Position numbers and translations under genes: made by a program
Part shown: piece after piece, positions 1 through 18,061 of the stretch
Layout of the letters: each line of letters opens with the position of its first letter
Numbering within the stretch: the stretch's first letter is position 1
Notes under the pieces: model-generated
Seen by the model: only the letters and a program-made list of their open reading frames with translations
The model's database searches: none
Told to the model about the DNA's origin: nothing
Assembly (NCBI GenBank): GCA_022578605.1
Contig: MU394193.1
Location: forward strand, 1-18,061
Direction: 5' to 3'
Length of the DNA stretch: 18,061 bases
Source of the DNA: Camillea tinctor
Taxonomy: Eukaryota; Ascomycota; Sordariomycetes; Xylariales; Xylariaceae

Positions 1-150
1 TTTATTTATTTTATTTATTTTATTTATTTTATTTATTTTATTTATTTTATTTATTTTATTTATTTTATTTATTTTATTTATTTTATTTATTTTAATTTAT
101 TTTAATTTTATTTTTTTTTATTTTTTATTTTTTTATTTTTATTTTTTTTA
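1..150. repeat. AT-rich 9-nt minisatellite grading into low-complexity T/A
   Basis: Positions 1-90 are about ten perfect tandem copies of the 9-mer TTTATTTAT. From about 91 the array degenerates into T-rich sequence with single-base slips, to about 150. The left boundary lies outside the window, so the array is probably longer. It has no coding content, and its unit does not resemble a telomeric repeat. Confidence 0.95.
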
Positions 151-300
151 ATAAGTGCTGCTTTTTTATAGTTGCTGACTTTTTATGGTCGCTGACATGT
201 ATACGGCCTATAAAAGATTTTTACGCTTTTCCTATTCCAGGAATAGTTTTGCTCAATTGGCGGAGTTGCACTTACAGGCCTCCGTAGCCTGTCCAAGCCT
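150..300. mobile_element. possible terminal fragment of a decayed transposable element
   Basis: This stretch has degenerate internal repeats: GCTGC, then two GCTGAC units at about 172 and 191, separated by T-rich spacers. A near-perfect 15-nt palindrome lies at 232-246 (CTATTCC-A-GGAATAG). A 19-nt segment at 268-286 recurs with two transitions at 12945-12963. The GCTGAC/T-rich pattern resembles the tandem 'tagctttttataaag' units inside the RIP block near 14850-14900. I infer an element terminus. No transposase or clear terminal inverted repeat is visible. Confidence 0.3.
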
Positions 301-895
301 GATAAGTGTACCCAACCTCAAAGGGTTCTCAGACCCCGTCATCCTTATTAGGTAGGTATAAATGAGCTTAATGATCCATGATACATCAAGCATTAGATAT
401 AACATATCTTTTAATAGTGTCTCTCCTGACTTACTATCATATGTACCTCAATTAATGTTAATCTATATATATATACCTAGGTGTATATTAACCATCATGA
501 AGCTATCTATGCGGCACCATTGTCTAGATAGCTTTCCTCAGGGGCGTGGGATTGTGAACATGCAACCCCAGTGCCAAGGGTTTCAAAATGGGACCTTCAC
601 CAGACCCTTAAAATTCAAGAGTGTTTAGCGACGGGTCTAGATGCAGATCTACCTCTACCATTGACGTTGACAGGAACCTTATATATCCCGGCCAGCCGTC
701 TATTCGGTCTTTAAATCCAACATTGTCGAGGGAAGCCTCACTATAAACTTTGAGGACTTCCCTATTATCCGACTTTCTGGATTGATTCCAGAGCTCAATA
801 CACATTACCCTACTCTTCCCCCCCCACCCTCTCTTTTTGTTTTTTTTTCTTTTCAGAGGATACCATTCCCGTCTCCCTCTTTAACTATTACCACG
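301..895. other. intergenic / 5' region of the carboxylesterase gene
   Basis: I see no recognisable gene here; the short open frames at 362-628 (+) and 608-805 (-) match nothing I know. A TATATA run sits at 680-685. A strong pyrimidine tract runs from about 812 to 853 and ends in TTTCAG at 851-856, 40 nt before the ATG. It could be a fungal core-promoter CT tract or the acceptor of a 5'-UTR intron; the sequence alone does not decide. Confidence 0.5.
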
Positions 896-3050
896 ATGCG
901 TATAGCACTGGTATCGTATGGCGTGAGCCTAGTCGCTCGAGTTAACGCAGTCAATAGTCTAGGTAAGCGATAAAGAACCGTGAGCGGCGGGAACGAACAC
1001 GACACATAACCATTAACGCCAGCAAACAGTGGATCTAGGCTATGCAAAGTATCAAGGAATGACACTCGGAAATGGGGTTAATCAGTGGCTTTCGTTGCGT
1101 TATGCAGCCCCCTCTATACCCCCAAGACGATTCTCTGCACCACAAACTCCACTCACTGAGACAGAAATTCAGGACGCCACGGTCGAAGGAGCATTGTGCC
1201 TAGCCGCTAACAAGCAGGAAGGACTACAGTATGGCAGTGCCCGCCAGCGTATGGCCGAAGACTGCCTTTTTGCAGCTGTGTATGCGCCAGCTAACGCAAC
1301 CGAAACGTCAATGCTTCCTATCATGTTCTTCATCCAAGGAGGAGGGTTCAGCTCAAACTCCAATGGCAATTTCAATGGTACCAGCTTGGTTGAGGCAAGC
1401 GGTATGAATATGATAGTTGTCAGGATCAACTACCGTGTTGGCATTCTTGGATTCATTGGTGGAACAATGGTTGACGCTGACACAAAGGGTGCAGTGCCAA
1501 ACAACGGGTTCAACGATAGTATGTCTTATCCCCGATACTAACTTTATTGAAAGGGTGCCTTAGACTGCTGCTGACACTCCAGTCTAATAGTGATTGCTGC
1601 CGCTCGCTGGGTCAAGCAATATGCCATTAAGTTCGGCGGCAACCCTAATCATATCGTGCTCAGTGGTGACTCGGCTGGTGGAAATGCTATCGATATCCTG
1701 CTAGCAGCTAACAACGGGGAGGGATTCCCGGATCTTTTTGTTGGTGCTGCCGTTGAAAGTACCGGTTGGGGCTCCGAGGGTTACTCGGTTGACCGAGACT
1801 CTGCCCTAACAAACAACCTAAACTCAACTGGATGCCTGAATGCTGCGGACCCCATCGACTGCATGCGTATGATGCCCATTTCTGAATTCCAAAATAAGAC
1901 CACTACGGATGGCTGGGGCCCTACTATTGACGGGAAGCTTATCGTCGCTCCGCACTATCAAATGTTCGAGCAGGGCCGTTTCCAGAATATACCTGTTGTA
2001 TATGGGTACGCTTCTAATGAGGCGACGCCGAATTTTATCTCCAACCAATCCATTAACACCGACCAGGAGCTAGAAAATAGTATACGCAATGCTGTGGGGA
2101 AGTCTATTACGGATGCTGAGGTAACCTCGGTGATGAATGCATACCCAGCGTCCCTCAATGAGGTGTCTTTCTTTGGGCGCGACGTTGCCCCTCGCGCCAA
2201 TGCTTCATTCCGTCAGGGCAAGGGTGCTCAGTGGCAGCGAGATGCTGCCATCAAGACCGAGATGAAGGAGCAATGCGTTGGTGCATTCTTCTCGGATATG
2301 TTTGCTTCTGTCAACCAGACACAGAATTATGCGTACCGTTACAACGTACTCGACGAGACGCCAGGGGGCATGGCTGATCAAGGGCTTTTCTCGCCTCACA
2401 CGAGCGAGCTATATGCCATCTGGGGCAAAAATAATACGGACGGTGGCGACCCAGGCTGTCTTAAACTCAATGTCTCAGATTCCCTATCATGTGCGACAGG
2501 CGCCAATATCGTCCAGGCTTACTTTATCTCCTTCATGCGTACCCTCAATCCAAACACTTTCCGTCTAGATGGCTCACCCGAGTGGACGGCATGGAGCATC
2601 ACGCAGCCCAACCGTATCGTAATGGACAATACCCAGGCCTCAATGGAGATTATGGGACAAGGAATCAACGAAACGACAGTTGCTGGCCTGAACCAACGAC
2701 AGCGCTGCCTCTCTTTAATGACTCCCCTTTCCAAGCGCATAAACATGGGGCTTGGCGAAAACCAGGTTTTGCCAACGTTTGCTAACGGTACAAGGACCGA
2801 TCCGACATTGGCTGTGCAAAACAGGTCTGGGTCTGCCTGCAATTCAGGCCAAGGTGAAGGGAATACAACAACAGTGGTTATAATTATTGAAGATGGGAGC
2901 TGCCACGGTAACAACCGGTCAAATTCTCCTAATAGCAGCAGCGGTAGTCCAACCCAATTGCCCGTCACGTCAGATAATGCATCTCTGATGAGACACAACA
3001 TGCATTTGCTGACGGCGGCGGGTCTGGCAGTGGTTTTTAGTTTTCTATAG
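896..3050 (+). CDS. secreted type-B carboxylesterase/lipase, GPI-type tail
   Basis: The protein is an alpha/beta-hydrolase of the carboxylesterase type B (cholinesterase-like) family, predicted to hydrolyse carboxylic esters at or outside the cell surface; its substrate cannot be told. Exons are 896-962, 1030-1518 and 1591-3050. Introns are 963-1029 (GTAAGC...CAG) and 1519-1590 (GTATGT, CTGAC branch, TAG). The product has 671 residues. A hydrophobic N-terminus of about 20 residues acts as signal peptide, followed by the family opening VDLGYAKYQG. Visible motifs are the oxyanion-hole stretch QGGG at 125-128, nucleophile Ser213 in GDSAGG, the likely acid Glu329 (ASNEATP) and catalytic His455 (FSPHTSELYAIWG). 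After a Ser/Asn-rich, low-complexity stretch it ends in a hydrophobic segment (LLTAAGLAVVFSFL), suggesting GPI attachment. Intron 2 is placed by frame: joining at 1518/1591 gives FND-M-IAAARWV, while other acceptors hit stops. It looks intact. Confidence 0.93.
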
Positions 3051-3524
3051 AGTTGAGGATTCTATAGTTACCTAATATTAGTACCGAACGTAGTGGTTAG
3101 TAACAGAGGTTTTCGCTGTGCTTCTCAGAACCGGACACTCTAAATGAAAGTTGATGATAGTTGTAGCCAGTGAAAGGAAACCAAGGTCTGCGAGATCCAA
3201 GTACATACTCCGCATCCAATATCCTCCCAGCTATATAAGTGGGTAGGTAGGTAAAGGCTATTATCTCGGAGATCCCAACAACAGCTAGGCTTCATATACC
3301 GTGTTTGGACTAGTAATTCCTCAACACACGCATATCACATATCCACTGATAAGGGGTAATATAAATGAAGACCAGCACCGTTTCGAATCACGTGATCGAG
3401 CATTTGATGTTGAAGTTGGAGATAAGAAGAACTACTTAGTTCATGCAGGTACGTGATCACATCACATGTTACCCGTACGAGCAACATCTAAGCATAGAAG
3501 GAAATACCAAGTATTTTGTGTATC
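3051..3524 (+). promoter_or_regulatory. 3' UTR of esterase and putative promoter of nucleoside hydrolase
   Basis: There is no gene here. Candidate elements are two GATAAG sites at 3348-3353 and 3421-3426, both fitting the HGATAR consensus of fungal GATA factors such as AreA. A CACGTG E-box lies at 3389-3394 inside the palindrome ATCACGTGAT. The 8-mer ACGTGATC is repeated at 3390 and 3451. A TATAAAT lies at 3360-3366, about 160 nt upstream of the ATG. GATA control would fit a nucleoside-scavenging enzyme under nitrogen regulation, but this is inferred from short motifs only. Confidence 0.4.
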
Positions 3525-4708
3525 ATGCAGTGGTCTTTGATCGTTATTTTTCTTCTCGGTGCACTCGGCGTATTGAGCGCAGCCCCCAAAAAATTAATCA
3601 TTGACACAGATTTGTTCAGTGACGTTGAGTAAGTTTTTGGTTGATCGAATTGTTTTCCCCCGCTTGCTTGGTGCTGATCGTCTGCAGCGACACAGGCGCA
3701 CTCCTCCTGGCCCTTACCCATAGAGATGCCGATATCCTAGGCGTAAACATTAACTACCCGTCTATGTATACTGGCCTAGCAGCGTCGAGCCTGCTTGGAT
3801 ATTACAATCACTCCCACGTTCCGTTAGGCCTCAAGCGGCCTTTCTCCAATGTCACATATTTTGATGACTATACTTACGAGAACGGCGAGTATGCCAGTAA
3901 GGTTGCTTACCACTGGCAGGATGACGCATCTCTCCCATGGGCAGACGCCAGTTCGACCTGGGATACTGTTGAACTGTATAGGAAGCTCTTGTCAGAGCAA
4001 GACGACCAAAGCGTGACGATAGTCAGCATTGGGTTTCTTGATAATGTAATTGCTGCTAAGAATCGTTGCCACTATCGGTAGAATGCTTACACACTCTGGA
4101 TGCTATAGCTTTCGCGCCTTCTTTCATCCACAAATGACACGTACTCATCTTTTCCAGGGACCGACTTAGTGACAGCCAAGGTAAAAGAGCTTATTGTCAT
4201 GGGCGGTTCATACCCCTCTGGACGCGAATTCAACTTCTTCGGCTATAATTCCACTGCTACAGCTCACGTAGTTAATAACTGGCCTACGCCAGTGACCTTT
4301 TCCGGGTCCGAGCTGGGGAACTATGTTTTTTCCGGAGCAAGATTAAGCCTAGAGGCTCCTGAAAATGATCCCGTACGGGGAGCCTATATATGGTACAAGT
4401 ACGTACTACTCTTTCCAGGTGTACATGATGACGAAAACTTCTAACAAAAGCGCAGTGGGTACAATAAATCCAGAAACTCCTGGGATCCACTGACGATGCT
4501 GTATGCGATTGAAGGCTTGGGAAGAGTGTTTCGGTTCGGAAATTTTGGAGGACATAATTATGTTTACCCTGACGGCCAAAATGAATGGAGGTCGGAGAGT
4601 AATGGACGTGAACAGCATTACCTAGAGCTAGTTGTCTCTAATCAGACAGCTGGTTCTGTTTTGGACCATATGTTCATCCAAGGAGCCAAAAGGGCCGCAC
4701 ACCATTAG
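3525..4708 (+). CDS. secreted inosine-uridine preferring nucleoside hydrolase
   Basis: This enzyme is predicted to cleave the N-glycosidic bond of nucleosides to base plus ribose, outside the cell or in the secretory pathway. Exons are 3525-3628, 3688-4045, 4109-4398 and 4456-4708, giving 334 residues. A signal peptide covers residues 1-19 or 20. The calcium/ribose-binding N-terminal motif reads IIDTDLFSDVDD (25-36) once intron 1 is removed. Further marks are ELIVMGGSYPSGREFNFFG from residue 181 and SWDPLTMLYAIEG from 259, with Asp261 the likely metal-binding aspartate. Intron 2 (4046-4108) is placed by homology: the join GFLDN-LSRLLSSTNDTYSSF restores the family pattern, whereas reading through meets a stop at 4079. 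Intron 4399-4455 has a GTACGT donor and TTCTAAC branch. All catalytic landmarks appear present, and no break remains after splicing. It lies 475 nt downstream of the esterase stop, probably with its own promoter. Confidence 0.92.
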
Positions 4709-5566
4709 ACAGAACCCGAACAAGGCAAATTCCATCCATAATACCCTACAGGGAGAGATCAATACTAATCGCAGCAAAACTATATGGTCTTGACCTCTGA
4801 CCAGGAATAGATTAGAGGTCTCTGTTTTTTTCTTACCATTCTTGGTGACCTATCCCGCCAATGTAGTTGGATTAGGTCTAAACAAGACAGTATGACAGCC
4901 ATGTCAGGTGTTTGCCCGTAGTTGAGAATGGAGATATCTAGGCCTACATCACTCACAAGGGTTCGTGAAAAAATACATCGACGCCAAATCCGACAACCGT
5001 CTCGAACTCAAGTGCGTCTATTCCCTAGCTCTAACTAGAGAGACTGAATTTTGTCAGCTTTGAAATTTACTAGAATATAAGATTCTTATTCATCCTTAGG
5101 CAAAGGTGATTTAATCTATGCTTAAACTGCCTGGCTAGGTATGCCATTTAGAACTCGACAGGATGATACTAAACGATTAATCAATTCTTATTATGTCCAG
5201 GGGTTGGTCTTCACACCAACCTCATAGTTTGTCCCTTAAACTCGACGAGACCGTATTACAAGTGCTAGTGTCATTTTCATTTCTAACTGCGTCTATAAAA
5301 TACCGGTATGCGATGTTGTTTTAAAATACGTTAATGTTGTTACAATTTCGATAACTACTTAAGTAGCGGGGTTTATGCATATTAAAGTGGTAACATTATT
5401 TATAATTTTAAATACCTATAAAGCAAATAAATTAAATGTTATAATTTAATAATAACTTTAAAAAAAATTGGCTTTTAAATTAGTATAATAATATATAAGT
5501 CCAGCGGGTAAAATTTTAATTGTTTTAGTTTATATACTTAGTTAACTTATCTTATTTTAATTGGGG
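4709..5566. other. intergenic, becoming AT-rich after about 5300
   Basis: No gene is recognised. The first 600 nt have ordinary composition. From about 5300 the sequence turns strongly AT-rich, and it stays so around the tRNA gene to about 5930. A small inverted repeat, GACCTCT...AGAGGTC, lies near 4792-4822 and may simply mark a transcript end of the nucleoside hydrolase gene. Confidence 0.5.
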
Positions 5567-5575
5567 AAAAAAAAA
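5567..5575 (-). terminator. Pol III terminator (T9)
   Basis: Nine consecutive T residues on the minus strand begin two nucleotides after the discriminator base of the tRNA-Leu gene. This is the expected strong RNA polymerase III terminator, and it supports the gene being a live transcription unit. Confidence 0.85.
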
Positions 5576-5576
5576 C

Positions 5577-5710
5577 TACCAGCTGCGGGATTCGAACCCG
5601 CGCATCAAGATGATAATAGAACTTAAGTCTATCGCCTAGATGTTTGTTAGTACTAGACGCAACAAAGTTCTGATAATCAAAACGTACCTTAACCACTCGG
5701 CCAAGCTGGC
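5577..5710 (-). tRNA. tRNA-Leu (anticodon UAA) interrupted in the D-arm
   Basis: The gene encodes a class II leucine tRNA for UUA codons. Exons are 5710-5688 (23 nt) and 5635-5577 (59 nt), joining to an 82-nt tRNA. The acceptor stem GCCAGCT/AGCTGGT has seven pairs, with discriminator A at 5577. The D-stem GCC/GGC forms only after the insert is removed. The anticodon stem ATAGA/TCTAT carries the loop CTTAAGT with T33 and anticodon TAA. The variable arm forms ATCA/TGAT, and the T-arm is GCGGG-TTCGAAT-CCCGC. The A box (GGCCGAGTGG, near 5692-5703) and B box (GGTTCGAATCC, 5588-5598) are intact. The usual intron site (37/38) is uninterrupted; instead 52 nt lie after nucleotide 23. Every stem is fully paired although the flanks are very AT-rich, which argues against a decaying pseudogene. 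Confidence 0.92.
5636..5687 (-). other. spliceosomal-type intron (52 nt) inside the tRNA-Leu D-stem
   Basis: On the minus strand the insert begins GTACGT (5687-5682), carries a perfect TACTAAC (5652-5646, branch A at 5647) and ends in TCTAG (5640-5636), with the branch A 11 nt before the last base. The length matches the short introns of the protein genes here (50-73 nt). The GTACGT donor is identical to those of the nucleoside hydrolase intron at 4399 and the DUF1996 intron at 12167. Exact GT-AG removal restores the D-stem. I see no bulge-helix-bulge pairing at the junctions, and 52 nt is far too short for a group I or II intron. That it is really spliced is inference. Confidence 0.8.
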
Positions 5711-5734
5711 ATGCAAAAATTTTCCCTCGCGATG

Positions 5735-5741
5735 ATTTATA
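5735..5741 (-). promoter_or_regulatory. TATA-like element upstream of tRNA-Leu
   Basis: TATAAAT on the minus strand lies 25-31 nt upstream of the tRNA 5' end. That is where a TATA element helps place TFIIIB at many fungal tRNA genes. The region is AT-rich, so chance occurrence is possible. Confidence 0.45.
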
Positions 5742-6427
5742 TCCTACATAAAGGTAAGTCACTTTTAATATTTAACAACTTTTCATGATCATAATAATTC
5801 TAATAATATATATATTTATATATTTTAACCACGGTTTTTTTTATATTGGCTTAATAAAGATTAATATCACTTTAAATGCTTTAAACATAACGGAACCTAC
5901 TTTGAGTTTTTACGTGACCTAGGTTAAACACGTTTAAAAGGAAAAGAGAGCCCACTTCCCCACCTTATACCATAGTAGCATATGCTATCATATTTACACA
6001 TAAGAGCTTCTGCGCTGTGGACTAAAGCATAACTACCTAACACAGTTAATAGAGACGTAGTGGGAAAATTCATAATCAGAAGCCATCATTTGTTGGGAAT
6101 TTTGGCTTGCATGAGTGAGATGTGTAGGACTAAAGAGGTAGAGGTACATAGGTCGCTAGTGAATAAATTAATAAATGATTCCCGTGAGTATGTGCTGGGT
6201 CAGCAAGTATTGTAGTTCTAGAGAATCATTCGACAGCAAATACGTTTTCCCACTATGTGGGGTGTCGCGATAGTTTTTGGGTTTGAAATCCCTTGCTTTC
6301 CACATCGTCAATCTCTGCAGAATAATATCAATAAATGTTTTTTAATAACTGCGCGTTTATTATATTTGAGTAACGAAATAAATAGTATCTAGCTATATGA
6401 TGGAGGTGATATTATTACAGCTAGCTG
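5742..6427. other. intergenic, AT-rich to about 5930
   Basis: I see no gene here. The first 190 nt continue the AT-rich pocket around the tRNA gene. From about 5930 composition returns to that of ordinary intergenic DNA. The right end is the 3' flank of the minus-strand wall-protein gene. Confidence 0.5.
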
Positions 6428-7245
6428 CTATTGAGCAACATATAAGGCACCGATGGCAAGAGCTCCGTAAAATGCTACGGAGCTCACCGACATGACATTA
6501 GCAGCGGCAGTGACGACTACAGTTCCAGAAGCCTGAGTAATATTAGCCAAAGCTATCTTGATTCAAGGAGATGAACACTCACGGTGGTAGATGAGCTGGT
6601 TCCATTCGCGCCTCCGGTAGGAGTAGGAGTAAGGGTTGCCGAACTAGTGATGGGGGCGCTCGTCAGAGAAGTCTCCGCAGTATTAGTCGAGGTAGATATT
6701 AAAGTTGATTCAGCTGTTCCTGTGGTCGCACTTGGGGATTCAACGGTGGTGGTTGCCGATTCTGCTATAGTAGAAGAAGCAACTGATGTAGTCGAGGAGG
6801 CTAGTTCATCGGAGGAGCTAGTAACAGACGACGTCCCGGCAGGGATAGCGGCGCCGACATCGGGCTGCTCTCCAGACAGCGGTTCGGTAGAGAGGCTACA
6901 TCTCTCACCGGTGCTGGACAATGTGTTGCCGTAGAAGCGCCAAATATTCTCATTATCGGGACCAGAGCACTGAAGACAGTTCTGGTAATCGGTTAGGAAG
7001 ATTTCGTCATTGCACACATCAGCACTCTCCCGTGCTTGAATAATGGCCTGGCCTAGCAGAAGTCAGTGCTCCAAGTCCCGGCAGGACGGATGGATACTCT
7101 TACCGCAGTTATCGTGACAATTGTAAGCTGGTGTTCCAGGTTCCTGACGTTTGAGCAGACGAGAGAAGAACTGGAATTCGTCTGTAGAGGCTGAGACTAC
7201 AGTAGTAGTAGCAACAAGACCAACAAGGCAAGACTTTAGATTCAT
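6428..7245 (-). CDS. secreted cysteine-rich, Ser/Thr-rich GPI-type cell wall protein
   Basis: The protein is a small fungal surface protein of unknown biochemical role. Exons on the minus strand are 7245-7104, 7052-6583 and 6532-6428. Introns are 7053-7103 (GTAAGA, CTGAC branch, TAG) and 6533-6582 (GTGAGT, GCTAAT, CAG). The product has 238 residues. In order it shows a signal peptide (1-20), a Lys-Arg Kex2-like site at 32-33, and a compact domain with six cysteines (43, 47, 61, 73, 76, 99) containing YNCHDNCG and NCLQCSGPDNENIWRFYG. A Ser/Thr-rich mucin-like stalk (about 100-204) and a hydrophobic tail (about 216-238) suited to GPI anchoring follow. Both intron placements are forced by frame and give uninterrupted protein. 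I recognise this architecture from other Pezizomycotina but know no assigned activity. A plus-strand open frame across the stalk is its shadow. Confidence 0.85.
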
Positions 7246-7357
7246 GTTGGAAAATATAAAATAAAACGAGCGGCTATTTGTCGGGTAGTCAACTGTCAGA
7301 AGGAAATAGTTGTGTTGGTAGAATATGTTCTAAATGAACAGAGTTCGAAACTACACC

Positions 7358-7365
7358 ATTTTATA
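7358..7365 (-). promoter_or_regulatory. TATA box candidate for the cysteine-rich wall-protein gene
   Basis: TATAAAAT on the minus strand ends 113 nt upstream of the ATG at 7245. This is a plausible core-promoter position for a fungal gene with a short 5' UTR. No other upstream element is clear. Confidence 0.4.
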
Positions 7366-7686
7366 GGTATAGACATATGTAATTTACAAGGATTCTTGGG
7401 AGGGCAGGTTTGCCAAGTGCAGCTCCGGTCAAGGAGTTCGCTCAATATTAGCTAGGACTGGTTGATGCGGCATTAGGAAACCATCATTAGATAGTTAACC
7501 TAGGGGGTGTTCGGAGATGAGATGAGTTCGTATTCCCAGGAGCAGGAATCAAGGCCACCACCAGACGGACAGGCTTCTTCCGATTTCATCGAGTGTACCG
7601 CTGTAAAATCTCCTGGTATTCAGGTTGAGCTTGGTAGTGGACGGCTAGGTAGCAAAGGTCCATTCGGGCAATAATACAGGAACAAG
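7366..7686. other. intergenic, no gene recognised
   Basis: This stretch lies between the promoter of the minus-strand wall-protein gene and the broken minus-strand frame that ends at 7687. Composition is ordinary. I see no open frame, RNA gene or strong repeat that I can support. Confidence 0.4.
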
Positions 7687-8243
7687 TTAGTTATTTCCTT
7701 GGGTTGCCACCAGAGAGGAACCAATGACAACAGCTTCTAGCCAGCTTCTCTTTTCGGCCGAATTATGACTAATCGGCACAAACCACAATAGGAACAACCA
7801 AGCACACATCGCAGTAGTCTGCTCCTCAGTTACAGTTCGTCCTAGCAGTCTGGGCCATTCAGAGCATCTGATTAGATCAGATTAGATTAGATTGATAAAC
7901 GTTGACCAATCACATAGTATCCACAAGCTGTTGATTAGCTCTTTAGTCTCCTTAGCGCCATCAGATAAACCGGCAACTAGTTCTTCGCCAAGGGTAGGAA
8001 GGTCTGACCAACTGCTAATAATCACCCCATCTTTAAGGCCGGCGAGCCGAAGATGCATGTCACGAGCATGTGAGAGTATTCGTTAGTTACTGTTTCTTTT
8101 TTTGTTCTTTATTTCTTTCTTTCTTTTCACTTCCATACCAGGATCGCATAGTTCAAGGCTTTCCTGTTCTATCAGGAAACTAAGCTCCCCGACGTCGGAA
8201 ACTCTGGTTTTGTCCACATTATCAATAATCGTATAGCTCGCGG
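7687..8243 (-). pseudogene. broken, unidentified protein-coding remnant
   Basis: On the minus strand, protein-like sequence runs from about 8243 to 7687. Segments include VDKTRVSDVGELSFL, then after an apparent decayed intron (GTATGG donor at 8138, TAACTAAC further on, no good acceptor) HLRLAGLKDGVIISSWSDLP and TLGEELVAGLSDGAKETKEL. After an in-frame TAA at 7882-7884 the same frame continues with EWPRLLGRTVTEEQTTAMCA and WLFLLWFVPISH, up to TAA at 7687-7689. The stop falls inside a small GATTA repeat, so slippage may have made it. The even composition and long frame suggest a former gene. I do not recognise a family. Upstream, a further open frame (8245-8562) has only a GTG start and may be a 5' remnant. 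Confidence 0.45.
7870..7893. repeat. short GATTA microsatellite
   Basis: Imperfect tandem GATTA/GATCA units occur inside the minus-strand coding remnant. Read in that frame they create the TAA stop at 7882-7884. Confidence 0.7.
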
Positions 8244-8716
8244 TTTATCTAGCTCGTTTAAAACCGGGACGTACTTTTCTTGGCGGAGGAGGCAGTAGTC
8301 TCGAAGCATCCTTTATGGTGGTAACCCCACGCCGACATGGTTGGATCGAGGACGCAGGTAATATCCAAGTAATATGCAGGATGAAAGGTGGTTGGTGCGG
8401 AGATGCCAACCTTTGTTCAAAAGCGGAACCGAGCGATATCTTTTCGAGCATATGGCAACTCATATCTTGACGAATGACTTTCTCCCTCACACTACTTAGT
8501 AACACAAAGGAGGATGGCCATGCCTTGGCAATTATTCCGCTAGATTTCGATGGGTTACCCACCTCTTCCGTGCCGTAAGATAGATTGGACTTTTCTCCGT
8601 TATTATTTATATGTCACACCCGCACTTACATGCTCCCAAATCCTAAAGTGCCCATTACCACAAATTTCTCCTTGTCGTTTACTTAGACGCCTTGACTCTT
8701 TATCGGTTGCTCTGAT
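8244..8716. other. intergenic; possible 5' part of the broken minus-strand gene and promoter of the BIM1-like gene
   Basis: A minus-strand frame stays open through about 8245-8607. It starts after a TGA, has no ATG at its head and matches no family I know. It may be the first exon of the neighbouring remnant, or chance. The last 100 nt before 8717 are the 5' region of the plus-strand gene, with no clear TATA box. Confidence 0.35.
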
Positions 8717-9733
8717 ATGAAGTTCAATCAGTTGTCTGTTCTAGCTGTTCTGGCTGGGAGCCAGTTTGTTGTGGGCGATGAAGAAGTTCATGGCCAAGGT
8801 GCCGAAGGTACTGTGATGGGACCTGTGGCTTTTCTATGGCCTGCAGATCGTCCTTGGAGTGCCTCAGCCGATAATGTTGCGCCTTGCGGAAGCACCAGTG
8901 GTCCCAGCAACAGAACCATTTTCCCACTTTGTAAGTTCGGATATACATATGGAAGAAGAGATCATCCAAAATTGACCCGCTAATGAACTCTTTCGTTTTT
9001 CAGCCCAAGGATCTGTTGCCCTCAGCATCGCTGATGATGCTTGGAATGTTGCCTTTTCTATTGCATTCGACGATGGTATGTAGATAAAACTAATTCTTGC
9101 CACGGCAAACTCTAACAAGCTTGCAGACCCAACTACCCAAAGCCAGTTCACTGAACAGGCTGTCAGCAACATCTCATCCATCGAGCCTGGCCACCAATGC
9201 TACAAAATCGCTGAGATTCCCGATTCCGTTGCCGCGGGATCTAATGCAACTATCCAGCTGGAGTATTGGTCAAGTGTGGACAACGAACTTGACGGCCGCA
9301 ACCAATCCTTCTACGCCTGTGCTGATATTGTAAGTGTGCTTCATGAACTCACCTCGCCATTATCATTACGTAACATTTCTAATCCTATTCAAAGACATTT
9401 GTTGAAGCATCGAGCTTCGATATCCAAGTCCCTTGCTTCAATGTAACATCAGCCGACTTCAACTCACCTGATCCATCCACTTCCACTGCGAGCCCAAGTG
9501 CCACAGCTACCTCCGATAGTGCGGCAGCAGAGGCAAGCTCAAGTTCGTCAAACAGTAAAGGTTTGTCGTCTGGTCAGACAGCAGGTATTGCCGTGGGTGT
9601 TGTTGTTGCCTCGCTGCTTGTTGTTGGTGTCGTCGCTTGGGCGGTTCTCCGCAAGCGGAGGTCCCAAGTAGCTGACCAGGAGGTCGCAGAGAACACAACT
9701 AAGGCAATGTCTGAGACCGCGTCCGCTCGTTAA
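8717..9733 (+). CDS. BIM1/X325-like (copper acquisition factor-like) membrane-anchored protein
   Basis: The protein belongs, by pattern recall, to the fungal BIM1-like group, LPMO-related proteins some of which bind copper at the cell surface. Exons are 8717-8930, 9004-9075, 9127-9329 and 9395-9733. Introns are 73, 51 and 65 nt, with GTAAGT, GTATGT and GTAAGT donors. The product has 275 residues. The signal peptide is about 1-20. The domain runs from about 35 to 180 and includes GPVAFLWPADRPWSASADN, PCGS, a DPT segment after exon 2, GHQCYKI and YACADI. A Ser/Thr/Ala-rich stalk (about 190-220), one transmembrane helix (226-248) and a basic stop-transfer RKRR with a short cytoplasmic tail follow. 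Most BIM1 proteins are GPI-anchored, so a transmembrane anchor is a variation. The predicted mature N-terminus is DEEVH rather than His, so copper binding is uncertain. Confidence 0.8.
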
Positions 9734-10105
9734 ATAGCTGCCAATTTCTACCATATCTAGTGAACAGTGTGCGAAAGGCTGACAAGGTCTCGAACTTTCA
9801 GCCATTCATTTCTATTTCACTGAACACATAACCCTGACATCTATTTTCTTTGGATAGAATATTACACAAGTTACACAAAAACATAGTTCTGATGAGCAAC
9901 ATATCATACAAAATGCTAAATGTGATATAATTCCATCGAATGAAATCCAATATACCCCGCATGTTTTGCACCTTCAAGGAAGTAAGTGAGCAAAAGTGGT
10001 TTGTCCTTGAGTTGTACAGGAAAGATTATAACCAACCAACGATGATTGGAAACACGGCTCGGGATGCATTAGGTGTAACCTATTTGAGTAGAATTTCATC
10101 TCACT

Positions 10106-10121
10106 ACACACTATAGTGTGT
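10106..10121. repeat. 16-nt perfect palindrome
   Basis: ACACACTATAGTGTGT is fully self-complementary. It could be a binding site for a dimeric factor or a chance palindrome; no nearby start codon ties it to a gene. Confidence 0.6.
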
Positions 10122-10288
10122 TATATTTGCTACCGATGCTAGGTTTCGTTTCCGCGTTGGAATAATATAGTGAGAAGCAGTGGGATCTTAGCGAGCTGTT
10201 GACGATCCGTACAGACTACAGCAGTATAGATTTCATAACGATTTTATTGAGGCCCAAAATAATTGAAGCATGAACTCCAACAAGCTTG

Positions 10289-10305
10289 CCCCAACGAAGT
10301 TGGGG
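10289..10305. repeat. perfect 7-bp hairpin with GAA loop
   Basis: CCCCAAC-GAA-GTTGGGG can form a stable hairpin about 560 nt downstream of the BIM1-like stop codon. It lacks a T-tract and lies too far away to call a terminator. Confidence 0.6.
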
Positions 10306-11041
10306 TATATTAATGACTAAATGATGTTGAGGCCTGCGTACATTTCAGGTCTGTAGACATAAGCAGGTAGGTTATTCGTTTACCTACTTTGACATTTGGG
10401 AGAGTCCCTGGTAACTGGCTAAAAGGCCTATCTGTTATATATTGCCTATTACTAGATTAGTCCGTTGCCAATTCTAAGAACTGAACTGACTCGCACCCGA
10501 ACAAATCTAGTCATTTATGTAGAACCAACCGTTATTTCATCAATTACTTAAATGGTTACAATAGATGTATCCTCATCGTAGTTATTAGATTCCACCTATT
10601 TGGCCTCTGGCATAAGACGTCAACTATCCATTTGCCGCCAGATAGGGACCAATGTAACTCTACCCAATAGCTAAATGGTGGCCTCCCCATACCATATGAG
10701 TCTACAGTCAACCACAAATAATACAGAATCGAGGAATAGGCCAATTTTTTAATGCATTAAGTGGTTTGTAGGCATGATCGAGGCCAGCCACTCCATAAAA
10801 AATCCAGTCGGCCATGATCAGATCAGATAGTTCCTGAAATTTGTTAGTTGATGATGTAACCAGAGCATAGATTCAATGTAGATTTCCGCAATGGAAACAC
10901 CTGTATCAGATCGTGTGGTTAGGTTTGCAATTGCCGGCCCAAGCACACAAACAACTGGGTTGCTGACAGCATATACCGACAGACAGACAAACTCAATATT
11001 TATTGACCATGATTAGTGCGATAGCAATCTTAAACAGGCTG

Positions 11042-11062
11042 GGGGTCAAGGGGGGGTCAAGG
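11042..11062 (+). repeat. tandem GGGGTCAAGG pair upstream of the DUF1996 gene
   Basis: Two copies of GGGGTCAAGG, at 11042-11051 and 11053-11062, lie about 220 nt before the ATG at 11283. G-rich cores of this type can bind fungal C2H2 zinc-finger regulators, but no specific factor can be assigned. Confidence 0.45.
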
Positions 11063-11282
11063 TTAAAGGTAATTCGTAAACTGAATGCATCGCCTAATCC
11101 AGCCTAAATATATTAATATATAGGTCATATTAACAGGATAGTTCCCAGCGGTATGTAGGGAAAGTAGTGATAGAATCATGTATTTGTATTTAGGAGGCAT
11201 GTTCCATGCTATTGCACAGATTCTTTGAACCTTTTACTGCAATCTCTCGATTTTCTTTGCTAGTGATAGCTATTCGTCCAAG

Positions 11283-12750
11283 ATGCAGTGGAAAGCCCTT
11301 GCGCTTACATTTCTCGTAAAGCATGGCCTTAGCCAAAGCCTGCCAATGATGCGTTTCGGCTGCTCACAACTTGTAGTCGACCGTTTAGACCCTTTGGTGA
11401 ACCCTGGATCTATACCGTCGCCGCATCTCCACCAAATCGTCGGGGGTAACTCCTTCAATGCTTCCATGGATCCATTGACCCATGATCTCCCCACAGAATC
11501 TACGTGCACTAGTTGCACTTTTTCGGAGGATTTTTCTAATTACTGGACGGCGGTTCTATATTTTCGAGCCCGGAATGGAACATTCAAGCGCGTGCCTCAA
11601 TTCGAAAGTGAGGGTCTCAAAGCCAATGGCGGTATAACGGTGTATTATATCCCATCGTACGATAGCCGCTCAACAGTTACTGCCTTTAAGCCTGGCTTCC
11701 GTATGCTTGTTGGAGACGCTTCGCTACGCACACCAGGTACGGCGCGCAAAGTATGTCACCGGTGTATGCCAGCGTCAGGAGACAACAGCAACTTAAACTG
11801 CGCCTCTCCGGACACCCAGACTCTGCCCACAGGCTTCTGCGTTGGAGGTATACGTTCCGTCATTACTTGTAAGTAAACTCGGAGGCTCTAATATCGGCAT
11901 TCGTAGCATGCCTCTTCTGTTCCCCTTACCTGCACGACAAGGTCAATAAGTGGGGAAAAGAGATATAAGTACTCTACTGATTACTGACCCCTACTTACAC
12001 AGTCCCTACTTGCTGGGATGGTAAGAATACAGATAGCGTGGACCATATGAGCCATGTAGCCTATCCGAGCTCAGGTGCCTCCGATACATCAGTTGGTGCA
12101 TCTGGTACCTGTCCAGACAGCCATCCTGTAAAGATACCCCAAGTGATGTTTGAGGTCATGTGGGACGTACGTATTACCAATTCCTTTTGTCGGTCTTACC
12201 TTCAAACTCCAAGGCCTCATTCTTAATGTCTTTTTCTATGGTTAATGTTACAATAACCTGATGGTACTCGCTATGGCTTGAGTGAACTCTAATAGTGCAT
12301 TGAAATTCATTGTTTGCTGACTTGGTCCGTACTCATAGACACGACCATTTAATGACAAAGATTTATGGCCCGAGGATGGCTCGCAACCGTTTGTTTGGAG
12401 CACTGGTGACAAGTGAGTCTCCCGTCCGAAGCACGTATAGTCGAGTTGTGACCCTAAAGTAATGCGCAGAGATGGATACTCACAGCACGGAGATTACGTC
12501 TTCGGTTGGGAAGGTGATTCACTTCAACGTGCTATGAACGCCCGCTGCAATGGCGATGTTTGTAGCGAATTGAAGGTCCAGTCACCTGAGGAAGCAATGA
12601 AATGCACCAAGCCAGCAGTTGTCAAAGAGAATATCGATGGATGTAAGCTGCATCCCTTAACAACGTGACTTTAAAGGCTCGCATAAGCTATACATAACTA
12701 ACTAATTCATAGGGCTAACTGAAATACCTGGCATGGCGGTAGTCACTTAG
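11283..12750 (+). CDS. secreted DUF1996-domain protein
   Basis: The protein is a secreted member of the DUF1996 family, widespread in filamentous fungi and of unknown function. Exons are 11283-11868, 12003-12166, 12339-12412, 12470-12642 and 12713-12750, giving 344 residues. Residues 1-19 are a signal peptide. The domain starts with FGCSQLVVDRLDPLVNPG (25-42) and continues with SPHLHQIVGGNSFN, TSCTFSEDFSNYWTAVLYF and ITVYYIPSYDS. After splicing come FPTCWDGKN, SHVAYPS, PQVMFEVMWD-TRPFND and GYSQHGDYVFGWEGDSLQRA. Intron donors are GTAAGT, GTACGT, GTGAGT and GTAAGC. The 172-nt third-exon intron (12167-12338) is the longest in the window. The last exon adds only WLTEIPGMAVVT, which is typical of the family and confirms the final join at 12642/12713. 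It has no C-terminal WSC or glycosidase module, and no break is visible. Confidence 0.93.
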
Positions 12751-13018
12751 TCTCACTCAACCAACAATGGGATTATATATACATACTGTTTGAGACATTA
12801 TACAAATTATTGTAAATATGAATTGAATGACAGCTAAATTGGACACACTATACCTAAATAAGCACCGCTTCTTACGTCTAACCTATCCAATGTGACCTTG
12901 CCATTGCAAACTTGACCCCAAGAACAGTTTGCCCCCTAATAGGCGCACTTACGGGTCTCCGTACACGTGCCTCCTCGCGTGATTTTCCTCGGGAGATCTG
13001 TGACGCTAACCAGTACCT
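12751..13018. other. intergenic with a dispersed 19-nt repeat
   Basis: This is the 3' flank of the DUF1996 gene. The plus-strand open frame at 12912-13166 is not recognised and overlaps the antisense P450 remnant. A 19-nt segment at 12945-12963 (GCACTTAC.GG.CTCCGTA) matches 268-286 at 17 of 19 positions, with two transitions. This suggests shared transposon-derived sequence at both ends of the gene-rich part. Confidence 0.4.
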
Positions 13019-13760
13019 TTATGATATTCTTTCGAAGTTTATCCATTCCCTCCCACGGTACTTGTTAAACATGACAGCTAAGATAATATATGGCGTCACT
13101 GAAAAATTACCGTACAAATCATCAGGATGCCTCTGCTCATCCTTAACATGTTTAGACTCATGGTGACTAATCAGATGTATAAACAGGAGTTTTAAAGCTT
13201 CCTGGGCAAGGAAATGTCCCGGGCAAGTATGATATTTGCTGCCCCGTGTGATAAAATCCTCGGATGCCGACGCGAAATGGAACTCGCTCGGGTCAGACCT
13301 CCCTCTGGCGGAGAAATCACTTCACTTCGAAAACTTACGGATCTAGATAAAGGTCAGGATCTTTAGCAATTAGTTCAGGAACGAGATCTGAGTACCAGTG
13401 GGAAGGGACAGCCCATCGTGGAAGGTCATGCGCGAAATCACCATCCTTTATACAGTCATTTTGCGTGGTTGGTCAGATCTAATAGCTTCGGGGAAGGGGG
13501 TAAAGTCTTGTACCTTGAGTAAACGTGTGCAGACACAAACCTTCTTTCATGAAGCTGTCTAAAACCTTCATCTCCTCTAATGCTCTCCGGTTTCAGCCTC
13601 CATACTTCTCTTGGATCTACCCAATCTCGTCCTTGATGTCTGCGATGGAATCCATATGGTCCATCAAGTCTAGAATGATATTTCACTGTCCTGTAAATAA
13701 ATTTCCAGGACTGGCTTAATCATTACAGCTGCTCCTGCACAAAGCTATCATGAGAGACTA
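13019..13760 (-). pseudogene. cytochrome P450 pseudogene, C-terminal part
   Basis: On the minus strand, remnants of a fungal P450 read in order. ILDLMDHMDSIADIKDEI follows the I-helix, and ALEEMKVLDSFMKEG is the K-helix region, where the family's ExxR is disturbed. MTFHDGLSLPTGTQIS and then, in another frame, LIAKDPDLYLDP follow. SEFHFASASEDFIT and GSKYHTCPGHFLAQEALKL carry the heme cysteine codon at 13223-13225, and a degraded tail ends at TAA 13019-13021. Breaks include an in-frame TGA at 13593-13595 exactly where the family has Trp (TGG to TGA), at least one frameshift between the two mid segments, and missing sequence before the heme motif. The N-terminal half is absent. The HFASASEDFIT...CPG style resembles CYP68-like secondary-metabolism P450s, which is inference. 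Confidence 0.87.
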
Positions 13761-13869
13761 AGCAAGGGCTTAGGTAATCAATACGTTATTGTGCGAGAAA
13801 GCGAGACTACAACTTTAAATGTCACTGTTATTTATATACAAGAACCTTCTCTGTTTTTTTCCTAGCTTC

Positions 13870-13908
13870 TAATAATAGGACATGATGATAATGATGATAA
13901 TAATGATA
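13870..13908. repeat. GAT/AAT microsatellite
   Basis: Imperfect ATGATGATAATGATGATAAT-type trinucleotide runs lie at the boundary between normal-composition DNA and the AT-rich block. Confidence 0.6.
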
Positions 13909-13962
13909 TATTTTATGTTCAGGGGCAGGCGATGAAACTAACTAACTAATTAGTTATTTATA

Positions 13963-14003
13963 ACTTTAAGCTTATATAAATTATAAAACAGCTAAAGTAA
14001 AAA
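13963..14003 (+). repeat. 41-nt direct repeat, less mutated copy
   Basis: This copy matches 16489-16529 over 41 nt with only three differences, each C-to-T or G-to-A in the other copy. The shared core is CTTTAAGCTTATATAAATTA. It is directly followed by the 143-nt repeat, so the two may form one ancestral unit. Confidence 0.8.
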
Positions 14004-14144
14004 CATCCACTCTCCTACCTACAACTTTTTCTTAACTTTTGTTAAGACTTTTATACTATATAAACTTATAGTATTATAAGCTTTATTTTTTTTCCCTTGC
14101 TTTTAAATCAAGTAACCTTTTTTTTTTAAAAAAAAAAAAAATAA
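14002..14144 (+). repeat. 143-nt direct repeat, left copy (less mutated)
   Basis: This aligns without gaps to 17919-18061, a constant offset of 3917. About 15 of 17 differences read C or G here and T or A in the right copy, so this copy has suffered less RIP. It could be part of an LTR or of a dispersed repeat; the right copy is cut by the window end, so element type cannot be settled. Confidence 0.8.
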
Positions 14145-14475
14145 AAGCACTAGCCTTTTTACTAAACATAAAAACGCTAGTTTTTTATTTTTTTATTATA
14201 ACCTTTTTTTTAAGTTTAAAATAATTAAAAAAACGACTTGCGGCTTTATTAGCTACTTTTTTAAACTTAAAGTAAAAAACAACTTTTATTTTTTTTTAGC
14301 TTTTTATAAAAACTAAAGCTAAAATAAAAAATAACTTTTTTACATTTAAAAAGCGCTAAATAACGCAAACAAAAAACTACAAACTTATTTCGTTTAAATT
14401 TACAAAAAACTTAATAGTTTTTATTTTAACTTTTTTAAAAGTAATTAAAAAAAAAGCAAAAATAAACGCTAAAAA

Positions 14476-14557
14476 AGCCACATAGCGCAGTGGTTAAGCG
14501 CTTAACAGATATTAATGTGGAATATTAATGTAATAGGTTTAAATTCCATTGTGGTCT
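14476..14557 (+). pseudogene. tRNA-derived sequence heading the inverted repeat
   Basis: The sequence folds partly as a tRNA. A near-complete acceptor stem pairs the 14477-14482 region with TGTGGTC at 14550-14556. TA occupies positions 8-9, and the D-arm is GCGC-AGTGGTTAA-GCGC. There is a perfect A box (TAGCGCAGTGG, 14483-14493). The B-box-like GGTTTAAATTCC (14536-14547) looks like a RIP-altered GGTTCGAATTCC. The anticodon region holds a repeated ATATTAATGT, and no clean anticodon loop with U33 can be drawn, so amino-acid identity is not assigned. The same features occur at the start of the inverted copy, so this is a repeat-family head rather than a lone tRNA gene. Confidence 0.65.
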
Positions 14558-15145
14558 AATTAATTATTTCTTTTTTTAAAGCATATACACTTTTTATTAA
14601 CTATTTATAATTAATAAAAGCATTATTGGCAAAATTTTTTGCTAAGCACTTATATTATTACTAACTAATTATTAATATATATATATATTTTGCTAATATT
14701 TTAAAGTAGCATTGTAAATGGAGCTATTAAGCAGTTAAAAAGCATTAGCTAAATAGCAATGTTAGCAACCGAAATATTTATTGCTAATAGCCTTATTAAT
14801 AAAGTAACTATTACTAATAACCTTACTATTGCTAATACCTTTTTTTTTATAAGGTAGCTTTTTATAAAGTAGCTTTTTATAAAGTACTGTTGCCGACTTA
14901 TATACTTCTTTATTGCTAATATCTCCTTATTTAATAAAATAGCTATTATTAACCTATATACTTCTTATCGCTAACTTTACTATTACTAATACTTCCTTAC
15001 AAAATAGCCTTTTATAAAGTAGCTATTACTAATTAACTTATTAATAAAGCTTTAAAAAAAGCTAATTATAGTAAAGCGTTAACTTTTTTTAAAAAAGTTA
15101 ACGTAAAAGATTTTTTATGTAAATTTTTAACATATAAATATAAAA
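14476..15145 (+). repeat. left arm of long inverted repeat (tRNA-headed element)
   Basis: This arm is homologous in inverse orientation to 16544-17235. It begins with a tRNA-like head (14476-14557), continues through TAATTAATTATTT and a tandem zone of TTTTTATAAAGTAGC-type units (about 14846-15025), and ends after the shared 'ctaattatagtaaagcg' and 'ttttttatgtaaattttt' segments. Differences from the other arm are mostly C-to-T/G-to-A, with several small gaps. It could be one arm of a long-TIR element or one of two oppositely inserted tRNA-derived SINE-like copies. Confidence 0.75.
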
Positions 15146-16488
15146 GCTTACAAAACCTTTATTATAATATAAATACTTAATTTACAAGTTTATATATATT
15201 TAATAACTAAATAACATATTAATATACAAAAATAAAAGTAAGTAAGGGGTTAAAACTAAAAAAATAAATAATAAGTCTAATATATCGGAAAAAGTCGGCG
15301 TTAAGCGTTAATATTTATACTTTGTATATTTAAAATATTAAAATACGCGCTAACAATTAAAAAATCTTATAAGTAAAAAACTAAAATATTGTTTATATAA
15401 AAAGTTAAAGATTTTTTTGCAAAATAAAAAGAAAGATTTAATACGGTTATTTTAAAATAATTATTTTAATTTTTAAATATAAGCATATTATTTTTTAATA
15501 TTATAATTATTTTATAACTTTATATTAAACGTTTTTTATAAAAGCTAATATTTTGTTTAAAATTAAAAAACTTTAAAAAATATATTTTTAAAACATAAAT
15601 TAAAAAACAATAAGTTTTTTTAATTTAGTTAAGTATATTTTAAAAAGCTAAAAATTAAAAAAAAAAAATATTTTATTTTTTTTTATACTATAGCATTTTT
15701 TAATAGCTTTGCTTTTAATAATAAAAAAATTACTTTAAAATTATTTTTACCGTTAATTAATAACATTACTTTTTAAGCTTTTAATAAAAAAATTACTTTT
15801 TATAATTTTTATTAATTTTAAATATAAAGATTTTTTTTTTTACACGAAAAATTATTTATTTAAATAGTTTTAAAACAACTTTTTAATTTTAATACTTTAT
15901 AAAAAAGAAAAATTAATTAAATTAACTTTAAAGATTTTATAAATATTACTTATAATTATTTATAATAGCAGTTTTTATATAATTAAGTTAATAATATTGT
16001 TTATAAATTAAGATTTTTTTTTTTTAAATGCTTAATATTAAATATTAATATTAAAACGTTATTAATAAAATAAAAAAAGAATATTAAGATTTTTTAACGC
16101 AATTAAACGTTATTTTTTTTTAATATAATTAGTAATTTACTTAAAAAGCTAAATATTAATAGTAAATTATCGATTAAACTATAACTTTAACTTATTTAGT
16201 TAATAAATAAATAATTTTTATTATTAATATTAAAAAAAAAAAATAAAAAGCAATAAATTGTATTTATTAAGTTATTAATTAATAATAATAATAAAATACA
16301 CATACTAAATAAACTATTTAGTATTTAAATTAATAAGTTAAAAACTTTTATAAATAAACGTAATAAGTAAAAAATTAAGTTTAACATATTATTATTAAAA
16401 TTTAATATAATAATAATAATAATAATAATATATTTAACGTTTAATATAAAAATTTATAATTAAATTATTTATTATAGCATTTAATTAT

Positions 16489-16529
16489 ACTTTAAGCTTA
16501 TATAAATTATAAAATAGTTAAAATAAAAA
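16489..16529 (+). repeat. 41-nt direct repeat, more mutated copy
   Basis: This is the second copy of 13963-14003, with three RIP-type transitions. It stops about 15 nt before the inner end of the right inverted arm. The 143-nt repeat that directly follows the left copy resumes here only at 17919. Confidence 0.75.
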
Positions 16530-16543
16530 GTTTTATTAAAGTT

Positions 16544-17235
16544 TTTTATATTTACGTGTTAAAAATTTACATAAAAAATTTTTTATATTAATGCGCTTTA
16601 CTATAATTAGCTTTTTTTAAGGCCTTATTAATAAGTTAATTAATAATAGTTACTTTATAAAAAGCTACTTTATAAAAAAAGAAGGTATTAGCGATAGTAA
16701 GGTTAATAATAAGTATATAAGTCGGTAATAGCTACTTTATTAAAAAAAAGTATTAGCAATAAAGAAATATATAAGTTAACGATAACTACTTTATTAAATA
16801 AAAAAGTATTAACAATAAAAAGTATATAAATTAATAATAGCTACTTTATTAAAAAAAAGTGTTAGCAATAATAAAATTAATTAATAATAGCTACTTTATA
16901 AAAAGCTACTTTATAAAGGAAATATTAGCAATAATAAAGTTATTAATAATAAATACTTTATTAATAAAGCTATTAGCAATAAATATTTTAATTATTAGCA
17001 TTTTTATTTTATTAATATAGTTTTATTTATAGTGCTATTTTAAAATGTTAATGAAATATATATATATACCGGTAATTAACTAGTAATAAGCTTTATTAGC
17101 TATAAAAATAGCTAATAAAAAGTATATATGCTTTAAAAAAAAAATAATTAATTAAACTACAATAAAATTTAAATTTATTATATTAATATTTTATATTAAT
17201 ATTTGCTAAGCGCTTAATTATTACGCTATATAGCC
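16544..17235 (-). repeat. right arm of long inverted repeat
   Basis: Read on the minus strand from 17235 this arm parallels 14476-15145: tRNA-like head, TAATTAATTATTTT, tandem AAGTAGC-like units and the same inner end near 'ttaacacgtaaatataaaa'. It carries more T/A at variable sites than the left arm and is therefore the more heavily RIPped copy. Confidence 0.75.
17154..17235 (-). pseudogene. tRNA-derived head of the right inverted arm
   Basis: On the minus strand this aligns along its full length to 14476-14557. The A box has become TAGCGTAATAA and the B box AATTTAAATTTT, all by C-to-T/G-to-A changes. The retained repeated ATATTAAT in the anticodon region shows that the insertion there belongs to the family and is not private to one copy. 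Confidence 0.65.
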
Positions 17236-17918
17236 TATTATTTTAAAAAGTTTATTAAAAATAATTAATTAAGCTTTATAATTAATATATATTATTTTGC
17301 TTTTAAAAATATTTTATTAATAATATTTAAATTATTATGTTTTTATTATATACGTTATTATTAATATTATATATGCTTTAATTACTTTAATTATTTTATT
17401 TAATAAAGCGCTTTTAATTATTTTATTAAAATGTTTAATATAATTAATTATTTAAAGTATTTTAATTTTTTAAATTGTAACGTAATTTTTAAAACGTAGT
17501 TTAAAGTTAAAGTATATTTTAAGTTACTTAACTGTTTTTTTTAAAAAGTATATAATAAAGTTTTTAGTTTATATTAGTTTTTTTTTTATGCTATATTTTT
17601 TATAAAAATGTTTAAGTTTATATTTAATAAAGTTAAAAAAAAAGTATTATGCTTTTTTTATTTTAAAATAGCTTTAACGTTTTTTTTTAATTATTTTATA
17701 GTTTTTTAAGTTAATTTTTTTATTTTAAAAATAATTATATTATTTATATAGTTAAACTTTATATTAAGTGCGCTTTTTTTAAAAATTAGTTTAATATATA
17801 ATATAAATAATATAAATAAAATTAAAGATTTTTGCGGTATTTTATAAAAAAATAAAGTAAATGTAATTATAATATTTTTTATGTAAATTGCTACTTTTTT
17901 GTTTATTATATAAAATTT

Positions 17919-18061
17919 AATATTTACTTTCTTACTTATAACTTTTTTTTAACTTTTATTAAAACTTTTATACTATATAAATTTATAGTATTATAAGCTT
18001 TACTTTTTTTTTTTTGCTTTTAAATTAAGCAACCTTTTTTTTTTAAAAAAAAATAAAATAA
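17919..18061 (+). repeat. 143-nt direct repeat, right copy (truncated by window end)
   Basis: This is the ungapped partner of 14002-14144. C-to-T changes predominate, including a run where CCC became TTT. The match reaches the last base of the window and may continue. Confidence 0.8.

Follow-up and report, generated by a model that had tools for sequence, protein, structure and literature searches.

A UUA-reading tRNA gene of Camillea tinctor is interrupted by an mRNA-like intron, which suggests that the spliceosome finishes this tRNA

Spliceosomal introns occur in ascomycete rRNA genes. Among small structured RNAs, U3 and U6 were, as of 2017, the only ones known to be often interrupted by introns, and U3 introns were present in the vast majority of the Pezizomycotina analysed (PMC5832005, excerpt). 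Most introns of eukaryotic tRNA genes lie at 37/38, and ectopic ones have been described in algae and nucleomorphs (PMC4090602 and PMC3978253, excerpts); D- and T-arm introns exist in the nucleomorphs of G. theta, where their removal has been seen by RT-PCR, and similar ones in C. merolae (PMC4090602, excerpt). tRNA splicing is held not to involve the spliceosome, a view repeated in the cited part of a review as recent as 2026 (PMC13149111). Among the titles and abstract openings listed for the open-licence literature, to which subscription papers do not belong, none describes spliceosomal introns within tRNA genes, and the excerpts of PMC11782384, PMC12730881, PMC6461891 and PMC4033280 held nothing further on this subject. 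The kind of intron described below is known, and the tRNA host class appears to be new.

In Camillea tinctor, a Xylariales ascomycete, we found that a tRNA gene reading UUA is interrupted by an intron that resembles those of mRNAs and not the usual tRNA type, and its sequence suggests that the spliceosome finishes this tRNA. The window, that is, the whole stretch of DNA analysed here, is all of contig C143 (18,061 bases) of the 44.7-Mb assembly, and cmscan with Rfam RF00005 matched a tRNA in it with extra bases in the D-arm (Table 1). The preliminary description had recognised a tRNA-Leu(UAA) gene at this place, correctly to the base, and its account of a D-stem insert after nucleotide 23, running from GTACGT through TACTAAC (branch A at 5647) to a final AG, agreed with our recomputed coordinates. 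It had also claimed that exact removal of GT...AG leaves a complete 82-nt tRNA with intact A and B boxes and a T9 run, and ARAGORN indeed returned a tRNA-Leu(TAA) with all stems, the long variable arm and A73, in whose drawing there is a G-U pair at 1-72 and a further one at the top of the anticodon stem. A complete cloverleaf, the UAA anticodon, the long variable arm, the A and B boxes and a terminator are all present, as expected of a nuclear tRNA-Leu(UAA) gene. ARAGORN reports no tRNA in the unspliced window and, with introns permitted, wrongly calls the unspliced gene Ile. Moving the joint by -2 to +1 nt leaves the product unchanged, and only one of these phases gives GT-AG. The intron contains a T4 run, which could be a weak stop for Pol III.

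Table 1 Features of the interrupted tRNA-Leu(UAA) gene and of its contig, and five further interrupted tRNA genes of the same genome
Feature	Contig	Position	Strand	Remarks
Interrupted tRNA-Leu(UAA) gene, whole	C143	5577..5710	-	cmscan RF00005, 48.1 bits; ARAGORN on spliced form
Exon 1, nt 1-23: acceptor 5' strand, D-arm to position 23	C143	5688..5710	-	
GT-AG insert, 52 nt, putative U2-type spliceosomal intron	C143	5636..5687	-	GTACGT donor, TACTAAC branch, TAG acceptor
Branch motif TACTAAC	C143	5646..5652	-	branch A at 5647
Exon 2: rest of D-stem, anticodon arm, long variable arm, T-arm, acceptor 3' strand, A73	C143	5577..5635	-	
Anticodon TAA, 7-nt loop, without 37/38 intron	C143	5623..5625	-	counted by hand from exon 2
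A box TGGCCGAGTGG, uninterrupted	C143	5693..5703	-	
B box GGTTCGAATCC, uninterrupted	C143	5588..5598	-	
T9 run, Pol III terminator-like	C143	5567..5575	-	1 nt past A73
TATAAAT, possible Pol III upstream element	C143	5735..5741	-	~31 nt upstream of tRNA start
mRNA intron 1, esterase gene, 67 nt, GTAAGC...ATTAAC...CAG	C143	963..1029	+	joined exons = P0001
mRNA intron 2, esterase gene, 72 nt, GTATGT...TAG	C143	1519..1590	+	joined exons = P0001
Lys(CUU)	C18	253181-253048	-	T-stem insert 61 nt
Lys(CUU)	C60	249350-249215	-	T-stem insert 63 nt
Lys(CUU)	C66	201673-201535	-	T-stem insert 66 nt; by hand from pattern match
Ala(CGC)	C7	470192-470341	+	D-loop insert 65 nt; by hand from pattern match
Ala(AGC)	C45	312699-312558	-	D-loop insert 57 nt; by hand from pattern match

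The esterase gene beside the tRNA provides mRNA introns for comparison, as its three exons when joined equal the deposited C. tinctor protein P0001 exactly. The preliminary description had held the insert to be as long as the mRNA introns nearby; the two protein-proven introns are somewhat longer (67 and 72 vs 52 nt). It had also ascribed the GTACGT donor to two of the nearby introns. Over both strands, the window contains this hexamer 9 times against 4.8 expected, including possible donors at 3449 and 4399 on the plus strand. The tRNA lies within an AT-rich stretch, in which four 250-bp segments between 5250 and 5999 have 23-29% GC and the segment over the tRNA has 36%.

In a partial survey of the same genome, inserts outside 37/38 were found in five further tRNA genes, namely, three for Lys(CUU) and two for Ala. 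The inserts lie at 23/24 in the Leu gene, at 52/53 in the T-stem of the Lys genes, and in the D-loop of the Ala genes, and none is at 37/38 (numbering by hand); the joints read GCGG^GT...AG^GTTCGA in all three Lys genes and TTTAGTGGT^GTAAG...AG^ATAATA in both Ala genes. The Ala genes each have an additional 13-nt intron at 37/38, which is absent from the Leu gene and from the three interrupted Lys genes. Once spliced, each of the six gives a complete tRNA of the kind expected (by ARAGORN for the spliced Leu form), and A and B boxes are readable throughout, with the last G of the Lys intron completing GGTTCGACCCC. First exons are only 19-23 nt long in the Leu and Ala genes, in which T6-T9 runs follow the discriminator base after 1-5 nt; in the Lys genes, the T run comes after a trailer of about 40 nt or more. 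TATA[AT] stands upstream of two of the six genes, and the other four have no TATA-like box within 60 nt upstream.

Like the ascomycete rRNA introns, these inserts have GT-AG ends and lie in genes for structured RNAs that are, here presumably, transcribed by a polymerase other than Pol II; the host there is a Pol I rRNA and not a tRNA. Like the fungal U6 snRNA and U3 snoRNA genes (PMC5832005, excerpt), the six would be small structured non-mRNA genes with ordinary spliceosomal introns, but here the hosts are tRNA genes, of three isotypes and with three places of insertion in the tRNA body. Canonical 37/38 SEN introns likewise interrupt nuclear tRNA genes; the six inserts differ from them in place, in their GT, branch and AG signals, and mostly in length. 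The ectopic introns of C. merolae and the algal nucleomorphs are similar in being D- and T-arm inserts in eukaryotic tRNA genes; however, those of G. theta are 3-24 nt long (PMC4090602, excerpt), those of C. merolae are assigned to the endonuclease/bulge-helix-bulge (BHB) route, and the cited portions of these accounts mention neither GT-AG ends nor branch sites.

All six inserts have GT...AG ends in the phase that restores the tRNA, and all six have YAG acceptors. The donors are GTACGT in Leu, GTAAGT in Lys-C18, GTGAGT in Lys-C60, GTTAGT in Lys-C66, GTAAGT in Ala-C7 and GTAAGC in Ala-C45; four of these fit the Aspergillus 5' splice site consensus GURWGY (PMC12403724) exactly, and those of Leu and Lys-C66 are one base off. 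In the same order, the branch motifs are ACTAAC, GTTAAC, CCTGAC, GCTAAC, ACTAAT and GCTGAC, with the branch A 12, 14, 16, 16, 13 and 15 nt from the intron end (the A itself counted), so that YTRAY is present in 6/6 and RYTRAY in 5/6, Lys-C60 lacking the leading purine. We defined the full signal, after the inserts had been seen, as GTNNG, YTRAY with its A 9-20 nt from the end, and YAG. With this post hoc definition, all six inserts carry it, and the chance per insert was 15-82 in 200,000 when segments were sampled from the parts of the genome examined, with four phases allowed (22 in 200,000 random segments for an insert of the Leu length). Folding of the inserts is no stronger than that of shuffles (z from -0.99 to 0.95). 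No splice signals were used in finding the other genes, as Lys-C18 and Lys-C60 were found by the tRNA model, Lys-C66 by an exon pattern and the Ala genes by B-box patterns. The Leu gene, by contrast, had been picked in the preliminary description for its signals, and the unbiased count is therefore 5/5.

Introns at 37/38, which served as a control, are frequent in this genome (55 of 79 classifier-accepted matches, with a few misreadings, e.g., L069). None of the 56 parsed 37/38 introns carries the full signal, of which only 30 are at least 19 nt long and able to hold it, and GT...AG appears in any of seven frames in just two. Because only these 30 are long enough and only six reach 45 nt, at least one of the latter being a false match (L069), the control is weaker than it looks. 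We accordingly dropped a probability of 1.6e-8 for 6/6 vs 0/56, as many 37/38 introns are too short for the signal; the same sum limited to those of at least 45 nt gives 0.001. With a classifier working on base pairing alone, a displaced anticodon arm was seen, among real tRNA genes, in the Leu gene and both Ala genes, and the interrupted Lys genes were missed because their T-arm is split. This classifier left nine matches unclassed (Leu, two Ala, three Trp, two tRNA-like repeats and one false match, L088), merged near-identical Lys copies, accepted the false match L069, perhaps misread L107, and passed over some ordinary tRNAs that ARAGORN finds (e.g., L002, L048 and L145). An Arg(CCG)-like gene (L169, C23:46103-46390) has a 37/38 intron of about 86 nt with an internal near-repeat.

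The exons of the three interrupted Lys genes are 98.6-100% identical (at most 1 of 73 positions differs), and their intron interiors are 48-51% identical in gapped alignment. The three pair scores of these interiors were reached by 42, 9 and 187 of 500 shuffles; two pairs thus align better than most shuffles, and some common ancestry may show. When the 37/38 intron is left out, the two Ala genes have the same exon base at 67 of 72 positions, and their intron interiors agree at 44% (score reached by 227 of 500 shuffles). In all five of these copies, the signals are conserved and the interiors have diverged, and exons that are kept, interiors that drift and signals that stay are the pattern expected of spliceosomal introns under splicing selection. 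Insert-free relatives are also present. Four Lys paralogs (on C47, C1, C22 and C48) have no T-stem insert and the same exon sequence at the joint, together with an 8-nt 37/38 intron that the three interrupted copies lack; an intronless gene without the D-loop insert (L110, C48:182405-182476) has the same exon sequence at the joint as the split Ala genes. The anticodon loop of L110, TTGGCAT, reads Ala(GGC), and 68 and 66 of its 72 positions are shared with the two split Ala genes. An Ala(GGC) anticodon is unusual for a eukaryote.

We estimate a probability of about 0.85 that the insert between nucleotides 23 and 24 of this gene, a nuclear tRNA-Leu(UAA) gene of the Pol III type, is a U2-type spliceosomal intron. 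The points against this explanation are the post hoc definition of the signal, the branch of Lys-C60, the donors of Leu and Lys-C66, the T4 run, the short first exons, the scarcity of TATA-like boxes and the better-than-shuffle alignment of two pairs of Lys interiors. An unlikely alternative is that, as in red algae and nucleomorphs, the inserts are non-canonical introns and the tRNA splicing endonuclease removes them at bulge-helix-bulge-like sites. The D- and T-arm introns described there give it a precedent, and some inserts allow a relaxed BHB-like pairing, e.g., with a 4/4 central helix in Ala-C7. However, what the copies have in common is GT, branch and AG and not a pairing, and the BHB-like scores of the six inserts (5-7 of 10) are ordinary for random inserts at the same places (P of 0.48 for at least 6 and 0.175 for at least 7), although this crude score sets canonical introns apart only weakly, ten of them reaching just 5-9. 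The preference of the preliminary description for a spliceosome-type over an endonuclease-type intron is supported by GT, branch and YAG in 6/6 inserts, their absence as a full signal from the 56 introns at 37/38 (30 of them long enough to hold it), and insert-free paralogs with the same sequence at the joint.

Still less probable, in our view, is that these are dead tRNA genes broken by intron-like insertions and either unexpressed or with a product that is discarded. In the cited part of a review, short insertions in the D- and T-arms of eukaryotic tRNA genes, mostly seen in a single member of a large synonymous set, are supposed to be a sign of pseudogenes (PMC4090602), and insert-free Lys(CUU) copies do exist; yet the exons are intact in all six genes, the Lys exons have stayed near-identical while their introns diverged and kept the signals, and no other Leu(UAA) copy was found in our partial searches in a genome that uses UUA. 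Splicing is usually coupled to Pol II, which would favour the idea that the tRNAs are parts of longer Pol II transcripts and are released from a host RNA with an ordinary mRNA-like intron, and the long Lys trailers would fit such transcripts. We consider this very improbable, because the Leu and Ala genes have their T runs close behind the discriminator base, the A and B boxes are kept, and 4638-6552 is not overlapped by any open frame of at least 90 aa.

If the insert is a spliceosomal intron, RNA polymerase III would make the interrupted precursor, the spliceosome would take out the insert as a lariat before the tRNA folds fully, and end processing and CCA addition would follow as usual. The two Ala precursors would pass through both machines, the spliceosome for the D-loop insert and the tRNA endonuclease for the 13-nt 37/38 intron. 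Decoding of UUA would depend on this splicing, since no other Leu(UAA) gene was found. We think it fairly probable, from the gene sequences, that part of the tRNA set is under spliceosome control in this fungus, comprising the sole Leu(UAA) gene, hence all UUA decoding, and two Ala genes that need both machines. If so, the spliceosome can process Pol III precursors that are about 134-150 nt long and have first exons of 19-52 nt, even the most conserved small RNAs are open to entry by spliceosomal introns, and the decoding of a codon can be coupled to the cell's splicing state. According to the cited part of its description, tRNAscan-SE 2.0 applies its analysis of non-canonical introns to candidates of the archaeal model (PMC8450103); if fungal genomes are not so screened, such tRNA genes may be overlooked in many fungi.

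A second, uninterrupted tRNA-Leu(UAA) gene, which the preliminary description had named as evidence that would speak against it, did not turn up in our partial searches with a Leu(UAA)-directed pattern, two A-box patterns and BLAST with the spliced tRNA. The Leu(UAA)-directed pattern gave 40 places, of which 30 were examined with their flanks; the remaining 10 comprise the window gene itself, another match within the L038 gene and eight places whose matched sequence shows the tRNA-like repeat. The first A-box pattern gave 15 places, with the full Leu motif in three (on C5, C11 and C143). Among the 81 places of the second, 22 were examined, and these comprised 10 Leu genes and 12 sequences unlike tRNAs (L147-L158). 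BLAST with the spliced Leu tRNA found C143 only, and its reach was short, as the Leu(UAG) genes, which have about 20 nt in common with the query, were missed. One gene that seemed to be a second Leu(UAA) copy (L059, Leu(taa) by ARAGORN) was rejected because its anticodon loop reads UAG, and L062 (Leu(caa) by ARAGORN) is by its loop also a Leu(UAG) gene; the classifier agrees on both. The full set of 10 Leu genes found consists of four with AAG, two with CAG, two with UAG, one with CAA and one with UAA, and we know of no other anticodon in this set that reads UUA by the usual wobble rules. If the Leu(UAA) gene is the sole one, it must therefore work, as the codon is in use (one UUA in the esterase gene). 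A divergent Leu(UAA) copy, or one in unassembled DNA, is possible.

At least six tRNA genes are interrupted in this way, and six is a lower bound because the survey was partial and several isoacceptors (e.g., Asn, Cys, Phe and Thr) never surfaced. Counted by distinct context, the B-box survey covered about 68 of 92, 13 of 35, 10 of 96 and 4 of 27 places, and about 100 of the 358 matches of another pattern. A D-loop junction pattern gave 12 matches, of which four were examined, two being the Ala genes and two (L190 and L191) unlike tRNAs. At C2:278649-278938 (L160), a tRNA-like 3' half is preceded by a GTAAGC...AAG stretch, and its 5' half could not be placed; this is possibly another interrupted tRNA gene.

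Some further features of the tRNA-like sequences in this genome were observed. Seven Lys(CUU) genes (L104, L105, L106, L121, L122, L168 and L176) share, by eye, a similar 3' trailer with two hairpins, the first of which (GCATCGGG...CCCGATGC or a variant of it) would be a competitor of the acceptor stem, and the second of which varies in sequence between copies and is seemingly paired in each. A family of tRNA-like repeats (L014-L037, GGCCACATGGCGCAGTGGTTAAGCGCC ... GGGTTCGAATCCCATTGTGGTCC, e.g., C21:3657, C42:70991 and C64:240924), often near contig ends, has a long hairpin in place of the anticodon arm, and a second family (L128, L130, L131 and L167) is related to it; these repeats are perhaps Pol III-promoted transposons. 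By hand count, AGGTTCGATTCCT makes up 49 of the 96 matches of one B-box pattern and is dispersed over many contigs, with several copies paired 217 or 229 bp apart (C4:698820/699049, C13:65559/65776, C18:83508/83737, C25:147032/147249 and C31:421796/422013).
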